This document shows positions 1 to 64,000 of a stretch of 64,000 nt of DNA, one piece after another. Below the pieces are notes generated by a model. It was not told the origin of the DNA. It ran no database searches and was given only the letters and a program-made list of their open reading frames with translations. The stretch is taken from positions 62,001-126,000 of the forward strand of contig JAMJFO010000002.1 of the NCBI GenBank assembly GCA_023544645.1. Direction: 5' to 3'. The stretch is from Desulfobulbaceae bacterium (GTDB lineage: Bacteria > Desulfobacterota > Desulfobulbia > Desulfobulbales > Desulfobulbaceae). Within the stretch, counting starts at the first letter, position 1. Each line of letters opens with the position of its first letter. The position numbers and the translations under genes are program-made.

Positions 1-1057
1 GACTCAGTTCCCGGGTGTTGAGCATTTTCACACCGTACGTGTGAACCAGCCGGCTTCAAAGTACTATTCAACCGAAAACCTCCGTGCAATCTGTGATCTG
101 TGGGAGAAATACGGTTCCGGTATGACCAATATGCACGGATCAACCGGCGACCTTGTTCTGCTTGGAACCCGCACCGAGAATCTGGAGCCCTTTTTCTGGG
201 ATCTGACCCATGAGTTGAAACAGGATCTGGGCGGCTCCGGCTCCAACCTGCGTACACCTTCCTGCTGCCTCGGCCAGTCCCGCTGCGAGTGGGCCTGCTA
301 CGATACCCAGGAAGTTTGCTACCACCTGACCATGCACTACCAGGATGAGATTCACCGTCCGGCATTTCCCTATAAGTTTAAATTCAAATTTTCTGGCTGC
401 CCCAATGACTGTGTCGCGGCTATAGCCCGTTCCGACTTTGCCCTTATCGGGGGCTGGAAGGATGATATCCGTATCGATCAGGCAGCGGTAAAAGAATATG
501 TTGCCGGCAACTACCCCTCCAATGGCGGCGCTCACAGCGGCCGCGACTGGGGCGCTTTTGACATCAAGAAAGAAGTTCTGGACCTGTGCCCCACCGGCTG
601 CATGTGGATGGAAGGCGATGAGCTGAAGATCGACAATGCCGAATGCAACCGCTGCATGCACTGCATCAATGTTATGCCCCGCGCTCTGCGTCCGGGTAAA
701 GAAAAGGGCGCCACTGTCTGCGTCGGCGCCAAAGCCCCGATCCTTGACGGCGCCCAGTTCGCCACCATGATTATTCCTTTTGTCAAGGTTGACAAGGAAA
801 GCGAGTTCCAGGAAGTCATCGATGTCATCGAGAATATCTGGGACTGGTGGATGGAAGTTGGCAAGAACCGCGAGCGTGTTGGTGAAACCATGCAGCGTGT
901 CGGCCTGCCGACCTTTCTCAGTGTTATGGGCGTTGAACCCGTGGCTCAGCATGTAACCGAGCCCCGTTCCAATCCTTATGTATTCTGGAAGGAAGAGGAA
1001 GTTGAGGGTGGTTTTGAGCGTAACGTAGCGGAATTCAGGAAAAAACACGCTATGTAA
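1..1057 (+). CDS. dsrA: Dissimilatory sulfite reductase subunit alpha, 5'-truncated by the window
   Basis: Catalytic-complex subunit that, with DsrB, reduces sulfite in the cytoplasm, the last step of sulfate respiration. The reading frame is open from base 2 and the first visible residues (TQFPGVEHFHTVRVNQP) are already internal DsrA sequence, so the true start lies upstream; about 352 of the usual roughly 435 residues are seen. The siroheme/[4Fe-4S] pattern Cys-X5-Cys (CLGQSRC) followed by Cys-X3-Cys (CPNDC) is intact. A ferredoxin-type insert follows (CNRCMHC with LCPTGC just before it). dsrB starts 63 bp downstream and dsrD follows, which is the arrangement of reductive-type sulfate reducers. 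An internal GTG at 41 is not the start. Confidence 0.97.
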   Translation, partial: TQFPGVEHFHTVRVNQPASKYYSTENLRAICDLWEKYGSGMTNMHGSTGDLVLLGTRTENLEPFFWDLTHELKQDLGGSGSNLRTPSCCLGQSRCEWACYDTQEVCYHLTMHYQDEIHRPAFPYKFKFKFSGCPNDCVAAIARSDFALIGGWKDDIRIDQAAVKEYVAGNYPSNGGAHSGRDWGAFDIKKEVLDLCPTGCMWMEGDELKIDNAECNRCMHCINVMPRALRPGKEKGATVCVGAKAPILDGAQFATMIIPFVKVDKESEFQEVIDVIENIWDWWMEVGKNRERVGETMQRVGLPTFLSVMGVEPVAQHVTEPRSNPYVFWKEEEVEGGFERNVAEFRKKHAM

Positions 1058-1120
1058 TGTGGAACTGCTATAATAGTTTATTTTAAGCAATATATAAATT
1101 TTAGATAAGGAGGTTCTATC

Positions 1121-2260
1121 ATGGGTTACGATCCGAATAATCCGATGGAAGGAAGAATTACGGACCTTGGTCCCCCACATTACAGCAAATTCCTGCCGCC
1201 GGTTATTAAAGATAATAAAGGCAAATGGCTCTATCACGAAATCGTACAGCCCGGCGTTCTGGTTCACGTTTCTGAAACAGGCGCTGAATGCTATACCGTC
1301 CGTGCTGCATCAGCCCGCTTGATTTCCATTGAGCTGATTCGCGAGATGTGTGATATCGCCGATGCGCATTGTGACGGTTACTTGCGTTTTACCACCCGGA
1401 ACAATGTCGAGTTCATGGTTGATTCCAAGGATAAGGTTCAACCACTGCTCGACGACCTCAAAGGACGCGGCAACAAGTTTCCGGTGGGCGGCACCGGCGC
1501 CTGTGTGACCAATATCGTTCATACCCAGGGTTGGGTTCACTGCCATACTCCGGCAACCGATGCTTCCGGTCCGGTCAAGGCTGTTATGGACGAACTGTTC
1601 GAGTATTTCGGTTCAATGAAGCTGCCGGCCCAGGTCCGTATTGCCCTGGCCTGTTGCCTGAACATGTGCGGCGCCGTGCACGCATCTGATATCGCCCTGC
1701 TTGGCGTTCACCGCAAGCCGCCGATGATTGATCATGAACGCATCAGCGGTGTGTGTGAGCTGCCGCTGGCCATCGCCGCCTGTCCGCTGGGAGCCATTAA
1801 ACCGGCCAAGGCAGAGGTGAACGGCGAGGAAGTGAAGTCGCTCAAGGTCAACGTCGATCGGTGTATGTTCTGTGGTAACTGCTACACGATGTGCCCGGCC
1901 ATGCCCCTTGCTGATCCCGATGGTGACGGTATCGCCATACTGGTCGGTGGTAAGGTTTCCAACGCAAAATCTGCCCCGAAATTTTCCAAGATGGTTATTC
2001 CGTTCCTGCCGAACAACACACCCCGTTTTCCGGAAGTTGTTTCAGCAGTGAAAAACATTCTCGAAGTGTATGCTAAAGATGCCCATAAGTACGAGCGTGT
2101 CGGCGAATGGGCCGAGCGCATCGGCTGGGAGAAGTTCTTCGAGAAATGCAATATTCCGTTTACCGACAAATGTGTTGACGATTATCGCCTTGCATATACA
2201 ACCTGGCGAACCACTACACAGTTCAAGTATACCAGCGCCACAGACGCGTATACCAAATAA
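1121..2260 (+). CDS. dsrB: Dissimilatory sulfite reductase subunit beta
   Basis: Second catalytic subunit of the alpha2beta2 sulfite reductase. The 379-residue length is normal for DsrB. The start ATG is preceded by a strong Shine-Dalgarno sequence (AAGGAGG). The siroheme-region cysteines are visible in [10 protein letters not shown] and ACCLNMCG, and a ferredoxin-like motif [12 protein letters not shown] lies in the second half. The C-terminal part ([19 protein letters not shown]) matches the DsrAB-type tail. It sits between dsrA and dsrD in one operon; the 86-bp gap to dsrD contains a strong hairpin that may set different message levels for dsrAB and dsrD. Confidence 0.98.
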
Positions 2261-2277
2261 CCGGGATAGTATTTTCA

Positions 2278-2311
2278 AAGCCCGGCTTCTCCTGAAGGGG
2301 AAGCCGGGCTT
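2278..2311 (+). promoter_or_regulatory. Intercistronic hairpin between dsrB and dsrD
   Basis: An 11-bp perfect inverted repeat (AAGCCCGGCTT at 2278-2288, AAGCCGGGCTT at 2301-2311) is extended inward by about four more pairs, one of them G-U, to a TGAA tetraloop, giving a stem of about 15 bp. No T-tract follows, so it is not a canonical intrinsic terminator. It lies 36 bp before the dsrD ATG and leaves the dsrD ribosome-binding site (AAAAGGAGG) free. An mRNA-processing or stabilising role for the dsrAB message is inference. Confidence 0.7.
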
Positions 2312-2346
2312 CTCACCTTCAAACTCACCTATAAAAGGAGGCCATT

Positions 2347-2589
2347 ATGGCTATGAGTAAAGAAGAATTGAAGGAAGCGATCGTCAAGAAAGCTCTAAAT
2401 GCGCCCAAGCCTCAGTTGTATATCAAGGATTTCTATGCATGTGATCCTGACTCCAAACCACGGGTAATCAAGAATGTGGCAAACGAATTGGTACGGGAAG
2501 GAAAACTGACTTTCTGGTCTTCCGGATCAACGACCATGTATGCGGCCAAAGGTCGTGCGCAAAACGAAGAAGGGAAAAAAGGTGAATAA
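2347..2589 (+). CDS. dsrD: DsrD, small winged-helix regulator of sulfite reductase
   Basis: An 80-residue protein with the DsrD sequence pattern: an N-terminal helix rich in Glu/Lys, a core with YIKDFYACDPDSKPR, and a wing region LVREGKLTFWSSGSTTMY. DsrD is a winged-helix protein found with dsrAB in sulfite-reducing lineages and is reported to activate DsrAB allosterically rather than to bind DNA. The start is set by a strong AAAAGGAGG placed 6 bp upstream. A second in-frame ATG two codons later is also possible. An intrinsic terminator 40 bp downstream closes the dsr operon. dsrC and dsrMKJOP are not in this window. Confidence 0.96.
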   Translation: MAMSKEELKEAIVKKALNAPKPQLYIKDFYACDPDSKPRVIKNVANELVREGKLTFWSSGSTTMYAAKGRAQNEEGKKGE

Positions 2590-2611
2590 TTAACTTTATT
2601 ATTTTACTTTG

Positions 2612-2809
2612 TTATAGACCTTCAGAAGCAGAGACCACCTGGTCTCTGTTTTTTTTTTGAAAACGTGACTCTATACCAAAATCAGCCGCAATAGTGTACA
2701 CAACCTGAATTTTATGCATATCTGTAATTTTGAACCAATGTGCGGAATCCGGGTTGGTCAGAGATAAGATATCTTCGCGGAGTTTATACCCTGCAAGGGT
2801 ACTCGACAT
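2612..2809 (-). CDS. Doubtful 65-aa ORF convergent with dsrD
   Basis: A minus-strand frame from an ATG at 2809 gives a 65-residue, fairly natural-looking soluble sequence (includes GYKLREDILSLTNPDSAHW and AADFGIESRFQ). It has no visible Shine-Dalgarno sequence, no recognised family, and its 3' end reads through the dsrD terminator. The frame also continues open upstream into the birA antisense strand. It could be a gene remnant or chance. It is listed because this 280-bp gap otherwise holds only the terminator. Confidence 0.12.
   Translation of the reverse strand: MSSTLAGYKLREDILSLTNPDSAHWFKITDMHKIQVVYTIAADFGIESRFQKKNRDQVVSASEGL
2629..2658 (+). terminator. Intrinsic terminator after dsrD
   Basis: A perfect 8-bp stem (CAGAGACC / GGTCTCTG) with a 4-nt loop (ACCT) is followed at once by ten T residues (2649-2658). 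This is a textbook Rho-independent terminator 40 bp after the dsrD stop codon and marks the end of the dsrABD transcript. Confidence 0.93.
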
Positions 2810-2873
2810 GACAGCAGGTACGATATGTTTGTAAAAAATTTCAGCTGAGTTTGAGTAAGAGCCATTTTCGAAA

Positions 2874-3656
2874 ATGATGGAAGCCTCCGGAAAAGAGTTC
2901 GAGATTATTCGATATCCGCTGGTTGATTCGACAAATCGACTGGCCCTGGTGATCGGGTCGCAAAACGTTGCCCACGGAACTGTCATTGTGGCTGACCGGC
3001 AGTCAGGCGGGCAGGGGAGAAATGCGCGAAGTTTTTCTTCTCCCCACGGTGGATTGTATCTGTCGGCAATCCTACGCCCGCAACTGCCAATTGATGATCT
3101 TCCTCTTGTTACCCTTGCCGCAGGGGTTGCCTGCGCTGAGGCGGTTGAAACCTTCACGGGAGTCCGTGTTCTGCTGAAGTGGCCCAATGACATGTACCAT
3201 CAAGGGAGGAAGGTCGGCGGCATACTTACAGAGGCAGCTCCCTACCAGTTGAGCGACGGCGTGCCATTTGTTGTGGTGGGCATCGGGCTCAATGTCAACA
3301 CTTCCTTTGAATCTTTCTCCAAACCATTGCAGGATATTGCAACATCCTTATATTGTATCACAGGTCAGCAATATGTTATGGATGATCTGCTCATTTCTCT
3401 GATACGTAGGCTACTGGTCGAGGTAGCCTTGCTCTGTGAAAGTCCGGGCAAAGTTCTTGAACACTGGCAAGAGCGTGATTTACTGCGGGGCAGGAATCTC
3501 TGTTGGGTGGAGCATGATGGAAGGCGTGTGTTTGGTGTCGGTGGCGGGCTGCTGGACGACGGCAGGTACCGTTTGACGACATCTGATGGAGAAATATATT
3601 CCGTGCTGGCAGGTGATATTGAGATAACCGATATTGATGGGCAATCGATAAAGTGA
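2874..3656 (+). CDS. birA: Biotin--[acetyl-CoA-carboxylase] ligase, single-domain type
   Basis: Makes biotinyl-5'-AMP and transfers biotin to a lysine on carboxylase carrier domains in the cytoplasm. The 260-residue protein shows the biotin/ATP loop GGQGRNARSF (residues 45-54), the KWPND motif (102-106) and the catalytic-region lysine in GRKVGGIL (111-118), then the small C-terminal SH3-like domain (from about residue 205). The N-terminal DNA-binding domain of E. coli BirA is absent, so it should be a ligase only and not a repressor. Two ATGs (2874 and 2877) are possible and the ribosome-binding site is weak. The stop overlaps the GTG start of the next gene by 4 bp, indicating translational coupling. 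Confidence 0.95.
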   Translation: MMEASGKEFEIIRYPLVDSTNRLALVIGSQNVAHGTVIVADRQSGGQGRNARSFSSPHGGLYLSAILRPQLPIDDLPLVTLAAGVACAEAVETFTGVRVLLKWPNDMYHQGRKVGGILTEAAPYQLSDGVPFVVVGIGLNVNTSFESFSKPLQDIATSLYCITGQQYVMDDLLISLIRRLLVEVALLCESPGKVLEHWQERDLLRGRNLCWVEHDGRRVFGVGGGLLDDGRYRLTTSDGEIYSVLAGDIEITDIDGQSIK

Positions 3657-4666
3657 ATTTGGATTCGACATCGTTTCCGGCCCTGGTTGTGCGAGAACAG
3701 GGAGACGGGACATTTACCAGAAGCATTGAGCAGCGGCAGATTAATGATCTTCCCGCCGGCGACGTTGTTGTTCAGGTTGAGTATTCATCGCTGAACTATA
3801 AGGATGCCTTGTCGGCCTCGGGAAATCGAGGCGTGACTAAAAAATATCCACATACTCCAGGGATCGATGCTGCCGGGACCGTTATTTGGAGCAGCGCCGA
3901 TTCATTTCTGCCTGGTGACCAGGTGGTGGTCAGTGGTTATGATCTGGGCATGAATACAGCCGGCGGGTTTGGCAGATTTATCCGGGTTCCGTCGGATTGG
4001 GTAATGCGCAGGCCATCATCGTTGTCCGCCTTGAAAAGTATGCAGATCGGCACTGCCGGCTTTACAGCAGCCCAATCCGTGATGGCTTTGCAGGCGATGG
4101 GAGTGGAGCCTGATCAGGGCCCGGTCCTGGTTACCGGAGCGAGCGGTGGTGTGGGGTCCGTTGCCGTGGCCCTGCTCAAGGAACTGGGGTTCACTGTTGT
4201 TGCTGCTACCGGCAAGGAAGCGGAACAACCCCTGCTGAGGAAACTCGGGGCAGAGGATTTTCTCAGTCGCGAACAGGCCGCCATCGGAAGTAACCGAATG
4301 CTGCTTCGGGAAAGATGGGCAGGCGCCGTTGATACTGTTGGCGGACCAATTCTTGCCACTGTCATAAAGTCGACAAAATACGATGGAACCGTGACCTGCT
4401 GCGGCAATGCAGCATCAGGCGACCTGCCGCTCAACGTCTATCCTTTTATCCTGCGTGGGGTGAAGCTGATCGGAATAGATTCCGCACGCTGTCCCATGAG
4501 CCGGAGGAAGGAGATCTGGCGGAAAATGGCCGATGAATGGGACATGCAGTTTCTTGATGAAATCAGCCGCACAGTGGGGTTGCTTGAACTTGACGAGGTA
4601 ATTGACCGGATGCTGCTGGGCATGGTCAGAGGTCGGACGGTAATTGACCTTGGGGAGGGAGCATGA
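3653..4666 (+). CDS. acuI: YhdH/AcuI-type zinc-free medium-chain reductase (acrylyl-CoA reductase family)
   Basis: A 337-residue NADPH-dependent oxidoreductase of the MDR superfamily. The N-terminal GroES-like domain has SSLNYKDALSASG and PHTPGIDAAGTV, and the Rossmann domain has the cofactor motif GASGGVGSVA. These patterns match the YhdH/AcuI family, whose studied members reduce acrylyl-CoA to propionyl-CoA. No zinc-ligand set typical of alcohol dehydrogenases is evident. The start is a GTG overlapping the birA stop by 4 bp, and the end overlaps kdsD by 4 bp, so the three genes form a tight operon without an obvious shared pathway. The physiological substrate is not shown by context. Confidence 0.85.
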   Translation: MNLDSTSFPALVVREQGDGTFTRSIEQRQINDLPAGDVVVQVEYSSLNYKDALSASGNRGVTKKYPHTPGIDAAGTVIWSSADSFLPGDQVVVSGYDLGMNTAGGFGRFIRVPSDWVMRRPSSLSALKSMQIGTAGFTAAQSVMALQAMGVEPDQGPVLVTGASGGVGSVAVALLKELGFTVVAATGKEAEQPLLRKLGAEDFLSREQAAIGSNRMLLRERWAGAVDTVGGPILATVIKSTKYDGTVTCCGNAASGDLPLNVYPFILRGVKLIGIDSARCPMSRRKEIWRKMADEWDMQFLDEISRTVGLLELDEVIDRMLLGMVRGRTVIDLGEGA

Positions 4667-5634
4667 CCGTTGAACTGGCCAGGGAGGTCTTGAGCATTGA
4701 GATAGAAGGTCTTGAAGCAGTCAGGGCTCGTCTCGGCCGGGAGTTTGAACAGGCCGTTGCTTTGATCATGGACTGCCCGAGCCGTCTGGTTATCACCGGT
4801 ATCGGCAAATCCGGTATTATAGGGCAGAAAATTGCAGCAACCTTGAACTCAACTGGTACGCCATCTTTTTTTCTGCATCCCGTCGAGGCCATGCACGGTG
4901 ACCTGGGCATGGTTTCTTCTTCGGATGTGATCCTGGCGATATCCTATTCAGGGGAAACTGGTGAACTCAACAGCCTGTTGTCAAACCTCAAGGGCCGTTC
5001 TGTCCGGATCATCGCCATGACCGGTAACCCCGGATCAACGCTGGGCGCCTGTGCGGATGCTGTCCTCAACGTCAGTGTTCCCCGGGAAGCCTGTCCCCTG
5101 GGACTGGCGCCAACATCAAGCACTACCGCCGCTCTTGCCCTCGGGGACGCCCTGGCAGTATCGCTGCTCAAACGCAAGCAGTTCAAGGCCGAGGATTTCA
5201 GGCGCAATCATCCCGGCGGGAGCCTGGGTGAGCGTCTCAAAGTTGCCGTTGAAGAGGTGATGCTTGTTGGAGGAAAGATCCCCCTGGTGCATGACAGGGC
5301 AACGGTATCGGAAGCGGTTGCCGAGCTTAACGACAAGAATCTGGGCGCGGTGCTGGTCGTAAATGATGAAGGTCTGTTGCAGGGAATTATCACTGACGGC
5401 GATGTTCGAAGGCTGGTGCTGCGCAACACAGGTATCGACACCCTGGATCTTGGCAATGTGATGACAACAGAACCGTTAACCATAAGCGGCGGCCTTCTGG
5501 CCGCTGATGCCCTGAGCATCATGCAGCGCCACGAAATCACGGTTCTGCCGGTCGTAGACGAAATAAAGAGGCTGCAGGGGATTCTCCATTTGCATGAACT
5601 GTTGGGAAAAGGAGAATTCAGGTTTTTAATTTAG
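4663..5634 (+). CDS. kdsD: D-arabinose-5-phosphate isomerase (KdsD/KpsF/GutQ family)
   Basis: Interconverts ribulose-5-phosphate and arabinose-5-phosphate, the first step toward Kdo for lipopolysaccharide. The 323-residue protein has an N-terminal SIS sugar-phosphate isomerase domain (ITGIGKSGIIGQKIAATL, then SYSGETGEL and the Ser-rich LAPTSSTTAALALGDAL) followed by the linker HPGGSLGERL and two CBS domains (about residues 205-320). This architecture and length are standard for KdsD. ATG overlaps the preceding stop (ATGA). No other Kdo genes are adjacent. The presence of lipopolysaccharide precursor enzymes agrees with a Gram-negative host. Confidence 0.94.
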   Translation: MTVELAREVLSIEIEGLEAVRARLGREFEQAVALIMDCPSRLVITGIGKSGIIGQKIAATLNSTGTPSFFLHPVEAMHGDLGMVSSSDVILAISYSGETGELNSLLSNLKGRSVRIIAMTGNPGSTLGACADAVLNVSVPREACPLGLAPTSSTTAALALGDALAVSLLKRKQFKAEDFRRNHPGGSLGERLKVAVEEVMLVGGKIPLVHDRATVSEAVAELNDKNLGAVLVVNDEGLLQGIITDGDVRRLVLRNTGIDTLDLGNVMTTEPLTISGGLLAADALSIMQRHEITVLPVVDEIKRLQGILHLHELLGKGEFRFLI

Positions 5635-5651
5635 GAAACCATGGATTAGAA

Positions 5652-5852
5652 ATGTGTCAGATCAGTGTAGTTATAGAGAATAACGGGGACCAGGAAGGGG
5701 TTATGGACAACGTAACCTCGCTGCAGGTTACCGATGAAGGAGTGGTGTTGACAACCTTTTTTGAAGAGCCGCTGTCTGTTCCGGATGTGGTTATATCCAG
5801 GATTGATTTTCTCGGGGGCAAGGTTGTTCTCAACCGGGAACAGAAAAAATAA
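5652..5852 (+). CDS. cooT: CooT-family nickel-binding protein
   Basis: A 66-residue protein starting MCQISVV, with the invariant Cys2 that is the nickel ligand in CooT dimers, followed by a small beta-rich body ending in FLGGKVVLNREQKK. CooT is an accessory protein first described for maturation of Ni-containing carbon monoxide dehydrogenase; many sulfate reducers carry stand-alone members. It lies 17 bp after kdsD and 28 bp before a His-rich small protein. That pairing suggests a shared role in nickel handling (inference). Confidence 0.8.
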   Translation: MCQISVVIENNGDQEGVMDNVTSLQVTDEGVVLTTFFEEPLSVPDVVISRIDFLGGKVVLNREQKK

Positions 5853-5880
5853 TGATAATAAGCAATCTGGTGTTGATGAA

Positions 5881-6126
5881 ATGAATGATCTGGAGAAGCT
5901 GCGGGTTATTCTCCCGCATTGGATAGAGCACAATATCGGTCATGGCCGGGAATTTGCAAAATGGGCATCAACCATGGATATAGCGGGTGAAAAGGAACTT
6001 GCCGGTTTATTGCAAAAGGCCGAGTCCTTTCTGCAGTCCGCGGATGCTGTTTTAAAGGAAGCTCTTGCCAGGGCAGGTGGTGAAATAACGGACGGCGGTC
6101 ATCACCATCATCATCACGGACATTGA
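5881..6126 (+). CDS. Small protein with His-rich C-terminus, probably metal-binding
   Basis: An 81-residue helical protein starting MNDLEKLRVILPHWIEHN and ending GGHHHHHHGH. The N-terminal part has additional histidines (HWIEHNIGHGREF). Such helical proteins with a terminal His run occur next to CooT-like genes and probably bind nickel, but I know no assigned reaction. The frame stays open upstream through cooT, so the exact start is uncertain; ATG 5881 is chosen because it follows the cooT stop and begins the conserved-looking segment. The His run is natural and not a cloning tag: it is encoded by mixed CAT/CAC codons and followed by GH. Confidence 0.75.
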   Translation: MNDLEKLRVILPHWIEHNIGHGREFAKWASTMDIAGEKELAGLLQKAESFLQSADAVLKEALARAGGEITDGGHHHHHHGH

Positions 6127-6133
6127 TCCTGAC

Positions 6134-6212
6134 CCGGTCCTGTCAATGGGCAGACGGACCGGAACTCCCGCGGCGAATACATTGGTTGAAATTCATACAA
6201 GAACCGGGAGTT
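6134..6212. terminator. Possible hairpins in the convergent gap 6127-6236
   Basis: Two inverted repeats lie between convergent genes: CCGGTCC (6134-6140) with GGACCGG (6156-6162), and AACTCCCG (6163-6170) with CGGGAGTT (6205-6212). Neither is followed by a T-tract, so Rho-independent termination is only a guess. Confidence 0.3.
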
Positions 6213-6236
6213 GACGGGGGCAAATCCTGCTCCCCT

Positions 6237-9200
6237 TTATTCCGGCTGCATATCTTCAATTTTTCCTGAATAGAGTTCCCATTTGTCTTTGCTCAGGTCA
6301 TGCTGATAGTAGAGCTCGAGGCGGAAGAAGCTTCCCTGTTTCAGTTCCCTGCAGCTCAGGTTGAAAAACATGATGTCGTCATCCCGCTTTATGAAGCGCA
6401 CTTTCGGGTTGCGGAGTTCAGATGACCTTGCCGAAGGATAATTGTCGCGAAAGATCTCTTCATAATTATCCAGGAGCCATTTTTCTTTTTGGCTGATCAG
6501 CAGTTGGTTTTTTATTTCGGTGGTTTGGGTCCGGGCATCATCGAGGATCGCAGCGAGGGTTTCATCATCTGTGAATGGACTGTTTTCGATGAGGTCCACG
6601 ATGGTCTGATAATGTTCTACGGTTTTGTCCAGAGCGGCTTCAGCCCTGTTGGCCGCGACCCCGGCCTGTTCCCTGGCTACGTGGGTGGTCAAAATCGTTT
6701 TCTTGATTTTTTGTATGTTGTTCTCCCCTTCCTGGCCGAGAATACCTCTATTTTTTTCCAACAGGGCAACTGCATCGTTGTAGGTTTCAAGAGCAATGTC
6801 CCACTCCTTATTCTCATATGCTTTTTTTGCTGCGGCAAGTCTGAAATAGAGGTGTGACTGAATCAGCAGCTTGCGGATTTCTGTTTTCTCATTTTCCGGA
6901 ACGATATGCGGATGCGCATCCAGAACCGTCAGTGCGTTCTGGAACGCGTTGATGGATTCCTGCCATTTTGAGTTGTTTATCGCCTTCAGCCCTTCCTGGT
7001 GGTTATAACGGTACGAAGAGACGGCCAGGCGGTCGGCTATAGCACTCTGTTTCTCCGGCGATGAAATGTTTTTGCTCAGTTCCAGGGCGCTCAGGTAAGC
7101 TTTTTCCGCATTGAGCCAGTCCTGTTTGTCCTCGAATTGTTGCGCCTGGCTCAATGATATTTCCAGGCGAAGTTCGTGCACCCGGCGGGAAATGGTGTTG
7201 GCCTGTTCAGTAAAACCGGCTTTATCAGCGTAGGGGAGAGATTTTTCATAGGCAATGACTGCCTGGCCAGGATTCCCGGCTTTCAGCAGCCCTTCCGCTT
7301 GATCCTTGTGGATGTTGAATTGATCAATGGCCTTGGCCGTCTCTACACTTACATACTGGTCACCGTACAAGACCCGGCCCTGCAGGCCCTCTTTGAAGAT
7401 GCTGGAGCCGGCGATTTCCTGAATTCTGTCGGTGATGGTATCCTTTTTCGTGCCATGGAATATGATAACGTTTTCCAAAGCGGATCTTGCGGCATCAAGT
7501 TCTTTCTGGGCATTCTTGAATTCCTTCCTGTTGACAAGCTGTTCCGCGTGCTGCAAGCTGTTCCCGGCAAGTTGGACATTCCTGGAGCCGCTCTGATAAA
7601 TGTATACCGCTCCAGCCCCTATGCCGCAGAGCAGGAAAGCCAGTATCAGGGTGACAACAAGCCGTGCCGGCACTTTGGATCTGGGCCGGCGACGTTTTTT
7701 CTTTATTGTTCCGCTATCTTTTTCTGCAGCTGCTCCGGGTTTGCCTGCCGGCGTCTGCTCCGTCACTTTTTCGTCCGCAGTTCTGTCGGATTTTTTCATT
7801 CCCCCGGCCATCATTGATTCCCGTATACGGTTTCGTGAAAAATCAAGGCCGGGAAAATCAATTGCGATGTTGGCAACGAGATCAAGAATGATGCCTGCTT
7901 TTTCGAGCTCCCCTTTTTGCTCATGCTTATCCGCTTTTTTATACAATTCCTCTGCCTCGCCGATGGCGTCGGTAATGGTCAGCTCAAGCTCTTTCCTGTC
8001 AGGGAGCGAATCCGGATCATGGAGTTCGGCCAGCGCTTTTTTGGCGGAATATATTTGTTTCTGATCAATAAGCGACCGGATGAGAGTGGAGTTTTCGGCG
8101 GGCTTGCCGATCGAGGCGAAATCTTCGTCAAGACTGAGAGCAGAAAGTATTTTTTCCTCATCCCCGGCGGTTTCGGCGGCTTCGGCTGTCTCGTCTTCGT
8201 TTGCTGCCTTGTCATCTTCGGCTTCCAGGCCGGACAGATCAACAGTCTCCTCACTGTCCATGCTCATGGATTCCTCGGTCATGTCGAAATCAAGAGCTGT
8301 TTCCTCCTTTTCAAGACCGGCAAGATCATCCAGCAGTATATCAACAGAGTCAGCTTCTTCAGGTTCGGTAAAAGATTCTTCCTCAAAAGCTGAAGACATG
8401 TCGGTGGAGTCAAATTCCGTTTTCGTTTCCGCGGCTGTGTCCGCCGGCGGTTCCTCGGTATCCAGATCAAACAGATCTTCGGTGGAAGAAGCTACGTCGC
8501 CTGGTTCTTCAGCCTCAGATTCGTCAGCCAGGTCAAAGGAGATGTCATCTTGTATTTCATCTGCTTCAAGGCCGAAGAGATCATCGATTTCATCGTCTCC
8601 GCTGTCCTGAAAATCAAATGGTTCTGTTGCATTATCTTCGCCAGTGTCAAAGGTGAGGTCGTCGCCGGAATCTTCCTCGATGTCAAAAGAAATTTCATCT
8701 CCCGATTCCCCGGATTCTTCATCTTCATCAAAAGAGAAGTCAATATCGTCCTTGAGGATATCCAGATCTGCGGCTGGAACAAATGCGTGCTCCGGTTCGG
8801 CTTGCGTGGGTGATGCTTCCGTCATTTCCTCTTCCTCATCCCGGGGTTCCAGGAGGTCAAAAGGAAGCCATGATTTACGCTCCTCGAACCAATCGAAAGC
8901 ATTCTGGTTAAAGGGTTCTTCTTTAGTGTAGTGATTGCCGCAGATCATCTTGCCGATATGAATGATCAGGTCGGCCAATGAATGGTTTTCCTGCCAGAAA
9001 TCGGCGATACGGATGGCGTCCGGATCGATGTCGGGATGAAATATCGGGGTGATGGGTTTGGCTGTCGGGGGGAAATGGGGGTAGCCGAAAGGCAGGGTTA
9101 TGTGCACCTGATGCTTGTTGTCCGGAGAAGCCGTGCCATCGGAGTTTGTCCGATAACCCTTGATGGTATATTCAATGTCATATTGGTCAGGAGGGTCGCC

Positions 9201-9293
9201 ATCTGTCCTGATGATCTTGATGTCCGGATATCTCTCGAGCATTTTCTGTACCTGCTCGAAATCTGCAGTGAGCTGCTGTGCACCTGATGCCAT
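6237..9293 (-). CDS. Membrane protein with an N-terminal E2/UBC-like domain, acidic linker and periplasmic repeats
   Basis: A 1018-residue protein with unusual architecture. Residues 1-150 resemble a ubiquitin-conjugating E2 fold: the stretch VHITLPFGYPHFPPTAKP is followed by ITPIFHPDID with the E2-type HP (86-87) and then a helix pattern like the E2 C-terminal half. The catalytic cysteine expected after the HP motif is missing (PDAIRIADFW). Residues 151-390 are an Asp/Glu-rich, probably disordered linker. Residues 400-500 are helical. A basic stretch (531-540) precedes one membrane helix (about 541-566), which by positive-inside topology puts the E2-like part in the cytoplasm. The rest is TPR-like and coiled-coil, presumably periplasmic. 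The ribosome-binding site is AAGGG. Function is unknown. Confidence 0.8.
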   Translation of the reverse strand: MASGAQQLTADFEQVQKMLERYPDIKIIRTDGDPPDQYDIEYTIKGYRTNSDGTASPDNKHQVHITLPFGYPHFPPTAKPITPIFHPDIDPDAIRIADFWQENHSLADLIIHIGKMICGNHYTKEEPFNQNAFDWFEERKSWLPFDLLEPRDEEEEMTEASPTQAEPEHAFVPAADLDILKDDIDFSFDEDEESGESGDEISFDIEEDSGDDLTFDTGEDNATEPFDFQDSGDDEIDDLFGLEADEIQDDISFDLADESEAEEPGDVASSTEDLFDLDTEEPPADTAAETKTEFDSTDMSSAFEEESFTEPEEADSVDILLDDLAGLEKEETALDFDMTEESMSMDSEETVDLSGLEAEDDKAANEDETAEAAETAGDEEKILSALSLDEDFASIGKPAENSTLIRSLIDQKQIYSAKKALAELHDPDSLPDRKELELTITDAIGEAEELYKKADKHEQKGELEKAGIILDLVANIAIDFPGLDFSRNRIRESMMAGGMKKSDRTADEKVTEQTPAGKPGAAAEKDSGTIKKKRRRPRSKVPARLVVTLILAFLLCGIGAGAVYIYQSGSRNVQLAGNSLQHAEQLVNRKEFKNAQKELDAARSALENVIIFHGTKKDTITDRIQEIAGSSIFKEGLQGRVLYGDQYVSVETAKAIDQFNIHKDQAEGLLKAGNPGQAVIAYEKSLPYADKAGFTEQANTISRRVHELRLEISLSQAQQFEDKQDWLNAEKAYLSALELSKNISSPEKQSAIADRLAVSSYRYNHQEGLKAINNSKWQESINAFQNALTVLDAHPHIVPENEKTEIRKLLIQSHLYFRLAAAKKAYENKEWDIALETYNDAVALLEKNRGILGQEGENNIQKIKKTILTTHVAREQAGVAANRAEAALDKTVEHYQTIVDLIENSPFTDDETLAAILDDARTQTTEIKNQLLISQKEKWLLDNYEEIFRDNYPSARSSELRNPKVRFIKRDDDIMFFNLSCRELKQGSFFRLELYYQHDLSKDKWELYSGKIEDMQPE

Positions 9294-9296
9294 ATA

Positions 9297-9413
9297 TTAT
9301 CCCTTGAGGGTGATGTAGTCTGCGGGCACTCTGCCTGTGAAACTGGTTTGTTGCTGCAAAAATGGTTGCAGGGAAAAGGTATTTTTACTGTCAGACATTG
9401 TATCGGATTCCAT
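9297..9413 (-). CDS. Possible 38-aa ORF directly upstream of the E2-like gene
   Basis: The frame runs from ATG 9413 to a stop 3 bp before the E2-like gene's ATG. It encodes a 38-residue polar peptide with a Gln-rich centre (QPFLQQQTSF) and an end of ADYITLKG. The last codons carry the AAGGG that serves as the ribosome-binding site for the next gene, so translation could be coupled. A second ATG five codons in is also possible. There is no family match I recognise and its own ribosome-binding site is weak. It may be a small partner or leader peptide, or chance. Confidence 0.35.
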   Translation of the reverse strand: MESDTMSDSKNTFSLQPFLQQQTSFTGRVPADYITLKG

Positions 9414-9567
9414 GCCTTGAAACAAGGAGCTTTTTCCATCAAAATGAACAGATAGGCGAAGAAGTGTCGCCTTCTCTTTGAAAGTTAAGCAATAGTTTGA
9501 GCATATATGGTAAAAAGAATAAAGTATGCAGTTTTATCAGTGAGTTTGGACAAGGTTGCAAAGTGTT

Positions 9568-10248
9568 ATGAATGAATTCTCCGTGGCTTTCAAGGTCGTT
9601 AGTGAACGCAGCTGCCCTTTGTATGCTGCTGACGATCTCTTCGTGTTGACCGGGCAGGCAGTGCAGATGCCCATGGGTCACGCGTCCTGCCTTATTCTTA
9701 TACGCGAGATGACCAATCTCCTCTTCAATACCATTGCTCCCGCCGCCGCAACGGGATTTGAAGAAATAAAAGATGAAATATTCAACTGCGGCGGCTGTAC
9801 GGGTTTGATCAAATTCCAGATGGAGGACAATCCTGAGATTTTGGACCTTGAACATGATGCAGCCTCCGGGGAAAGCCCGGACAGTGAAAGCACTGCTCAG
9901 GGAAAAGAGGACGGGAAACGGAACGGAGTTGTCGTCAGCGGCGAGATCAGTGAGATTTCACCTTCCGAGTTGTTGCAGTTTTTCCACATGCACCAGAAAA
10001 CAGGCAAGTTGATCCTGGATGCTGCCGGCGGGACCGGCAGGGTCGCGTTCCGGGAAGGAGCGATCATTGGCGCCAAGTTTCAGGAGCGGGAAAACAAAGA
10101 AGCGATTTTTGCACTGCTACGGGAACGGCGGGGGAGATTTAATTTTTTCCGCGGCATTCCCCCTTCCTTATTTGAAGTTGAGGATATCGGCGACTTCATG
10201 ATGATCCTCATGGAGGGCATCAAGCGCATGGATGAGGAAGAAGGATAA
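9568..10248 (+). CDS. DUF4388 (PATAN-like) domain protein
   Basis: A roughly 226-residue cytoplasmic protein divergent from the E2-like gene. The N-terminal 90 residues (FKVVSERSCPLYAADDLFVL, then a CGGCTG pair of cysteines) form a small Cys-containing module like those fused to signalling domains in this group. After a polar linker the C-terminal part has the DUF4388 pattern: SGEISEISPSELLQFF, then TGKLIL, GRVAFREGAIIGAKF and ALLRERRGRFNF. DUF4388 domains occur in gliding, motility and two-component proteins and are thought to mediate protein contacts. ATG 9568 is preferred over a TTG four codons upstream. The precise role is unknown. Confidence 0.75.
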   Translation: MNEFSVAFKVVSERSCPLYAADDLFVLTGQAVQMPMGHASCLILIREMTNLLFNTIAPAAATGFEEIKDEIFNCGGCTGLIKFQMEDNPEILDLEHDAASGESPDSESTAQGKEDGKRNGVVVSGEISEISPSELLQFFHMHQKTGKLILDAAGGTGRVAFREGAIIGAKFQERENKEAIFALLRERRGRFNFFRGIPPSLFEVEDIGDFMMILMEGIKRMDEEEG

Positions 10249-10267
10249 TGTTGTCCGGCCGGGCAGG

Positions 10268-10750
10268 TCAGTCGCTTTCCTTTTCAAACCCCTGACCGTA
10301 AACCAGTTGACCCTTGACCCTGATGAGCCAGCACGTTTCCGGTGAATCGGCTATCATTTTCCTCCTGCTTCCGGTTATCCAGTGGGAGATTTCATCCATA
10401 TCGTAAAATCTGGAATCAATTCCGAAAAAGCCATCCAGCAGATGGCTGATGGTGTGGAGAAGTTTGCTCTGAAATCCCTGCGGAATGGCGAGGATGTCCT
10501 GCAGATTCTCACAACCTTCCCGGTTGAGTTTGGCAAGGAGATCCGAAAGAACCTGCCGGTTGCGGGCGACTCCTTCCTCGACGAGTTTTTCAAATTGGGG
10601 CGCAGCGGCGTTCATGCAGCGGGAATGATCAATATCGATGGAATCATAATGGACCAGTTGAGATTTTTCGAAAAACAGGCGGACATGGTGTTCGCCCGTT
10701 TCCAGGTCCGGATCGCTGACCAGCATATCGTGTTCAAAGGAGAGGATCAT
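10268..10750 (-). CDS. Conserved hypothetical protein, 160 aa
   Basis: A soluble, Glu/Asp-rich protein with no signal peptide or membrane segment. The N-terminus (MILSFEHDMLVSDPDLETGE) leads into a helical region (FEKLVEEGVARNRQVLSDLL), and the C-terminal 40 residues (WITGSRRKMIADSPETCWLI) look like a beta-rich cap. I do not recognise the family. Its ATG overlaps the stop of the HAD phosphatase gene by 4 bp (ATGA), so it is translationally coupled and last in a minus-strand gene block. Confidence 0.75.
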   Translation of the reverse strand: MILSFEHDMLVSDPDLETGEHHVRLFFEKSQLVHYDSIDIDHSRCMNAAAPQFEKLVEEGVARNRQVLSDLLAKLNREGCENLQDILAIPQGFQSKLLHTISHLLDGFFGIDSRFYDMDEISHWITGSRRKMIADSPETCWLIRVKGQLVYGQGFEKESD

Positions 10751-11385
10751 TTTTGTTCCGCCATGGGCGTAAATGGTTTGAGCTTCGGAATGGCCATGAA
10801 ATTTTCAACGTGGTATTCGGCCTCCAGGCCGGGGTTTCTGAAGGCTATTAATTCCATGCCCAGGCTGCTGGTGTGTTCGCGGTCCACTTCGCTGTCACCA
10901 ATGTAGATTGCTTCGGCAACATCGATCCGGAAATTATCGAGGATCATGTGCAGACCATCCGGCGCCGGCTTCGGCCTTGGAGCGTCAAGGGCGGTGACTA
11001 CCTGCTCGAACCATGGCCGCAGATGGAACATGTCCAGGATCAGGGGCATGGTGGTCGTTCGGTTGGTGCTGATCGCGGTATGGTAGCGGGGCTTGATCAA
11101 TTGGAGAAACTCCATCAGATCCGGTTCCATTATCATGTACTGCAGAAAAGGGGCATAGTCCAGTTCGGTCCGATAGCGGTCAACGAGGTTCTGCTGCACA
11201 TGGACATGGTTGCGGAAAATGTGCCGCACGGAATCGGTTACATTGTGGGCGTGGACATAGTCCACTTCATCTTCGTCCATGGGCGGGCAGTCAAAGCGGG
11301 ACAGCAGATGATTGTAATAGGACCGATTGGCCTCGCGGGAATCAAAGAGGACTCCGTCGCAGTCAAAGATAACGAGTTTCAGCAT
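10747..11385 (-). CDS. HAD-family hydrolase, phosphoglycolate-phosphatase-like
   Basis: A 212-residue haloacid-dehalogenase-superfamily phosphatase. Motif I is LVIFDCDGVLFDS near the N-terminus, with both nucleophile and acid/base aspartates. Motif II is in TAISTNRTT, and motifs III/IV are seen as a lysine in PRPKPAPD and the acidic pair in YIGDSEVD. A helical cap domain lies between motifs I and II. ATG 11385 is chosen because the protein then begins directly at motif I; a TTG five codons upstream is an alternative. It overlaps the next gene by 4 bp. The substrate cannot be read from the sequence. Confidence 0.88.
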   Translation of the reverse strand: MLKLVIFDCDGVLFDSREANRSYYNHLLSRFDCPPMDEDEVDYVHAHNVTDSVRHIFRNHVHVQQNLVDRYRTELDYAPFLQYMIMEPDLMEFLQLIKPRYHTAISTNRTTTMPLILDMFHLRPWFEQVVTALDAPRPKPAPDGLHMILDNFRIDVAEAIYIGDSEVDREHTSSLGMELIAFRNPGLEAEYHVENFMAIPKLKPFTPMAEQK

Positions 11386-11452
11386 CTGGCTACTATCCAA
11401 GTGTGTGATGGACTTTTTACGAGTCCATCAATTGTACGCAGGCATGCGGATC

Positions 11453-12124
11453 TTATAGTTCTGAACCGTAAATTTCCCGATTGAGTTCATCAAAAAATAT
11501 TTCCATGAACCGGTGACGTTTCCGGGCAAGTTGCTGCCCCGCCGCGGTGAGCATCTGATCCCGCACCTGGGACATTTTCACCTGAAATTCCCTGTACGCA
11601 GTGTCCTCGTTCGAATAGGCCAGTGTTTTTCGGTGGTCGATCTCCGCGTCATGGAGTTTTGCACCGATCTGGCCGGCAAAGAGGAACGCCCGACCAATGC
11701 CCACCGCGCCGATGGAGTCAAGTTTGTCTGCGTCAAAAAGGATTCTGGCCTCAAGGCTTGTCGGCCTTTCCCGACCCCGGAACCGGTGCGACCTGATGCA
11801 CTGCTGTATTGACTCGATGTCTGCCGGGGCGAAATCAAGCTGTTCCAGTATCGGTCCGGCCATTTCCGCACTTTTCCGGGCATGACAGACAGCGCCTCTG
11901 CTTTCGGTTTCATGGCGGCGGCCTATGTCGTGCAGCAGGGCGGCAGCTGCCAGGATATCCAGTCGGGCATTGAGCTCCCGGCCCAGGGACAGCGCCGTGA
12001 AATACACCCGTTCACTGTGGTCCGGACCGTGCGAGCCCCCTTCTCTTTCGCAATACTGTTTGCTGATTTCCCATAGTTTGTCTGTCCGTTCCCTGCCGAG
12101 AGGACAATCGTCACCCGAGATCAT
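11453..12124 (-). CDS. HD-domain metal-dependent phosphohydrolase
   Basis: A 223-residue cytoplasmic HD-superfamily protein. Metal-ligand residues are visible as H36 in SHGPDHSERV, the HD doublet (65-66) in ALLHDIGRR, and a later Asp in LFDADKLDSIG. This pattern is that of small HD hydrolases of the YedJ/YpgQ type that act on nucleotides or phosphoesters. The ATG overlaps the stop of the YkgJ-like gene by 4 bp. Gene order suggests co-transcription with secDF upstream and the HAD phosphatase downstream. The substrate is unknown. Confidence 0.88.
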   Translation of the reverse strand: MISGDDCPLGRERTDKLWEISKQYCEREGGSHGPDHSERVYFTALSLGRELNARLDILAAAALLHDIGRRHETESRGAVCHARKSAEMAGPILEQLDFAPADIESIQQCIRSHRFRGRERPTSLEARILFDADKLDSIGAVGIGRAFLFAGQIGAKLHDAEIDHRKTLAYSNEDTAYREFQVKMSQVRDQMLTAAGQQLARKRHRFMEIFFDELNREIYGSEL

Positions 12125-12858
12125 TGGTCAAAGAATTCCTGCAGCAGCCAGCTGATCCCCAGTTGCAGAAGCTGTTCTTCATCACCGGCCAGCCCCTGTA
12201 TTTCACCCGGGCCGAGGGGGCCGCGCATGGAAATCCGGCCGTCGCTCATTTCCTGACGGAACTGGTCAGGATTGTAGAGCGCCAGGATGTACTGGTCAAG
12301 CTGCCTGCGGGTGGGCCGGAATCCTTGCTGCACTTGTTCATGCTGCAGGATGGACATGACCGCGTCGTTGCTGCGTGAATAGGCATCAAGTCCCTGGTCC
12401 CTGAGATATTCTTCCGGGGTATGGTCAATGGGTTCCGCAAAACCCTGACAGTGGGGTTCTTGAACAAGGACATAGCGTTCGGCTGTTTTCTGCGCATGGT
12501 CCCGGCGTGATGCGCCGCGGCCCACGGGATATGCCCGGCAGGCGCCCGGACGGTCTTTATACACACTGCAGCCCCGGTCCGATACAAAAACGCAGCTGGC
12601 CCGGCCGTCATCAACCATGGTCAGGTAGCACTGGGGGAACACAATCCGCTCGTCCCATTCAATGATGACATACTGCTCGAGAAAACTGCCGGAATGCATC
12701 TGCAGCCGGTTTTTCAGGCGCAGCACGTCATAGGGGGTCAGCGCCAGGTCCAGCTGCCTGCAGCACTCGGTGAAACAGGGGACTCCGGGATGACAGGAGA
12801 AGCAGAAGTGTTCATCCCGGGTTATCTGACGGAAATTGTCCGGCAACTGTTCCGTCAT
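12121..12858 (-). CDS. YkgJ-family cysteine-cluster protein
   Basis: A 245-residue protein of the zinc- or iron-chelating CxxCxxCC family. The N-terminal cluster is FCFSCHPGVPCFTECC (cysteines at 19, 22, 28, 32, 33). The family's second signature is GCSVYKDRPGACRAYP, preceded by a further Cys in RASCVFV. The family probably binds a metal or an Fe-S cluster, but no general function is established. It starts 3 bp after secDF ends and overlaps the HD gene by 4 bp, so it is part of the secDF transcription unit. Confidence 0.88.
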   Translation of the reverse strand: MTEQLPDNFRQITRDEHFCFSCHPGVPCFTECCRQLDLALTPYDVLRLKNRLQMHSGSFLEQYVIIEWDERIVFPQCYLTMVDDGRASCVFVSDRGCSVYKDRPGACRAYPVGRGASRRDHAQKTAERYVLVQEPHCQGFAEPIDHTPEEYLRDQGLDAYSRSNDAVMSILQHEQVQQGFRPTRRQLDQYILALYNPDQFRQEMSDGRISMRGPLGPGEIQGLAGDEEQLLQLGISWLLQEFFDQ

Positions 12859-12861
12859 ATC

Positions 12862-15426
12862 CTATTCCTTGCGGGACCAGAAGCTGAGGATGGGGCTGGC
12901 AACAAAGATTGACGAGTAGGTGCCCACCAGTACGCCGGTCAACAGCGTCAGGCTGAAATCCTTAATTGCCGTGCCGCCGAAGAAATACAGGGAGAGCAGC
13001 ACCAGGGCCGTGGTCAGCGAGGTCACCATGGACCGGCTGAGCACCTGGTTGATGCTGTTGTTGATGATCATAAAAAAGTTGGTTTCCTTTTTCTTTTGAA
13101 TATTCTCGCGGATACGGTCGAAGATGACCACCGAGTCGTTGAGGGAGTAACCGGCAAGGGTCAGCAGGGCCGTGACGATCAGCAGGGTGATCTCCATGTT
13201 AAGGAGCCAGCAGATGCCCAGCACCACCAGGACATCATGGAAGGTGGCTGCTGCCGCGGCAATGCCGAAACTGAGGTCAAACCGCAGGGCCAGATAACAG
13301 AGGACCCCCAGCAGTGATATGGCAATAGCCTGGATGGCCTTGTTGCGGAGAACCGCGCTGATGGAGGAGCCGATCTCTGACTGGCTTTCCAGGACAAATC
13401 CTTTGTCCGGCATTTCCTGGGTGAGCACCTGGGTCAGGTCCTTGCCGAGATGGCCGACCTTTTCTTCCGGTGTTTTGACTTTGAGGATCAGCCGGTTTTC
13501 GTTTTCAACGTGCTGAGGGGCAATATCGGTCCAGCCGTGGCTGGTAAAGGCATTCCGCACATCTTCGAGAAGAAAGGATTTTTCGGCCTTGTACTGGAGC
13601 ATGGAGCCGCCGGCAAAATCAACGCCGAGGTTGGCCTGGCCGCGGAGGATCTGGACAAAGGCAATGAGGCCGATCAGGACAAGAATTCCTGAAATCCCGA
13701 AGGTGATATTGCGGATTTTCATGAAATCGAAGCTGGACTTCTTGATGAACTGCATGAAATGCAGCTCTTTCAGCGATCTTGTACTGTACAGGGATTCGTA
13801 GACCAGCCGGCTGCAGAACAATACGGCAAAGAGGTTGAAAATGATGCCCAGCGAGAGGGTGACGGCAAAGCCCTTGATCGGCCCGGTGCCGAACATGAAC
13901 AGGGCCAGGGCGGTGATCAGGGTGGTAACCTGTGAGTCGACGATGCTCCAGAAGGCCTTGTTAAAACCGCCGTCAACCCCGGATTTGACGGATTTTCCCA
14001 GGGCGAATTCCTCCCGCATCCGTTCAAAGATCAGGACATTGGCATCCACCGCCATGCCGATGGAGAGAATAATGCCGGCTATGCCCGGCAGGGTCAGGGT
14101 TGCGCTGAGCATTGCCAGTCCGACGAAGAGCAGGAGAATGTTGAGGGCCAGGGCCAGATCAGCTATAACCCCTGACAAACGGTAGTAAATGACCATGAAC
14201 AGCAGGACCATCATGGCGCCCAGCAGGCCCGAGGTAACCCCCTTGTTAATGGAGTCCTGGCCCAGGCTGGCGCCAACGGTCAGGTTCTGGATGGGATAGA
14301 GAGGCGCCGGCAGGGCGCCGACCCGCAGGACAATAGCCAGGTCTGTAGCTTCCTCGTGGGTGAAGCTGCCGGAGATCTGGGCGCTGCCGCCCAGTATCCG
14401 TTCCCGGATGACCGGAGCGGAGCGGACAACATCGTCCAGGACAATGGCCAGCCTTTTGTTCACGTTCTTTTCGGTGATGTCGGCAAACATCCTGCCGCCG
14501 GTGCCGGTCAGGTCGAGGCTGACATAGGGTTCGTTAAAGTTGCCGCCGATTCTGACCTGGGCATTTTTGACCACGTCACCGGTCATCAACACCTGAGAGT
14601 GCAGGAGGATGGGAATTTTGGTTTCGATCCCGGTAACATTGTCGACGCGTTTTTCAAAATAGATCTCCGTCCCCTGAGGGATCTGTCCCTGCAGGGCAAG
14701 ATTAAGATCCTTGCGGTCGCCCTCGGCCTGCCACTGGCCATTGGTAATGGCGGTATTGATCAGTTGCGGCAGGTTGATGCCGGTGTCGTCGGCCACCAGC
14801 TTGAATTCAAGCTGGGCAGTCTGGCCGATCAGGTCCATGGCGCGCTGCTGGTCCTTGACGCCGGGCAACTGGACAACGATCTCGTCCTCACCCTGGCGGA
14901 GAATAACCGGTTCGGCAACCCCGAACTGGTCTATCCGGTTGCGGATGATCTCCAGGGACTGGGTCACCGCGTTGTCCTGGATAAAGTCAATCTCATCCTG
15001 CATCAGCCGGATGGTTATACGCGGAAAGGTTCCTTTCTCGGCATCCACCTTGATATCCAGATTGTCGAATTCATCGGCCATTAACTGCTGGACCGCTGTT
15101 ACCGCCCCGGTGTTGGGGAGGGTGAAAATAATTGTGCCGGGATCCCCGGAATCGATTTCCACAGCGGTAATATTTTTTTCGGCGAGCGAACTCTTGAGCT
15201 GCCCCGCGGCCATGTCCAGGGTTTTCTCCGCAGCCTCCTGCAGATCAACCCGCAGTACCAGGTGGACGCCTCCCTGCAGATCGAGTCCGAGCTTGAGTCC
15301 TTCCGGTGCGAGGTATTTTTTCCACCAGGACGGCGCGCCGGGATAAAACGAGGGAACAATGGCCAGGATGGAAAAAATGATGATCACGGCCACCAGGCCG
15401 AGTTTCAGCTTCAGCGTTGTATTCAT
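12862..15426 (-). CDS. secDF: Protein translocase subunit SecDF (SecD-SecF fusion)
   Basis: An inner-membrane RND-type factor that uses the ion gradient to help Sec-dependent export. The 854-residue protein starts with one membrane helix and the SecD motif LKLGLDLQGGVHLVLRVD, followed by the large periplasmic P1 domain and five membrane helices. A second module begins near residue 560 with the SecF pattern (MKIRNITFGISG, then ANLGVDFAGGSML) and ends with five more helices. SecD and SecF are separate in many Gram-negatives; here they are one polypeptide, as in some Firmicutes and Bacteroidetes. No yajC is adjacent. The ribosome-binding site is GGAGGTT-like, a few bases upstream of ATG 15426. 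Confidence 0.95.
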   Translation of the reverse strand: MNTTLKLKLGLVAVIIIFSILAIVPSFYPGAPSWWKKYLAPEGLKLGLDLQGGVHLVLRVDLQEAAEKTLDMAAGQLKSSLAEKNITAVEIDSGDPGTIIFTLPNTGAVTAVQQLMADEFDNLDIKVDAEKGTFPRITIRLMQDEIDFIQDNAVTQSLEIIRNRIDQFGVAEPVILRQGEDEIVVQLPGVKDQQRAMDLIGQTAQLEFKLVADDTGINLPQLINTAITNGQWQAEGDRKDLNLALQGQIPQGTEIYFEKRVDNVTGIETKIPILLHSQVLMTGDVVKNAQVRIGGNFNEPYVSLDLTGTGGRMFADITEKNVNKRLAIVLDDVVRSAPVIRERILGGSAQISGSFTHEEATDLAIVLRVGALPAPLYPIQNLTVGASLGQDSINKGVTSGLLGAMMVLLFMVIYYRLSGVIADLALALNILLLFVGLAMLSATLTLPGIAGIILSIGMAVDANVLIFERMREEFALGKSVKSGVDGGFNKAFWSIVDSQVTTLITALALFMFGTGPIKGFAVTLSLGIIFNLFAVLFCSRLVYESLYSTRSLKELHFMQFIKKSSFDFMKIRNITFGISGILVLIGLIAFVQILRGQANLGVDFAGGSMLQYKAEKSFLLEDVRNAFTSHGWTDIAPQHVENENRLILKVKTPEEKVGHLGKDLTQVLTQEMPDKGFVLESQSEIGSSISAVLRNKAIQAIAISLLGVLCYLALRFDLSFGIAAAAATFHDVLVVLGICWLLNMEITLLIVTALLTLAGYSLNDSVVIFDRIRENIQKKKETNFFMIINNSINQVLSRSMVTSLTTALVLLSLYFFGGTAIKDFSLTLLTGVLVGTYSSIFVASPILSFWSRKE

Positions 15427-15634
15427 TGGAGGTTCTCTTGAAAAGGTCTAGGTTGTTGTTTCAATAATTATTATTCAGATGAAATCCGGCAATATAAAAC
15501 TATAGGAATAATAACGCAATGGCGGCGGCTTATTTTTTGTCTTCCCTGGAACAATTGACCTGTTGACGGAGCAGGTGGGCCGCATTATTGCAAAAGAGCA
15601 TTTTCGCAGGTTCATTGGTTTTTCAGCGAGATCA

Positions 15635-16396
15635 TCATGTCTTTGTTTTTCTGTTGATGGCGGCAGCCATACAGGCTGCGCCAAAACCGTTGTCGATATT
15701 AACCACTGCCAGGCCCGGTGCGCAGCTGTTCAGCATGCCGAGCAGGGCGCTGAATCCGCCGGCGCCGGTTCCGTACCCTACGCTGGTCGGGACCGCAATA
15801 ACCGGAGCGCTCGCCATGCCGGCGACAACGGTGGGCAGCGCACCTTCCATGCCGGCGACCACGATGATAACCGAGGCCTCCTGCAGCAGCCGGGTATGGG
15901 CAAGTATCCGGTGCAGTCCGGCCACACCGGCGTCGTAGACCGTCTGCACCCGGTGGCCGAAACGCTGCAGGGCAATATGCGCTTCTTCGGCCACCGGCAG
16001 ATCGGAGGTGCCGGCAGTGACAATGACCACTGTTCCCCGACCGCATTCTTCCGGAATATACCGGTCATTGCCGGTCAGGACCCGGGCGGTGTCGTGATAG
16101 GCCAGGCCGTCCAGGCGGCGCATTACCTCGTCGGCTTTTTCCGGCGAGACCCTGGTCGCCAGGACAACCGATTTCTGCCGGAGCAGGGCCGCGAGAATTT
16201 CGATGAGGTGGACCGCAGTCTTGTTTTCCCCGTAAACAGCCTCGGGCAGGCCTGTGCGCAGCTGCCGCTGGTGGTCAAGGCGGGCCGAGGTTATCTGTTC
16301 GCAGGGCAGGTGGCGGAGCTGGTCAACGGCTTCGCTGACCGGCAGCGCTTTGTCCCGCACCAGGGTCAGAAGTTTTCGGAGTTCCTGTTCGTTCAT
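15635..16396 (-). CDS. larB: LarB, nickel-pincer cofactor biosynthesis carboxylase
   Basis: LarB carboxylates and hydrolyses nicotinic acid adenine dinucleotide, the first step of the nickel-pincer nucleotide used by lactate racemase and relatives. The 253-residue protein has an N-terminal helical part and a C-terminal AIR-carboxylase-like (PurE-type) domain with VVIVTAGTSDLPVAEEA, VVAGMEGALPTVVAGM and PTSVGYGTGAGGFSALLGML. The length matches LarB. larC and larE are not in this window, so the rest of the pathway must be elsewhere or absent. No convincing ribosome-binding site is visible. It is co-oriented with secDF but separated from it by about 210 bp. Confidence 0.9.
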   Translation of the reverse strand: MNEQELRKLLTLVRDKALPVSEAVDQLRHLPCEQITSARLDHQRQLRTGLPEAVYGENKTAVHLIEILAALLRQKSVVLATRVSPEKADEVMRRLDGLAYHDTARVLTGNDRYIPEECGRGTVVIVTAGTSDLPVAEEAHIALQRFGHRVQTVYDAGVAGLHRILAHTRLLQEASVIIVVAGMEGALPTVVAGMASAPVIAVPTSVGYGTGAGGFSALLGMLNSCAPGLAVVNIDNGFGAACMAAAINRKTKT

Positions 16397-16696
16397 ATTT
16401 TGTAAGCGGTCACAGGGCCCGCTTTTCCTTTACATCGGCCTGCCCGCATGCCTGATGTATAGCGGCAGGCCTTTTTCGCGGACCTGCACCACCCTGTAAC
16501 CACGATAAATGTTGGTAAAAGCGCAATGGGTGGTTGCTCGCCTGTGACTATTTGCCATATTTTTCCTGCTGTTTTGCAAGAGAAGACTTTACCACGGGAT
16601 TGCCCTTTGGTAAACATTTACGGTGCCTGGTTGATCTGGTAGGGTAAGTTAGTTGCCAGCAGCCGCAACGACAAACAATCATATTCGGAGAAAATA
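16397..16696. other. 300-bp intergenic region with a terminator-like hairpin
   Basis: I see no gene in this gap between divergent larB and the kinase gene. It holds one clear structure: GGCCTGCC (16437-16444) pairs with GGCAGGCC (16464-16471) and is followed by TTTTT (16472-16476). That reads as an intrinsic terminator on the plus strand, although no plus-strand gene lies upstream. Promoters for both flanking genes should be here but I cannot pick out convincing boxes. Confidence 0.45.
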
Positions 16697-17710
16697 ATGG
16701 CCAGCAACAATCTGCCTCCATTTATCACGGCTCTTCTCGACCAGTCGGTGTACCCCCACCAAGCGCTCGACATCCGCCTGGTTCAGACCCATATATCATT
16801 CGTCATTCTGGCGGGCGATTACGTGTACAAGTTCAAGAAGCCGGTGGATTTCGGTTTCCTCGATTTTTCCACCCTGGAAAAACGAAGGCACTGCTGCGAA
16901 CAGGAATTGCTTCTGAACCGGAGGCTTTGCCCGGATATCTACCTGGACCTGGTAACCGTCAACAGGGCGGGGGATGCCTACTGCCTGAACGGAGAGGGCG
17001 AGGTGGTGGAGTACGGGGTGAAAATGGCCAGAATGCCCGAAGAGCGGATGATGGTCAATATTATCAGGGCGGGTAAGCTTGAACACAGTCATATCGACAG
17101 CCTGGTGGAGGTGCTGGCGCCTTTTTACGAGCGGGCTGAGCGCAGCGCGGATATCGATCGTTTCGGAACTGCCGAAGCGGTGGGTGTCAATGTGCTGGAA
17201 AACTTTGACCAGACCAGGGATTTTGTCGGCAGTGATGCCCTTTCCCAGTATCAGTTTGATACTATAGCATCGTACGCCCGCGGAGTCCTCGCCCGCAGCG
17301 ATCTGTTCGCTGAACGGATCTCCCGGGGCCGGGTCCGCGATTGTCATGGTGATCTCTATTCCGCCAACATCTGTCTGGCCGACAAGGTATATATTTACGA
17401 CTGCATCGAGTTCAACCAGCGCTTCCGGTACTGTGACGTCGCCAGTGACGTGGGCTTTCTGGCAATGGATCTCGACTACTGGGGTCTGGAGGAGCTGTCG
17501 AACTACTGCATAGAACGTTTTACGAAGTTGTCTGGTGACGGAGGACTGGCGGAGATGCTAGATTTTTACAAGTGTTATCGTGCGTATGTTCGCGGCAAGA
17601 TCGGCTTGTTCACGGCCAATGATCCGGCTGTGGATGAGATCGTGCGGCAGCAGAACCTGGATGCCGCCGCCAAATACTTTCAGCTTGCGCAGCAATACAC
17701 AACCCGGTAA
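16697..17710 (+). CDS. Aminoglycoside-phosphotransferase-like kinase domain protein
   Basis: A 337-residue protein-kinase-like-fold enzyme. The ATP-binding lysine is probably in YVYKFKKPVDFGFLD; the catalytic loop is RDCHGDLYSANIC, with the HxD-N arrangement; the metal-binding Asp is in IYDCIEFN. This is the N-terminal module of a widespread bifunctional APH/P-loop kinase family in which it is normally fused to a small ATPase. Here the second half is a separate frame beginning 4 bp after this stop. The ribosome-binding site (GGAG) is 9 bp before ATG 16697. Substrate unknown; antibiotic resistance should not be assumed. Confidence 0.85.
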   Translation: MASNNLPPFITALLDQSVYPHQALDIRLVQTHISFVILAGDYVYKFKKPVDFGFLDFSTLEKRRHCCEQELLLNRRLCPDIYLDLVTVNRAGDAYCLNGEGEVVEYGVKMARMPEERMMVNIIRAGKLEHSHIDSLVEVLAPFYERAERSADIDRFGTAEAVGVNVLENFDQTRDFVGSDALSQYQFDTIASYARGVLARSDLFAERISRGRVRDCHGDLYSANICLADKVYIYDCIEFNQRFRYCDVASDVGFLAMDLDYWGLEELSNYCIERFTKLSGDGGLAEMLDFYKCYRAYVRGKIGLFTANDPAVDEIVRQQNLDAAAKYFQLAQQYTTR

Positions 17711-17714
17711 CAGG

Positions 17715-18275
17715 ATGCCCACGCTGTATGTATTTTTCGGCCTGATCGCGTCGGGAAAATCGACTCTTGCCGCGCGGTTTGCCGGGCGCCGTGATTTTGC
17801 CTATTTCAATACCGACCTGGTCCGAAAGGAGCTGGCCGGTATTGATCCGGTCAGCCGGCAGCCCGATAAGTTCAACAAGGGAATTTATACCAGGGAGTTT
17901 TCGCGCAAAACCTATCAGGAGTTGCTGGACCGGGCAGCGAATGAATTGAGGACTGGGCGCAGGGGAGTGGTCCTCGACGGTTCTTATGCCAGCAGGGAGG
18001 AGCGGGCCCGGGTGCTTGAGCTGGCAGCTTCAGTTGGCGCCGGTTGGGTGTTTATCCAGTGTGTCTGCAGCGACCAGGCGGTCCGGGAAAGACTGGCGGT
18101 CCGGGCGCGAGATCCCCTGGCGGTTTCGGATGGCCGTTGGGAGATATACCTGCGGCAGAAAGAACGTTTTCAACCGCCGTCGGAACTGGATCCGGCCGGC
18201 CTGATAACGGTGAATACGGAGCAATCCGTTGATGAGCTGGAAAAACAACTGGCGGCAACTTTGGATGCGCGGTAA
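17715..18275 (+). CDS. P-loop kinase/ATPase, second half of a normally fused APH-kinase pair
   Basis: A 186-residue P-loop protein with Walker A GLIASGKST near the N-terminus, followed by NTDLVRKELAGID and a lid-like region (RERLAVRARDPLAVSD). It resembles the gluconate-kinase/zeta-toxin-like domain that forms the C-terminus of bifunctional APH-like/ATP-binding proteins. The ATG lies 4 bp after the upstream stop and in a different frame, so it is either translationally coupled or separated by an old or sequencing frameshift. Its frame is also open for 135 bp into the upstream gene. Substrate unknown. Confidence 0.8.
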   Translation: MPTLYVFFGLIASGKSTLAARFAGRRDFAYFNTDLVRKELAGIDPVSRQPDKFNKGIYTREFSRKTYQELLDRAANELRTGRRGVVLDGSYASREERARVLELAASVGAGWVFIQCVCSDQAVRERLAVRARDPLAVSDGRWEIYLRQKERFQPPSELDPAGLITVNTEQSVDELEKQLAATLDAR

Positions 18276-18352
18276 AGAAGTTCCTTGCGGCATCTGGCCG
18301 CGGTAACCGTTTTATTTCGTATCGATAATTGAAGATAATAGAAGGTGAGATT

Positions 18353-18787
18353 ATGTATACCCGGATTTATTTTTTACGCTTTCCCAAGGAGACCTGCGAT
18401 AAACCGATAATCTATTTCCTGGTCACCCGCTTTGATGTTGAGTTCAATATCCTCAAGGCGGACATCCTGCCCCAGAGAGAAGGGATAATGATCATTGAAC
18501 TCAAAGGCAGCAGGGAGAATGTGCAGGAATCCTTGAGCTATCTCAAGGACCTCGGGGTCAAGGTGGAGCGACTGGCCGGTAAGATATGGCGCGATGAAAG
18601 CAAGTGCTTTCAATGCGGCGCCTGCACCGGCATCTGTCCGGTTGGCGCACTCTCGCTGCATCGGCCGGATATGGCCGTGATCTTTACCCCGGATAAGTGT
18701 ACGGGCTGCGGCCTCTGCGTCACCATCTGTCCGGTGCGGGCTATGGAGGTTTCCTTTGATGAGATTGTTGAGGATGCCCTGGTCTGA
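18353..18787 (+). CDS. NIL-domain ferredoxin (two 4Fe-4S)
   Basis: A 144-residue protein: residues 1-75 form a NIL domain (small ferredoxin-like regulatory fold, with TRFDVEFNILKADILPQREG), and residues 85-140 carry two [4Fe-4S] motifs, CFQCGACTGICPVGAL and CTGCGLCVTICPVRAM. In other genomes such proteins are linked to methionine or homocysteine metabolism in anaerobes (family knowledge). GAAGGTGAG 5 bp upstream supports ATG 18353. The stop abuts, with no gap, the stop of the convergent bamD gene. Confidence 0.92.
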   Translation: MYTRIYFLRFPKETCDKPIIYFLVTRFDVEFNILKADILPQREGIMIIELKGSRENVQESLSYLKDLGVKVERLAGKIWRDESKCFQCGACTGICPVGALSLHRPDMAVIFTPDKCTGCGLCVTICPVRAMEVSFDEIVEDALV

Positions 18788-19579
18788 TCACTCGTCCTGC
18801 TTTTCTTCTTCCTTTGCTCCGAACAACCGCCAATCGGGCATGGACAGGTTCGGCAGCCATCTGGAAAGACCGATCCTCGGCGGATCACCCGTTTCGATCT
18901 GCGCCAGCAGTTTCTCTGCTTTAGGGGCAACGGTGGAGTCAGGGTACATGGCCAGGATATACTTCAGCCTGTGCGCCGACTCGTCATACCTGTCTGTTTT
19001 CAGGTAAAAAATTGCAACAAAAAACTCGTGATTGACTAAAAACTCCCGGGCCGCCCGGATCCGGGCCTTTGCTTCGTTGGTATACGGTGAATCGGGATAG
19101 GCCCGCAACAGCCTGGAAAATGATTGAATGGCGTCTTTTGCTCCACTGGTATCCCGGTCTATCCGGTCGGCGCGGGCAAAGTCGCACATGCCGATCTGGA
19201 ACATGACGTAGGGGATTGCCTCATTTGTGGGGTGGCGTTCCTCAAACTGCTGATACAGGACCTTGGCTTCAAGGAAGTGATTCTGGTAGTAATGTGAGTC
19301 CGCCGCTTTCAGCTCAGCGAGCATCGCTTCGGGACTGAAAGGGTAACGGTCGAGTATTTCCTCAAAGCTTTCCAGGGCGGAGTGGTAACTGCCTACGTTA
19401 AAGGCGTCCATGCCTTCGACCGCGAGACTTGCGGCCGATTTCTGCACAGTTGAAGAGTCGCTGAACCCGAACCATTCCGAAAGGGTTGCGCATCCCGTAA
19501 GAGAAATTGTCAGGAAAAGAAGAAGAACAAGCGGCGCCAGACGGCTGGTAACTGAAAAGTGGTTAAAAAAACGTGTCAT
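18788..19579 (-). CDS. bamD: Outer-membrane protein assembly factor BamD (lipoprotein)
   Basis: A lipoprotein of the BAM complex that inserts beta-barrel proteins into the outer membrane. From ATG 19579 the protein is 263 residues with a basic N-terminus, a hydrophobic segment (LAPLVLLLFLTISL) and a lipobox ending at Cys30 (SLTGC). TPR repeats follow: GMDAFNVGSYHSALESFEEI, then FLEAKVLYQQFEERHP and SPYTNEAKARIRAAREFLVN, the last being typical of BamD. An upstream in-frame start would put extra charged residues before the signal, so 19579 with AGGAA is preferred. It follows trxA and trxB on the same strand. Confidence 0.93.
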   Translation of the reverse strand: MTRFFNHFSVTSRLAPLVLLLFLTISLTGCATLSEWFGFSDSSTVQKSAASLAVEGMDAFNVGSYHSALESFEEILDRYPFSPEAMLAELKAADSHYYQNHFLEAKVLYQQFEERHPTNEAIPYVMFQIGMCDFARADRIDRDTSGAKDAIQSFSRLLRAYPDSPYTNEAKARIRAAREFLVNHEFFVAIFYLKTDRYDESAHRLKYILAMYPDSTVAPKAEKLLAQIETGDPPRIGLSRWLPNLSMPDWRLFGAKEEEKQDE

Positions 19580-19692
19580 GGTCGTTCCTGAATGCTGCGC
19601 CATACGCAATGGCCGTTTACCTGGAGACAGAAGTCGGATGCGATTGAATCTTGTAATTTGCAATATAAAGAGTGACGTGCGGGATGCCGCTG

Positions 19693-20622
19693 TTACAGGT
19701 TTGCCAGAAAATGTTCAGCTGAAAGTTCTGCTGTGGCACCTTCCCCGGCAGCATTGACAACCTGCCTGAAATTTTTACTGCGAATATCGCCTGCCGCAAA
19801 GACGCCGGGCAGGCTGGTTCTCATTTCAGTATCGGTAACGATAAATCCATATGTATCTTTTTCCAGGCTTTCCATCGGCAGCAGTTCGTTGTTTGGATCA
19901 ACGCCGATCAGAATAAATATACCGGTAACCTCGAGGATGGATTCGGTTCCGTCCTTGTGAGCCAGCACCAGATGTTGCACGCCGTTTTCGCCGCCTTGTA
20001 TCTCCGTTACTTCGGCGTTGAAGATAAACTCTATTTTATTGTTGGCAAATGCTTTTTCCTGGACAATTTGTGTTGCCCGGAGTTCCTCCCTCCTGTGGAT
20101 GACCGTAACCTTGCGGGCGAATTTGGCCAGATGCACTGCTTCCTGGATAGCAGTGTTTCCTCCGCCAACCACGGCAATTTCCTGGTCTTTATAAAAAGGG
20201 GCGTCACAGGTGGCGCAGTAGGATACGCCTCTGCCGGTAAAGTCCTTTTCGCCGGGGATGTTAAGTTTGCCGGGGCTGCCGCCGGTACAGATGATGATAC
20301 TCTGGGCAGACAGGGGTTTACCGTTTTCCAGATGAAGGATCTTGATTTTTTCCTGGAGGTCAACGGAAGAGACATTGGCTATCATGGTTTCCAGTTCAAA
20401 ACGGGCCGCATGGGAGGTCATTTTTTCAACCAGTTCAAAACCGGAAATGCCTTCAATAAAGCCCGGATAATTGTCTATCCAGTCGGTGGTCAGGACCTGG
20501 CCGCCCAGAGCTCCTTTTTCCACGAGCAGACACCGCAGTCGGGCACGGGCGGCATATAATCCCGCGGTCAGTCCAGCCGGACCGCCTCCGATTATAATCA
20601 GCTGGTAATCAGCAGTCTGCAT
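19693..20622 (-). CDS. trxB: Thioredoxin-disulfide reductase
   Basis: A flavoprotein that passes electrons from NADPH to thioredoxin. The 309-residue protein has the FAD motif IIGGGPAGLTAG at the N-terminus, the redox-active CATC (Cys136 and Cys139) and the second dinucleotide site AVVGGGNTAIQEA. It closes with the FAD-binding GVFAAGDIRSKNFRQV. Length and order are those of low-molecular-weight bacterial TrxB. It starts 55 bp after the trxA stop, so the pair is probably co-transcribed. Confidence 0.96.
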   Translation of the reverse strand: MQTADYQLIIIGGGPAGLTAGLYAARARLRCLLVEKGALGGQVLTTDWIDNYPGFIEGISGFELVEKMTSHAARFELETMIANVSSVDLQEKIKILHLENGKPLSAQSIIICTGGSPGKLNIPGEKDFTGRGVSYCATCDAPFYKDQEIAVVGGGNTAIQEAVHLAKFARKVTVIHRREELRATQIVQEKAFANNKIEFIFNAEVTEIQGGENGVQHLVLAHKDGTESILEVTGIFILIGVDPNNELLPMESLEKDTYGFIVTDTEMRTSLPGVFAAGDIRSKNFRQVVNAAGEGATAELSAEHFLANL

Positions 20623-20677
20623 GGGCAGGGATCGAACGCTTCAGTGGGGCGGTGGCAGGGAGGAATGATTACAAAAA

Positions 20678-21007
20678 TCAAACCGCCTTGCCGATCAGTT
20701 CGGTAAGCTGCGCCTTGCCGACAGCTCCGGTTATCTGGTCCACTTTTTCGCCATCCTTGAAGAGAATCAGGGTAGGGATAGCTCGAATACCGTATTTTCC
20801 AGGGGTCGCCGGATTGTCATCAACATTCATTTTAACGATGGAGAGTTTGCCGTCGTATTCCTGGGCAAGTTCATCGATCACCGGTCCGATGGCTTTGCAG
20901 GGACCGCACCATGGCGCCCAGAAATCAACCAGACATGGGAGGTCTCCCTGCAGGACTTTGCTGTCGAATTCACTGTCGGAAATTTGCATTACCTTGTCAC
21001 TTGCCAT
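20678..21007 (-). CDS. trxA: Thioredoxin
   Basis: A 109-residue cytoplasmic thioredoxin with the active site WAPWCGPCK (Cys34 and Cys37), the conserved cis-proline region (IRAIPTLILF) and the usual central strand (IVKMNVDDNP). The AAGGAG ribosome-binding site decides the start: it touches an upstream ATG (21016) directly but lies 9 bp before ATG 21007, so the latter is chosen. It is the first gene of a trxA-trxB(-bamD) unit. Confidence 0.95.
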   Translation of the reverse strand: MASDKVMQISDSEFDSKVLQGDLPCLVDFWAPWCGPCKAIGPVIDELAQEYDGKLSIVKMNVDDNPATPGKYGIRAIPTLILFKDGEKVDQITGAVGKAQLTELIGKAV

Positions 21008-21246
21008 GATTGTCATCTCCTTGCATACTTTTGCCGGCGGGGTAAAACCGGGCCGCCCGGGCTGATTTTAAAGCATTCATTACAAATAGAATTTTGCGCT
21101 ACCCCATTACTCTACATTGCACGACGTATGGTGACAAGGAAAAATTCCAGGTCCGGGATTATGCCGTCCGTGATGCTGTTGCACGGTGAGAGACAGACTG
21201 TGGCCGGCCCTGCCGGTGTCCGGACGGGGTGATTTGTTTTTTCGTT

Positions 21247-21276
21247 TTGACAGATGAAAAAAAGCCATGCTATAGT
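21247..21276 (+). promoter_or_regulatory. Sigma-70-type promoter for hemL
   Basis: A perfect -35 TTGACA (21247-21252), an 18-bp spacer and a good -10 TATAGT (21271-21276) lie 46 bp before the hemL ATG. This is the clearest housekeeping promoter in the window. The remaining 21008-21240 gap upstream, between divergent trxA and hemL, holds no gene I can support. Confidence 0.8.
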
Positions 21277-21322
21277 CTGCTGAATCATTTCCGCAACCAG
21301 TGCTCAAAATGAGGTATTTTCG

Positions 21323-22612
21323 ATGAAGACAGATCTTTCGGCAGAGTATTTTTCCAGGGCCCGAACAGTGATTCCCGGAGGGGTGAACAGCCCGGTCCGC
21401 GCCTGCAAATCCGTGGGCTGCGACCCGCTGTTTGTCCAGAAAGCCAGCGGCGCGACTGTCACCGATGTAGATGGCAACGAATTTATTGATTTTGTCGGTT
21501 CGTGGGGCCCCATGATCCTGGGACATGCTCATCCGGCAGTCGTTGAGGCCGTGCGGGAAACAGCACTGGATGGCACAAGTTTCGGTGCTCCCACGCCCCT
21601 TGAAGTAGAGCTGGCCGAATTGGTCTGCGATTCGGTTCCGTCCCTGGAGAAAGTCCGGTTCGTCAATTCCGGGACCGAAGCCACCATGAGTGCAATTCGT
21701 CTGGCGCGCGGGTTTACCGGGCGCAATGTGGTGGTCAAGTTTGACGGCTGCTACCACGGACATGCTGATTCGTTTCTGGTCAAGGCCGGCTCCGGAGTCA
21801 TTACCCTTGGCATTCCAGGCAGCCCCGGAGTGCCGGAGGATATCGTCAAAAATACTCTTTCCATTCCCTATAATGATGTTGATACCCTGGAAAAGACTCT
21901 GCGCGATGACAGCCTCGATATCGCCTGCGTTATTGTTGAACCCGTGGCCGGCAACATGGGCGTTATTGTCCCGGAAATGCATTTTCTCAAGACCCTGCGC
22001 GAGTTGACCAGGGAAATGGGCATTATTCTGATTTTTGACGAGGTTATCACCGGTTTCCGCCTGGCCCTTGGCGGGGCTCAGGAGCGGTTCGGCATCATGC
22101 CGGACCTGACCTGCCTGGGCAAGATTATCGGCGGTGGACTGCCGGTAGGCGCCTATGGCGGCCGAAAGGATATCATGGACACTGTTGCCCCGGATGGCCC
22201 GGTTTACCAGGCTGGTACGCTGTCCGGCAATCCGCTGGCCATGGCCGCCGGTCTTGCGCTGGTCAAGGAGCTTCGCAAACCCGGATTTTATGATGCCCTT
22301 GAGGAAAAAAGCGATTTTTTTGCCGCAGAGCTTGCGCGAATAGGCGCAAGTGCCAACATTCCCACCGTACTCAATCGAATCGGCTCGATGATGACCTGCT
22401 TTTTCAGTGAAGATCCGGTCGTTGATTTTGTATCGGCCATGAAGGCGGATACCGATCGCTACGGACGCCACTTTCGTCAGATGCTGGAAGGGGGTATCTG
22501 GCTTGCTCCATCACAGTTCGAAGCAGCATTCGTATCGGCCGCGCATGACCGCTCACAGCTGGAAAAGGCACTGAATATGACTGAATCGTCATTCAAAAAA
22601 TTAGCGGATTAG
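21323..22612 (+). CDS. hemL: Glutamate-1-semialdehyde 2,1-aminomutase
   Basis: A PLP enzyme that makes 5-aminolevulinate in the C5 tetrapyrrole pathway, feeding siroheme, haem and cobalamin. The 429-residue length is typical. Seen are VIPGGVNSPVRACK at the N-terminus, FVNSGTEATMSAIRLARG, the PLP-Asp in LIFDEVITGFR, and the PLP lysine (about Lys267) in LGKIIGGGLPVGAYGG. A strong promoter precedes it. It lies 81 bp before the F0 operon in the same direction. Confidence 0.97.
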   Translation: MKTDLSAEYFSRARTVIPGGVNSPVRACKSVGCDPLFVQKASGATVTDVDGNEFIDFVGSWGPMILGHAHPAVVEAVRETALDGTSFGAPTPLEVELAELVCDSVPSLEKVRFVNSGTEATMSAIRLARGFTGRNVVVKFDGCYHGHADSFLVKAGSGVITLGIPGSPGVPEDIVKNTLSIPYNDVDTLEKTLRDDSLDIACVIVEPVAGNMGVIVPEMHFLKTLRELTREMGIILIFDEVITGFRLALGGAQERFGIMPDLTCLGKIIGGGLPVGAYGGRKDIMDTVAPDGPVYQAGTLSGNPLAMAAGLALVKELRKPGFYDALEEKSDFFAAELARIGASANIPTVLNRIGSMMTCFFSEDPVVDFVSAMKADTDRYGRHFRQMLEGGIWLAPSQFEAAFVSAAHDRSQLEKALNMTESSFKKLAD

Positions 22613-22693
22613 TAAAAAAATCATTGCGTTTGAATGCTTGTCGTGATACCACTGAAACGCTTTAATCTCCTTGGAGGGGATGGGGAGTGATCC

Positions 22694-22924
22694 ATGTCAG
22701 AAACACGAAAGGAAATCTTCCGGCAACTCGGGGTCTACAGCCATGTCGGCATGACCTTTGTCTTCTCCATATTTATCGGGTTAGGGATCGGCTGGTACCT
22801 TGACAACAAGGTTTTTGACGGTAAAACTGCTCCCTGGCTGACGTTTATTTTTTTGGCATTTGGCATTGCGGCCGGGTTCAGAAATCTCTGGCAGCTGAGC
22901 AAACGGATATCGGATGAAAAATAA
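22694..22924 (+). CDS. atpZ: AtpZ/AtpI-family small membrane protein
   Basis: A 76-residue inner-membrane protein with two membrane helices (VGMTFVFSIFIGLGIGWYL and WLTFIFLAFGIAAGFRNLW). AtpZ proteins accompany AtpI ahead of ATP-synthase genes and help c-ring assembly or ion supply. The GGGGAG ribosome-binding site is 7 bp upstream. The 3' end overlaps the next gene (ATG 22914) by 11 bp. It is the first gene of the F0 operon. Confidence 0.88.
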   Translation: MSETRKEIFRQLGVYSHVGMTFVFSIFIGLGIGWYLDNKVFDGKTAPWLTFIFLAFGIAAGFRNLWQLSKRISDEK

Positions 22925-23384
22925 TCAGCAGGATAGTATGGATTGTGCGAACATGGCGGCAGAGGCGGGTTCGACTCTGCTCAGGCATGTGCAGCGCTTC
23001 AACTGGATGCTGCTGGCGGTGTTGACAGCCGGTTCCTGGTATATATTTTCCGTGACCCTGGCACAAAGTATCCTGATTGGAGGATTGCTGGCCAGTGTCA
23101 GTTTTTTCATGCTGCGGCGGGATGTCGATCTGTTCATGGTCAACTTCAGCCAGGCCGGCATGAACTGGCGGGCGGTCAAGAAACTGGAAAAAATCAAGTT
23201 CTTCCTTAAGTTTTATGGCCGGTTGGCAGTGCTGGCTGTTGTAATGTACCTGTTGATAACCAGGGTGAGCATTGATATCGTCGGTCTGGTCATAGGCCTG
23301 TCGACCATCATGCTCAGCGTTGTTATCGTCGTTTTGAGCAAGGGGAGCATGCTTCTCTCTACACAACGTTTTAAAGGGGCGTAG
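22914..23384 (+). CDS. atpI: ATP synthase subunit I (AtpI-like assembly protein)
   Basis: A 156-residue membrane protein with four predicted helices (from WMLLAVLTAGSWYIF to IMLSVVIVVL), matching the ATP-synthase I family that sits between atpZ and atpB. It is thought to assist assembly of the c ring or interact with subunit a. The start is inside the atpZ 3' end, so translation is coupled. Sequence conservation in this family is low; the call rests mostly on topology and position. Confidence 0.82.
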   Translation: MKNNQQDSMDCANMAAEAGSTLLRHVQRFNWMLLAVLTAGSWYIFSVTLAQSILIGGLLASVSFFMLRRDVDLFMVNFSQAGMNWRAVKKLEKIKFFLKFYGRLAVLAVVMYLLITRVSIDIVGLVIGLSTIMLSVVIVVLSKGSMLLSTQRFKGA

Positions 23385-23388
23385 TTTT

Positions 23389-24111
23389 ATGGAACATCCA
23401 ATTCTATTTATCAACGTTATTCTTGAGGCATTGGGCCTGCCGGTACCGCACACCCCCACGGGGCACGGACTGCTGGAGCAGTTATGCACGCCGTATATGA
23501 CCTACACCTGGCTGGTCATGGCTTTCTGGATCATTGTGCCCAAGCTGACCATGGGGCGGATGGAAATCATCCCCAACAAGGGGCAGAATTTCTGGGAAGT
23601 CCTCATCGGCGGTCTTGAAAACTTTGTTGCCGAAAACATGGGCCGCGAACGCGCGCGCATGCTTTTTCCCTTTCTGGCGACCTTTTTCCTCTATATTGTC
23701 GTGGCCAATATGATCGGGCTGATACCCGGTTTCATGTCGCCGACCTCGAACCTGAATATTACCCTGGGAATGACCATCATGGTCTGGGTTGTTCACCATA
23801 TCCTGGGCATACGCTATCACGGCGTAGGTTATATCAAGCATTTCATGGGGCCGGTCCCGGTGCTCGTTCCCTTCATGCTCATCATTGAGCTGATTTCAAA
23901 CTTTGCCCGGCTGTTGTCACTCTCCATGCGACTTTTTGGCAATATCATGGCCAAGGAAACCCTGCTTTCGGTTCTGTTTATGCTGGCCGGGGCCTATTTT
24001 GCTCCGCTGCCGATACTGGTCCTTGGCGTCCTGGTGTCCCTGATCCAGGCCCTTGTTTTCACCCTGCTTTCGGTTCTGTACTGCGCACAGGCCATGGAAC
24101 ATGCTCATTGA
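23389..24111 (+). CDS. atpB: F0F1 ATP synthase subunit a
   Basis: An integral membrane ion-channel subunit of F0. The 240-residue protein has the family's hallmark helix with the essential Arg in LISNFARLLSLSMRLFGNIM, the conserved NMIGLIPGF and a C-terminal hydrophobic pair (ILVLGVLVSLIQALVFTLL). The AAAGGGG ribosome-binding site is 9 bp upstream of ATG 23389. The c subunit follows after 85 bp. Confidence 0.95.
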   Translation: MEHPILFINVILEALGLPVPHTPTGHGLLEQLCTPYMTYTWLVMAFWIIVPKLTMGRMEIIPNKGQNFWEVLIGGLENFVAENMGRERARMLFPFLATFFLYIVVANMIGLIPGFMSPTSNLNITLGMTIMVWVVHHILGIRYHGVGYIKHFMGPVPVLVPFMLIIELISNFARLLSLSMRLFGNIMAKETLLSVLFMLAGAYFAPLPILVLGVLVSLIQALVFTLLSVLYCAQAMEHAH

Positions 24112-24196
24112 CAGTATGCAGTGCATCCATAAATATATATTGATCAAGTTTTACGAAGAAGGCCAAATATAAATCAACGTTAGGAGGAAATTCACA

Positions 24197-24457
24197 ATGG
24201 ATAAAATTCATCTCGCGCTTGTCTGTATCGGTGCCGCACATGCAATCGGTTTTGCCGGGCTCGGCGCCGGCATTGGTATGGGTCATGGTCTCAATGGCGC
24301 CTGCTCCGGTGTTGCCCGCAACCCCGAAGCCAAAGGTGCTATCACCACCACCATGATCCTTGGTATGGCCCTGGTTGAGTCCATCGCCATTTATGGTCTG
24401 GTTATCGCATTTATCCTGCTGTACGCAAACCCCTTCGCGGATGCGCTGCTTGGCTAG
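24197..24457 (+). CDS. atpE: F0F1 ATP synthase subunit c
   Basis: An 86-residue hairpin proteolipid of the rotor ring. The first helix has GAGIGMGHGLNGA, the polar loop is ARNPEAKG, and the second helix carries the ion-binding Glu61 in GMALVESIAIYGLVIAF. The Glu-Ser and Tyr66 resemble Na+-type rings such as Ilyobacter, but the Gln of the first helix needed for the Na+ site is Met28 here, so proton coupling is more likely (inference). The ribosome-binding site is AGGAGG. It is the last gene of the unit, followed by a terminator. No F1 genes or subunit b lie nearby; they must be encoded elsewhere. Confidence 0.95.
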   Translation: MDKIHLALVCIGAAHAIGFAGLGAGIGMGHGLNGACSGVARNPEAKGAITTTMILGMALVESIAIYGLVIAFILLYANPFADALLG

Positions 24458-24490
24458 TCAGCACAACTAGGAAGGAGATCATTGGATCAA

Positions 24491-24521
24491 AAGGGCTGCG
24501 GTATTCTGCAGCCCTTTTTTT
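24491..24521 (+). terminator. Intrinsic terminator after atpE
   Basis: AAGGGCTGC (24491-24499) pairs with GCAGCCCTT, leaving a loop of about 8 nt, and the stem runs into a T-tract up to 24521. This closes the F0 operon 34 bp after the atpE stop. Confidence 0.92.
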
Positions 24522-24630
24522 GTTGGTTCCCTGACAACTATAGATGTATACTCTCGGCCTACGAGACATGAGCTGCGCCCGCAAAAGCCATTTTATGCCA
24601 TTCCCATAACAATTTTCAATAATAGAGGTA

Positions 24631-25974
24631 ATGAAAAAACTTCATCTCGTCAGTCTGGGATGCCCTAAGAACCTGGTTGATTCGGAAATCATGCTCAACC
24701 GTCTTGAGCATGACGGCTATACCGTTGTTGCGGATCCTGCCGATGCCGATCTGCTGCTGGTCAACACCTGCGGTTTTATTGCGCCGGCAGTTGAAGAGGC
24801 TGTGGACGAGATACTTCGACTTGGTGAATATAAGCGGGAAGACCCTGACAAGCTGCTGGTGGTGACCGGCTGCCTGGTGCAGCGCTATGGCGCTGATTTG
24901 AAGGAGGAGCTGCCGGAAGTGGATCTGTTCACCGGCACCAACGGTTTTCAGGAAATTGATCTGCTTATCCGGCAGATTGAAAAGGGCGGCAATGCACTGC
25001 TTGACCTGCGCCCGTCCCGATACCTGATGGACAGTTCTTCGGGGCGCCGGCTATCCACCCCCCACTTCCGCTCGTACCTGAAGATCACCGAGGGATGCGA
25101 TAATCGCTGCTCATATTGCATGATCCCGTCCATCAGGGGAAATCTGCGCAGCCGGACAGTTGCTGATCTGGTGGATGAGGCGCAGCAGTTAGGCCGGTCC
25201 GGTGTCCGGGAGTTGACCCTCATTGCCCAGGATCTCACAGCCTACGGCAATGATCTGCCCGGTGATGACAACCTGGTTCGTCTTCTGCAGGAACTCCTTG
25301 GGCATACCGATATAGAATGGCTTCGTCTGCTCTATCTGTATCCCACCGGTATATCCGATGATCTGTTACAGTTAATGGCCGGAAACTCTCGAATTGTTCC
25401 CTACCTGGACATCCCTTTTCAGCATACCGGCGATGTTGTGCTCAAACGCATGAACAGGCGCTATGGCCGCGACGATCTCCATGGCTTGCTGACCAGGATC
25501 AGGAAACTGCTTCCCCGCTGTGCGATCAGGACAACCCTGATGGTCGGATTCCCGGGGGAGGAGGAAAAGGACGTTGAGGAAATGATTCGATTTCTCCAGC
25601 ACTGGAACCTGGATCATGTGGGTATTTTCCGCTATGCCGATGAGGATGGCAGCGCGGCCGCCAATCTTGCCGGTAAAGTTGACGAAGAAACCGCGAACCA
25701 GCGTTATAACAGGGTGATGGCAGTGCAGGCGGAAATAAGCAGTTTACGACAGCAGCGTTTTGTCAATACGGTTGAACCGGTGCTGGTTGAAGGGCTCAGC
25801 AAAGAGAGCGAACTGCTGCTGGAGGGGAGAACACGCTATCAGGCGCCTGACATTGACGGATGTGTGTATATTACAGCCGGCACTGCCAATCCGGGCGATA
25901 TTGTTCAGGTACGAATCACTGAAGCGCATCCCTATGATCTTGTCGGAGAAATTGTGGATGCGGAGAAAGGGTAG
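24631..25974 (+). CDS. rimO: Ribosomal protein uS12 methylthiotransferase RimO
   Basis: A radical-SAM enzyme that adds a methylthio group to an Asp of ribosomal protein S12. The 447-residue protein has the N-terminal UPF0004 domain with cluster cysteines 11, 47 and 81 (SLGCPKNLVDSE, NTCGF, TGCLVQ), the radical-SAM CxxxCxxC at 156, 160 and 163 (EGCDNRCSYC), and a C-terminal TRAM domain. MKKLHLVSLGCPKNLVDSE is diagnostic of RimO rather than MiaB. Initiation is at ATG 24631; the upstream GAGGTA is a fair ribosome-binding site. Confidence 0.97.
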   Translation: MKKLHLVSLGCPKNLVDSEIMLNRLEHDGYTVVADPADADLLLVNTCGFIAPAVEEAVDEILRLGEYKREDPDKLLVVTGCLVQRYGADLKEELPEVDLFTGTNGFQEIDLLIRQIEKGGNALLDLRPSRYLMDSSSGRRLSTPHFRSYLKITEGCDNRCSYCMIPSIRGNLRSRTVADLVDEAQQLGRSGVRELTLIAQDLTAYGNDLPGDDNLVRLLQELLGHTDIEWLRLLYLYPTGISDDLLQLMAGNSRIVPYLDIPFQHTGDVVLKRMNRRYGRDDLHGLLTRIRKLLPRCAIRTTLMVGFPGEEEKDVEEMIRFLQHWNLDHVGIFRYADEDGSAAANLAGKVDEETANQRYNRVMAVQAEISSLRQQRFVNTVEPVLVEGLSKESELLLEGRTRYQAPDIDGCVYITAGTANPGDIVQVRITEAHPYDLVGEIVDAEKG

Positions 25975-25976
25975 GT

Positions 25977-26285
25977 TTATTTTTTGCGGGCGCTTTTTTT
26001 TCCTCCCTGATGGCTGTTGACCCGCTCCCGAAGTTCTTTGCCCACTTTAAAAAAGGGCAGTTTCTTCGGTGAAACTTTGATTTTTTGGCCGGTTTTTGGA
26101 TTGCGGCCGGTATATGAATCATACTCCTTGACCACAAAGCTGCCAAATCCCCGTATCTCGATGGAATCGCCACTTGCCAGCGCCTCGGTCATTGTATCGA
26201 TCAGGGTATTGGTGATTGAGCCGGCCTCGCGAATGGGCATGTTGATTTTCTCGGCTAGAGCTTCAATCAGTTCAGATTTATTCAT
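25977..26285 (-). CDS. HU/IHF-family DNA-binding protein
   Basis: A 102-residue histone-like protein. The N-terminal helices (MNKSELIEALAEKINMPIRE) are followed by the dimer core (IEIRGFGSFVVKEY) and the DNA-binding arm with the conserved Pro (GRNPKTGQKIKV). A basic tail follows (GGKKSARKK), longer than in E. coli HU and closer to IHF-beta-like or deltaproteobacterial proteins. It bends DNA nonspecifically or at IHF-type sites; IHF is commonly needed by sigma-54 promoters such as the one at 44858, a link that is only suggestive. It converges on rimO with a 2-bp gap. Confidence 0.95.
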   Translation of the reverse strand: MNKSELIEALAEKINMPIREAGSITNTLIDTMTEALASGDSIEIRGFGSFVVKEYDSYTGRNPKTGQKIKVSPKKLPFFKVGKELRERVNSHQGGKKSARKK

Positions 26286-26400
26286 GGTGTTCTCCCTCGT
26301 GTAGCAGGTAATGCTTCAACATAAGTAAGGTCCTTCGTGACCTGTTAGTAATGTCAAATTGAGTTATCCCTGGAGGCTACCCTTTGATAACTATTGAAAT

Positions 26401-27141
26401 TTAATCAGGTATTTGTTTGAAAGTAAAGGGGATTTTACCGGAAAATATTTTTTTTAGGTCTTTTTCTGACAGTAAGCGATATTTTCCCGGCGCCAGGTGG
26501 CCCAGTTGCAGGTTGCCGTAAGCCGTCCGTTTAAGGGACCTGACCGGGTGGCCGACAGCTGCCAGCATCTTCCTCACCTGTCTTTTTTTCCCTTCGTGGA
26601 TGATAAGTTCGACAATTGATTCGTTTTTTTTCCGGTTGATGACCCTGACCCTGGCCGGCCATGTTCTCTGGCCATCAACGATAACGCCTTTTTCAAGCTG
26701 ACTGATCCTGCCGGGAGTAAGGGTGCCCCTGACGGTTGCCACATAAGTTTTGTTGATCTCGTGGCGGGGGTGCTGCATGTACTGGCCCAGTCGGCCGTCG
26801 TTGGTGAGGATGAGCGCTCCCTCGGTGTCAAAGTCCAGCCTGCCCACCGGAAAAACCCGTTGCGCTATTCCCGGAAGCAGGTCTGTGACAATGGGGCGGC
26901 CCTGGGGATCGGAGAGAGTCGTCACATAGCCGGCCGGCTTGTTGAGCAGGATATAGATTGCATCTTCCCGGGCAAGAGGTTTGCCGTCAAAGGTGATGGT
27001 AGATTTTTGCGGGTCGACTTTGACCCCGAGTTCGGTTGTCACCCTGCCGTCAACGGAGATCCTGCCTTCCTTGATCAGCTCCTCGCACTTGCGGCGTGAA
27101 GCAATTCCCGCCCTGGCCAGAATTTTTTGCAGACGTTCCAT
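26401..27141 (-). CDS. rluB: 23S rRNA pseudouridine synthase, RluB/RsuA family
   Basis: A 246-residue enzyme with an N-terminal S4 RNA-binding domain (ERLQKILARAGIASRRKCEE) and a catalytic domain containing the family motif GRLDFDTEGALILTNDG with the nucleophilic Asp. The other conserved pieces are YILLNKPAGYVTT and EGKKRQVRKMLAAVGHPV. This is the RsuA/RluB/E/F branch; RluB (23S position 2605 in E. coli) is the best match by length and S4 domain, but RsuA-like specificity cannot be excluded. It starts 45 bp after the UbiD-family gene stop on the same strand. Confidence 0.9.
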   Translation of the reverse strand: MERLQKILARAGIASRRKCEELIKEGRISVDGRVTTELGVKVDPQKSTITFDGKPLAREDAIYILLNKPAGYVTTLSDPQGRPIVTDLLPGIAQRVFPVGRLDFDTEGALILTNDGRLGQYMQHPRHEINKTYVATVRGTLTPGRISQLEKGVIVDGQRTWPARVRVINRKKNESIVELIIHEGKKRQVRKMLAAVGHPVRSLKRTAYGNLQLGHLAPGKYRLLSEKDLKKIFSGKIPFTFKQIPD

Positions 27142-27186
27142 GATTGCGGCAGTTCACTGCTGACCGTCAGCGGTCAACCGTTCTCC

Positions 27187-28959
27187 TTAGCGCCAGTGAG
27201 CAGGGATCATTTGGGTGATTTTCCTGTCAACCAACTCCCTGGTGGGAGTGTCAACCTCCAGGACATCGGTATACCAGGGCTTCATGCGGCAGTCAAAAAC
27301 AACGGGCGGCGTGAGTCCGACATGAAAACGATGCACTGACTGCTCGGCGCTGTGGATATCCGCCGCCGGCTCGAAGCGGGTGAACAGGGTCCAGAGAAAT
27401 TCCTGCATGCTGGCCGTGGCGGAGTCGGTGGAGTCCACCAGCACGATGACCGGCCACCCCTCAATATCCTGGTGACGGGCGAGTTGCCCGGCCAGTTCCG
27501 GGCTTTGCTCGTAGGTGTCGCCCTGGACCACCAGCGTGCCGGGAAGAAAAGGAAGCGGTCTGGTGCAGTGTTCGGGCAGGCTCCCGGAGAACTGCCGGGG
27601 CAGATCACGCTGTTTCTCCCGGCCCAGCCCCATCATCATGGCCTTGGATCCCTTGTTGACTGATGGACCGGTATAATCAAGGGTATCCTGGGAGACATTG
27701 GCAAAAACAAACAGGTCCTGGTCCCACTGAATACGTTCCAGCACATGGGTCCAGAGGGCAGCGAAATCAGCCACATCGATGTCGCCGTCGGTTATGATGA
27801 GGAACTTGGTCAATGACAGCTGTCCCTCGCCGAGAATCCGCAGGCCCGCGGCGAATGCCTCCCGGGGATAGCGGTTGGCTACACGGGCCGCGGCCAGACA
27901 GTGAAACCCTGTTTCACCAAAAGTTTTCAGCTGCCGTACTCCTTTCATGACCAGGGGGAAGAGCGGGGAAAGAAGATCCTGCAGGAAATCGCCGATAAAG
28001 AAATCTTCCTGCCGTGGTCGGCCGACCACGGTTGCAGGGTAAATAGCGTTTTTACGGTGGTAGAGATGGGTGGTCTGGAAAACGGGATAGTCATGCTGGA
28101 GCGAATTGTAGCCGTAATGGTCGCCGAAGGGGCCTTCCGGACGCCGTACACCCGGGGGGACAATCCCCTTGACCGCAAACTCGGCCTCGGCAACCAGTCG
28201 GTGTCCCCCCAGGGGATCCGGGGTCATGCTCAGTTTTCTCCCTTGCAGGAGCGAGGCCAGCATCAACTCGGGAATATCCTCGGGCAGAGGGGCAATGGCC
28301 GCAAGCATGAGCGCCGGCGGACCGCCGATGAACAAGGTCATGGGCAGGGCCTGTCCCAGTTTTTCCGCTTCATGGTAATGGTATCCTCCTCCTTTATGGA
28401 TCTGCCAGTGGACGCCGGTGGTCTGGTCATCGAAACGCTGTATCCGGTACATGCCCAGGTTATGGCCGCTGCCCTTCGGATGTTCGGTATAGACGAGCGG
28501 CAGGGTGACAAAAGCGCCGCCGTCGGAGTGCCATGAGGTCAGCAGAGGCAGTTCCGTCAGCCGGGCCGGACGCTGGGAACATTCCAGCACGGGCGCGTGA
28601 CGGGTATTTTTCAGGCCGATCCTGAAGCCCTGGGCAACAAGGGGAAAGGCTTGCCGGAGAGTATCCCATGAGGGAGGCAACATGGTTTCAAGGAGGTGGA
28701 CAAGATCATGGACAAAATCCAGCGGCCGGCTGCCGAATGCGAGTTCGAGGCGGCGCTTGCTGCCGAACAGATTGGTCACCACGGGAAACGATGACCCCTT
28801 GACACTGCTGAACAGGAGGGCAGGGCCGCCGCGGGCGATCACCCGGCGATGGATTTCAGCGATTTCAAGGTGCGGGTCCACAGGGGTGTCGATGATGAGC
28901 AGTTCCTGTTCCCGCTGGAGAATCTCGAGAAAATCACGCAAGTTCTGGATCAGGGGCAT
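27187..28959 (-). CDS. UbiD-family decarboxylase (possibly MqnL-like, menaquinone)
   Basis: A 590-residue prenylated-FMN-dependent decarboxylase. Seen are MPLIQNLRDFLEILQREQEL at the N-terminus, LFGSKRRLELAFG, the conserved KGGGYHYHEAEKLGQALPMT in the FMN domain, and the catalytic-region AEAEFAVKGIVPPGVRRPEGPFGDH-type stretch with Arg and Glu. The length is greater than ubiquinone-type UbiD and fits the larger members used in futalosine-type menaquinone synthesis; function in an anaerobe would agree with menaquinone, but this is inference. GGAG with proper spacing decides ATG 28959 over a GTG two codons upstream. No ubiX (flavin prenyltransferase) is adjacent. Confidence 0.87.
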   Translation of the reverse strand: MPLIQNLRDFLEILQREQELLIIDTPVDPHLEIAEIHRRVIARGGPALLFSSVKGSSFPVVTNLFGSKRRLELAFGSRPLDFVHDLVHLLETMLPPSWDTLRQAFPLVAQGFRIGLKNTRHAPVLECSQRPARLTELPLLTSWHSDGGAFVTLPLVYTEHPKGSGHNLGMYRIQRFDDQTTGVHWQIHKGGGYHYHEAEKLGQALPMTLFIGGPPALMLAAIAPLPEDIPELMLASLLQGRKLSMTPDPLGGHRLVAEAEFAVKGIVPPGVRRPEGPFGDHYGYNSLQHDYPVFQTTHLYHRKNAIYPATVVGRPRQEDFFIGDFLQDLLSPLFPLVMKGVRQLKTFGETGFHCLAAARVANRYPREAFAAGLRILGEGQLSLTKFLIITDGDIDVADFAALWTHVLERIQWDQDLFVFANVSQDTLDYTGPSVNKGSKAMMMGLGREKQRDLPRQFSGSLPEHCTRPLPFLPGTLVVQGDTYEQSPELAGQLARHQDIEGWPVIVLVDSTDSATASMQEFLWTLFTRFEPAADIHSAEQSVHRFHVGLTPPVVFDCRMKPWYTDVLEVDTPTRELVDRKITQMIPAHWR

Positions 28960-29146
28960 ATGCACTCCGGTTGCTGGATATTCCGGCCTGGTAAGCGGCC
29001 ACAGGGTATCGCATTTCCTATGTCATCACTTTTTTACGCAGCACCTGGACAGTTCATAATTGGCTTTTTTGCCGCTCAGCGCGATTCTGCCCCTGCTTCC
29101 TGTTGCGGGTAAAAGCGTATCTATCCGTGGCTGGCGCACCCTGTGA

Positions 29147-29395
29147 TCAGCTGTCCTGCCCTGAGTCCCCGAGAAAAAGGGAGTGGTATTCCTTTTCGGT
29201 CAGGTGATTTCGCATGATACTGCTGAGCCCCTCGATTGTCTGGCTGATCTCTTCATCGGTCATCCGGGGAATGAGCACCGCGGCCAAACGCTGGCCGGCA
29301 AACAGCCGCAGAAAAGCGGCAAGGGAGCGCTCATCCAGCTCGCGGCTGAGGCCGAAAACTATCTGGCTGGCCTTAATTTTCTCGCCGGAGGTCAT
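29147..29395 (-). CDS. Small hypothetical protein, 82 aa
   Basis: A helical acidic protein from ATG 29395, one base after the yjbQ stop, with AGGG as ribosome-binding site. It contains ASQIVFGLSRELDERSLAAF and PRMTDEEISQTIEGLSSIM and has no cysteine, signal or membrane segment. The coupling to yjbQ and natural-looking sequence support a real gene. I do not recognise the family. A longer upstream frame overlapping yjbQ is less likely. Confidence 0.6.
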   Translation of the reverse strand: MTSGEKIKASQIVFGLSRELDERSLAAFLRLFAGQRLAAVLIPRMTDEEISQTIEGLSSIMRNHLTEKEYHSLFLGDSGQDS

Positions 29396-29396
29396 G

Positions 29397-29804
29397 TTAT
29401 CCCTGCAGTATCTTCCACCAGACCTTGCGGCTCCTCGGTCCGTCATATTCACAGAAGAATATCCGCTGCCAGGTCCCGAGCTGCAGCTTGCCGGATTCAA
29501 TGAAAACGGTAACACTGCTTCCGGTCAGGGTTGTCATCATATGGGACGGCGAGTTGCCTTCCTGGTGGCGGTAGGGATAGTTGCGCGGTACAATCTCCTT
29601 GAAAACCCCGAGGATATCGCTTTGAACGGCCGGATCCGCGCCCTCGTTGATGGTCAGGCCGGCGGTGGTGTGCGGATTGTACACGCAGCATATGCCGTCA
29701 CGTACTCCGCTGTCAGCCACCGCCTGCCGCACCTGTGAGGTAATGTCTATGAACTCCGTGTGGGCGGAGGTGGAGACCGGCAGTTTCCCCGAACGCATTT
29801 CCAT
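29397..29804 (-). CDS. yjbQ: YjbQ/UPF0047-family protein
   Basis: A 135-residue small trimeric protein of the UPF0047 family. The metal-binding and active-site pattern is NPHTTAGLTINEGADP together with a downstream His in SHMMTTLTGSSV and the end segment LGTWQRIFFCEYDGPRSR. Some members complement thiamine-phosphate synthase weakly, so databases name them secondary thiamine-phosphate synthase; the true role is uncertain. The start at 29804 gives the usual length. It lies 5 bp after the glycine-zipper lipoprotein gene. Confidence 0.92.
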   Translation of the reverse strand: MEMRSGKLPVSTSAHTEFIDITSQVRQAVADSGVRDGICCVYNPHTTAGLTINEGADPAVQSDILGVFKEIVPRNYPYRHQEGNSPSHMMTTLTGSSVTVFIESGKLQLGTWQRIFFCEYDGPRSRKVWWKILQG

Positions 29805-29809
29805 AGGGC

Positions 29810-30262
29810 TTACTGCAGCTGCCAATGGCCGTTTTGATCACGGCAGGCTGTTGTATAGGTCCTTTCTTCCTTGCCGTCGATCAGGGCAATGATTTCCGCC
29901 TTGCGGCATGGTTGATCGGTCCGGGGGCTGGTGTAGGCGGGCTGCGGGGTAACGCTGTACCTGTTGCCGTTGTCCGGATTGACCCAGGCAGTTGTGTTGC
30001 CGGAGACACCGCGCTCATACACATGGTTGAGCTGCTGACGGTCATATTTGTCCATTTCGTTGCCGACTATGTAGCCGATCATCGTGCCCACTGCCGCGCC
30101 GATCAGGGTGGCCTCGGTATTATGGCCGATCATCTGGCCGATCAGCGCTCCGGCGCCGGCGCCGCCCACCGCTCCCTGCTGTCCTTTGGTAAGGCCGCTG
30201 TCGGCGCAGGATGCGAGGAATAAAAAAGAACAGATTAACAGGGTAAGGGATAGATTTTTCAT
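29810..30262 (-). CDS. Glycine-zipper (17-kDa antigen-like) lipoprotein
   Basis: A 150-residue protein with a lipoprotein signal (LTLLICSFLFLASC, lipobox LASC) and a glycine-zipper segment GAVGGAGAGALIGQMIG continuing through GAAVGTMIGYIVG. The C-terminal domain (YSVTPQPAYTSPRTDQPCRK to RDQNGHWQLQ) resembles the surface-antigen/RcnB-like SH3-type domain of 17-kDa antigens. It probably sits in the outer membrane facing the periplasm. GGAGG precedes the ATG. It lies between rmuC and yjbQ. Confidence 0.88.
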   Translation of the reverse strand: MKNLSLTLLICSFLFLASCADSGLTKGQQGAVGGAGAGALIGQMIGHNTEATLIGAAVGTMIGYIVGNEMDKYDRQQLNHVYERGVSGNTTAWVNPDNGNRYSVTPQPAYTSPRTDQPCRKAEIIALIDGKEERTYTTACRDQNGHWQLQ

Positions 30263-30300
30263 GGTGACCTCCTTGTTCGGTATTGGTGAATGGACACGAT

Positions 30301-31626
30301 CTAGCCCGCATCTTCAACCTGTATGGACGAAGGCGGCGTTTTACTGCTTTGCACTCCCAATTCCTTCAGGCTTTCCGCCCGGCTGACCAGGTTGCCTCTG
30401 CCGGCAACGAGACGGTTCCTGGCAACATCCCATGCGCTATGGGTCTGATGCAGCCTGGTTCCTATCTCCTCAAAGGATTCGAGGAATCCTATGAATTTAT
30501 CATAAAGATTACCTGCCTGTTTGGCAATAGCTAAACTGTTTCGGGTCTGTTCCTCCTGGCGCCATAAATGGTGGATGGTGCGCAGGATGGCCATCAGGGT
30601 GGAAGGACTGGCCAGAATGATCTTTTTTTGCATGGCAGACGTCAGCAACTGCGGTTCGCTGCTGATGGCGCTTTGAAAAGCGCCTTCCGTGGGAATGAAC
30701 AGAACGGTGAAGTCCAGCGAGTTGATGCCTTCCAGGAGGTGGTACTGTTTGTCGGCCAGCCCACGGATATGCTGTTTGATGGAGTCAACATGCTGCTGAA
30801 TGAAGCGTTTTTCCTCGTCGCGGTCATCGGTGCGGCACATCTGCTCATAGGCTTTCAGGGAGACCTTGGCATCGATGAGTACCTCCCGGGCCCCCGGAAG
30901 GCGGACCAGGACATCCGGCATGCGCAGCTGGCCGTTCCGGTCCTTGAGCGATACCTGGACCTCGAATTCATGCCCCTGCTTCAAGCCGGAGTTTTCCAGG
31001 AGATGCTCCAGGATCATCTCTCCCCACAATCCCTGGACTTTGGACTGGCCTTTGAGAGCCCGGGTTAGGCTGACGGCGTCTTCGCTGATCTGCTGGTTCA
31101 GCGTTTTCAGGTGCTCGATCTCCTTGGCCAGCGACACCCTGTCTCTTGTCTCCCGGTCATAGACGTCCTCAACCTTTTTTCTGAACTCGCCCATTTGCTC
31201 CCGCAGCGGCTGCAGCAGCCTGGAGAGTTCCTCCTGATGGTGGAGGGTGATTCGTGTTCCCTTTTCGGTAAAGATCCGTTCAGCCAGTATCTGAAAGTTT
31301 TTCTCCATCTCGGCCCGGGTTGCCTGCATCAGCTCATCCGCGGCCGCGATCTGCCTGTTTTTTTCTTCCAATTTTGTCCGCATGGCTGCCAGGGCGACAG
31401 CCAGTTCATTGTTTTCATCGTGCCGACGGTTCCGTTCATTGCGCAGGCGTTCGCAGCTTTGGGCAAGGGCCGCAATCTCTTCGGTATGCATTTCCTGCCG
31501 GGCGCTCAGGAGAATGCGTCTGCCGCGTTCCTTCCGGAGCGCGGACACAGTGGCCAGGAGACCTAGAAAAAGGAGGCCGGCAACAATGGCGGCCAGAATA
31601 AGCAGGGTAAAGTCGCTCAGGTACAT
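30301..31626 (-). CDS. rmuC: DNA recombination protein RmuC
   Basis: A 441-residue protein with one N-terminal membrane helix (FTLLILAAIVAGLLFLGLLA), a long coiled coil (residues about 30-185), and the RmuC nuclease-like domain with KVQGLWGEMILEHLLENSGL, PDVLVRLPGAREVLIDAKVSLK and LFIPTEGAFQSAI. RmuC limits inversion at short inverted repeats; the domain is of the PD-(D/E)XK type. The ATG is followed by a typical signal-anchor. It follows cbpM by 39 bp in the same direction. Confidence 0.94.
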   Translation of the reverse strand: MYLSDFTLLILAAIVAGLLFLGLLATVSALRKERGRRILLSARQEMHTEEIAALAQSCERLRNERNRRHDENNELAVALAAMRTKLEEKNRQIAAADELMQATRAEMEKNFQILAERIFTEKGTRITLHHQEELSRLLQPLREQMGEFRKKVEDVYDRETRDRVSLAKEIEHLKTLNQQISEDAVSLTRALKGQSKVQGLWGEMILEHLLENSGLKQGHEFEVQVSLKDRNGQLRMPDVLVRLPGAREVLIDAKVSLKAYEQMCRTDDRDEEKRFIQQHVDSIKQHIRGLADKQYHLLEGINSLDFTVLFIPTEGAFQSAISSEPQLLTSAMQKKIILASPSTLMAILRTIHHLWRQEEQTRNSLAIAKQAGNLYDKFIGFLESFEEIGTRLHQTHSAWDVARNRLVAGRGNLVSRAESLKELGVQSSKTPPSSIQVEDAG

Positions 31627-31665
31627 GGGAGCGCCGGAAAGGAGGAATAAACCATGGGGGCGGGG

Positions 31666-31971
31666 TCAGCGTCGACGGCAATGGCGCCTGAGCTCTTCCA
31701 GTTCCTCCAGGAGGTCGAGCGCCAGCGCGCAGCCCGGCAGGTTGACCCGCAGATCGCGCTGCAGACGCAGGGTTATCTGCACCCTCCGTATTTCAACGGC
31801 GGTAAAGCGCCATTGTTTTGGTTCGGGCCCCCTTGGCCGGATCAATCCTTCATCGATCATTTCATGAATGATTTCAGCCGGGATGTTGCACATCACGCAC
31901 AGGTCCCGCAGGCTGCATTCCATATCTTCGTCCAGAATGGTTCCGCTCAGGTGAATCAGTGTGCTGGTCAT
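31666..31971 (-). CDS. cbpM: Chaperone modulatory protein CbpM-like
   Basis: A 101-residue MerR-like helix-turn-helix protein that, in E. coli, binds the J domain of CbpA and inhibits it. Seen are LRDLCVMCNIPAEIIHEMID and GLIRPRGPEPKQWRF followed by a helical dimer segment (LALDLLEELEELRRHCR). It starts 15 bp after the cbpA stop, the standard arrangement, so the two are co-transcribed. Confidence 0.9.
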   Translation of the reverse strand: MTSTLIHLSGTILDEDMECSLRDLCVMCNIPAEIIHEMIDEGLIRPRGPEPKQWRFTAVEIRRVQITLRLQRDLRVNLPGCALALDLLEELEELRRHCRRR

Positions 31972-31986
31972 TGTTCTCTGTGTTGA

Positions 31987-32925
31987 TTATTTTCGGGGGT
32001 TGATCCCCATTTTTTCCGCCATTTCCCGGTACAGGTTTTTCTGCTCCTCGGTTTTCGCTTCCGGGACAACGATGCGCAGGGTCACATACTGGTCTCCCTT
32101 TTTTTTCGCGCTGGAGAGTCCCCTTCCCTTGAGACGCAGCTTTTTTCCTCCCTGGGAGCCGGGCGGAATTTTGAGATCAACGTTTCCGCCAAGGGTCGGT
32201 ACCGTGACCGTCGCCCCGAGCGCAGCTTCCCATGGGGTAATGGGCAGGGTGTAATTGATGTCCCGGCCTTCCACGTGAAACAGGGGATGTTCGGCAAAGG
32301 CTATCTCCAGAAACAGATCACCGTTGGGACCTCCCCCGATTCCGGGCATGCCCTGGCCTTCAAGCCGTATATGCTGTCCCTCGGTGATTCCCTTGGGAAT
32401 GGTTATGTGCAGCGAATGGGGTACGGTGGTGACCCGGCCCTGCTCATCCACCTTTGCCCGGGAAAGGGTAACGGTTTGTTTGGAGCCATGGTAGGCGTCT
32501 TCCAGGCGGATAACGATCTTGGCGTGCTGGTTTTCGCCCTGCATCCGGAATGTAGAGGTCCGCTGGCCTCCTCGGGAAAATTTGGCGTGGCCGAAAAGCT
32601 CTTCAAAGAAATCACTGAAACCGCTGGTGTCTGCGCCGGTGTAGCCCGCCCCGGAGAATTCAAAGCCGGCATCCCAGTTGGGCGGCGGTTTGAATTCCTG
32701 GCCTTCTTTCCAGTTTGCGCCAAACTTGTCATAGGCTGCCCGTTTTTCGGGGTCCTTGAGCACCTCGTAAGCCTCGCCGATATCCTTGAATTTCGCTTCG
32801 GCTCCCTGCTCCTTGCTGATATCCGGATGATACTTCCGCGCCAGGCGGCGGTAGGCTCGTTTGATTTCGTCCTGGGGGGCATCGCGTTTTACCCCGAGGA
32901 TGTCGTAATAGTCCTTGTATTCCAT
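31987..32925 (-). CDS. cbpA: DnaJ-class co-chaperone CbpA
   Basis: A 312-residue J-domain protein. The J domain (residues 1-70) contains [20 protein letters not shown] and the HPD motif in [12 protein letters not shown] Gly/Phe-rich linker follows, then the two C-terminal substrate-binding beta domains ([38 protein letters not shown]). The zinc-finger of DnaJ is absent, which makes it CbpA. It partners with DnaK and is regulated by CbpM. Confidence 0.95.
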
Positions 32926-33068
32926 GCTGGAGCTTATTCGGTATTAGTTTTTTTTCGTTGTTTATACTTTGTTTATAATTAAAGAATACAGTAAGTATAT
33001 CACAGTGAAAAGAAAAGAATAAAATTGTTATGACGCTTTGCCCTTGAACTGGGGCGCGGGTTTATTTT

Positions 33069-33674
33069 ATGCTGAACAGGGATGAATATGAAACCGATGG
33101 GAACAGCGGATGTGCCAAACTGCCGGCCCGGGTTATTCTGACCGGTTTCCGGGCCACCGGTAAATCACTGGTCGGCGCCCTGCTCGCTGATATGATCGGG
33201 TACCGGTTCATTGACACCGATGATGAACTGGTGGCCGCCGTTCAGTCCACTATTGCCGCTTTTGTCCGGGAACACGGATGGCCTGCCTTCCGTGAGCGGG
33301 AAAAGAAACTGCTGGCCCGCCTTGCCTCGATGAATCGGGTGGTCATTGCTACTGGCGGCGGGGCGGTGCTCCATCAACGGGAATGGCGGGATCTGCGAAA
33401 AGACAGTCTGGTGGTATGGCTGCAGGCTGATGCCCGGACCATCCGTCAACGGTTGCGGACCGATCCGGTTTCGCACTCTCAGAGGCCGCCATTGACCGGC
33501 GGCGGCAGCCTGGACGAGGTTGAAGCCATCCTGGCGGAACGGGAGCCATGCTACCGGAAGGGATCGGACATGGCAATTGATACCGCGGACAGGTCTGCCG
33601 GGGAGATTGCCCGGATGATCAAGCAATATCTTACAGATACAGAGAAAGCGAAAAGGACTGAGCATGGCAGGTAA
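33069..33674 (+). CDS. aroK: Shikimate kinase
   Basis: Phosphorylates shikimate in aromatic amino-acid synthesis. The 201-residue protein has Walker A GFRATGKS (residues 26-33), the shikimate-site FIDTDDEL and the GGGA motif ATGGGAVL. The lid region is SQRPPLTGGG. A polar N-terminal extension of about 18 residues precedes the first strand; no Shine-Dalgarno sequence is evident before ATG 33069, so the true start could differ. The 3' end overlaps aroC by 11 bp. Confidence 0.93.
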   Translation: MLNRDEYETDGNSGCAKLPARVILTGFRATGKSLVGALLADMIGYRFIDTDDELVAAVQSTIAAFVREHGWPAFREREKKLLARLASMNRVVIATGGGAVLHQREWRDLRKDSLVVWLQADARTIRQRLRTDPVSHSQRPPLTGGGSLDEVEAILAEREPCYRKGSDMAIDTADRSAGEIARMIKQYLTDTEKAKRTEHGR

Positions 33675-34746
33675 TACTTTCGGCACCCTGTTCAGGGTTA
33701 CAACCTGGGGGGAGTCACACGGCAGGGCCATCGGCGCTGTGATAGACGGCTGTCCCCCCGGTATAGAGCTGACCCCGGAAATAATCCAGAAGGAGCTCGA
33801 TAAAAGAAGGCCCGGCAAATCCAAGGGGGAAAGTCCCCGCAAGGAACCGGATACCATTGAGATCATGTCCGGAACCTTCCGGCCCGAGCAGGCGGAGACC
33901 GAACTGACCACCGGCACCCCGATTTCGCTGGTTATTTTCAACAAGGATGCCCATTCCGCATCCTATGACCACCTGAAAGACATTTACCGTCCCGGCCACG
34001 GAGACATAACCTATCAGGCCAAATACGGCATTCGCGATCATCGCGGCGGCGGTCGGGCCTCGGCCAGGGAAACCGCGGCCAGGGTCGCGGCCGGTGCCGT
34101 CGCCAGTCAACTGCTCGCGGCCCACAATATTCAGGTTACCGGCTACACCGTGGCCCTGGGCGGCGTTCATGCCGGGCAAAGGGACCTTGCCGCCGCCAGC
34201 ACCAACCGGCTTTTCTGCCCGGATGATGAGGCCGCGGAACGGATGGAAGCGCGTATCGCAGAGGTGCGGGAGCAGGGCGATACCCTGGGGGGAATTGTGG
34301 AGATCATGGCTGTCTGTCCTCCCGGTCTTGGCGAGCCGGTTTTTGACAAGCTTGACGGCGAGCTTGCCCGCGCGCTCATGTCCATCGGCGCCGTCAAGGG
34401 GGTGGAGATCGGGTCCGGCTTCCGGGCCGCGGAGATGCTCGGATCACAAAACAACGATATTATCACTCCCGATGGTTTTCTCAGCAACAATGCCGGCGGC
34501 ATCCTGGCCGGCATCTCCAGCGGCGAGCATCTGATTATGCGGGTGGCCGTCAAACCTATTCCCTCCATCGGGAAGGAGCAGCAGACCGTGAATCGTCAGA
34601 ACGAACCGGTTGCTGTAAAAATCGGGGGACGGCATGATATATCCGCCATTCCCCGTATTGTCCCCGTGTGCGAGGCTATGGTAAGGCTGACCCTTGCCGA
34701 TCATCTTCTGCGCCAGATCGTTTTGCATCAAACCGGTACATATTGA
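33664..34746 (+). CDS. aroC: Chorismate synthase
   Basis: Last common step of aromatic synthesis; FMN-dependent conversion of EPSP to chorismate. The 360-residue protein contains FRVTTWGESHGRAIGAVIDG at the N-terminus, DHRGGGRASARETAARVAAG, and the C-terminal GILAGISSGEHLIMRVAVKP. All three family signatures are present. It overlaps aroK, and the ATG lies in a normal coupled context. Confidence 0.97.
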   Translation: MAGNTFGTLFRVTTWGESHGRAIGAVIDGCPPGIELTPEIIQKELDKRRPGKSKGESPRKEPDTIEIMSGTFRPEQAETELTTGTPISLVIFNKDAHSASYDHLKDIYRPGHGDITYQAKYGIRDHRGGGRASARETAARVAAGAVASQLLAAHNIQVTGYTVALGGVHAGQRDLAAASTNRLFCPDDEAAERMEARIAEVREQGDTLGGIVEIMAVCPPGLGEPVFDKLDGELARALMSIGAVKGVEIGSGFRAAEMLGSQNNDIITPDGFLSNNAGGILAGISSGEHLIMRVAVKPIPSIGKEQQTVNRQNEPVAVKIGGRHDISAIPRIVPVCEAMVRLTLADHLLRQIVLHQTGTY

Positions 34747-34755
34747 GGTCCCATT

Positions 34756-36432
34756 ATGGCAGCAACAAAATCAAATGCAGCAAAGATCAATACAGTATGG
34801 ATGGTCAGCCGTGAATACGACGGCCTGGCCGGGGCAGGGGGCGTCAAGGACGTCTGCCGGCAGCTGTCGGAAACGCTTGCGGGGAAGCGGCGCGTCCGCG
34901 TCCGGATGGTTATGCCGCGGTATGGATTCATGGATCCCGCGCCCCTTGGTTTCAGGCCCCTGAAACTGCCGTTTTCTCCCTGCGGCAAATCCTCTTCGGC
35001 AGGCATGGAGGACGGATTTGATATTGATATGAATTATGCCGGTGAGAGCCGCCGCGAGAGGGTAACAATCTGGCAGAGAGAAAGAAAAGGGGTCACGGTC
35101 TTTCTCGTGGAGGCGGAGCGCTTTGCCGAGAAACTGGGCGTGTACACCTATACCGCCGAAGAGGAAAAGCTGCGGTCATGGCAGCGCCAGGGCATGGGTC
35201 ATTTTGATTATTTTGCCATGAACATCCTCCTGCAGAAGGCGGCGCTCGGACTGATGCTGGTTCTTGACGAGCGTCCGGACATTATTCACTGCCAGGACGG
35301 GCACGCTGCGGTGCTGCCGGCAATGGTCCGGGAAATTGAAGGGTATCGCCATTTCTTCAGACATACCGGCATGGTGGTTACCCTGCATAATGCCGGGATC
35401 GGCTATCATCAGGATGTCGAGGACCTGCATTTCGCCCAGGCTGTTACCGGTCTGCCGGAACAGGTCATTACCGCCGGACTGCTGGGAAGGACTTTTGACC
35501 CGTTTATTGCCGCGGCACGGTATGCGGTGATAAACACGGTCAGCGAGAATTATGCCCGGGAATTGCAGGAGACCTCCCTGGACAGCCGGACCGGTTGGCT
35601 TGGACACACCCTCCATCAGATGGGGACGGATCTTGCCGGAATCACCAACGGGATCAACCCGGCGGATTTTGATCCGGCCAAGGCGAAAAAACTTGGCTTG
35701 CCTGCGTCTTTTGATGTGGCCAAGGGGAGAATGGCCGGGAAACAGATATGCAAGGAGACCTTGCTCCGATCACTTGCCAGCCGGAGAAAGCGGGCCCGGG
35801 TGGAGCAGTTCGGTCGACTATCCGGGAACTCCGATCAGCCGCTGGTAACCTTTGTCGGCCGCCTGACAGAGCAGAAAGGGGTTGACCTGCTGATCAACTG
35901 TTTTACCACGGAACTCATGGGCGGAGACTGGGATTTTCAGCTGCTGGTGCTCGGGAACGGCGATCCGGAGATGGAATCACGGCTCGCTGCCATGGCGGAA
36001 GGCGATGATCTGGCAGGAAGAATGTGTTACCTCAACGGCTATGATCAGGATCTTGCCTTGAAGATTTACGCGGCCGGCGATTTTTTTCTCATCCCCTCCC
36101 TGTACGAACCCTGCGGTTTGACCGATTATATTGCCCAACTGCTGGGGAACCTTCCCGTCGTTCATCATGTCGGAGGGCTGGTCAAGGTGATAGACGGCGA
36201 GACCGGTTTTGCCTATGCCGATCATAGCGCCGCCTCCCTGGCAGAGGCTTTGGGGAGGGCCCTTGAGCTGTACCGGACAGATCCGGATGCCATCAGAACC
36301 ATGCAGCAGCAGGCTGTGCAGCGCATCCATGCCTGGCATGCCTGGGACAAGGTCATGACGCGCTATCTGGAGTTGTACCGGGAGGCAATAGACAAGGCCT
36401 GCCGGCAGCCCGCCGTGGAGAACAAGGTTTGA
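34756..36432 (+). CDS. glgA: Glycogen/starch synthase-like GT5 glycosyltransferase
   Basis: A 558-residue ADP-glucose-type GT5 enzyme with two Rossmann domains. The N-terminal part has SREYDGLAGAGGVKDVCRQL, where classic GlgA has KxGGL, so the donor-side loop is the starch-synthase-like GGVKDV variant. The rest includes HCQDGHAAVLPAM and ITNGINPADFDPAKAKKLGL. The C-terminal domain has TFVGRLTEQKGVDLLINCF and the catalytic-site segment PSLYEPCGLTDYIAQLLGN. ADP-glucose use is inferred, not shown. It ends in a TGATG overlap with the next gene. Confidence 0.85.
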   Translation: MAATKSNAAKINTVWMVSREYDGLAGAGGVKDVCRQLSETLAGKRRVRVRMVMPRYGFMDPAPLGFRPLKLPFSPCGKSSSAGMEDGFDIDMNYAGESRRERVTIWQRERKGVTVFLVEAERFAEKLGVYTYTAEEEKLRSWQRQGMGHFDYFAMNILLQKAALGLMLVLDERPDIIHCQDGHAAVLPAMVREIEGYRHFFRHTGMVVTLHNAGIGYHQDVEDLHFAQAVTGLPEQVITAGLLGRTFDPFIAAARYAVINTVSENYARELQETSLDSRTGWLGHTLHQMGTDLAGITNGINPADFDPAKAKKLGLPASFDVAKGRMAGKQICKETLLRSLASRRKRARVEQFGRLSGNSDQPLVTFVGRLTEQKGVDLLINCFTTELMGGDWDFQLLVLGNGDPEMESRLAAMAEGDDLAGRMCYLNGYDQDLALKIYAAGDFFLIPSLYEPCGLTDYIAQLLGNLPVVHHVGGLVKVIDGETGFAYADHSAASLAEALGRALELYRTDPDAIRTMQQQAVQRIHAWHAWDKVMTRYLELYREAIDKACRQPAVENKV

Positions 36433-37343
36433 TGAGTGAAAAGCTGCTGCCTTTGAACGTGCCCAACCGCTGGTTTGCCCAGCGACGGGATTTTTTTGTC
36501 CGGCAGCTGGTCAATGATTTCTTTGGTGTCACGCTTGCCTTCCAGGATACCTATCTTGTTTATCTGGAGTGCAGGAGCCCGCGGGCCCTGGTCTGCGCCG
36601 ACCTGCTGGACGAGCAGGGAGATGAGCAGCGCCGGCAGTTATGGGACCGGCTGGCCCGCATGGTGGGAACGGAAAATGACAAAGGTCCGCTCTGGTTGTT
36701 GAAGGACCTGTGTCATCAGGTCTGGCCGGAGGCCCACCGCGAGCAGGATGTCAGCGGCAGCCTGCTGGACTGGCTGGTCGGTTCCATCTTCCATGAGACC
36801 ATGAAGCTCAAGGAGAATATCTATCTGCTGAACAGATATGGACCGGCGGCATGCCGGATCAGGGACCGGCCTCTGGATGTGGGCTATTCATTCCGGAGCG
36901 GGGTTCCTCCGGCCCCGGTCAACCGGTTGGGAAATATGGTCGATATGAACGGCCTGATCAACCGGGCGGCTGCGGATGCGGTCAGCCAGATAGACCAGAT
37001 AGCTTTTCTCTTCAGTCACGCTTTGTACATGCTGCGTGTACAGCTGCCGACTTTCGCCGCCAACAGCTTGATTGTCCGCCTGCTGGTAGAGCAGGAGGAG
37101 ACCGTTCTGCTGCTGTGGGGCGAATCGATCGAGGACCTTTTTATCGATATGTTCTACAGCGACGCCGCCGAAGGATTCTGCACGGCAGGAAGGAGTTATC
37201 TGAGCGGGCAGTGGTTCGCGCATGCATTGAAAATGTACCAGCGGGCCCTGGCCGTGGACCCGACCTGCGATGAAGCTGTTACCAGGGTGATCCAACTGCA
37301 GGGGATTGTGAGAGAAAACCGGGCCCTGGCTGGTGTCGCTTGA
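36432..37343 (+). CDS. Hypothetical protein coupled to glgA, with TPR-like end
   Basis: A 303-residue soluble protein starting at ATG 36432 within the glgA stop (TGATG). The first 240 residues are a helical region of unknown family (LNVPNRWFAQRRDFFVRQLV, DLCHQVWPEAHREQDVSG). The last about 60 residues look like a tetratricopeptide pair (FCTAGRSYLSGQWFAHALKM, QRALAVDPTCDEAVTRVIQL). Coupling to glgA and position before GAPDH suggest a carbohydrate-related accessory role; this is inference only. Confidence 0.8.
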   Translation: MSEKLLPLNVPNRWFAQRRDFFVRQLVNDFFGVTLAFQDTYLVYLECRSPRALVCADLLDEQGDEQRRQLWDRLARMVGTENDKGPLWLLKDLCHQVWPEAHREQDVSGSLLDWLVGSIFHETMKLKENIYLLNRYGPAACRIRDRPLDVGYSFRSGVPPAPVNRLGNMVDMNGLINRAAADAVSQIDQIAFLFSHALYMLRVQLPTFAANSLIVRLLVEQEETVLLLWGESIEDLFIDMFYSDAAEGFCTAGRSYLSGQWFAHALKMYQRALAVDPTCDEAVTRVIQLQGIVRENRALAGVA

Positions 37344-37382
37344 AGAATGAACGTACAGAAAAATATATATAGGGGGTAAAGC

Positions 37383-38387
37383 ATGGGAATAAAAATAGGC
37401 ATCAACGGATTTGGACGGATTGGAAGGAACATTTTTCGGGCAATCAGCAAAGATCCTGTTTTTGCTGATATTGAAGTGGTGGGCATCAATGACCTGACCG
37501 ATGTCAAGACCATGAGCCACCTGCTTAAGTATGATTCCGTCATGGGTGTATTTGCCGGCGAGGTCCAGGTGGAGGAAAATGGTATCCTGGTCGATGGAAA
37601 GGCTGTGCCGGTGACGGGGCATCGTCAGCCCAGGGATATTCCCTGGGCTGAGATGGGAGCGGAGTACGTGCTTGAATGCACTGGTATTTTCCGGGACGGG
37701 GATTCAGCCAAGGCCCATATTGACGCCGGCGCCTCCAAGGTGATCATTTCCGCCCCGGCCAAGGGGGATACCAAGACCATTGTCATGGGGGTCAACGAGG
37801 ACGAATATGACCCCACCGAGCATCATGTGGTTTCCAATGCCTCCTGTACGACCAACTGTCTGGCCCCGGTGGCGCAGGCCATCCTCAACAGTTTCGGCAT
37901 CAAACGGGGGCTGATGACCACCATTCATGCCTATACCGGTGACCAGCGTCTCCTGGATTTTCCCCACAACGACCTGCGGCGGGCCCGGGCCGCGGCCTTG
38001 TCCATGATCCCGACCAAGACCGGGGCGGCAGCCGCGGTGGCGCTGGTTATACCGGAGTTGAAGAACAAGTTCGACGGGCTGGCCGTGCGCGTTCCCACTC
38101 CCAACGTCTCCCTGGTCGATGTGGTCATGGAGGTGGAGAAGGAAGCAACCGTTCCCCAGGTGAACCAGGCGCTCAGTGATGCGGCCGGCCGGTATCTCCG
38201 CTATACGGAAGAACCGCTGGTTTCCATTGATTTTCAGGGTGATCCGCATTCCTCCATTGTTGACGGCCTTTGCACCAGGGTTCTCGGCAACACCGTCAAG
38301 ATCATGTCCTGGTATGACAACGAGTGGGGCTATTCCAACAGGATGCTTGACCTGGTGCTGCACATGGAGGCAAATAAGCCTTTATAA
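37383..38387 (+). CDS. gap: Glyceraldehyde-3-phosphate dehydrogenase, type I
   Basis: Glycolytic enzyme, 334 residues. The NAD-binding motif is INGFGRIGRNIFRA, the acidic residue in GINDLTD marks NAD specificity, and the catalytic cysteine (Cys155) is in SNASCTTNCLAP. The histidine is in HAYTGDQRLLDFPH and the C-terminal WYDNEWGYSNRMLDL is invariant. AGGGGG lies 8 bp before the ATG. It is 39 bp after the previous gene and 60 bp before the omptin gene. Confidence 0.97.
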   Translation: MGIKIGINGFGRIGRNIFRAISKDPVFADIEVVGINDLTDVKTMSHLLKYDSVMGVFAGEVQVEENGILVDGKAVPVTGHRQPRDIPWAEMGAEYVLECTGIFRDGDSAKAHIDAGASKVIISAPAKGDTKTIVMGVNEDEYDPTEHHVVSNASCTTNCLAPVAQAILNSFGIKRGLMTTIHAYTGDQRLLDFPHNDLRRARAAALSMIPTKTGAAAAVALVIPELKNKFDGLAVRVPTPNVSLVDVVMEVEKEATVPQVNQALSDAAGRYLRYTEEPLVSIDFQGDPHSSIVDGLCTRVLGNTVKIMSWYDNEWGYSNRMLDLVLHMEANKPL

Positions 38388-38447
38388 TACATTGTTCGGA
38401 GCTGGATTTTCGGGGTTAATTTCTTCATCATTCAAGGAGGGATCAGG

Positions 38448-39446
38448 ATGTTTACCAAAAAAATTGCTGTAGCAGTACTGGCCGCCATTTCGGGGCTGTC
38501 ATCGGCGGCCATGGTCAGCGCTGCGGACCGGGCGGATAACAGCGGTCAAAACAGCGTTTCGGCTGGTGCACTGGAGTTTTCGATGGATGCCGGGGTGGAG
38601 ACATGGGGAGGCGATATCACCTATCAGATTGGCTTTCCGGTTACCGATGCCTACGGAAATACATATCACGGTTATTTTCCCTTCAGTGAATTGTCCTTTC
38701 CGTTGGACGCCACTTTCGGAGTCGTAGAAGCGGAGGCGGTCATAATCGACAAATATGCTGTTGGGCTGAAGGTGAAAAAGAATGTGACCGATCCGGATGA
38801 CCCTTTGGAGGATCGGGATTGGATAACACCTTCCGACACGCACCGTCTGGATATATATTCAGAAAGCGAAGTGACTGATTTCAGCGCCTTGGTCATTGAT
38901 GTGGACGTGAGCTATCGATTCTTCCACAATGACAGGGCGATGCTTGCCGCCGGAGTTGGATATATGTATCAGGATTTTGAATATGAAACTTCTGTCCGTC
39001 GTCAATGGTCCCCCTCGGGATACACGGGATATGATTATGTGGGAGACGGCAGCACTTCCTTGATCTATGAAGTCGATTTTGAAATGCCATATTTTCTTGT
39101 TGAGGGCCAATTCAATATAATTCCCGCCCTGAAAATTAACGGCCGTTTTGCTTTTGCGCCATGGGTGGATGTAGATGACCGGGATCAGCATCTGCTGCGC
39201 AACAAGGTGAACACCGGAGATCTCAGTGGTTCCGCGGTTATGGCTGCCGTGGGAGTCGAATATGATTTTACACCCTGGATGTTTGTGACCGGCGGACTGG
39301 AACATACGTATGTAGATGTGGATGGAGATATGGACGCATCTTTTTACGGGATATATGATCATACTGTTGCCGAGGAACTGGAAAGCAGTCAGACATCCCT
39401 GTTTGCCAAAATAGGATTCAGATTCGGTGTTCCAGCCGCCAGATGA
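38448..39446 (+). CDS. Omptin-family outer-membrane protease
   Basis: A 332-residue beta-barrel protein with a signal peptide (basic MFTKK, hydrophobic segment, likely cleavage after VSA near residue 25). The barrel ends in FGVPAAR and carries omptin-like motifs. DRDW at residues 122-125 matches the DQDW of OmpT that holds catalytic Asp83 and Asp85. A strand FEMPYFLVEG aligns with the OmpT region before Asp210. WVDVDDRDQH (239-248) carries Asp246 and His248 at the D-x-H spacing of OmpT Asp210/His212. All four catalytic positions are therefore present. Function is inferred from these matches; substrate unknown. AAGGAGGG is the ribosome-binding site. Confidence 0.82.
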   Translation: MFTKKIAVAVLAAISGLSSAAMVSAADRADNSGQNSVSAGALEFSMDAGVETWGGDITYQIGFPVTDAYGNTYHGYFPFSELSFPLDATFGVVEAEAVIIDKYAVGLKVKKNVTDPDDPLEDRDWITPSDTHRLDIYSESEVTDFSALVIDVDVSYRFFHNDRAMLAAGVGYMYQDFEYETSVRRQWSPSGYTGYDYVGDGSTSLIYEVDFEMPYFLVEGQFNIIPALKINGRFAFAPWVDVDDRDQHLLRNKVNTGDLSGSAVMAAVGVEYDFTPWMFVTGGLEHTYVDVDGDMDASFYGIYDHTVAEELESSQTSLFAKIGFRFGVPAAR

Positions 39447-39530
39447 GGCGGGGTTTTTGTGTTCGGGGCAGCGTAAATGCGGTTTGTCCTGTTGCGTTGC
39501 GCAAAAATTGATTTCCGGGAATGTGTAAAC

Positions 39531-39562
39531 AAAACCGGGCCGGTGAGCAGGCCCGGTTTTTT
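39531..39562 (+). terminator. Intrinsic terminator between omptin and cbiK genes
   Basis: AAAACCGGGCC (39531-39541) pairs with GGCCCGGTTTT over an 8-nt loop and runs into a T-tract to 39562. It follows the omptin gene and precedes cbiK, separating the two. Confidence 0.92.
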
Positions 39563-39602
39563 ATTTTCCCTGTTCTTGTGATAAATTTCTCTGGTGAGAG
39601 AC

Positions 39603-40517
39603 ATGGCAGAGGGACCTGACAGGAGAAACGGTATCGTGCTGGCGATGTTCGGCACCTCGATAGAGCAGGGGCTGCCGGGGTTGCTGCATATCCGCGACCG
39701 GATGGCCGCCGGATTTCCGCGCTCTCCTGTCCGCATCGCCTTTACCTCGAAAATTATTCGCCGGATCTGGCAGGAGCGGGCGGTTGATCCCGACTACAGG
39801 AAACTTCATCCTGAAGTGCCGGAGGATATCCTCCATGTGCAGAGCACCCGGGAGGTAATCCGCAAGCTGCAGGAGGAAGGAGTTGATTCGTTTGTGGTTC
39901 AGCCGGTGCATATCGCCCCTGCCGGCAGGGGCGGCGATACAGGATCTTCTGGCAACGTAACTGACCCGGCCAGGACCGCAGGGGCCGGACTCGCTCCCGG
40001 CGGCAGGATTGTGTTCGGCCGCCCTGCTCTGGGCGGATATGGCCCTGCATCTTCCTCTGCTGATGATCTGGCCGCTGCTGCTGGATCCCTGTTCCGGGAC
40101 GCGGCCCTGGCCAGGAAGGAAGGAGCCGCTCTGTTTTATATGGGGCATGGCAATAAAAAACACGCAACAGGGAAGGTGTACTGTGAACTGGTGGCGGAAA
40201 TGCGCCGGCAGTACCCTGATATCACAACTGTGATCAGCCTGGTTGAGGAAGAGTCTTCTTTTGATGAAACAGTGGCGGAACTGAAAAAACAAAACATTGA
40301 AAAAATTGTGCTCAAACCATTTATGATTGTCGCCGGCAGCCATGTCGGCAAAGACATGGCCGGAAGCAGGCCCGACAGCCTGCAGTCCAGGCTTGAGGCG
40401 GAAGGTTTCACGGTGGTGCCGGTATTGAAAGGGCTTGGTGAAGAAGATGAGTTTGCGGATATTTTTGTCCGTCATGCAGCGGATGCCGCCCGTGACGCCG
40501 GCATTGACTTAAGGTGA
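39603..40517 (+). CDS. cbiK: Sirohydrochlorin cobaltochelatase, CbiK type
   Basis: An anaerobic-pathway class II chelatase that inserts cobalt (or iron) into sirohydrochlorin. The 304-residue protein has LAMFGTSIEQGLPGLLHI near the N-terminus. The metal-site histidines are in FYMGHGNKKHA and IVAGSHVGKDMAGS. No signal peptide is visible, so it is cytoplasmic, unlike the periplasmic CbiK of some Desulfovibrio. The middle region (about residues 105-150) is low-complexity and Gly/Ala/Ser-rich. In a sulfite reducer it could also supply siroheme, but this is not shown. ATG 39603 follows GGTGAG at good spacing. Confidence 0.87.
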   Translation: MAEGPDRRNGIVLAMFGTSIEQGLPGLLHIRDRMAAGFPRSPVRIAFTSKIIRRIWQERAVDPDYRKLHPEVPEDILHVQSTREVIRKLQEEGVDSFVVQPVHIAPAGRGGDTGSSGNVTDPARTAGAGLAPGGRIVFGRPALGGYGPASSSADDLAAAAGSLFRDAALARKEGAALFYMGHGNKKHATGKVYCELVAEMRRQYPDITTVISLVEEESSFDETVAELKKQNIEKIVLKPFMIVAGSHVGKDMAGSRPDSLQSRLEAEGFTVVPVLKGLGEEDEFADIFVRHAADAARDAGIDLR

Positions 40518-40521
40518 TCCT

Positions 40522-41268
40522 ATGGCCTGTATTCTGGTGACCAATGATGACGGGGTGTATGGACCGGGTATCCGGGCGCTGCATGATGCGGTCCGGCATC
40601 TCGGCCGGGCAATTATCGTTGCCCCGGAACGTGATAAGAGCGCCGTCAGTCACTCCCTGACCATGAATCGTCCTCTCCGGGTGCGGCAGCTTGAAGAGGA
40701 TGTGTACACCCTGGACGGAACGCCCACCGACTGTGTGTCCATCGGTCTGAACAAGGTGCTGCCGGAAAAACCGGTCCTCCTGGTTTCAGGGATAAATCCG
40801 GGACCGAATCTCGGTGATGATATAAGCTATTCCGGCACGGTGTCGGCGGCCATTGAAGGGACCATGTACAATATCCCTTCCCTGGCCTTTTCCCTGGCTG
40901 GCGAGGCGCCGTTCGATTTTGAGATTGCTGCCGGCGTGGCCTGGAAGCTGGCCTCCATGGCCCTGCAGTTCGGGCTGCCGGAAAACACGCTGCTCAATAT
41001 CAATATTCCGCAGCGCAAACCCGAAGATATTCGCGGCATCAGATTCACCCGGCAGGGCAAACGGATCTATAAAAATGCCATTCAGGAGACCTTTGATCCC
41101 TGGGGCAGAAAGCACTACTGGATCGGCGGCGGTACGGTCCATTGGTCCGGCGGCGGCGATACCGACGAAAGCGCATTGAGCGAGGGATTTATTTCGGTGA
41201 CGCCCATCCAGCTTGACCTGACCAATCACGCCGGTCGCGACTACCTCACCGAACACTGGAAGATGTAG
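40522..41268 (+). CDS. surE: 5'/3'-nucleotidase SurE
   Basis: A 248-residue survival protein of the SurE family that dephosphorylates nucleoside monophosphates. The metal-binding motif VTNDDGVYGPGI near the N-terminus is followed by SAVSHSLTMNRPLRV, DGTPTDCVSIGLNKVL and the catalytic-loop SGINPGPNLGDDISYSGTVS. It starts 4 bp after cbiK with GTGATCC; the ribosome-binding site is AAGGTG. Confidence 0.95.
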   Translation: MACILVTNDDGVYGPGIRALHDAVRHLGRAIIVAPERDKSAVSHSLTMNRPLRVRQLEEDVYTLDGTPTDCVSIGLNKVLPEKPVLLVSGINPGPNLGDDISYSGTVSAAIEGTMYNIPSLAFSLAGEAPFDFEIAAGVAWKLASMALQFGLPENTLLNINIPQRKPEDIRGIRFTRQGKRIYKNAIQETFDPWGRKHYWIGGGTVHWSGGGDTDESALSEGFISVTPIQLDLTNHAGRDYLTEHWKM

Positions 41269-41269
41269 T

Positions 41270-42121
41270 ATGCCTCTGCTGGGAGCACATGAATCTGTCG
41301 CCGGGGGGCTGCACAGGGCATTCGATCATATCGCCGAGGTTGGCGGAGAGTCACTGCAGATTTTTACCAGAAACCAGCGGCAATGGCAGGCGCCGCCGCT
41401 TTCCAATGAAGAAATAGAGCAATTCAGGACCAGATGGGAAGAGGCCGGAAACCTGCCGGTTGCCTCCCATGCCTCCTACCTGATCAACCTGGGCAGCAGC
41501 CGGAAAGAGCAGGCGGCAAAATCCGTTGCATCGTTTGTCGGGGAACTCAGGCGCTGTGATCAGCTGGGTATTGCCTGGGTGGTCGTCCACCCGGGCAGTC
41601 ATGGCGGGGATGGGGTCGAAGCAGGTCTCGGCAATGTCGCGCGCCATCTGGATATGGTGTTTGAAAAGGCCGGGGATGATTCCAGGGTCAAGGTGCTGCT
41701 GGAGACAACGGCCGGCCAAGGCACCGGTCTTGGCAGCAGTTTTGCCGAACTCGCCTGGATAATCTACAGGTCAAAATTTTCCCATCGCCTGGGCGTCTGT
41801 CTCGATACCTGCCACATTTTTGCCGCCGGTTACGATTTCCGCACTCCCCGGACCTATGATAAAACTTTCCTGGAGGCTGAGCAGGCTTTCGGCGTGGAGC
41901 GGATCTGTTTTTTTCATCTTAACGATTCAAAAAAAGAGCTGCAGTCAAAGGTTGACCGGCATGAACATATCGGCGCGGGAAAGATTGGACTGGAAGGGTT
42001 CCGACTGCTGCTCAATGACACCAGATTTGCCGGCCATCCCATGACCCTGGAAACGCCCAAGGGAAAGGACCTTCAGGAAGACCGGGACAATCTCGCCAGG
42101 CTACGTTCGTTACTGGAATAA
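41270..42121 (+). CDS. nfo: Deoxyribonuclease IV (endonuclease IV)
   Basis: AP endonuclease for base-excision repair, 283 residues. The three-metal TIM-barrel motifs are visible: LGAHESVAGGLHRAF at the start, ASYLINLGS, WVVVHPGSHGG, LLETTAGQGTGLGS, GVCLDTCHIFAAGYD, and FHLNDSKKEL with RHEHIGAG. The ATG is 1 bp after the surE stop. The end is followed by a 12-bp palindrome (CCTGCCGGCAGG, 42124-42135). Confidence 0.96.
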   Translation: MPLLGAHESVAGGLHRAFDHIAEVGGESLQIFTRNQRQWQAPPLSNEEIEQFRTRWEEAGNLPVASHASYLINLGSSRKEQAAKSVASFVGELRRCDQLGIAWVVVHPGSHGGDGVEAGLGNVARHLDMVFEKAGDDSRVKVLLETTAGQGTGLGSSFAELAWIIYRSKFSHRLGVCLDTCHIFAAGYDFRTPRTYDKTFLEAEQAFGVERICFFHLNDSKKELQSKVDRHEHIGAGKIGLEGFRLLLNDTRFAGHPMTLETPKGKDLQEDRDNLARLRSLLE

Positions 42122-42214
42122 TCCCTGCCGGCAGGTCAGGCTATAGTGCGCTGCCGGGCGCCATCAACGGTTACGGCAATTCCGGAATTTTCAACGGGAT
42201 AGTCAGGCACCCCA

Positions 42215-42331
42215 TCAAATCAGTTTGCGCTGATCCAGGTTGATGTCCTGGAACTGATGCAAAAGGATGGGATTGTATTCATCGTCGGGATTGTTTTGTT
42301 CAAGTTGTAAAATGGAGTGGGTGTGCTTCAT
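42215..42331 (-). CDS. 38-aa ORF with excellent ribosome-binding site
   Basis: From ATG 42331 the frame encodes 38 residues beginning MKHTHSILQLEQNN and ending NLDQRKLI. The upstream AAAGGAGTGATAATTCA places a perfect AAGGAG 10 bp before the ATG, stronger than most genes here. It lies 51 bp downstream of the RHH-like gene on the same strand, so the two are likely co-transcribed. No family is recognised. It has no membrane segment or signal. The rest of 42122-42382 holds nothing else I can support. Confidence 0.55.
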   Translation of the reverse strand: MKHTHSILQLEQNNPDDEYNPILLHQFQDINLDQRKLI

Positions 42332-42382
42332 TGAATTATCACTCCTTTCATGTTCGGTTATCCATGGAGCATGAGATGGGAA

Positions 42383-42817
42383 TCAGGTTTTGCTGTTTTG
42401 GGGGTGAAATACCTCCATCCACCTTTTGATCAGCTCTTTCTCCTCATTTTTCTGCTGTTCCATTTTGTCATCCAGGTATTTTTTGTGTTCCTTGACAAGG
42501 GTTCGGCGGAGTTTGGCCCTTGGATGATCAGGGTTTATTCTGCAGAATTCCTCTTCTTCCCGGTTGTTGACATATTCGTCCAGATTTTTGAAGTCTTCGT
42601 CTTCAGGCGGCAAGGATGGATTGACATAGGGATCGCTCAGCCATTGAAAAGGGGTAATGGATGAAGCAAGTTTCTGCTGTCGTTCCAGGTATTCTTCGAG
42701 CATCCTGGATATGGGAATATCTATGACATAGCTCCATTCCTTGGCGAAATCAAGCATGTCATCTCTTATGTACAGGTTTAACCGCTTTTTCTTATTTTTC
42801 TGCATTGTTGTACGCAT
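42383..42817 (-). CDS. Ribbon-helix-helix-like (CopG/DUF6364-type) protein, 144 aa
   Basis: The N-terminal half has a ribbon-helix-helix pattern: a basic strand (KKKRLNLYIRDDM) followed by two helices (LDFAKEWSYVIDIPISRMLE, then EYLERQ). This resembles DUF6364/CopG antitoxin-type DNA-binding domains. The C-terminal half is a charged, helical, acidic-then-basic tail (NNREEEEFCRINPDHPRAK and KEHKKYLDDKMEQQKNEEK) of unknown function. The start codon lies inside the first of six GTAC repeats, suggesting autoregulation. No Shine-Dalgarno sequence is visible before 42817; the alternative ATG 42805 also lacks one. No toxin gene is adjacent apart from the 38-aa ORF. Confidence 0.75.
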   Translation of the reverse strand: MRTTMQKNKKKRLNLYIRDDMLDFAKEWSYVIDIPISRMLEEYLERQQKLASSITPFQWLSDPYVNPSLPPEDEDFKNLDEYVNNREEEEFCRINPDHPRAKLRRTLVKEHKKYLDDKMEQQKNEEKELIKRWMEVFHPQNSKT

Positions 42818-42926
42818 GAAAATTGATATTCATACGTACATATATCTCATGAAGTGCGTACATGTCAAATTTTTGTACGCATAAAAATTTTAACTGTACG
42901 TATTGGAGGAGAGTGATGTGCGTACA
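42809..42926. repeat. Array of six GTAC-core 9-mers with about 21-bp phasing
   Basis: Six copies of a TGTACGCAT-like 9-mer (reverse ATGCGTACA) start at 42809, 42832, 42854, 42874, 42895 and 42918. Orientations are reverse, forward, forward, reverse, reverse, forward. Start-to-start steps are 23, 22, 20, 21 and 23 bp, about two helical turns. The first overlaps the start codon of the RHH gene. This looks like an operator or centromere-like array for a RHH protein. Confidence 0.75.
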
Positions 42927-43088
42927 TTCCGCAGTTGAGCTGGCTGGAGTGGGGCGGGAATGAGCTGTCCGGCATCGTATATTATCTGTATAACATAAAA
43001 GTTTATTTGATATTTTTTCCCATAGATTACCACACGTTGTCAGTGAAGAACAGGTAATTGTAAGCAAGGCGGGATCGCGGTGGTGGTA

Positions 43089-44504
43089 TTATTTTTTGAA
43101 GTCCTCTTTATGTATTCCCAGCCGTTTCATTTTATTGTACAGGGCCCTGGAATGAATGCCTGCTTTTTCGGCAGCCTTGCCGATGCGCCCTTGTGTTTCC
43201 TTCAAAATCATCTGGATATAAATTTTTTCCACCTGGTCAATAATTTCGTCGCGGACTTCGGGCAAGGTCTTGCCTTTCAGTGAGTTGGCGGTGATTTTCC
43301 CCAGGTCGCCGATCTGGTCGGCGAGCCCCGAACCCTTATGGAAAACGCTGGGAAGATCCTGCAGCGATATCTCGTGGGATTTGCAGATCAGCATGGCCCG
43401 TTCAATGACATTCATGAGCTCACGGACATTTCCCGGCCACTCGTAATTATAGAGGGCCTGTAGAGCCTGTTCTGAAATATGGGTTACGTCCTTGCCTATT
43501 TTGTAGCGGTAGTAATTAAGAAACCGACGGGTCAGGGCAGGAATGTCATCGCGCCGGTCGCGAAGAGGCGGGATGGTCAGGGTCATGACGCTGAGACGGT
43601 AGTAGAGGTCCTTGCGGAAGTTGCCCTGAAGTATCTCCTTTTCCAGGTCACGGTTGGTGGCGGCAATGACCCTGACGTCAACCCAGATGGATTTGTCGCC
43701 GCCCACCGGCCGTACTTCATAATCCTGCAGTACCCGCAGGAGCTTGGTCTGGAGATGCAGGGGCATTTCGCCGATCTCGTCGAGAAAGATGGTGCCGCCG
43801 TGGGCCTGTTCAAAAGCGCCCCGCCGAGATCGCGTAGCCCCGGTAAATGATCCGCGGGCGTGGCCGAAGAGTTCGCTTTCGAGCAGCTGTTCCGGCAGCG
43901 CGGCGGTGTTGAGGGCAACGAATGGGCCGCCGGCCCGGGAGCTTTCGGCGTGAATGGCTTTTGCCAGATGTTCCTTTCCCACACCGGTCTCGCCAAGAAT
44001 AAGCAGGACAGAGTCGCTGGGCGCGACCTGCTGTACATCATTGATAAATATCTGCATGGTCTCGCTGGCGGAGACAAAATCACTGAGTTTGGGCTGGGTA
44101 AGGCCTTTGCGTTCAAAACGGTCAGGGTGAACCAACTGGCGGCGTGATTCCAGGGTTGCTTCAATGGCTTCGACAAGGATTTCCAGGGGGATTTTGGAAT
44201 AGAGGACAACGTCGGCGCCCGCGGCCATCATTTCCGCGTGTTCTCTTGATGAGTCATAGTCATGGAGGATAACGGTGGTCGGTGTTTCCGGAAGATTATT
44301 GAGCATGCTGATTCCGGTTTCAATGGGACGGGGGAGAAGGGAGTCGCTGACTAAAATGACATCGCCGCAGCTCTGCATGACCTTCTGCAGGGAGTTGGCT
44401 GCATAACCATAGCATTCCACATGTACATCGGAGCGGGCAAAGCTTTTTTCGAGTTGCTGCTCCAATACTCTATCTTTGAGGGCGAAGACGATGCGCAGTA
44501 GCAT
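43089..44504 (-). CDS. Sigma-54-dependent response regulator (NtrC family)
   Basis: A 471-residue activator. Residues 1-120 are an atypical receiver: Asp54 in VSDSLL and Lys104 in YSKIP are in the right places, but the N-terminal acidic pair is weak. Residues 145-375 are the AAA+ domain with Walker A GETGVGKE (171-178), the sigma-54 contact loop GSFTGA (218-223, a GAFTGA variant) and Walker [12 protein letters not shown] (236-246). A Fis-type HTH closes the protein ([20 protein letters not shown]). It is divergent from the speD-like operon, which has a perfect -24/-12 promoter, so it most likely controls that operon. No partner kinase is adjacent. Confidence 0.95.
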
Positions 44505-44973
44505 GGCTGTTTAAAAAGGAATAAGAATTCTGATTATTGAGTAAATGGTAACGCAAAAAGTAAAAATAAGCAAAAATATTCTTTAATTTGCTGGAAAACG
44601 TAGCCGATATGGGCAGGAAGAAGAGGGGTGGCAATGAGCAAAGCTAAGAAGAAAAAAATATATCTAGCTGTTTTGGTGTAATTGTTTGAGAGGAAAGAAT
44701 TGAAGGGCAGAATGCTGATTACTAAAAAAAAACATAATAATGCATAGTTAGAAAAAAAGGAATTATGATTCCTGTTTATGCGAAAAAAATAATGGCCGGT
44801 GGGAATCAACATCTAAATGTTTCATGTTTTCAATAAGTTATGTATTGTGATGAATTTGGCACGATAAATGCTAATTTGTAGCGTGGAAGATATTGCCCCG
44901 GGAAAGGTGCAATCGCAAAACATATATTCTGGCCTGGTGTTGCCAATCCCAATCAAGAAAGGAGAAAAAAAGA
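44505..44973. other. 469-bp AT-rich divergent regulatory region
   Basis: It lies between the sigma-54 activator and the speD-like operon. It contains the -24/-12 promoter and an inverted repeat AACAT-N4-ATGTT (44808-44821) that could be an activator site. A minus-strand frame (44534-44812, 92 aa) would encode a hydrophobic protein, but it has no ribosome-binding site and its residues follow the AT-rich composition, so I do not count it as a gene. Confidence 0.6.
44856..44872 (+). promoter_or_regulatory. Sigma-54 (-24/-12) promoter of the speD-like operon
   Basis: TTGGCACGATAAATGCT has GG at 44858-44859 and GC at 44870-44871, exactly 10 bases apart as required, with TTGGCACG matching the -24 consensus fully and ATGCT close to TTGCW at -12. 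It lies about 100 bp before the first gene and is adjacent to a divergently encoded sigma-54 activator. Confidence 0.85.
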
Positions 44974-45405
44974 ATGCTACAGAAAAGCATGCGGGATGAA
45001 ATGAAGAATGAAAGTGAAAAAGGCCTTTACGTCATGAATGAGGCTATTGCCAGAAATGCATGGGGGATCGCCTCCTCCGTGGACATCTATAACTGTGATC
45101 CGGAAACAATTCGCGATGCCGGTGCCATCCGCCGCTTTGTGGTTGAGTTGTGCGATCTGATCGAAATGAAGCGTTTCGGCGAAACCCAGGTTGTGCATTT
45201 TGGCGAAGATGAACGGGTTGCCGGCTATTCAATGGTCCAGCTTATCGAAACCTCCTTGATCTCGGGCCATTTCGCCAATCAGTCCAATGCCGTATATCTG
45301 GATGTTTTCAGCTGCAAACCGTACCTGCCGGAAATGGTCCAGGACTTTGCCGAGAAGTTTTTCAACGGCTCCCACAGCAACCTGAATGTGAGCCTGAGGT
45401 TATAG
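44974..45405 (+). CDS. SpeD-like pyruvoyl decarboxylase (AdoMet decarboxylase homologue)
   Basis: A 143-residue protein similar to bacterial S-adenosylmethionine decarboxylase. The N-terminal strand VDIYNCDPETIRD matches the family's AEFYGCDxE pattern. Aligning to the Thermotoga enzyme puts Ser94 at the pyruvoyl Ser63, His99 at His68, Cys114 at Cys83 and Ser86 at Ser55, all with exact spacing. The substrate-side motif HTWPEYGY is replaced by HFANQSNA, so the substrate may not be AdoMet; some SpeD homologues are known to decarboxylate ornithine or arginine. The AAAGGAG ribosome-binding site supports ATG 44974. First gene of a four-gene operon. Confidence 0.78.
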   Translation: MLQKSMRDEMKNESEKGLYVMNEAIARNAWGIASSVDIYNCDPETIRDAGAIRRFVVELCDLIEMKRFGETQVVHFGEDERVAGYSMVQLIETSLISGHFANQSNAVYLDVFSCKPYLPEMVQDFAEKFFNGSHSNLNVSLRL

Positions 45406-45407
45406 TC

Positions 45408-46376
45408 ATGCTGGGGATACGGATTTGTGAAGATCCCGTTGAGTGTCAACAGATATGGGAAAAGGCATGGCCGCAGAGATGTCTGTTTGACCTGTGGCCG
45501 GTTCGCGATTGTTTCGCTTCCAGCTATAAACGGCCGCCCTGTTTTCTTGTGGCCGAACGGGACCGGGTGATCGAGGGCATCATGGCCCTGAGCTGGGTCA
45601 ATGAAGAGGACTGCTATATGCATTTTCCCGGTGAGACATGGGATGGCAAGACCTGGATCGAGCAGAACAAGATCCCGGCGCGCTCATCGCAGGTATTTGC
45701 CGAACTGCTCGGCAACGTCCCGGGCTTGGTTCATTTGCGATATCTCACCCGTGATTCGGTGCCGCTTGATAAAAGGCCCGTGGCCGTCGACGAGGTGGGA
45801 TATCTGTTTGTGCCGCGCTCGGTTGATTATTCGTTTCAAACCTATCTGCACCAGTTCTCGGGAAAATCGCGCAAAAAACTTTCGCGTGAACTGGCAGCTC
45901 TGGAGAATCACGGGGTTGCCTACCGGTATGATCACGTGCAGGACATCCAGTGGTTGTTCCGGATGAACCTGGAGTCTTTTCAGCAGGCATCCTATTTTTA
46001 TGATCCGCGTTTCCTGGATTCCGTTGACAAGCTGGCTGCCTGGCTCCATGGACAGGGCATGCTGCGGATCACTACCCTGCTGCTGGGCGGCAAGGTGGCG
46101 GCAGTTGATATAGGCGCAGTGTCGGGCGATTACTACACTGTTCTGGCCGGGGCAACAAATCCTGAGTTTCCCGGCGCAGCCAAAATGATTAATTTCCACC
46201 ACCTGGAATGGGCCTGCCTCCGGAAGATGGAGGTCGTGGATTTTCTGTGCGGGGATTTCGGGTGGAAGCAGCGATTTCACCTCATTGGCCGTCCCCTGTA
46301 TGAGATGCAAATTCAGTCCGGCGCCATCGCCGGCCAGGAGGCCGAACCTTCCCGGATGCATGCCTGTGAACAGTAA
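45408..46376 (+). CDS. GNAT/FemAB-like acyltransferase
   Basis: A 322-residue protein with the BioF2/Acetyltransf_6 (FemAB-related) double-GNAT pattern: SGKSRKKLSRELAALENHGV, then NLESFQQASYFYDPRFLD and a C-terminal GGKVAAVDIGAVSGDYYTVL followed by GATNPEFPGAAKMINFHHLEW. Such enzymes transfer aminoacyl or acyl groups to amines. It starts 2 bp after the speD-like stop and ends 1 bp before the ATP-grasp ATG, so it belongs to the operon. Donor and acceptor are unknown. Confidence 0.82.
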   Translation: MLGIRICEDPVECQQIWEKAWPQRCLFDLWPVRDCFASSYKRPPCFLVAERDRVIEGIMALSWVNEEDCYMHFPGETWDGKTWIEQNKIPARSSQVFAELLGNVPGLVHLRYLTRDSVPLDKRPVAVDEVGYLFVPRSVDYSFQTYLHQFSGKSRKKLSRELAALENHGVAYRYDHVQDIQWLFRMNLESFQQASYFYDPRFLDSVDKLAAWLHGQGMLRITTLLLGGKVAAVDIGAVSGDYYTVLAGATNPEFPGAAKMINFHHLEWACLRKMEVVDFLCGDFGWKQRFHLIGRPLYEMQIQSGAIAGQEAEPSRMHACEQ

Positions 46377-46377
46377 T

Positions 46378-47622
46378 ATGAAAAAAATTCTCGTTGTCGG
46401 CACCACCCCCGACTACATAGAGTGGATCAGGCTGGCGTGTCCGCAAAAAGCGCTCTTCCTGACCGATTATCCGGCCCGGCACAAGGCAGCGGAGGAGGCG
46501 CCCGGGCCCGGTGAAGAGATACTGACGTGCCTGGATGACGAGGAGCAGGTGAAAAGCGATCTGCACAGACACTTGCAGCGGTGGCATATCACCCTGCAGG
46601 GCATAACCTGTTTTGATTGCGAATCCATGGAACTGGCCGCAACGCTGGCGCAGGATTTTTCCCTGCCCTATCCCAGTGTTGAAAGTATCCGGCTGTGCCG
46701 TGACAAATATCTGAGCAAGAAGCTCTGGCAGCAGAATTCGGTCCGGTGTCCCAGGGTGAAACTGGTGCAGTCACCCGAAGCGGTCTACGGCTTTATGGAG
46801 AAAACAGGCCCCTGCGTAATCAAGCCGCTGAGCGGCAGCGGCAGTGAACTGGTTTTTCGCTGCCTGAGCAGGAAAGATTGCGAGAAATGGACGCAGGTCA
46901 TGCAGCGGGAATTGAAGGAGCGGCAGTCTCACCGCCTTTATTCCGGAACAACGACATGGTTTCTCGCCGAGGAATTTATCAGCGGCAATGAGTACAGCTG
47001 CGATTTCATGGTTACGGACCATGGAGTACGAATTATCAGGCTTACCCGCAAAATACATGGCCCGGGCAGACCGTTCGGGACCATTGCCGGCTATGTCCTC
47101 GAACCATATCCGTGCACTGACTTTTCCGCCGAACTCCTTGAGCAGGCTCTGCATAGCGGGGCAGGAGCCCTGGGGATTAATCACGCCATATGTATGGTCG
47201 ATTTCCTGGTGTCCGGCGATGAAATCGTTCTCCTGGAGATGACGCTGCGGCCTGGAGGGGACTGTATTCCCCATCTGTTACGCCGGTCAGGCAGGGTGGA
47301 TATGATTTCCCTGGCAGTGGGATTTGCCGGGCAGCAGAGTGTATCGCTTCCGGATGAACCGTTGAACGGACGGTATGTCGGTCTGCGCCTGCACGCCAGA
47401 AAGGCGGGGCAGATAATGAAGTTCAGCACTGACCGGCTGCGGGAGGATTCGCGAATTCGGGAGATACAGCTGATCCGCCCCGAAGGGCATCGGGTGGCCC
47501 TGCCCCCGGCTGATTATGATTCGTGGTATCTGGGTTATGTCATTTTCCAGCCTGCCGAGGGAGTGGCCCTGGAGCAGCAGTGTAATGAAATAAGCCGGGA
47601 GCTTGTTCTGGAGACGGTGTGA
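46378..47622 (+). CDS. ATP-grasp ligase (carboxylate-amine type)
   Basis: A 414-residue ATP-grasp enzyme that should activate a carboxylate as acyl-phosphate and join it to an amine. Order: N-terminal Rossmann-like part (MKKILVVGTTPDYIEW), ATP-binding lysine and Gly loop in CVIKPLSGSGSELV, the acidic hinge AEEFISGNEYSCDF, and the Mg-site Glu and Arg in LLEMTLRPGGDCIP. The C-terminal part resembles the carbamoyl-phosphate-synthase-like L-amino-acid ligases. ATG 46378 is 1 bp after the previous stop; an upstream in-frame start overlaps the GNAT gene. It overlaps the next gene by TGATG. Confidence 0.88.
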   Translation: MKKILVVGTTPDYIEWIRLACPQKALFLTDYPARHKAAEEAPGPGEEILTCLDDEEQVKSDLHRHLQRWHITLQGITCFDCESMELAATLAQDFSLPYPSVESIRLCRDKYLSKKLWQQNSVRCPRVKLVQSPEAVYGFMEKTGPCVIKPLSGSGSELVFRCLSRKDCEKWTQVMQRELKERQSHRLYSGTTTWFLAEEFISGNEYSCDFMVTDHGVRIIRLTRKIHGPGRPFGTIAGYVLEPYPCTDFSAELLEQALHSGAGALGINHAICMVDFLVSGDEIVLLEMTLRPGGDCIPHLLRRSGRVDMISLAVGFAGQQSVSLPDEPLNGRYVGLRLHARKAGQIMKFSTDRLREDSRIREIQLIRPEGHRVALPPADYDSWYLGYVIFQPAEGVALEQQCNEISRELVLETV

Positions 47623-48932
47623 TGACCGCCAATATCAATAGATCCTTAACCGGCCAGACCGTACAGGTAGACCTGGAGCAGCATGTTCCCCTGATGCCGG
47701 GGGATGAGCTCCGGTCATTTGTTCAGCGCTTTGTCGCCCAGCGATCAAGGTATCTGGATATTCTGCAGGGGTGTCCACCGCCGGTCTATGTGCTGGAAGG
47801 ATCGGTCCTCAGGGAGAGATCCGCCCGGTTCCAGGCAGCCTTCCGTAGCTGTCTGCCCGAGGTCGGCTTCTATTACGCGGTTAAGAGCAACAACCATCCG
47901 GACGTTTCCCGGATACTTCTCCAGACCGGTATGGGGCTGGATGTATCAAGCGGGCTGGAGCTGGAAACAGCGTTGGGGCTGGGGGCCGAAGATGTGGTGT
48001 TCAGCGGTCCCGGCAAAACCGATCAGGAGTTGCAGCTGGCCGCGCTGAATGGTGACCGGGTAACCATCCTTGTTGACAGCTTCGGGGAGCTGGCCAGACT
48101 GCAGCAGATATGCGCCGGTGCCGGCAGGGCGGTCCGGGTGGGAGTGCGGCTGACCACCAATGCCAGCGGATTGTGGCGCAAATTCGGTATTGTGCCGGAA
48201 AAGCTGGGCATGTTCTGGGCAAAGGTGCAGGAATGCGATAATCTCCGGTTTCAGGGGCTGCAGTTCCATACCAGCTGGAATCTTTCACCGGCCGCGCAGA
48301 TTGATTTCATCCGTTACCTCGGCAGTATTCTGGGCGGTCTGCCCGTTGCCGCCCTGGATCAGATCCGGTTCATCGACATCGGCGGGGGATACTGGCCGCC
48401 GCAGGGTGAGTGGCTGCAGGCAGCCGGGACATCGGTCGGCAAGTTGAAAATGGAACTCGGCCAGGAGCCGGGGTCGCCATATGAGCACTACCGGCTGCCG
48501 GCCAGCGCCATTAAGTTGTTTGCCCACCAGATCAGCGATGCCATACATGAAAGCATCCACTCGGTGGTTGCGTGCCGGATCTGTGTTGAACCGGGCAGGT
48601 GGCTGTGCAATGACGCCATGCATCTGCTGCTGTCGGTGGTTGACAAGAAGGAGGATGACCTGGTCATTACCGACGCCGGCACCAATGCAGTGGGATGGGA
48701 GCGATTCGAGACCGATTATTTTCCGGTGATCAACCTGAGCCGACCGGCGCTGGAGGAAAAAGCATGCCATATCCTCGGCTCTCTCTGTACTCCGCACGAT
48801 GTCTGGGGCTATTCCTACTGGGGAGAGGAGATCAGGATCGGAGATATCCTGCTGGTGCCGACCCAGGGCGCGTATACCTACAGCCTGCGGCAGCACTTCA
48901 TCAAGCCGCTGCCCAGAGTTATTACAATCTGA
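47622..48932 (+). CDS. Fold-III PLP-dependent decarboxylase (LysA/ODC-like)
   Basis: A 436-residue alanine-racemase-fold enzyme of the diaminopimelate/ornithine decarboxylase group. The PLP lysine is in YYAVKSNNHPDV. Also seen are GLDVSSGLELETALGLG, the substrate-side His in FHTSWN, the phosphate loop FIDIGGGYWPP, the conserved CVEPGRWLCND, and the dimer cysteine in ILGSLCTPHDVWGYSYWG. It has an N-terminal extension of about 60 residues beyond plain LysA. Specificity cannot be read from these motifs. Last gene of the speD-like operon, coupled by TGATG to the ATP-grasp gene. Confidence 0.88.
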   Translation: MTANINRSLTGQTVQVDLEQHVPLMPGDELRSFVQRFVAQRSRYLDILQGCPPPVYVLEGSVLRERSARFQAAFRSCLPEVGFYYAVKSNNHPDVSRILLQTGMGLDVSSGLELETALGLGAEDVVFSGPGKTDQELQLAALNGDRVTILVDSFGELARLQQICAGAGRAVRVGVRLTTNASGLWRKFGIVPEKLGMFWAKVQECDNLRFQGLQFHTSWNLSPAAQIDFIRYLGSILGGLPVAALDQIRFIDIGGGYWPPQGEWLQAAGTSVGKLKMELGQEPGSPYEHYRLPASAIKLFAHQISDAIHESIHSVVACRICVEPGRWLCNDAMHLLLSVVDKKEDDLVITDAGTNAVGWERFETDYFPVINLSRPALEEKACHILGSLCTPHDVWGYSYWGEEIRIGDILLVPTQGAYTYSLRQHFIKPLPRVITI

Positions 48933-49032
48933 CAAAAATATCATCCGGATCGAGTGAACCTGGCGAACTCGTCGGTGAAAAGTAAAAAATAGAGGGTTGA
49001 AACCCGATTAAGGAGCTTTTATCGCCAGGAAA

Positions 49033-50217
49033 ATGAATCATATGAAAAAGAACAAAACCATAGCGGTATCCTTTCCGGCCCCGGGGGGGAACGGTAAAAA
49101 TGAAGAAGGACTGGCTGATGTCATAGCCTGCAATTCGTCCATATGTTTCATCGACGGGCAGCTGGGACGGCTGGTCTACCGCGGCTACGATGTGCTTGAT
49201 CTCGCGGCGCACAGTACATTCGAGGAGGTGGCCTATCTGCTGTGGTACGGGCGGCTGCCCGGCCGCACCGAATACCAGGCATTCCTGGACGGCTTTACCG
49301 GGAGCATGAACCTGCCGGTGGAAACGGTCATGATCCTGCGGATGTTCCCCAAGGCGGCGACGCCGATGGAGGTGCTCCGGACCGCGGTTTCATCTCTGGG
49401 GCACTGGGATCCGGACAGCGGCAACACCCGCCTGGATGCCTGTCTGCGCAAGGCCCAGCGGCTCACCAAGAGGATCCCGCTGATCCTGGCGTCACACCAG
49501 CGTTTGCGCGAAGGCATGGAGCCGATTGATCCGGTTTTAAACCAGGGGATTGCCTATAATTTTCTCTATACGCTGCAGAGTCGGGAGCCTGATCCTGAAA
49601 TTGTCCGCGCCCTGGATGTTTCCCTTGTCCTGCACGCGGATCATGAGCTGAATGCCTCAACATTTGCCGCCCGGGTGACGGCGGCCACCATGGCCGACAT
49701 ATATTCCGCCGTCACCAGCGCCATCGGCGCTCTGAAGGGCCCCTTGCACGGCGGGGCCAATACGGAGGTGATGAAGATGCTCATGGAAATAGGGTCAGCC
49801 GGCAAGGCCCGGCAGTGGGTGCTCGACCGGTTGGCGAACAAAAAAAAGGTGCCGGGGTTTGGGCACCGGGTCTACCGGTGTGAAGATCCCCGCGTCGCGG
49901 TTTTACGAAAATACACCGAACAGATAACCCGCAAGGCCGGTGATGCCGATCTCTATGAGATCACCAGGGAAGTGGAAAAGACCATGGCGGGACACTCAAA
50001 GGTATTTCCCAATGTCGACCTGTACACCGCCTCGCTCTACCATGCCATGGGAATTCCCCTGGAGCTTTTTACGCCGATCTTTGCCATGAGCAGGGTGACG
50101 GGATGGACCGCCCACATCTTGGAACAATGGGACAACAATCGTCTCATCCGTCCCAGCGCCAATTATATCGGTCCGACATCATTGCAATATGTTCCCATGG
50201 ACAGCAGGACCCCGTAA
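49033..50217 (+). CDS. gltA: Citrate synthase
   Basis: A 394-residue enzyme of the short bacterial (type I, dimeric) citrate/2-methylcitrate synthase branch. Seen are SICFIDGQLGRLVYRGYDVL at the N-terminus, HADHELNASTFAARVTAATM, GPLHGGANTEVMKML with the catalytic His, VPGFGHRVYRCEDPR, and the Asp in FPNVDLYTASLYHAMGIP. The standard TCA role is the simplest reading. The 100-bp gap after the decarboxylase has an AAGGAG, and ATG 49033 or 49042 could start the protein. Membership of the upstream operon is possible but not supported by any direct signal. Confidence 0.93.
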   Translation: MNHMKKNKTIAVSFPAPGGNGKNEEGLADVIACNSSICFIDGQLGRLVYRGYDVLDLAAHSTFEEVAYLLWYGRLPGRTEYQAFLDGFTGSMNLPVETVMILRMFPKAATPMEVLRTAVSSLGHWDPDSGNTRLDACLRKAQRLTKRIPLILASHQRLREGMEPIDPVLNQGIAYNFLYTLQSREPDPEIVRALDVSLVLHADHELNASTFAARVTAATMADIYSAVTSAIGALKGPLHGGANTEVMKMLMEIGSAGKARQWVLDRLANKKKVPGFGHRVYRCEDPRVAVLRKYTEQITRKAGDADLYEITREVEKTMAGHSKVFPNVDLYTASLYHAMGIPLELFTPIFAMSRVTGWTAHILEQWDNNRLIRPSANYIGPTSLQYVPMDSRTP

Positions 50218-50235
50218 GATGCAGGCGGCAACACT

Positions 50236-50706
50236 ATGAACAGTTATTTTCTCGATCCCCTGAGCCTGGATTTCTGGTCCCGTATCGGCGCGACATTACT
50301 CTGCGGCGGGATTATCGGCCTTGAGCGACAGCTCAGGGGAAAGCCGGCGGGCATACGCACCAGCATCCTTATCTGTCTCGGCACCCAGGTGTTTATCAGC
50401 CTGGGACTGTCGCTCAATAACGGCAATGGTGATTCGTCCAGGGTCCTTGGCCAGGTGGTCACCGGTATCGGTTTTATCGGCGCCGGTGTTATTATGGGCA
50501 AGGAGAATATCGTCAGGGGGGTGACCTCAGCAGCCATCATCTGGATATTGGCCGGCATCGGGGCCGCCATCGGCCTGGGGTATATTACAACCGCTGTTGC
50601 GCTTACCATGGTGACGGTTCTTGTCCTTCTGGGGGTGGAATTCCTGGAGTCATCTTTCCGCAAACTCCGCCGCGGAGTCCACGCAGGCTCCAGTCACACC
50701 AACTGA
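50236..50706 (+). CDS. MgtC/SapB-family inner-membrane protein
   Basis: A 156-residue protein with the MgtC N-terminal domain: FWSRIGATLLCGGIIGLERQ, GKPAGIRTSILICLGTQVF, VLGQVVTGIGFIGAGVIMG and TSAAIIWILAGIGAAIGLGY. Four membrane helices are predicted. The C-terminal soluble domain of Salmonella MgtC is missing. The role in Mg2+ or membrane-potential homeostasis is known for the family but not for short members. It starts 18 bp after the citrate synthase stop. Confidence 0.88.
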   Translation: MNSYFLDPLSLDFWSRIGATLLCGGIIGLERQLRGKPAGIRTSILICLGTQVFISLGLSLNNGNGDSSRVLGQVVTGIGFIGAGVIMGKENIVRGVTSAAIIWILAGIGAAIGLGYITTAVALTMVTVLVLLGVEFLESSFRKLRRGVHAGSSHTN

Positions 50707-50862
50707 TCTGTACATTCCGCCGGGCCGGCAATGGTCCCGCGTTATCCGTGTCTTCACGGGCCGGGGAACGGGAGCGCGGCACCTGTCAATGTTGCAGGGG
50801 CATAACGATGGTCCTCTTTTTATCTGCAGCGGAGGGGTGGGGCTGATTTAGCTGCTGATTTT

Positions 50863-50891
50863 TTGAGTTATCCTCCTGTTTGATGTACAAT
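50863..50891 (+). promoter_or_regulatory. Sigma-70-type promoter of the A-ATPase operon
   Basis: TTGAGT (50863-50868), a 17-bp spacer and TACAAT (50886-50891) lie 44 bp before the GTG of the first A-ATPase gene. It is a good match to sigma-70 boxes, and the 228-bp gap upstream holds no gene. Confidence 0.6.
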
Positions 50892-50934
50892 GAAATAGAT
50901 AAAGTTTTTAGGGCCTGGGAAGGGGAAGGATCCC

Positions 50935-51255
50935 GTGACGATAGAATCCCTGCGGAAGATAATCAGTCTTGAGGAGGAACTGTACGCGGCCGAGCAGGCC
51001 GAACAGGAAAGGGCGGGGCTCCGGCTGAAAGAGCAGCAGGAAGAAATCCTTCGTCGGCACGGGGAAGAGCTTGCCGCCCTGGCGGAAAAAAAGACCCGGG
51101 CCGCAAAGCAGGCCGCAGAGGAGGCCGGTCAAAAGGCCGCAGCCATTGTGCAGGAGGCAAAGGCTCGCGCCAAGGCCATGGACAGGTTGGATGACGCGGC
51201 TCTGCGCCACCATCTGGCAACCGTCCTCAAGTATATTGCCGGGCAGGCGCCATGA
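50935..51255 (+). CDS. ahaH: A/V-type ATPase peripheral stalk subunit H
   Basis: A 106-residue coiled-coil protein that forms the peripheral stalk with subunit E. The whole N-terminal 80 residues are a charged helix (ISLEEELYAAEQAEQERAGL and KTRAAKQAAEEAGQKAAAI) and the tail binds the membrane subunit. The start is a GTG preceded by GGGGAAGGA. First gene of the nine-gene operon; it overlaps ahaI by 4 bp. Its assignment is from position and composition, since H subunits conserve little sequence. Confidence 0.8.
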   Translation: MTIESLRKIISLEEELYAAEQAEQERAGLRLKEQQEEILRRHGEELAALAEKKTRAAKQAAEEAGQKAAAIVQEAKARAKAMDRLDDAALRHHLATVLKYIAGQAP

Positions 51256-53129
51256 TCGTCCGGATGGCCAAAATAATGGTCATGGGACCGCTGGAGCTCC
51301 TGATGGAAACGCTGGCCCTTATCCATCAGTTGGGCATCATGCAGGTTGATGCTGAGATGACCTCCGGTCCCGAAGAAAACACCGGCCCATCCTTTCCCCG
51401 GCTTCCTGACAGGGAACGCGTTCTGCAGCATCAGCTGTATGAAAAACTGAAAGGGAATATTGACCAACTACTGTGCTGCCTCCCGTCCCCCGAGTACGTC
51501 CCGCCTAACCAGATTCCTCCCGTCAGCATCGAGACCCTGGTCTCTATTCTTCCCTCTCACCTGGATAAAGCCGGGAAACGGCAAAAGGAGATGGATGGTC
51601 TCGTTGAGCAGATAGCCGAGTATGAAACATACCGGGAGTTTATCGATGCACTGGGCGATCTGCGCATGAGCGCCAAGCAAAATGATATTCAGTGCATCGG
51701 CGTAAGGCTGGGCAGGGATGAAGATATTGCCGGGCTGAGGGATTTCCTGGAGGATGAATACCATGGCCGGGCGGCCCTGGAGACGGTTCCAGCTGCGCCG
51801 GACAAGGCACCTGTCGGCGTCATTGTGGTTGAAAGCGAAGATGCCGGCAATGTGCGGAAAACATTGACGAGACAGGGGCGGATTCTTTTCACCCCTCCCA
51901 ACGGTCTGGAAAAGCTGGATTTTTCAGGGCAGCGGGAGCGGGTGGCCGCGGTGATACGGGAAAAAAAGGCGCTCCTGGCGCACCTCCGCCAGGAGCAGGA
52001 GAGCTTTGCCCGTCAATGGTATCACGCCTACCTGCGCACCCGCGACTGGATCGATTCGCGGTTGTCGCTCATCAGCCTGACCGCTGCGGTGGTGAGGACC
52101 AGAATGTGTTTTTTTATCTATGGGTGGCTGCCCGCGGCGGATGTTCATGTTCTGGAGGAGAAGCTGCAGGAAAAATTCCAGGGCCGGGTGGTGGCCGAAG
52201 AAAGTGAGCTGGCCGAGCAGGATTTCTCCCGGATCCCGACCGCCCTGCACAACCCCGCTTACTTCGAGCCCTTCGAGCTTTTTACCAGGCTGCTGCCCAT
52301 GCCCCCGTATGCATCCTTTGACCTGACTCCTTTTATCGGCATTTTCTTCCCGGTATTTTTCGGCATGATGCTCGGTGATATCGGGTACGGCCTGATTCTG
52401 CTCGCTGTTTCTGTCTGGCTGGTGCGCCGGTATGCAGAGAAAAAAAATCTCCGGGACGCCGGCAAAATCTTGTTTATCTCCTCGCTGTACACCATTGTTT
52501 TCGGCCTGCTGTACGGAGAATTGCTCGGTACGGTCGGACACACGTATTTTGGTTTGAAGCCCTTGTTTTTCGATCGCCAGGCGTCAATTGTCCCCATGAT
52601 TTTTTTCGCCGTTGCCGCCGGCGTGGTCCATGTTATCATCGGACTCGTGCTGGGGGTTATGGTCTCCCTGCGTCGGAAAATGAAAAAAGAGGCGGTGTTC
52701 AAGCTGGTGAACATTGTTATCATTCTCTGTGTCTGTATCCTGGCCGTCTCCTATTTTACCCGGAGCATGGCCCAGGTGCAGAAGCCCCTGCTTCTGACCA
52801 TTGCCGTTGCCGCTCCGGCGCTCCTGCTGGTCGGGGGGGTAATGGCTCCGCTGGAACTGCTGAAAAATGTCGGCAATATTATTTCCTATGTCCGGATAAT
52901 GGCGGTGGGACTTACTTCGGTGCTGCTGGCCTTTGTCGCCAATTACATGGCCGGTCGTATCGGCAGCATCTGGGCCGGCATGATAGTCGCGGTCCTGCTG
53001 CACGTATTTAATATTCTGCTTGGGGTCTTTGCCCCGACCATTCATTCACTGCGGCTCCACTACGTGGAGTTTCTCAGCAAGTTCATGGAACCAGGAGGAA
53101 AGGAATTCAGGCCCCTGGGGAAAAAGTAA
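51252..53129 (+). CDS. ahaI: A/V-type ATPase subunit I (116-kDa-like membrane subunit)
   Basis: The 625-residue stator subunit that carries the ion half-channels. The N-terminal cytoplasmic half (residues 1-330) is coiled coil and globular (KIMVMGPLELLMETLALIHQ); the membrane half has about seven helices, from LTPFIGIFFPVFFGMMLGD through GYGLILLAVSVWL to ISYVRIMAVGLTSVLLAFVA with the essential Arg in SYVRIMAVGL. The C-terminus (HSLRLHYVEFLSKF) is typical of this family. It overlaps ahaH by 4 bp and precedes the c subunit. Confidence 0.94.
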   Translation: MIVRMAKIMVMGPLELLMETLALIHQLGIMQVDAEMTSGPEENTGPSFPRLPDRERVLQHQLYEKLKGNIDQLLCCLPSPEYVPPNQIPPVSIETLVSILPSHLDKAGKRQKEMDGLVEQIAEYETYREFIDALGDLRMSAKQNDIQCIGVRLGRDEDIAGLRDFLEDEYHGRAALETVPAAPDKAPVGVIVVESEDAGNVRKTLTRQGRILFTPPNGLEKLDFSGQRERVAAVIREKKALLAHLRQEQESFARQWYHAYLRTRDWIDSRLSLISLTAAVVRTRMCFFIYGWLPAADVHVLEEKLQEKFQGRVVAEESELAEQDFSRIPTALHNPAYFEPFELFTRLLPMPPYASFDLTPFIGIFFPVFFGMMLGDIGYGLILLAVSVWLVRRYAEKKNLRDAGKILFISSLYTIVFGLLYGELLGTVGHTYFGLKPLFFDRQASIVPMIFFAVAAGVVHVIIGLVLGVMVSLRRKMKKEAVFKLVNIVIILCVCILAVSYFTRSMAQVQKPLLLTIAVAAPALLLVGGVMAPLELLKNVGNIISYVRIMAVGLTSVLLAFVANYMAGRIGSIWAGMIVAVLLHVFNILLGVFAPTIHSLRLHYVEFLSKFMEPGGKEFRPLGKK

Positions 53130-53140
53130 TAGGAGGATCT

Positions 53141-53374
53141 ATGGAAACCGTACTGGGAATGGAAAAAGTGTTGATGGCATTTGCCGCGGCCCTTGCCCTC
53201 GGGTTGTGTGCTTTGGCCACCGGCTGGGCGCAGTCGAAGATCGGCGCGGCCGGGGCCGGCACCCTGGCTGAAAAACCTGAATTGACGGCCACTGTCATTA
53301 TCCTGGTGGCGATCCCTGAGACCATGGTCATCCTGGGTTTTGTTATCGCGGCAATGATCCTGCTGATGGAGTGA
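53141..53374 (+). CDS. ahaK: A/V-type ATPase subunit K (c, proteolipid)
   Basis: A 77-residue two-helix proteolipid of the rotor ring. The first helix has Gln31 in GWAQSKIGAAGAG and the second carries Glu60 in AIPETMVILGFVIAAMIL. The Gln plus Glu-Thr pair are the kind of ligands seen at Na+-binding ring sites, whereas the F-type c subunit here (atpE) has Met at the Gln position. Na+ use is thus suggested but not proven. An AGGAGG ribosome-binding site lies before ATG 53141. Confidence 0.9.
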   Translation: METVLGMEKVLMAFAAALALGLCALATGWAQSKIGAAGAGTLAEKPELTATVIILVAIPETMVILGFVIAAMILLME

Positions 53375-53377
53375 GCC

Positions 53378-53959
53378 GTGGGACATGATGCGCTCATTGC
53401 GGACCTGCGGCACAAAAGCAGTGAACGGATAAAAAAGATCCGGCAGGAGGCCGAGGATCAGGCAGAGGAACTGCGAGGGCGGAAAAAAGAAGAGCTGCGG
53501 AAACGGCGGCGGGAAATCCAGGCGCAGCTGAAGGATGAGTCGCAAAAGATCGCGGCGCCGATCCTCCATGAGGCTGAGCGAACCGCACTGGCTGTCGAGG
53601 ATGAGGCCATGGGAAGATTGTCGGAGCGGCTTTATGCGCTGGCTGTTGATATGCTGGACCAGGTCCGTGGCCGGGATTACCGTTTGGTTTTCGCGCAATT
53701 CGTCGGCGAGGTGCCCGCAATCGCCTGGGAGATGGTGCAGGTGAGCCGGCAGGACAGGGAGTTGGCCGAAGCATTTTTTCCCGGCGCCGATATCGAGGTT
53801 GATTCATCAATCATCGGCGGCTTCCGCGCCAGTGCCGATGGCAAAAGGTACCGGGTGGTCAACACCCTGGAAAAACGCCTGGAAAAAGGCTGGCCGGCGA
53901 TATTGCCCATACTTCTGCGGCAGATAGCCAGGGAGCAGGATGCTGGGCCTGCTGCATAA
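53378..53959 (+). CDS. ahaE: A/V-type ATPase subunit E
   Basis: A 193-residue peripheral-stalk protein: N-terminal charged coiled coil (SERIKKIRQEAEDQAEELRG, KKEELRKRRREIQAQLKDES) and a C-terminal globular domain (DSSIIGGFRASADGKRYRVV). The GxxxR-like turn followed by an NTLEKRLEKGW helix is typical of E subunits. The start is GTG 53378, 3 bp after the ahaK stop. It overlaps the next gene by 20 bp. Confidence 0.9.
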   Translation: MGHDALIADLRHKSSERIKKIRQEAEDQAEELRGRKKEELRKRRREIQAQLKDESQKIAAPILHEAERTALAVEDEAMGRLSERLYALAVDMLDQVRGRDYRLVFAQFVGEVPAIAWEMVQVSRQDRELAEAFFPGADIEVDSSIIGGFRASADGKRYRVVNTLEKRLEKGWPAILPILLRQIAREQDAGPAA

Positions 53960-54869
53960 ATGTACCCGGGCCGGATATCCGCCGGATTACCTCGTGTCAA
54001 GGATCCGCGGCAGAATCGGCGCGCCGGCGGCCCGAGCGCCCATAACCCGGGCCGGCGGCTATACCTTCCGGGAGGATGATGCTGCAATCTGGGATGCGGC
54101 GGCAGCGGAGCGGCAATGGCTATATCTGCAGATGGATGACCGTCTGCGCAAAGATCTTGCTCCGCTGCTGTTGTATGGTGAACTCCCGACGCTGATACGC
54201 TGTTTGCGGAACCTGGAAGCGGGCAGACCCGATGCCGTGGAGGTCGACCTTGCGGCAAGTCTGCTGGCCGACGAGGTCAAGAAAATTATGGCGATCCACG
54301 GCCCGTTGGCGGAAATTGTCGGGAAGCTCGAGCGGTTTTTCGTTGACACGGCCCTTGGCCTGCACGGACTGGCCGCTGCCTATGGCGAGGGTGGGGTGCA
54401 CGGATGTGAAGAGCTGATCCGCCGGAGGTATTTTGAACAGGTTTTTATTTTTGCCGGACATCCGGAGGCGATCTGGTGGCTTCGGAGCTTGATTGACCTG
54501 CGGAATGTCATGACCTTGGCAAAATGTGTGCGCTGGAAGGAATCGGAACGTTCGATGTTGATCGATGGCGGCCACATCGGGATCCGGAAGAGGGATCAGG
54601 TTCCATCGGAAGCCGGCCTGGAAAAGCTGGTCCGTCGTTTTGTCGGCGGCGGGCGGGCACCTTCCTCAGACCTGCATCCGGTCAGCCTGGAGCCTCTCCT
54701 TCATGATCACCTGTCGACGGCAATGACCAGGCGGATGAGGAGCGTTTGTCCTGTTGCGTGCTGCTCCGGATATATCTGGCACATTTTCGCTTCGGCAAGG
54801 AAAAGAAGCGGCGAGCACCATGCCGCCCGGTTTGCGGTAAATTTTCAGGGACAGACGGAGGGTGAATAA
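53940..54869 (+). CDS. ahaC: A/V-type ATPase subunit C (V0 d-like)
   Basis: A 309-residue helical funnel protein linking the c ring to the central stalk. Seen are HKCTRAGYPPDYLVSRIRGR at the N-terminus, FFVDTALGLHGLAAAYGEGG, EAIWWLRSLIDLRNVMTLAK and a C-terminal IWHIFASARKRSGE that resembles the family's closing helix. Sequence conservation is low; position and length support the call. Its ATG lies in the ahaE 3' end and its stop shares one base with the next ATG. Confidence 0.87.
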   Translation: MLGLLHKCTRAGYPPDYLVSRIRGRIGAPAARAPITRAGGYTFREDDAAIWDAAAAERQWLYLQMDDRLRKDLAPLLLYGELPTLIRCLRNLEAGRPDAVEVDLAASLLADEVKKIMAIHGPLAEIVGKLERFFVDTALGLHGLAAAYGEGGVHGCEELIRRRYFEQVFIFAGHPEAIWWLRSLIDLRNVMTLAKCVRWKESERSMLIDGGHIGIRKRDQVPSEAGLEKLVRRFVGGGRAPSSDLHPVSLEPLLHDHLSTAMTRRMRSVCPVACCSGYIWHIFASARKRSGEHHAARFAVNFQGQTEGE

Positions 54870-55189
54870 TGAAAGGATGCATATTTATCACCATGAAAGA
54901 CTGTACGCCCGGTTTCACCCTGGCCGGTTTCCGGCAGGTGGTCGCTGATGAGGAGAATATTCTTGAAGCAGCGGCAAAGATTGTCAACACAACTGCGCCG
55001 GGTCTGCTGTTCATTGATGAGCGGATGCTGGCGGAAAAAGATTTGGGCCGCCTGCGGTTGCTGGAGAAACAGTGGGGTGGCGCGATTATCACCCTGCCTT
55101 CACCGGGCAGGGCGGAGGTGTGGGCCGGAAAGGATTTCGGCAGGCGTTTTGTTTCGCGGGTCCTGGGCTATCAGATGAAGTTGAGTTGA
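54869..55189 (+). CDS. ahaF: A/V-type ATPase subunit F
   Basis: A 106-residue central-stalk protein with a Rossmann-like fold: CTPGFTLAGFRQVVADEENI, then TAPGLLFIDERMLAEKDLGR and IITLPSPGRAEVWAGKDF. This is the usual F subunit pattern, with a Gly-rich turn after the first strand. Coupled to ahaA by TGATG. Confidence 0.92.
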   Translation: MKGCIFITMKDCTPGFTLAGFRQVVADEENILEAAAKIVNTTAPGLLFIDERMLAEKDLGRLRLLEKQWGGAIITLPSPGRAEVWAGKDFGRRFVSRVLGYQMKLS

Positions 55190-56808
55190 TGCAGGGAAAG
55201 GTTATCGGCATATCAGGTCCGACCGTGACGGTTGATCTGCCTGATCTGACACTCTACGAACGGGTGAGTGTGGGCAATGACAAGCTGCAGGGCGAAGTGG
55301 TGCGTCTCAGGCCTGCCAGCGCCGTTGTCCAGGTGTACGAGGAAACCAAGGGGTTGCGTGTGGGCGAGCCGGCGGTGCGCGAGAATTCCCCGCTCACCGT
55401 CCGCTTTACCCCCGGTCTGTTGGGGGGGATTTTTGATGGTCTGCAGCGGCCATTGCAGCGGCTCGGGGAGGAGTTCGGTCCGTTTATCAGGCCGGGTGAT
55501 ATGCTGCCGTTCGTTCCCTGTGAACAACAGTATCCTTTCGTGGCCGAAAAAAAGGCCGGAGACAGGGTCGGTCAAGGTGAATATATAGGGTATGTCGAGG
55601 AAGGAGCGTTTCGCCATTATATCGCTGCCTCGGCGGAAGGGGTGATCCGGGAGATAAGGGACGGTAATATCTGTCCCGAGGATCGGGTGGCAATACTGGA
55701 AGATGGGACAGAGGCGCTGCTCTGGCACCAATGGCCGATACGGACTGCCCGTCCGTTTACGAGAAAAAAATTTCCCCGCAGCCTGCTGGTCACCGGTCAG
55801 CGCTGTATCGATTTTCTTTTTCCCCTGGCGTTTGGAGGAACAGCGGTGATGCCGGGAGGCTTCGGCACCGGCAAGACAATCCTGGAGCAGGCAGTGGCCA
55901 AGTATGCCGATGTTGATATCGTTGTGTATGTGGGTTGCGGTGAACGCGGCAATGAGATGGCCGAGATGCTGGAAGAATTCAGGAGCCTGGCCGATCCGTG
56001 GACCGGGCGCTCCCTGCTGGACCGGACAATCCTGGTGGCAAACACCTCGAACATGCCGGTGGCGGCCCGGGAGGCCTCCATCTACACCGCGGTGAGCATG
56101 GCCGAATACTACCGGGATATGGGCTACCATGTTCTGCTGCTGGCCGACAGCATTTCCCGCTGGGCAGAGGCCTTGCGCGAGATATCCTCCGCCCTGGAAG
56201 AGATGCCGGGAGAAGAGGGGTATCCGACCTACCTGGCATCCAGGCTTTCGGGCTTCATGTCGCGGGCCGGCGTTGTTGAAACGCTCAACGGCAAAACAGG
56301 GTCACTCAGCATGGTCCTGTCAGTATCGCCTCCGGGCGGGGACTTCACTGAACCGACAACCCAGGCCTGTCTTCGCAACACCGGCGCCTTCCTGATGCTT
56401 GATACGGATCTTGCCCACCGCCGTCATTTTCCGGCGATCAACTGGGCGCAGAGTTTTTCGCTCTACGACAGAGATGTTGCCGAATACTGCGCCAGGGAGA
56501 TATCGCCGAAATGGCCGGAGGTGAAAAAGCGCTGCCAGGCGCTGCTCAAGCAGGAGGAGCAGCTCAGGGAAGTTGCCGAAATTGTTGGAGATGAGGGGCT
56601 GCAGGATGCTGATCGGCTGCTGATGCACGTTGCCGAGCAGATCCGCAGCCGTTTCCTTTGCCAGAATTCATTCACCGATGACGCATTCTCGGGTCCGCAG
56701 TCAACGTTTGAGCTGATCGAAAAACTGGTTGCCATGTATGACCGCTGCCTCGAGCGAATCAGGCAGGGGGAATCACTTGGAGAGATTCTACTGGAGGAGC
56801 ATCCATGA
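55189..56808 (+). CDS. ahaA: A/V-type ATPase catalytic subunit A
   Basis: Nucleotide-hydrolysing or -synthesising subunit, 539 residues. It starts at ATG 55189 (MQGKVIGISGPTVTVDLP), the typical first strand of A subunits; an upstream in-frame start runs antisense to nothing useful and overlaps ahaF. Walker A is GGFGTGKT (223-230) and Walker B follows near VLLLADSISRWAEALREI. The family's extra bulge domain (about residues 110-190) is present but short, making the protein smaller than the usual 580 or so residues. Confidence 0.95.
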   Translation: MQGKVIGISGPTVTVDLPDLTLYERVSVGNDKLQGEVVRLRPASAVVQVYEETKGLRVGEPAVRENSPLTVRFTPGLLGGIFDGLQRPLQRLGEEFGPFIRPGDMLPFVPCEQQYPFVAEKKAGDRVGQGEYIGYVEEGAFRHYIAASAEGVIREIRDGNICPEDRVAILEDGTEALLWHQWPIRTARPFTRKKFPRSLLVTGQRCIDFLFPLAFGGTAVMPGGFGTGKTILEQAVAKYADVDIVVYVGCGERGNEMAEMLEEFRSLADPWTGRSLLDRTILVANTSNMPVAAREASIYTAVSMAEYYRDMGYHVLLLADSISRWAEALREISSALEEMPGEEGYPTYLASRLSGFMSRAGVVETLNGKTGSLSMVLSVSPPGGDFTEPTTQACLRNTGAFLMLDTDLAHRRHFPAINWAQSFSLYDRDVAEYCAREISPKWPEVKKRCQALLKQEEQLREVAEIVGDEGLQDADRLLMHVAEQIRSRFLCQNSFTDDAFSGPQSTFELIEKLVAMYDRCLERIRQGESLGEILLEEHP

Positions 56809-58142
56809 GCTTGGCCGAGCATCTCTATACAACGGTCACCGATGTCCGCAGTCAGTTATTTTTTCTCGAAAAGGTGCACCAGGCCAGGATGGGGGAGATC
56901 GTTGAAGTTGTTTTTCCGGATGGCCGCAAGCTTGAAGGCGAGGTGCTGAAGATAGAGCGCGACACGGTGCTGGTGCAGATATTCGGCGACTGCAGCGGCA
57001 TGGATACCGGAAAAACCACAGTTGTGTTCAGTGACAGCCTCAAGCAGGCCCCCCTGTCGCTGCGGATGCTCAACCGGGTTTATAATGGTTCGTTCAAGCC
57101 CATGGACAACAAACCCTTATTTGTGCCGGATCGGTGGCAGCCGGCCACCGGGTTCCCCATGAACCCCACCAGGCGGGCCCGGCCGCAGGAATTCATCGAA
57201 ACAGGTTTTTCGTCCATTGACGGTCTGAACACCCTAGTCAAGGGGCAGAAACTGCCGATCTTTTCCTGTGCCGGTCTGCCGGCCAAGGAGATCATCGGCA
57301 GGATTCTCGCTGATTCCCGGATGAGCGGCAGTGATGCAGGATTTGCGGTCATTTTTGTGGCCCTGGGGTTGACCCATCATGAATACTCATTCTACATGCG
57401 CACCCTGGAAAAGATGTCCTCCAATTTTGTCGCCTTTATCAATCTGGCCGAGGATTCGGTGGTTGAGCGCCTGCTGGCGCCCCGTTTCGGACTGACCGCC
57501 GCCGAATACCTGGCCTTTGACCGGGGAATGGATGTCCTGGTGATCGTTGCCGATATCACCAATTACTGCGACGCGCTGCGGGAGTTGTCCATGGCCCGCG
57601 AAGAACTGCCGGGCCGCAGGGGATATCCCGGGTACATGTATTCGGATCTGGCCTCGATTTTTGAGCGGGCCGGCCGCATAACCGGCATGCCGGGCTCGGT
57701 GACCATGCTGCCGGTCATTACCATGCCCGAGGATGACATCACCCACCCCATCCCGGACCTGACCGGGTATATCACCGAAGGGCAGATCGTTCTGAGCCGG
57801 GAAATGCATCAGCAGGGGATTTTTCCGCCGGTGGATGTGCTGCCGAGTTTGTCCCGTCTCATGCAGAAGGGCATCGGCAAGGGCATGACCATGGAAGGCC
57901 ACCGGGAGCTTGCCAACAGGCTCTATGCAACCTATGCCCGCGGCATAGACCTGCGGGGCCTTGAAGCCATTGTCGGCCGCGAGGGATTGTCTGAAAGCGA
58001 CCGGGTTATTCTGGACTTTGCCGGAGCATTTGAAAACGAATTTGTTCACCAGGAGCAGCGGCGGACCATTGCGGAAACGCTGGAATGCGGGGCGGAACTG
58101 CTGCGGCGCCTGGACCCTGCCAGGGATGCGGATTCAGCATGA
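56805..58142 (+). CDS. ahaB: A/V-type ATPase regulatory subunit B
   Basis: A 445-residue non-catalytic alpha-beta partner. Seen are GEIVEVVFPDGRKLEGEVLK, GFPMNPTRRARPQEFIETGF, LVKGQKLPIFSCAGLPAKEI (a degenerate P-loop, as expected for B), and SDLASIFERAGRITGMPGSV with VTMLPVITMPEDDITHPIPD. The Arg finger lies in the LSRLMQKGIGKGMT region. It overlaps ahaA by 4 bp and precedes ahaD by 36 bp. Confidence 0.96.
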   Translation: MSLAEHLYTTVTDVRSQLFFLEKVHQARMGEIVEVVFPDGRKLEGEVLKIERDTVLVQIFGDCSGMDTGKTTVVFSDSLKQAPLSLRMLNRVYNGSFKPMDNKPLFVPDRWQPATGFPMNPTRRARPQEFIETGFSSIDGLNTLVKGQKLPIFSCAGLPAKEIIGRILADSRMSGSDAGFAVIFVALGLTHHEYSFYMRTLEKMSSNFVAFINLAEDSVVERLLAPRFGLTAAEYLAFDRGMDVLVIVADITNYCDALRELSMAREELPGRRGYPGYMYSDLASIFERAGRITGMPGSVTMLPVITMPEDDITHPIPDLTGYITEGQIVLSREMHQQGIFPPVDVLPSLSRLMQKGIGKGMTMEGHRELANRLYATYARGIDLRGLEAIVGREGLSESDRVILDFAGAFENEFVHQEQRRTIAETLECGAELLRRLDPARDADSA

Positions 58143-58178
58143 TTGCTCCCTGAGGCGGGATTCTGAAGGAGAGCAGGG

Positions 58179-58814
58179 ATGATCCATCCCAACCGTACAT
58201 ATCTTCTGCAATTGAAGCAGAAACAGGGCACCGTGTCCGGCAGCCTGAAAATACTCAAGGCCAGGCGCCAGGCCCTCCTGCAGGAGTTCCTGAACTCTGT
58301 CCGCCCTTTTCTCGACTCCCGGGCGCAGATCAGGGTCCAGTACTATAACGCGCTCCATGAGTTATACCGGAGCATGGGAGACGATGGTCAGATGACAGTT
58401 GAGTCCATTGCCATGATCAGTGTGCGGGAAGGTGTTTTAACTATCCAGGAAAAGAATATTCTGGGGGTGAAATATTATGATGTTGTGCTGCCGGAAAACA
58501 TCCGCCGACGGGTTAATGAACGAAACTATGATTTCGCCGCCTCCGGTTCCCACATGGAAGAAGCAGCAGACCTTTTCGAGGAAACCATAGAGAGTCTCCT
58601 TATCCTTGCCTCCTTTGAAATGAAGGTCAAGAGGCTGGGCGAGGAAATTCTCCGGGTGTCCAGGAGGGCCAGGGTGCTGGAGGAGCGAATTCTGCCTGAT
58701 CTTTCCCGCCGGATAAAGGCAACGGGTCAATACATCGGGGAGCGGGAGCGGGAAGAATACTTTCGGTTGAAGAAATTCAAAAACAGCCGAGAGGCCGGTG
58801 GAAACAGGGAGTAA
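58179..58814 (+). CDS. ahaD: A/V-type ATPase subunit D
   Basis: A 211-residue central-shaft protein: an N-terminal helix (YLLQLKQKQGTVSGSLKILK), a mid-region beta segment, and a long C-terminal helix (EEILRVSRRARVLEERILPD) typical of D, which turns within the AB hexamer. The start at 58179 follows GGAGAGCAGGG. Last gene of the operon; a 12-bp hairpin follows. Confidence 0.93.
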   Translation: MIHPNRTYLLQLKQKQGTVSGSLKILKARRQALLQEFLNSVRPFLDSRAQIRVQYYNALHELYRSMGDDGQMTVESIAMISVREGVLTIQEKNILGVKYYDVVLPENIRRRVNERNYDFAASGSHMEEAADLFEETIESLLILASFEMKVKRLGEEILRVSRRARVLEERILPDLSRRIKATGQYIGEREREEYFRLKKFKNSREAGGNRE

Positions 58815-58821
58815 AAAAGGG

Positions 58822-58864
58822 GAGGAGCGCGATTCATTTAGAGAGGGGGTAAATCGCGCTCCTC
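58822..58864 (+). terminator. Strong hairpin after the A-ATPase operon
   Basis: GAGGAGCGCGAT (58822-58833) pairs perfectly with ATCGCGCTCCTC (58853-58864) over a 19-nt loop. There is no T-tract, so it may act with Rho or as an mRNA end stabiliser. It lies 8 bp after the ahaD stop. Confidence 0.65.
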
Positions 58865-59048
58865 GGTTAGGAAGTTAACATGTAACTTATCTATAAGATA
58901 CAAAATCGTAATCATGTTTGTCAATAGAAAAAAGAAACTTTATCAGGATATGGTATTGTTTTTTTGCGTGACTCTGTGTTTGTGGCGCAAAAAGGGGCCG
59001 GCGACCGCCCTGGAGCGGACGCCGGCAGGTGGAGGAGAAAAAGCAATT

Positions 59049-59264
59049 TCAATGGGGCAGGGATTCCCTGACACCGAGCTTTTTCAGGATAATGCCCAAT
59101 GGGCAGAATTTGGTCAGTCCATACTGGAACAGATTGGCGCCGACAAAGGCCGTGAACCAGAGCCAGTATTTACTGAGAAAAATTGGGCTTGCTTCAACAC
59201 CCAGCGCAAGGCTGAGAAGGATGAAGCTGCCCGCGATCAGATGGATATAGTCGTTAACTGTCAT
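59049..59264 (-). CDS. YgaP-like transmembrane protein (DUF2892)
   Basis: A 71-residue membrane protein with two helices: DYIHLIAGSFILLSLALGV and YWLWFTAFVGANLFQYGLTK. The end FCPLGIILKKLGVRE is the DUF2892 signature that forms the C-terminal membrane part of YgaP. YgaP links a rhodanese domain to this membrane domain; here the rhodanese is missing. It lies 29 bp after the ArsR gene, like ygaV-ygaP. A longer plus-strand frame over the same bases is a shadow. Confidence 0.85.
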   Translation of the reverse strand: MTVNDYIHLIAGSFILLSLALGVEASPIFLSKYWLWFTAFVGANLFQYGLTKFCPLGIILKKLGVRESLPH

Positions 59265-59293
59265 GGCCGCCGCTCCTGTGAATATGTCGGAAG

Positions 59294-59587
59294 TTATTTT
59301 GTCCCGGGTTGGCAGAAAAGGCTACGCAGGGTTTTCATCATCTCGGTGACCCGTTCATCGGCAATCCGGTTGTAGATGAAATTGGCATCTTTTCTGAAAT
59401 CAATAACGCCCTGGTTGCGGAGAATGGTCAAATGCTGTGAAATGTTGGCATGGGTTGTCGCAACCTCGTCCCGTATTTCCCCCACCGTTAATTCTTTTTC
59501 CTGCAGCAGACACAGGATTTTGAGGCGGATGGGGTGGGAGATCGATTTGAGCAGGCTGGATAAATTTTCAACTTTTTGATACTGCAT
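59294..59587 (-). CDS. ArsR-family regulator with BigR/SqrR-like cysteine pair
   Basis: A 97-residue winged-HTH repressor: LLKSISHPIRLKILCLL, then the recognition helix TTHANISQHLTILRNQG and the wing VIDFRKDANFIYNRI. The metal motif CVCDL of ArsR is absent. Two cysteines, Cys26 and Cys92, lie 66 residues apart, the same spacing as Cys42/Cys108 of BigR and Cys41/Cys107 of SqrR, which sense persulfide. Together with a YgaP-like neighbour this suggests a sulfide or persulfide sensor (inference). An AT-rich inverted repeat upstream may be its operator. Confidence 0.88.
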   Translation of the reverse strand: MQYQKVENLSSLLKSISHPIRLKILCLLQEKELTVGEIRDEVATTHANISQHLTILRNQGVIDFRKDANFIYNRIADERVTEMMKTLRSLFCQPGTK

Positions 59588-59639
59588 GTTCTCTGCTCCA
59601 TACTCCGCTGAGAAAAAAGTTCTCTAAGTTTCAGTTTTT

Positions 59640-59672
59640 AATTTAATGCTTAAATTTAATGCGTCAAGCATT
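59640..59672. promoter_or_regulatory. Possible ArsR operator
   Basis: Two direct copies of AATTTAATGC (59640-59649 and 59653-59662) and an inverted repeat AATGCTT (59645-59651) / AAGCATT (59666-59672) lie about 55-85 bp upstream of the ArsR start. AT-rich palindromes are typical ArsR-family targets. The assignment is by position and composition only. Confidence 0.4.
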
Positions 59673-59694
59673 CTTTTGCGGTATAAGAAAAAAA

Positions 59695-60174
59695 TTATTT
59701 TGTCGACCGTTTGATCAATTCTTCTTTGGGAAAGAGCTTGAGGTATAGATAGGCGGCCAGTGCGATCATGCCGATGTTGATGAGCAGGTCCGGCATTATC
59801 CGGTTCTGGCCATGGAAGAGAGAGAGCCCGGTGAGGATGATGAGAAACTGGTAGCCGGTGCGGTGAAAGAGAAAAATTTCCCGAAGAATATAAAAATTGA
59901 TGGTGGGAACGATAAAATCGGCCAGCAGGTAAAAATCAAAATGACCTGCGTCGGCAATTGCCAGAAGGCGTTTGAGGGTCATGCCCAGCAGCAGGAGGCC
60001 GAGGAAAAGGTTTGTCCACATGTATCTGTGACGGCGGCTGAGCAAGGATTTGTTGTTGAGAAAAAATATCAGCTTGGCTCGGGTGTCCGGATTGTCGAAT
60101 TTCTTCAAAATCGAAGATTTGCTTTCGCCGTTCTGCAGCATAGCATCGATCTGCTTTTCAAGGGAGTCGGCCAT
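59695..60174 (-). CDS. Hypothetical membrane protein, 159 aa
   Basis: The N-terminal 40 residues are charged and helical (ADSLEKQIDAMLQNGESKSS), followed by four predicted membrane helices, including WTNLFLGLLLLGMTLKRLLA, FIVPTINFYILREIFLF and LLINIGMIALAAYLYLKLFP. I do not recognise the family. It lies upstream of the ArsR gene on the same strand and divergent from acsA. The end is 107 bp from the ArsR start. Confidence 0.7.
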   Translation of the reverse strand: MADSLEKQIDAMLQNGESKSSILKKFDNPDTRAKLIFFLNNKSLLSRRHRYMWTNLFLGLLLLGMTLKRLLAIADAGHFDFYLLADFIVPTINFYILREIFLFHRTGYQFLIILTGLSLFHGQNRIMPDLLINIGMIALAAYLYLKLFPKEELIKRSTK

Positions 60175-60258
60175 GGTGTATCCTTTTTGGGTTGGGGCAG
60201 CGCCCGTGATGGCACGTCTGCAAACAGAATGGTGATTGTCTTTTTCAGATACTCTATC

Positions 60259-60286
60259 TTGACATGAAGTTCAACAAAGGTACACT
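60259..60286 (+). promoter_or_regulatory. Possible sigma-70 promoter for acsA
   Basis: TTGACA (60259-60264), a 16-bp spacer and TACACT (60281-60286) lie about 155 bp before the acsA ATG. A second TTGACA at 60328-60333 lacks a good -10. The gap 60175-60439 holds no gene. Confidence 0.4.
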
Positions 60287-60439
60287 GTATTTTGGACGTA
60301 ATTTCAATTCAGGTCGGTTGATTGCCCTTGACAAAATTGGGTGAGAATATTACGGCATTTGTGTGACAAAGGCATGTGCCACGTTGTGGGGGTCGGTGGC
60401 AGATTAGAAGGTAAACTTTAAACCGAGAAGGAGAGTGTT

Positions 60440-62425
60440 ATGAGTGGGAATGACGATAAAATAACCAGTCTGCTCAGCGAGGGCCGGGTGTTTGAGCCTC
60501 CGGAGCAAGGCCGGGATGCCGCGTTCATCAAGAGCATGGATGAATATCACGCCCAGTATGAACGGTCCATGGAAGATCCTGAAGGATACTGGGCCGAGCG
60601 TGCTGAAGAACTGGTAACCTGGGACAGGAAATGGGATAAAGTCCTGGAGTGGGATTTTTCCAAACCAGAGATAAAATGGTTCCAGGGCGGCAAGCTCAAC
60701 ATATCCTACAACTGTCTGGACAGGCACCTGACCAGCGGCCGCCGCAACAAGGCCGCCATTATCTGGCAGGGTGAGCCGGAAGAGGACGTCAGAGTCTATA
60801 CCTACCAGATGCTCCACACCGAGGTATGCCGGTTTGCCAATGTTCTGAAGAAAAAGGGCGTCAGGAAAGGCGACCGGGTCTCCATCTATCTGCCGATGAT
60901 CCCTGAGCTGGCCATTGCCCTTCTCGCCTGCGCAAGGATCGGCGCCATGCACTCCGTGGTGTTTGCCGGATTTTCCGCTGTTGCCCTGCAGAGTCGTATC
61001 CAGGACAGTGAAGCCAAGGTGCTGGTCACTTCCGATGCTGTCCTGCGCGCCGGCAAGACCATACCGCTGAAGCCCAACGCCGACTCGGCGCTGGAGAACT
61101 GCCCTTCCATTGAGAACTGCATTGTCGTCCGCCGGGCGGGAAATGAAGTGCCCATGCAGGACGGCCGCGACAGCTGGTGGCACGAAGAGGTCGAGGCCCG
61201 GGATATTTCCAGTGAGTGCGCGCCGGAATCCATGGATGCCGAGGATGCTCTTTTTATCCTGTATACGTCCGGTTCCACAGGCAAACCCAAAGGGGTTGTG
61301 CATACAACCGGCGGCTATCTCACCTATGCCATGCATACCTGCCAGTACGTCTTTGACCTGAAAGATGATGACGTGTACTGGTGCACCGCTGATATCGGCT
61401 GGATCACCGGCCATACCTATATTCTCTACGGACCGCTTGGACTGGGAGCCACTTCGGTGATGTTTGAAGGCGTCCCCTCTTACCCCGGCCCGGACCGGTT
61501 CTGGAAAATTGTCGAGAAATTTAAGGTCAACACCTTCTATACCGCGCCCACGGTCATCCGCGCCCTGATGCGTGATGGCGAAGAGCCGACCCAGCGGCAT
61601 GATCTCTCCAGCCTGCGGATCCTCGGTTCGGTCGGCGAGCCTATCAATCCTGAGGCCTGGATGTGGTACCACCTCAATATCGGTAAATCAAAGCTCCCCA
61701 TTGTTGATACCTGGTGGCAGACAGAGACCGGCGGCATCCTTATCTCGCCCCTGCCGTACGCCACCACCCTGAAACCGGGTTCGACAACGTTCCCGCTGCC
61801 GGGTGTTGATGCAGCCATTTACACTGAAGACGGCAGGGAAGCCGCACCCAATGAGGGCGGTCACCTGGTTATCCGCAAACCCTGGCCGGGCATGCTGCGC
61901 GGGGTATTTGGCGACCCGGAACGCTTCAAGAAAACCTATTTCAGCCGCTATGAAAATATCTACGATCCGGAAGACGGTGCCCGCAAGGATGAAGACGGCT
62001 ACTTCTGGGTCATGGGCCGGCTTGACGATGTCATAAACGTTTCCGGCCACCGGCTGGGCACGGCTGAAATCGAATCCGCCCTGGTGGCGCATGCATCGGT
62101 TGCCGAGGCCGCGGTTGTGGGAATGCCCCATCCTATTAAGGGCCAGTCCATCTACGCCTATGTTACCCTGACCTCTGCCGCAACTGAAAGTGATGAGCTG
62201 CGCAAGGAGCTGGTCCAGCATGTCCGCAAGGAGATCGGGCCCATAGCCACCCCCGAGGTCATCCAATGGGCTCCGGGCCTGCCTAAAACCCGTTCCGGCA
62301 AGATCATGCGCCGCATCCTGCGCAAGATCGCGGCCAACGATCTCACGGATTTCGGCGATACCTCAACCCTGGCCGACCCGTCTGTTGTCGACAGCCTGGT
62401 GGCGGGCAAAAAGGCCTTGAATTAA
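60440..62425 (+). CDS. acsA: Acetyl-CoA synthetase
   Basis: AMP-forming ligase that activates acetate, 661 residues. Motif set: [16 protein letters not shown], the acetate-site region [29 protein letters not shown], and the A8 hinge [19 protein letters not shown]. The regulatory acetylation lysine sits in [15 protein letters not shown] near the C-terminus. The GAGAAGGAGAG ribosome-binding site is good. It is followed by a signalling protein with cNMP, CBS and DUF294 domains, a frequent neighbour of acs. Confidence 0.97.
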
Positions 62426-62517
62426 CGGCTGGGGAGCTCTGAAGGGATCAGCGTTGCCGGCTTGTTCCGCAGGGTATGAATGTCACGGACAACCGCTGCA
62501 TGCAGTGGGTTGAATTG

Positions 62518-62553
62518 AGCAGGCGGGATGCTTGATGCATTCTGCCTGCTTTT
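62518..62553 (+). terminator. Possible terminator or attenuator after acsA
   Basis: AGCAGGC (62518-62524) pairs with GCCTGCT (62544-62550) with an inner ATGC/GCAT stem and is followed by TTTT. It lies 92 bp after acsA and just before the next gene, so it could separate or attenuate transcription into the DUF294 gene. Confidence 0.5.
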
Positions 62554-62568
62554 GGTTTGGAGATTGCA

Positions 62569-64000
62569 ATGGCGCCCCTTGACCAGGATGATGTGCACAG
62601 TGTCGCACCAGAGGTAGCGGTAGAATTTTTCCGCGAGATCATGCCGTTCAACACCTTGGACGAGGAGGCGTTGAACAGGCTGGCCCGTCATTGCCGCATA
62701 GATTTTTTCCCCAAGGGCACGCATCTTTTCAAGACCGGCGAGACAGAGGTGGAATATCTCTATGTCATCCAGCGGGGCGGGATAAAGAGCTTTATCGTTG
62801 ACGACGAAGGGGTGGTGACGCTCAAGGATTACCGGGGAGAGGGTTCGGTTATCGGCGCGCTTGCCCTTATCCGCGGCACCCGAGCCAATCTTGATGTGGA
62901 AACCGTGGAGGACACCTTCTGTTTCCTTGTCCCCAAGCAGATTTTCCTCGAGCTCATCAACGAGCAGCCTGGTTTTGCCCAGTATTACCTGAAATCATTG
63001 TCCAACAAGGTTGTGGCGACCGCCTATACCGAGTTGCGCCGGCATAAGTGGACCAGGCGGGGCGAAGACGACCTGTACCTGTTTACCAAACGGGCGGCTG
63101 AGCTCATCAAGACTGTGCGCAAGGTTCCGGCCACATGCTCCATTCAGGAAGCCGCCGCGGCCATGACCAGGTACAGGGTCGGTTCGCTGCTGATCCATGA
63201 CCCGGATAAACCAGAGGTAATAGTCGGGATCATCACTGACAAGGATTTGCGTTCCAAGGTGCTGGCCAGGGGGCTGGACTATACTCTCAAGGTTGAGGAG
63301 ATCATGTCCTCGCCGGTGCGGACCGTCGAGTCGCAGGCTGTCTGCTTTGAAGTGCTGCTCAAGATGATGTCGACCAATATTCACCACCTGGCGGTGGAGC
63401 AGGGCGGGCGGATCGCCGGGGTTATCACCTCCCACGATATCATGCTCCAGCAGGGGCATTCCCCCTATTACCTGTTCAAGGAAATTTTGTCGCAGACGAC
63501 CTTTCAGGGGCTTTATCCCCTGTCCCAGAAGATTCCGGAGATGATCCGCAGCCTCATTAAGGAAGGCGGGAAGGCCGGCAATATCACCAGGATGATCGCG
63601 GTATTGAATGATCATATCCTGGAGCGCATACTGACCCTGCTCGTGGATTATATGGGGCCGCCTCCCGTGCCCTTCTGTTTCCTCCTCATGGGCAGCGAGG
63701 GGCGCAGGGAGCAGACTTTTCGGACCGACCAGGATAATGCCATTATCTATGCGGATCCGGTGGATGAGGAGCAGAAAAAAGACGCGGAGAGCTACTTCAA
63801 GGAGTTTGCCAGGCAGGCGATAGATCAGCTGGTGAACTGCGGCTATCCGCTCTGTCCCGGAGACATCATGGCCAGAAATCCCAAGTGGTGTCAGCCTTAT
63901 TCCACCTGGTGCGGATATTTTGAGCGCTGGGTATCGGCGCCGGATCCACAGGAATTGCTCAATGTCATGATATTTTTTGATTTTCGCAGCGGCTTCGGTG
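62569..64000 (+). CDS. cNMP-binding, CBS and DUF294 nucleotidyltransferase-like protein, 3'-truncated
   Basis: 477 codons are visible and the frame is open at the right edge. Residues 20-140 are a cyclic-nucleotide-binding beta barrel (LFKTGETEVEYLYVIQRGGI). Two CBS domains follow (about residues 180-300, with VGSLLIHDPDKPEVIVGIIT and IHHLAVEQGGRIAGVITSHD). Next is the DUF294 domain with a GlnD-like nucleotidyltransferase motif GSEGRREQTFRTDQDNAI. This family is often encoded beside acs and acetate transporters and is thought to sense adenine nucleotides. ATG 62569 has GGAG 7 bp upstream. Confidence 0.93.
   Translation, partial: MAPLDQDDVHSVAPEVAVEFFREIMPFNTLDEEALNRLARHCRIDFFPKGTHLFKTGETEVEYLYVIQRGGIKSFIVDDEGVVTLKDYRGEGSVIGALALIRGTRANLDVETVEDTFCFLVPKQIFLELINEQPGFAQYYLKSLSNKVVATAYTELRRHKWTRRGEDDLYLFTKRAAELIKTVRKVPATCSIQEAAAAMTRYRVGSLLIHDPDKPEVIVGIITDKDLRSKVLARGLDYTLKVEEIMSSPVRTVESQAVCFEVLLKMMSTNIHHLAVEQGGRIAGVITSHDIMLQQGHSPYYLFKEILSQTTFQGLYPLSQKIPEMIRSLIKEGGKAGNITRMIAVLNDHILERILTLLVDYMGPPPVPFCFLLMGSEGRREQTFRTDQDNAIIYADPVDEEQKKDAESYFKEFARQAIDQLVNCGYPLCPGDIMARNPKWCQPYSTWCGYFERWVSAPDPQELLNVMIFFDFRSGFG

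Follow-up and report, generated by a model that had tools for sequence, protein, structure and literature searches.

A probable membrane-anchored, non-catalytic UBC scaffold protein in Desulfobulbaceae, related to the E2s of bacterial ubiquitin-like conjugation operons

Introduction

Within the ubiquitin system, UEVs bind ubiquitin or an active E2. Bacterial operons combining E1, E2, JAB and ubiquitin-like (Ubl) genes have been on record since 2006 (Iyer et al.; PMC1779556), and the same paper lists inactive E2/RWD-like domains of polyUbl operons (table row 6e). In a recent survey, homologues of human E2 domains turned up in bacteria as no more than single instances, spread over four phyla (PMC11354881). 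The bacterial E2 relatives known so far belong mainly to scattered conjugation operons, which are often mobile. In the case presented here, the E2 domain belongs to a gene that is stably chromosomal in a group of sulfur bacteria, among them the cable bacteria, and no conjugation system recognised by our searches remains with it. Its relatives form a natural series (a Cys form in an operon, an orphan with Cys, orphans with Arg, Lys, Ala or Pro, and both kinds together in a single genome) that lets the change from an E2 enzyme to a binding module be studied, a change whose eukaryotic parallel is the origin of UEVs.

The gene lies in a 64,000-nucleotide stretch from the genome of a sulfate reducer of the Desulfobulbaceae (contig JAMJFO010000002.1), called the window below. 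We consider it probable that its product is a membrane-anchored, non-catalytic UBC transmembrane scaffold, whose E2 domain stems from a bacterial Ubl-conjugation operon. No paper naming this E2-like membrane family was found in the literature open to search, subscription journals aside.

Architecture and topology of the protein

Re-reading of the open reading frame agreed with the coordinates and minus strand of the initial annotation, whose order of parts (acidic linker, helical part, one membrane helix, TPR on the far side) is supported by composition, K/R counts and models (Table 1).

Table 1. Features of the E2-like gene and of its divergent neighbour (window positions)
Feature	Position	Strand	Basis
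E2-like gene	6237-9293	-	ORF encoding 1018 aa
UBC (E2-fold) domain, residues 1-146	8856..9293	-	AlphaFold2, Foldseek/VIA, UQ_con, PDB profile matches
Arg95 codon at the E2 catalytic-cysteine position	9009..9011	-	HMM alignment of family profile to UBE2C
Acidic linker, residues 147-385	8139..8855	-	Composition; alignment of members
Helical part and basic stretch KKKRRRPRSK ahead of the membrane helix, residues 386-544	7662..8138	-	Sequence; K/R count
Membrane helix, single, residues 545-563	7605..7661	-	Kyte-Doolittle 2.6
TPR-type helical superhelix, residues 571-956, predicted periplasmic	6426..7583	-	AlphaFold2, Foldseek, Pfam
C-terminal four-strand beta cap, residues 957-1018	6240..6425	-	Strands 389-437 of the C-terminal model
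Intergenic region between the divergent genes	9294..9567	.	Gap to PATAN/DUF4388 gene
Divergent PATAN/DUF4388 gene, candidate partner	9568..10248	+	PF14332 1.1e-19

The linker contains 95 D/E against 6 K/R; in the alignment of members it is long mainly in the window protein's own group and short or absent elsewhere. Motifs of the DEISFD, DDLTFD and DDISFD type recur along it, which suggests a short linear repeat.

The membrane helix is the only clear one in the window protein. Nine K/R are found within the 15 residues preceding it and one after it and, by the positive-inside rule, which is the sole basis for this placement, the UBC domain would be cytosolic and the TPR part periplasmic. The C-terminal AlphaFold2 model (pLDDT 92.6) comprises the TPR superhelix and the beta cap. 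Foldseek with the whole C-terminal model returned mostly TPR proteins as its top matches, Pfam TPR matches occur across the family, and the arrangement of a TPR membrane protein, a single membrane helix and then TPR repeats, is present. TPRs dominated the Foldseek matches to such an extent that no functional lead emerged for the beta cap, which is found at the C-terminus of 17 of the 18 aligned members and is duplicated in two Cys-bearing relatives (L093:7989-10703 and L106:8001-10742). All 18 diverse members examined share the UBC domain and one membrane helix ahead of the TPR part, and the shortest forms of the family (about 530 aa) display the minimal plan of UBC domain, membrane helix, TPR and beta cap.

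An E2 fold related to that of operon E2s

The initial annotation assigned an E2 fold to the first 150 residues. An AlphaFold2 model of residues 1-146, with seven homologous rows as input (pLDDT 84.9, pTM 0.80), contains the elements H4-19, E25-32, E35-49, E55-66, E77-80, H97-102, H106-118 and H130-138. Their predicted order is that of an E2, with an N-terminal helix, a four-strand meander, the HP loop and C-terminal helices; both the beta-meander and the helices are thus present in the model. Foldseek of this model against the PDB gave E2 enzymes in all the matches listed (best E 6.8e-6), VIA-align gave Z 13.3 over 132 residues with UBE2S, and viral E2s ranked first in a viral structure library. 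Among the Foldseek and VIA matches listed there are E2s and no RWD rows, an absence that does not amount to proof. The Pfam family UQ_con (PF00179) matches all 18 diverse members scanned (best 2.2e-9), some of them at or just below the curated cut-off, including the window protein, which alone reaches 7.9e-6 and 26 bits against a cut-off of 27. A family profile of 20 rows, searched against the PDB at E <= 1e-3, matched 184 chains, the best 60 of the 184 all being E2s. It matches UBE2C at 2.3e-8, and in that alignment the invariant Trp100 falls on the Trp that follows the catalytic Cys. Model, structure search and profile all agree on the fold. Two of the motifs first reported are as described (TPIFHPDID at 82-90 and IRIAD at 94-98), while the third, given as PxxFPP, is strictly PxFPP (GYPHFPP, 70-76). 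Of the designation "UEV- or RWD-like", the E2 fold without Cys is supported; the description as a UBC domain proper is preferred to RWD-like, for which there is no positive sign, given that the HP motif, the PLN-type helix at the C-terminus and the Trp behind the Cys site are conserved.

In the genomes searched, the nearest homologue outside the order is a 361-aa E2 of another genome of the same phylum (G612; L173:6936-8018), which aligns with the family at 2e-27 and 35% identity over 142 columns. This protein has both Cys and HPN, and its gene run encodes a YukD-type Ubl, a ThiF-type E1, a JAB peptidase, an FHA membrane protein and a Prok-RING_1 protein. A second Cys-bearing E2, from plasmid pCRI9333.03 of the cyanobacterium Crinalium epipsammum (WP_015205612.1), sits in a ThiF - E2 - JAB run and aligns over all 146 columns at 2e-12 and 27% identity. 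Could the resemblance be due to chance or convergence, the domain being RWD-like or an unrelated alpha/beta domain? The window protein on its own does fall just under the Pfam cut-off, but the alignments of these two Cys-bearing operon E2s, the VIA-align score and the profile match to UBE2C at 2e-8 all speak against such an explanation, which is already disfavoured and which we regard as extremely unlikely. As far as sequence profiles and a predicted structure go, the N-terminal domain is confirmed as a true relative of the E2 enzymes that attach ubiquitin. The same comparisons suggest that the family is an E2 orphaned from a bacterial Ubl system, evolution having run in that direction.

The catalytic position and its conservation

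HMM alignment of the family profile places Arg95 on the catalytic Cys of UBE2C, in accordance with the initial reading of IRIAD at this site. Of the 145 domains aligned, 70 have Arg at position 95, 65 Cys, 4 Lys, 3 Ala, 2 Pro and 1 Asp; the set is partly hand-chosen and partly redundant, so that the Arg/Cys ratio is not a frequency. The Cys count includes the Crinalium E2, leaving 64 relatives with Cys. Cys95 is found in all the long forms read from one family (f100) and in most sequences of a second (f2), which correspond to Desulfocapsaceae and Desulfurivibrionaceae by inferred family names, and Arg95 in the window's family (Desulfobulbaceae-type proteins), apart from an Ala branch. In two genomes (G447 and G448) a long Cys-bearing copy coexists with a short one that has Pro. 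The short non-Cys paralogue of G447 lies directly downstream of clpS and clpA (L170:5071-9615); a link of the short paralogue to ClpS-ClpA was considered and rejected, being confined to G447 and absent in Desulfopila and Desulfosediminicola. The description "catalytically dead" would apply to the lineage of the window, where the Cys is missing, but not to the family as a whole, since 64 of the relatives read have kept it.

The window protein has HPD at 86-88 instead of HPN, and Asp replaces the Asn in 80 of the first 84 rows, Cys-bearing members too. It thus has neither the Cys nor the HPN of a catalytic E2, and by model and alignment it presents the E2 fold without catalytic Cys of a UEV. Its domain is probably non-catalytic. 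On trees with the Crinalium and G612 E2s (both Cys) outside, whose deep forks are weakly supported, Cys would have been exchanged for another residue, or the reverse, 2 to 3 times; Cys is the likelier ancestral state at this position. Where Cys has gone, the residue is nearly always Arg or Lys, which could reflect a new specific role.

The domain is not decaying: in five Arg-bearing pairs, pairwise dN is 0.02-0.05 at dS of 0.3-0.9, which indicates strong purifying selection. P34, P35, Y42, H61, L67-G70, P72-F74, P76, H86, P87, I96, W100, N129 and A132 are invariant in the 20-row profile, and the conserved residues could serve another chemistry. Alternatively, the UBC domain may be only structural, serving the TPR membrane protein as an inert spacer or for dimerisation and offering no specific surface to a partner; its survival after the Cys and every recognisable partner of the system were lost would fit such a role. 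We nevertheless think it very unlikely, as no other part of the protein is as well conserved as the E2 domain (mean identity 47%, against 23% for the TPR part) and the invariant residues include those round the old active site.

Distribution

A scan of 84,980 species genomes with one peptide motif yielded 102 relatives, 80 of which were kept; with a single motif, species representatives and many incomplete assemblies, divergent relatives from other phyla could have gone undetected. The named relatives are chiefly Desulfobulbaceae, Desulfobulbus, Desulfocapsa, Desulfurivibrio, Desulfogranum and the cable bacteria Electrothrix and Electronema. The gene is present in 71 of the 74 genomes of the window's own family, where it is chromosomal, and in 171/258 genomes of the order; families f96-f98, among the rows listed, are without it. 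Few genomes of the wider phylum have it (12 of 395). The domain had been called unusual in bacteria, yet it is no rarity: its gene is a near-universal core gene in its own family and is widespread in two related families. Viral contigs gave 65 pattern matches and no relative among them, and one match of the scan (L017, G162) was discarded as an unrelated protein.

A genome from another family of the phylum (G026) encodes a protein of 1054 aa (L016:6257-9418) that has HPN, and Asp where the Cys would stand, along with long helical repeat arrays and a membrane helix. G026 is the only representative of its class in the collection, and no conjugation genes were evident within the 18 kb read around it.

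Conjugation partners

The absence of an E1 or Ub-like gene next to the E2-like gene, as first noted, is borne out at the locus, and in all the loci read the Desulfobulbales gene stands outside any Ubl-conjugation operon. A genome-wide search with the ThiF, UQ_con, Prok-JAB and YukD families likewise recovered no dedicated set. In the window genome, Pfam profiles gave one ThiF protein above the cut-off, which is MoeB-like judging by the tpiA-like gene it adjoins, and no second UQ_con and no JAB (Prok-JAB) above the cut-off. YukD-type Ubls were found neither there nor in 25 genomes of relatives, with G612 as the positive control. Among 26 genomes of relatives checked, ThiF is above the cut-off in 24, in housekeeping number, and JAB matches are scattered, being above the cut-off in five. 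One genome (G304) holds a separate Prok-E2_B-ThiF fusion and a JAB gene on a 9 kb contig (L169:2380-4609). This locus was weighed as the dedicated E1/JAB of the Cys clade and judged to be an accessory island.

Do the Cys-bearing members still act as enzymes? The family could be a working E2-like thiol enzyme whose partner is a housekeeping ThiF/MoeB with ThiS/MoaD or an unrecognised carrier, the Arg form being regulatory or having lost its activity. The Cys at the exact catalytic position in 64 relatives read, including all the Desulfocapsaceae long forms seen, agrees with this, as do the ThiF proteins of housekeeping number and the two genomes that combine a Cys long copy with a non-Cys short copy in the manner of E2/UEV pairs. 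Against it, the Asn of HPN is Asp in nearly all members, in the genomes checked the Cys proteins are not accompanied by a dedicated E1, JAB or YukD-type Ubl, and the Arg form has no cysteine and yet is under strong purifying selection. We therefore hold a thiol enzyme to be rather unlikely. A more specific version is also unlikely, namely that the Cys form of Desulfocapsaceae/Desulfurivibrionaceae is a live membrane-bound E2-like enzyme that needs no dedicated ubiquitin-like system and either charges itself through the housekeeping ThiF/MoeB sulfur-carrier pathway or puts its cysteine to other thiol chemistry, with the Arg form and the short non-Cys paralogues as its UEV-like counterparts.

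Genomic neighbourhood

Upstream of the E2-like gene lies a divergent PATAN/DUF4388 gene, whose start was taken, by homologues, at an ATG 12 bases inside the listed TTG. The N-terminal part of the protein contains Cys, and the PATAN/DUF4388 domain lies at the C-terminus. This neighbour is present at 58 of 80 loci and at 4 more by tblastn, with a gap of 144-576 bp in the 58 loci; a promoter scan of the gap gave nothing better than chance, as judged by shuffles. The pairing is kept despite differing surroundings (L079, L081, L085, L086, L088-L090), and the PATAN gene is not beside the E2-like gene in cable bacteria, at the short paralogues or at L091. The partners of Cys forms are 336-377 aa long, one cut by a contig end aside, and also carry a cyclic-nucleotide-binding domain (3/3 checked by Pfam), against about 167-266 aa for the partners of Arg forms, L079 and L081 excepted. 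This difference is open to being read as co-variation or as a clade effect, which are inseparable here, and the association in most loci could be plain synteny. In other systems, a role in connecting signals with type IV pili and their machinery has been proposed for PATAN domains (PMC7690835), so that behaviour of the envelope or the surface is a reasonable lead. Going by genome context, the PATAN/DUF4388 product is the best candidate partner and, tentatively, may be the cytosolic partner of the E2-like face.

Other genes surround the pair. A second, weak DUF4388-like ORF (0.075) lies beside an HAD gene (window 10268-10750, minus strand), and a homologous ORF is found at this place in 12 relatives. 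Convergent to the E2-like gene is a small, possibly metal-binding protein ending in GGHHHHHHGH (window 5761-6126, plus strand), with a related small protein at this position in 17 relatives. Further away, two adjacent ORFs of 338 and 379 aa (window 41-2260, plus strand), which we take to be dissimilatory sulfite reductase dsrA and dsrB, are followed by birA-, quinone-oxidoreductase- and KdsD-like genes, an order kept in many relatives.

Proposed mechanism

In the scaffold reading that we favour, an E2 from a Ubl-conjugation operon would have lost its Ubl, E1 and JAB partners, and the orphan would have acquired, by fusion, a membrane helix and a TPR body lying in the periplasm. In Desulfobulbaceae, the E2 cysteine would then have been replaced by arginine. 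The UBC domain would bind instead of catalysing, its cytosolic E2-like face holding a protein partner non-covalently, by analogy with UEV domains, with the acidic linker giving reach, while the TPR/beta-cap part may bind something in the envelope.

Comparison with known systems

The closest described relatives are the operon E2s of G612 and Crinalium, with which the window domain shares a full-length UBC alignment and the GxPP, HP and N..A..W motifs. In contrast to the window protein, they have Cys and HPN, belong to operons with a small Ubl-type protein, a ThiF-type E1 and JAB, and lack the membrane-TPR body, the G612 E2 ending in a zinc-ribbon tail. The row 6e domains of Iyer et al. (2006; PMC1779556), compared here by description only, are likewise bacterial E2-fold domains without Cys; they accompany polyUbl and JAB-E1 operons, whereas the window family is chromosomal, operon-free and membrane-anchored. 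The Pfam family PF00179 takes in all 18 members scanned, and the window protein departs from it by Arg at the active site. Unlike eukaryotic UEVs (UBE2V1/2 and the TSG101 UEV), the window domain is part of a transmembrane TPR protein and no Ubl partner was found encoded; like them, it combines a predicted UBC fold without catalytic Cys with what we propose to be the role of a non-covalent binder.
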